5,129 nucleotides of DNA from a bacterium (GTDB lineage: Bacteria; B130-G9), in NCBI GenBank assembly GCA_021160245.1, contig JAGHCW010000243.1, forward strand, positions 1-5,129, written 5' to 3'. The notes below the pieces were generated by a model, which worked only from the letters and a program-made list of their open reading frames with translations, was not told the origin of the DNA and did no database searches. Below are positions 1 through 5,129 of the stretch, piece by piece. Each line of letters begins with the position of its first letter. Position 1 is the first letter of the stretch. A program made the translations under genes and the position numbers.

Positions 1-89
1 CAGCAGTATGGTCTTTCTCGACAACGTGGCTCCGCAATTTCAGGGGGAAACTGGATGCGACTGAAACGGCCTTTGTGACGCGGGCGAGC

Positions 90-132
90 AAATACGCCGC
101 CGCTTTGCCCGCCACTAAATCCGCGGCGATTT
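90..132 (+). terminator. Weak inverted repeat upstream of the protease, possible terminator of an upstream gene
   Basis: AAAT-a-CGCCGC at 90-100 can pair with GCGGCGATTT at 123-132. This gives a ten-pair stem with one bulged base and a 22-base loop. The stretch that follows is moderately T-rich (TTTGTCC, then TTCTTCTT near 150) but has no true U-tract. It could end transcription from a gene to the left or fold in the 5' leader of the protease mRNA. The long loop makes it weak, and chance pairing in GC-rich sequence is a real alternative. Confidence 0.2.
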
Positions 133-167
133 GTCCTGCTTGTCATTCGTTCTTCTTGAGCAAACCT

Positions 168-173
168 GGAGAG
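168..173 (+). promoter_or_regulatory. Ribosome binding site for the protease (decides the start at 180)
   Basis: GGAGAG lies six bases before ATG 180, a near-consensus Shine-Dalgarno at normal spacing. The codons after this ATG encode a classic signal peptide. Together these favour ATG 180 over the in-frame GTG at 75, which is preceded by 'ggccttt' and no purine-rich box. Confidence 0.75.
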
Positions 174-179
174 TACATT

Positions 180-3155
180 ATGTCAAGAGCGCATCTATGG
201 AAACTGAATTGTCTTATCTGCATCACTATCTTTGCCTGTCTTCTAGTCTGGTCATCGTCCCTCGCATACGCCGACTCTGGGGGGGGGGGCGATAATCGCG
301 TGTGGTCCGGCAAGGCACATCGCAGCAGAACGATCCTCCTAGGAAAGCACAAGCAGCGTCCCGCTCAGCCAACGCCAAAGGCTCAGATCATCGACGCGCC
401 TATTCTGTTCAGTGGCGGCGGCGCAACCGAGTCAACTCAATGGTTTGAGGTGGGTGTTAGAAGTTCCAGCACCACCTCGGTCGTGATAGTCGCGACCATA
501 ACTACGGTCCAGATCTGTCCAGCAACCGTCGGAACTCAGCTCTTCCATGAGGTCACGATCAAGGGAACAGAGAAGACAAGTTATCCTGGAGCACCACGGC
601 TTCCGGTTATTCCGCTAATAGTGGCAGTTGACCACGAACGGGAGGTGATTCTCTCCATTGAGGCAACTGGGGCAACCGTGGAGGATGATGTTCGCGTCAT
701 CCCGTCGCAACAGCTTAACGAACCGATAAGCCTCCTCGCAAACGCGTTTACGCTCGATGAAGAAATCTACAATTACGATGAATACTACCCGGACACGACC
801 GCCGTGATCAGTTCGCCAGTGATTCACCGGGGCATAAGGTGTGTGCATCTCAAGATATTTCCCATCCAATGCAATCCGACTATCTCGACAGTGAGGATGT
901 ATCAGACCATCACCGCGACGATAACTTACGGCACGATAAGCACCGTCAACACACTCGAATCAGCGCCAGAGAACGTTGATGCGATGGTCGTGGGCATCCT
1001 TGAGGAGGCGATAATCAACTTCGAGTCACTCGATCTTCAATCGACACTGCCCGAGGGCACGAGGCTTCTGGCTATCATCGCTCAAGATTATTGGAATAAC
1101 GGCGCGCTTCACAATCTACTGGACTGGCACGATTACGAGGGTTTGAAGACCAAGAGAATAATTGCCGAGAGAGAGTTCAATGTTACGACATCTAGCATCG
1201 CGTTGGCTCAAAGGGACTTAAGACACAAGCAACGCGACTGGATAAGGCAAGAGATAATGGATGAGTACTCAACAACTGACCCCTACACCGGTCAAAATAG
1301 TCTGCTTTTTGTCTTACTCGTCGGTGACGTGGATGTCTTGCCGGACGGAGACATAATCTCACAAGGACCCTCATCCACTGGCACAGTGATTGCCGATGGC
1401 AGTTTCCTCTCGTGGTTCGATTGGGACGACAAGGAATACGGATACTATGACTACCTCGGCCCTCGATGGTATCAAGGCGATGCTGGTTACTCGTTTCAGC
1501 TGGATGGAAACAGTGGAATTGATGTCCTGGTTTCCAGAATAACAGGTCAGCTCGACGGTACGAGTGAGGTGACAAGGGTAGCCAATCACTCGCTCGGATA
1601 TGCAACGTATCAGAATAACGATGTAACGGCCTCCGAGGGCTGGCCAACTACGGACTATGCGAGCGATCCCAAGCCGGCCTCTGGCTATCATTGGTCAAGT
1701 AAAGTAAACGTCGTCGGTTTCAAATACGACTCGCTGTGTGGTGGTCGCAACCTCTATTACAACGATCCTAACAATAGTGCCTATCACTGGCGGTTTGTCT
1801 GCTTTTCGCACAGACTGTGGGACATGATCAACACTCTCCCTGGCAGTCCGGCGGACGTGACGCTTATTAATGGTGAGTTTGAGAGCGAACCGACTTTGTT
1901 TGGGGTCCCGTACGGCAATGATGCGCTGCTAGACGGGCGTGACAGCCTTGATATGTACCCGTATTATTATAGGTCCTTCGAAGATGGTCGCACCGTTTCC
2001 TCAATAATGTGTCGAAGGGTAAATGGCTGGAGCGATGGATTAGGTGTGATGTTCTTTCAGGCGCACGGTCAGAAATGCATGTTTCCATGCTGGAACAAGC
2101 TCGATAGTCCACAAAAAGATGATTGTATCTACTGTTTGCAGTCATTTGTGGAGAAGCTCGGTCTCGATTGGGGCTGTCCGTGTGCGACGGGAAGCACGAC
2201 GCGCATGGACTGTACATTCCTTTGTGGCGAGGACCTCACGGTCGATCACATAGCCTCGTTGGAAAACACGTACAAGACGCCCGTGGTCATAGCCTTCTCC
2301 TGTCTAACTACGGCTCTGAAGCAAGTGGGTTCAATAGACGAGAATGATGGGTGGTGGGGTCTTCACTGGACGGACCTGGGCGCCTGGAACTATCCCGCGG
2401 AGGACGCGGAGTGCGATTGCCAGGAGCACTACGCAATTGATGGCTGCTATTCGAAGTCCGATGATGAGGACGCGTATATAGACAGGGAGGATGTACACGG
2501 ATGCCCCATTAGTGAGGAGGCAGTTAACTTGGGCGACCAGGTGGGCGGCGCGCTCGCTTGGTTCGGTACAGCCGGAGTCTATGGGCAGACGATGCCCACA
2601 CTGTTGATGCACAAAATGGTCGAGGCCATCTGGCCCAGCGCGCAGAATCAGCATTATCAACCGAGGCTAGGCGCGATTACCTGGTCGGCTATGATGACCA
2701 TGGCCGGCGAATTTCCCAAGACCTCTGGTGTAAGTCAAAACGATTTTGACAAGGTTACGCGGCAGATGATGTGGATTGGTGATTCGGCTTTGGACATCAG
2801 GACCAAATACCCAAGTTACCTCTATATCACCCCGGATCCGGAGCATCTTTACAAGGTGATTGCACAGCCTCTTGATGAGGGCGAAGAATTTACCGTCTTT
2901 ATGGGCGAGGATGTGGTTTATGACAAAGATAAAAAGTATGATCCCGCGGCATTTGCGCTCGTTACATTTGCTCATGGCGAGCGCGCTCCTGACGGCAAAA
3001 ACTGGGACTGGGAGAAGTACTGGGTCGGAATGACTGACGCCAGTGGTAAGGTGTGGATGCCAGGACTGACCATTGTTAATCCTGATCTCCTGCGAGTTGT
3101 CGCCACAAGACACAACTGCCGGCCAGCATTATTCTGGATTGATCTGAGCCCATGA
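180..3155 (+). CDS. Secreted gingipain-like cysteine protease (peptidase family C25)
   Basis: The product is a predicted 991-residue exported endopeptidase; residues are numbered from ATG 180. Residues 1-31 form a signal peptide: R3 and K8, a hydrophobic core (LICITIFACLLVW), and likely cleavage after AYA31. Residues about 120-250 resemble the C25 prodomain, with 'YPGAPRLPVIPLI' and 'IFPIQCNP'. The catalytic domain starts near residue 296. It shows the C25 landmarks 'LLVGDVDVLP' (380s), 'IDVLVSRITG' (447-456), 'FFQAHGQ' with the presumed catalytic His629, 'VVIAFSCLT' with the presumed nucleophile Cys708, 'GGALAWFGTAG' (789 on) and 'GDSALDIR' (867 on). Residues about 875-991 look like the Ig-like domain that follows C25 catalytic domains. 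His and Cys are 79 residues apart, against 33 in gingipain RgpB, because of a cysteine-rich insertion. A second insertion follows Cys708. No T9SS-type C-terminal sorting domain, LPXTG or dockerin is seen. An 11-G tract lies at codons 34-37. Cleavage specificity cannot be read from the sequence. The family call is firm and the substrate unknown. Confidence 0.9.
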   Translation: MSRAHLWKLNCLICITIFACLLVWSSSLAYADSGGGGDNRVWSGKAHRSRTILLGKHKQRPAQPTPKAQIIDAPILFSGGGATESTQWFEVGVRSSSTTSVVIVATITTVQICPATVGTQLFHEVTIKGTEKTSYPGAPRLPVIPLIVAVDHEREVILSIEATGATVEDDVRVIPSQQLNEPISLLANAFTLDEEIYNYDEYYPDTTAVISSPVIHRGIRCVHLKIFPIQCNPTISTVRMYQTITATITYGTISTVNTLESAPENVDAMVVGILEEAIINFESLDLQSTLPEGTRLLAIIAQDYWNNGALHNLLDWHDYEGLKTKRIIAEREFNVTTSSIALAQRDLRHKQRDWIRQEIMDEYSTTDPYTGQNSLLFVLLVGDVDVLPDGDIISQGPSSTGTVIADGSFLSWFDWDDKEYGYYDYLGPRWYQGDAGYSFQLDGNSGIDVLVSRITGQLDGTSEVTRVANHSLGYATYQNNDVTASEGWPTTDYASDPKPASGYHWSSKVNVVGFKYDSLCGGRNLYYNDPNNSAYHWRFVCFSHRLWDMINTLPGSPADVTLINGEFESEPTLFGVPYGNDALLDGRDSLDMYPYYYRSFEDGRTVSSIMCRRVNGWSDGLGVMFFQAHGQKCMFPCWNKLDSPQKDDCIYCLQSFVEKLGLDWGCPCATGSTTRMDCTFLCGEDLTVDHIASLENTYKTPVVIAFSCLTTALKQVGSIDENDGWWGLHWTDLGAWNYPAEDAECDCQEHYAIDGCYSKSDDEDAYIDREDVHGCPISEEAVNLGDQVGGALAWFGTAGVYGQTMPTLLMHKMVEAIWPSAQNQHYQPRLGAITWSAMMTMAGEFPKTSGVSQNDFDKVTRQMMWIGDSALDIRTKYPSYLYITPDPEHLYKVIAQPLDEGEEFTVFMGEDVVYDKDKKYDPAAFALVTFAHGERAPDGKNWDWEKYWVGMTDASGKVWMPGLTIVNPDLLRVVATRHNCRPALFWIDLSP
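279..289 (+). repeat. Eleven-base poly-G tract inside the protease coding sequence
   Basis: Eleven consecutive G encode Gly34-Gly37 (the last codon is GGC), three residues after the predicted signal-peptidase site. The length as given keeps the long frame open. With ten G the frame would meet TAG at 340-342; with twelve it would meet TAA at 293-295. Poly-G/poly-C tracts of this length are established slipped-strand phase-variation sites in, for example, Campylobacter and Neisseria. That this one varies is inference. Homopolymer sequencing or assembly error is the main alternative. Confidence 0.9.
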
Positions 3156-3164
3156 CATTATGAT

Positions 3165-3203
3165 CTCAGGGGGCGAGGCGCTTGCCTCGCCGCCCCATTT
3201 GAG
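3165..3203 (+). terminator. Strong GC-rich hairpin after the protease stop codon
   Basis: GCGAGGC (3173-3179) and GCCTCGC (3184-3190) form a perfect seven-pair stem around a GCTT loop. The stem extends outward, with GGGG (3169-3172) pairing CCCC (3193-3196) across a two-base bulge, and CTCA (3165-3168) pairing TGAG (3200-3203) across a three-base bulge. It begins nine bases after the stop codon, where a terminator would sit. It lacks a run of T after the stem, so efficient intrinsic termination is doubtful. It may instead be an attenuator or mRNA-stabilising structure between co-transcribed genes, or a dispersed palindromic element. Confidence 0.45.
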
Positions 3204-3218
3204 AACCAGGTAAATCGT

Positions 3219-3223
3219 GGAGG
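3219..3223 (+). promoter_or_regulatory. Ribosome binding site of the beta-helix gene
   Basis: GGAGG ends eight bases before ATG 3232, an optimal Shine-Dalgarno arrangement. It fixes the start of the second gene, whose first codons (MTRRLLLLSLFALLW) give a typical signal peptide. Confidence 0.85.
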
Positions 3224-3231
3224 AACCGAAA

Positions 3232-5129
3232 ATGACACGACGCTTGCTTCTGCTTTCATTATTCGCCCTGCTTTGGCCGGCATTAGTCTCGCCGGCCACC
3301 TGCTTCGGCGCGAACTACTACGTTGATGGAACTAATGGCGACGATGGCAATTCGGGAGTCTTGCCTAGTAGGTCCTGGAAGACGATCACGCATGCGCTCG
3401 ATATTGTGCATGGCTCTCCGTCATCGCCGGTGACAGTGCATCTCGCGAAAGGTGTCTATTCGGCGTCCACAAACGGCGAGACCCTCCCACTCGTGATGAG
3501 TAGCCATGTTCGGCTGTTGGGCCAGGGCCCGGAAACAACCGTCGTTGATGCGGAGTACAATGCCCACCACCTGATCCTCTGTACTGCCGTCCAGCAAGCC
3601 ATCATTGAAGGTGTTGGATTGCTCCACTCCTATCCTCTGGGGGATGAGTACAGCGAGGAGGGGGGGTGTCCGGTTATATGCGTCAGCTCATCGCTCTTAT
3701 TGCGCAACTGCGTGATAGCCGAGAACTATGCAATGCTAACCGAGGATGCCGGGGCGATTCTGTGCCGTGACTCGGATTTGACGCTTGAATCGTGTTTGAT
3801 TTCTGACAACGATGCGCATGCACGTTTCGGCCCCGGAGGCTATGGGTCCCCAGGGGCCATGAACTGCGAAGACTCCACGTTGACAATCAGGTCCTCCGTG
3901 TTCGAACGGAACCAACCCGACTCCGTCCTCTGTTTTGGTTGCGTGGTTTCGATCGAGACCTCAAGGCTATCTCAGAATCGAGGTGGGGCCATCAGGACTT
4001 GCCAATCGGCAATGACCATGATTCGTTGTGAGATCAGCGGGCACAGCAGCCACGCGGTCTCCATTGACCGCAGTTCGTTGATCATGCAGCAGTGCATCGT
4101 AGCGGACAACTCTACCCCAGTCATCCAATTTGATCGAGCAGAGGCAGTGATCGACGAATGTACAATACGCATGAACGGAATAGGGACTTCAGCATTTCTC
4201 GGTGGAAATATTCAATGCCTTAGTTCAGAGGTTACGATTAGGCGGAGTTTGATCGCGGATAACGAAGCCGGAATTGCGGCAATTCTTTATTCCACCGCCG
4301 GAGGGTGCGACATTACTTTGCCCGCTGGTTATCTCATCGTGGAAAACACGGCGATCTGCAACAACTCGTCGGATTCTGGAGCGGCGATCTATTGCGAGAA
4401 TGGTTGGGGCAGCAAACCGGAGAGAGAAGTCAAGACAGACCTTCTCTTGGTAAGAAATTGCACAATAGTTGGGAATCGTGTCAGGGCTTCATCCACCCAC
4501 GAGCCTTGCGTGATTGGCAATGGCTGGAACGTTCACTTTGAGGATAACCTAGTATGGGACAACGATGGTATCCTCTTCGATTGGGCGCCCGAATCGCCGA
4601 GCAGCGACAGGTATTTCCAGGTTAGAAACTGCTGCTTGCAGGAGGAGTTTGAGGGCGAGGGGAATGTTGTTGCCGACCCGCTGTTTGTTTCGGGGCCATT
4701 GGGCGATTATTATCTCTCGGCAATCGACGCGGGACAGGAGGCGGATAGCCCATGCATAGACGCCGGCTCAACAAGCGCCTCAATCGTCGGCATGAACAAT
4801 CTGACGACGCGGACGGACGGCGAATTCGATGCGGGCGCAGTTGACATCGGCTACCACTACTCCGCCACGCCACCGACGATCGATTGCGAGGTATCGGACG
4901 GCAGCGACGCACAGGCAAAAACCCTGGACGCACAGCCCTTCCGCCCCGGCGACACGCTCCGCGCCTTAATCACGGTCGAGAACGGTGGCCTCCCCCAATG
5001 GGTGGATATCTACGCTGCATTCATAATGCCCGACGGCACCCTCCTCTGCCTCGTCCCCGAAGGCCTCACAATGGACATCGCGCCCTATCTCTCCTCCATG
5101 CTTCTACCGCAAGGCCTGGACCCGACCTC
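3232..5129 (+). CDS. Secreted right-handed parallel beta-helix protein, 3' end beyond the window
   Basis: The frame is open for 632 codons and has no stop before the window edge, so the gene is partial. Residues 1 to about 27 are a signal peptide: R3 R4, a Leu-rich core, and cleavage somewhere in SPATCFGA. Residues 28 to about 100 match a DUF1565-like cap, with 'NYYVDGTNGDDGNSG', 'SWKTITHAL' and 'VHLAKGVYS'. Residues about 155-480 are some twelve beta-helix coils of the form 'LxLxxCxIxxNxa', for example LTLESCLISDN, LIMQQCIVADN and LLLVRNCTIVGN. A closing module follows, with 'VVADPLFV', 'DYYLSAIDAGQ', 'DSPCIDAGS' and 'DAGAVDIGYHY', common to exported beta-helix proteins of uncultured bacteria. 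From about residue 545 another domain begins ('FRPGDTLRALITVENGG', 'VDIYAAFIMPDGTLLCL'), perhaps a beta-sandwich, and is cut off. Beta-helices include pectate lyases, adhesins and passive scaffolds. No catalytic signature was recognised, so activity is unassigned. It starts 76 bases after the protease and may share its transcript. Confidence 0.88.
   Translation, partial: MTRRLLLLSLFALLWPALVSPATCFGANYYVDGTNGDDGNSGVLPSRSWKTITHALDIVHGSPSSPVTVHLAKGVYSASTNGETLPLVMSSHVRLLGQGPETTVVDAEYNAHHLILCTAVQQAIIEGVGLLHSYPLGDEYSEEGGCPVICVSSSLLLRNCVIAENYAMLTEDAGAILCRDSDLTLESCLISDNDAHARFGPGGYGSPGAMNCEDSTLTIRSSVFERNQPDSVLCFGCVVSIETSRLSQNRGGAIRTCQSAMTMIRCEISGHSSHAVSIDRSSLIMQQCIVADNSTPVIQFDRAEAVIDECTIRMNGIGTSAFLGGNIQCLSSEVTIRRSLIADNEAGIAAILYSTAGGCDITLPAGYLIVENTAICNNSSDSGAAIYCENGWGSKPEREVKTDLLLVRNCTIVGNRVRASSTHEPCVIGNGWNVHFEDNLVWDNDGILFDWAPESPSSDRYFQVRNCCLQEEFEGEGNVVADPLFVSGPLGDYYLSAIDAGQEADSPCIDAGSTSASIVGMNNLTTRTDGEFDAGAVDIGYHYSATPPTIDCEVSDGSDAQAKTLDAQPFRPGDTLRALITVENGGLPQWVDIYAAFIMPDGTLLCLVPEGLTMDIAPYLSSMLLPQGLDPT
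3694..4665 (+). repeat. Array of beta-helix coils within the second gene
   Basis: About twelve degenerate protein-level repeats cover residues about 155-478 of the beta-helix protein. Each has a short strand, an inward Cys/Ser/Asn and then 'xIxxN'. The equivalent inward positions are residues 160, 188, 221, 244, 266, 288, 310, 339, 373, 410, 439 and 467. The central four are exactly 22 residues apart, one standard turn of a right-handed helix. Wider gaps elsewhere mark loops leaving the helix. The DNA itself is not visibly repetitive, so these are old, diverged repeats. Confidence 0.8.

Follow-up and report, generated by a model that had tools for sequence, protein, structure and literature searches.

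The window analysed here, a 5,129-nucleotide stretch that makes up the whole of contig C13, carries on its forward strand a gene (180–3155) for a predicted secreted, gingipain-type cysteine peptidase of 991 amino acids, followed by a gene for a secreted right-handed beta-helix protein (3217–5127, forward strand, cut by the contig end), a neighbour that lies outside the switch discussed below. The first gene product matches the PF08126 propeptide (E = 1e-16, residues 96–282, 60.9 bits against a curated cut-off of 22), PF01364 (E = 3e-10, residues 299–872, 40.4 bits against a curated cut-off of 23) and the pro-domain of gingipain R2 (4ief, E = 2e-8); by these domain matches and its His and Cys it is assigned to peptidase family C25, with proteolytic activity predicted. 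The putative catalytic residues His629 (2064–2066) and Cys708 (2301–2303), both encoded on the forward strand, are the sole invariant His and the sole invariant Cys among 12 C25 proteins of the same genome, in which about 16 C25 matches are encoded.

The protein begins with a predicted signal peptide (residues 1–31, 180–272, forward strand) that reads MSRAHLWKLNCLICITIFACLLVWSSSLAYA with DS immediately following, shows clear n, h and c regions and is placed, by eye, to be cleaved after AYA. On the same strand, a Shine–Dalgarno-like GGAGAG (168–173) stands 6 nt before the ATG at 180, and a probable −10 element, TATGGT (7–12), was read by eye from contigs C179 and C236. The accompanying −35 element TTGACA, also read by eye, lies 18 nt upstream of TATGGT, just outside the window on C179, which is why a sigma-70 consensus scan within the window returned no promoter; the corresponding promoter on C236 reads TTGACA-18-TATAGT.

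The signal peptide directly precedes a run of exactly eleven G (279–289, forward strand), flanked by TCT (276–278) on its 5′ side and by C at 290 and GAT at 291–293 on its 3′ side. Read from the ATG at 180, the codons across the tract are TCT GGG GGG GGG GGC GAT, that is, Gly34–Gly37 in frame with the protease, as the initial annotation had stated in placing the run at codons 34–37 behind the signal peptide. In-silico translation at tract lengths of 8 to 14 G gives a long product of 990–992 residues at 8, 11 and 14 G, a stop after 37–38 residues at 9 and 12 G, and a stop after 53–54 residues at 10 and 13 G. The two stops fall where that annotation had put them, TAA at 293–295 after a change of +1 and TAG at 340–342 after a change of −1 (both forward strand), the latter in the same frame as the state of a paralogue on contig C236. 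Contingency loci are recognized from about 8 or more G or C onwards (PMC5084427), a length that G11 exceeds, and here a one-unit change shifts the frame and ends translation early. Glycine is encoded in this genome by GGG at 20% and by GGC at 47%, and given this usage three consecutive GGG in the Gly4 stretch have a probability of about 0.008.

The host genome comprises 3.43 Mb in 244 contigs and is 94.8% complete. As its EF-G shows 72–74% identity to those of two Candidatus Coatesbacteria MAGs, against no more than 57% for any other match found, we take the host to be a Coatesbacteria-like environmental bacterium; the pathogen setting invoked in the initial annotation does not fit such a MAG, which represents no known pathogen. 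Both MutS1 and MutL are present, and slippage may therefore be slower than in species poor in mismatch repair, the organism being repair-competent as judged by gene content. A pattern and tblastn search of 84,980 species genomes found no close homologue of the protease, and the relatives G001–G003 gave only matches of about 25–29%, over the propeptide.

Within the same genome, tblastn aligns the window protein with the C236 paralogue in two pieces, residues 1–39 (95% identical) and residues 35–991 (56%), which lie in different frames and meet at the tract. Promoter −10, leader, gene start, signal peptide, tract and linker together form a 5′ module (1–449, forward strand) common to both copies, in which DNA identity is 97%, similarity ends abruptly at 449 and the tract is the sole indel site in about 440 bp. 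Over the 53 codons 3′ of the tract dS is 0, and the other 887 codons, from base 450 on, give pS 0.79 and pN 0.32, with synonymous saturation. On these values the protease bodies are judged to be old, diverged and under purifying selection, and the 5′ module appears to have been recently homogenized, most simply by gene conversion; sharing one recent module, the two copies count as one case, not two. Aligned with L043 (C236), window positions 1–449 correspond to reverse-strand positions 445–890, with a sharp edge at 449/450 that probably bounds a gene-conversion tract. At about 250–470 on the same strand of L043, the truncated start of a beta-helix gene (signal peptide plus about 20 amino acids) directly precedes the C236 protease promoter and resembles the remnant of a recombination event; a beta-helix homologue also lies downstream of the C236 paralogue.

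The two copies differ in tract state, TCT-G11-C-GAT in the window and TCT-GGC-G10-C-GAT on C236, a length difference between two recent paralogous copies and not between alleles of one locus. The two extra bases place the C236 body and its signal peptide in different frames, and translation in the signal-peptide frame stops after about 54 residues. That body is open for about 1,000 codons without a stop and keeps the His/Cys dyad, so that it is not an old pseudogene. An alternative ATG in another frame (196–198, forward strand) would, in the C236 state, be continuous with the body and lack the signal peptide; from its equivalent on C236 the open frame reads METELSYLHHYLCLSSSLVIVPRIRRLWRGGGDNRVW... 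/ METELSYLHHYLCLSSSLVIVPRIRRLWRGGG..., and the start METELSYLHHYLCLSSSLVIVPRIRRLWRGGG... does not resemble a signal peptide. Switching between alternative starts is a property described for 5′ tracts (PMC5084427). With the body frame open from this internal ATG, a form lacking the signal peptide is possible, and the OFF state of C236 might block export and not synthesis. Of the proposal that either single-base slip abolishes the protease, the early stops hold, but abolition may be too strong a word for a body whose frame, in the paralogue, is open from an internal start.

The intact out-of-frame body on C236 would also be explained if RNA polymerase or the ribosome slipped on the G run, such that a fraction of the product would be full length at a fixed DNA length, and 10–11 G would provide many overlapping slippery positions. 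We consider this very improbable: an Rfam search of the window, of C201 and of the C236 end found no RNA family and, at this Rfam level, no stimulatory structure near the tract, and the C236 body may just have entered its OFF state recently.

A different concern is the assembly itself, as the tract sits in a repeat common to two contigs, whose copies, the tract excepted, show no difference between 166 and 354, and C13 starts within this repeat, where short-read assembly is least reliable, in a MAG fragmented into 244 contigs. The assembled lengths could then be wrong, and the contrast between ON and OFF could stem from collapsed repeat reads. Compatible with such an error, the first 183 bases of C179 (L080, reverse strand) equal window positions 1–117 and then turn paralogue-type (C236-type) at 118–183, where the contig ends, and the position of several poly-G runs of relatives at contig ends suggests that some are sequencing artefacts. 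Even so, we hold an assembly or consensus error to be unlikely, given that the alleles differ in more than their count (GGC-G10 against G11), that base 355, which separates the copies, is 66 bp from the tract and within one read of it, and that a second tract, on contig C20, has flanks that match an orthologue on both sides. Tract alleles may have been exchanged between contigs; because the two bodies are in the same frame after GATAATCGCG, either assignment of the alleles leaves one copy out of frame. A tract length wrong by a single base could undo the out-of-frame result.

The probable reading of C179 is that it adjoins C13 on the upstream side and had its end assembled into the repeat, or else that it reflects a strain polymorphism. 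Two simpler artefacts were rejected: a pure poly-G artefact of two-colour sequencing, because both tract flanks continue in a homologue, and a 5′ module that is wholly an assembly chimera, because about a dozen positions in its first 170 bases are unlike those of C236 and a separate locus is backed by C179. Contig-end runs of 10–15 G in other genomes (G001 C27; G002 C256; G037 C34, C59, C74 and C103; and C12, C13 and C19 of G008) are probably either sequencing artefacts or assembly breaks caused by the tracts, a caution for poly-G surveys of MAGs.

Scanning the genome for poly-G runs of at least 9, along the lines that the initial annotation had suggested, yielded 14 runs in all and a second gene, unrelated to the protease, with an out-of-frame 5′ tract. 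This methyltransferase gene on C20 (L047 5161–5843, reverse strand; Methyltransf_11, E = 8e-11) has G12 at codon 21 (5223–5234, C20:3767–3778) as part of a (GT)n-G12 stretch, and its ATG frame, MTIAVKRRHLAIRRWL-RRVCVGGGG, is not the one in which the enzyme body, RILNIGCGTIPLPG, is read. In the orthologue from a sister genus (L150, 69% identity), MTIAVKRRHLAIRRWLPGQRGRILNVGCG runs through in a single frame, with the same MTIAVKRRHLAIRRWL start and no G run; by this homology the C20 start codon is confirmed, and the tract is derived and breaks the frame. Methyltransferase genes with poly-G tracts are a typical feature among known contingency loci, as in Campylobacter.

Counted on both strands, runs of at least 8, 9, 10, 11 and 12 G number 31, 14, 8, 4 and 1, against 36.6, 7.9, 1.7, 0.36 and 0.08 expected under a third-order Markov model that was built from 445 kb of the same genome and, because this sample includes the run-bearing contigs, is if anything too generous to chance. 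Poisson tails for runs of at least 9, 10 and 11 are 0.03, 4e-4 and 5e-4; with related copies collapsed, 5 independent contexts of at least 10 G stand against 1.7 expected (p ~ 0.03). Such a heavy tail of run lengths is as expected of slippage-driven growth. By number of runs of at least 10 it takes fourth place among the 41 genomes searched, which makes it tract-rich without being unique. Three of the four coding runs of at least 10 G fall within the first 37 codons, and 5′ runs of at least 7 G/C or at least 8 A/T are absent from all other C25 genes of this genome.

The same survey bears on whether any adaptive switching need be invoked. The poly-G may be neutral, having grown by chance in a Gly linker that tolerates length changes in multiples of three, with C236 recently frameshifted and on its way to becoming a pseudogene. 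Nine of the 14 runs of at least 9 G lie outside recognizable genes, as expected of neutral tract growth and a point against a switch; beta-helix genes (C104, and C301 of the relative G002) carry G9–G11 in mid-gene at clusters of Gly codons, and mismatch repair genes are present. Less readily accommodated by neutral decay are two unrelated genes with out-of-frame 5′ tracts and otherwise clean bodies, the excess of runs of at least 10, and a protease tract that outlived homogenization of the module unbroken by GGC, the preferred Gly codon. We regard neutral decay as possible, and as the strongest competitor to a switch, while giving it clearly less credence.

Several other tracts were observed. 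A leader repeat in four copies (L056:500–1000 and 3503–3999 on C201, L057:1092–1587 on C202, and L140, C120:2557–2994) holds 3 of the nine runs outside recognizable genes, two on C201 and one on C202. Its runs differ by copy (G11, G10, G10 and, interrupted in the C120 copy, G7AGG), and short secreted ORFs, followed in at least 3 copies by a PQQ-like gene, lie about 250 bp downstream of the repeat; the run might tune transcription or belong to an unnamed leader element. The gene for a secreted beta-helix protein on C104 (L048:3576–5540) contains an in-frame G11 at 4656–4666, codon 361 of 655, where a slip would truncate the product. G008, a distantly related genome of 2.6 Mb, has 25 runs of at least 10 G, the highest of the 41 genomes, and may possess a larger repertoire of such switches.

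Taken together, the anatomy of the tract, its two states, the intact OFF body, the second out-of-frame poly-G gene and the excess of runs of at least 10 lead us to favour, at somewhat better than even confidence, a slippage-prone G11 that makes the secreted C25 protease a translationally phase-variable, or contingency, gene. Replication strand slippage would add or remove G; at 8, 11 or 14 G the signal peptide would be in frame with propeptide and protease (ON), and at other lengths translation would end 37–54 residues in (OFF). Alternatively, OFF could be a state in which the body is readable only from the internal start, without the signal peptide, and is not exported. As assembled, the window copy would be ON and the C236 copy OFF. 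The phase-variable protease of the initial annotation is thus supported in part, the genome checks suggested there having turned out largely in its favour: it gains switch anatomy, a paralogue with a different, out-of-frame tract and a second poly-G gene, but change within a clone is a step further: ongoing slippage in the population, its reversibility and any benefit are what we infer from these features. A switch is the best available explanation, ahead of neutral decay, then assembly error and, last, slippage during expression.

Poly-G slippage is a known mechanism of phase variation, and most known switches of this kind come from pathogens and commensals adapted to a host. If the present reading is true, such a switch would govern whether a large protease is exported in a candidate phylum that is uncultured and probably environmental, and would suggest stochastic switching of secreted enzymes outside the host–pathogen setting, with possible uses against phage, against predators or in public-goods competition. 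More speculatively, and in our view rather doubtfully, a Coatesbacteria lineage may possess its own small set of phase-variable genes, comprising a methyltransferase and two secreted C25 proteases, in which the protease switch rides on a recombining 5′ module, and both switch and ON/OFF state are copied between diverged bodies by gene conversion. In the literature searched, whose coverage is incomplete, we found no C25 enzyme described as phase-variable by strand slippage and no direct precedent for phase variation in Coatesbacteria or for homopolymer phase variation in MAGs, so that the mechanism appears to be new both to this lineage and to C25 enzymes in that literature; a review mentions epigenetic phase variation alone, in other species, with a possible role in periodontal pathogens.

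In mechanism the locus would, on balance, be a mononucleotide contingency locus of the ordinary type; its unusual features are the lineage of its host, a C25 protease as target, a tract at the junction with the signal peptide and a recently homogenized 5′ module common to two diverged proteases. Multigene families of surface proteins are known in which 5′ ends are homogenized by gene conversion. The two paralogues resemble such families in their identical promoter and signal-peptide end and diverged bodies, and differ in that only two copies are seen here. With the gingipains of Porphyromonas gingivalis the protease has in common the propeptide and the catalytic His/Cys domain, at low overall identity. 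The G/C contingency genes of Neisseria meningitidis and of Campylobacter jejuni combine 5′ intragenic poly-G of at least 8 with frameshift ON/OFF switching, and encode surface or secreted products and methyltransferases (PMC5084427, PMC8437040), features that would be shared here. In Neisseria, G/C tracts predominate among the strong candidates (PMC5084427). Those loci rest on reads and strain comparisons, whereas ours comes from the assembly of one environmental MAG; it differs further in its few tracts, the presence of MutS/MutL, its C25 protease target and a tract set directly after the signal peptide.
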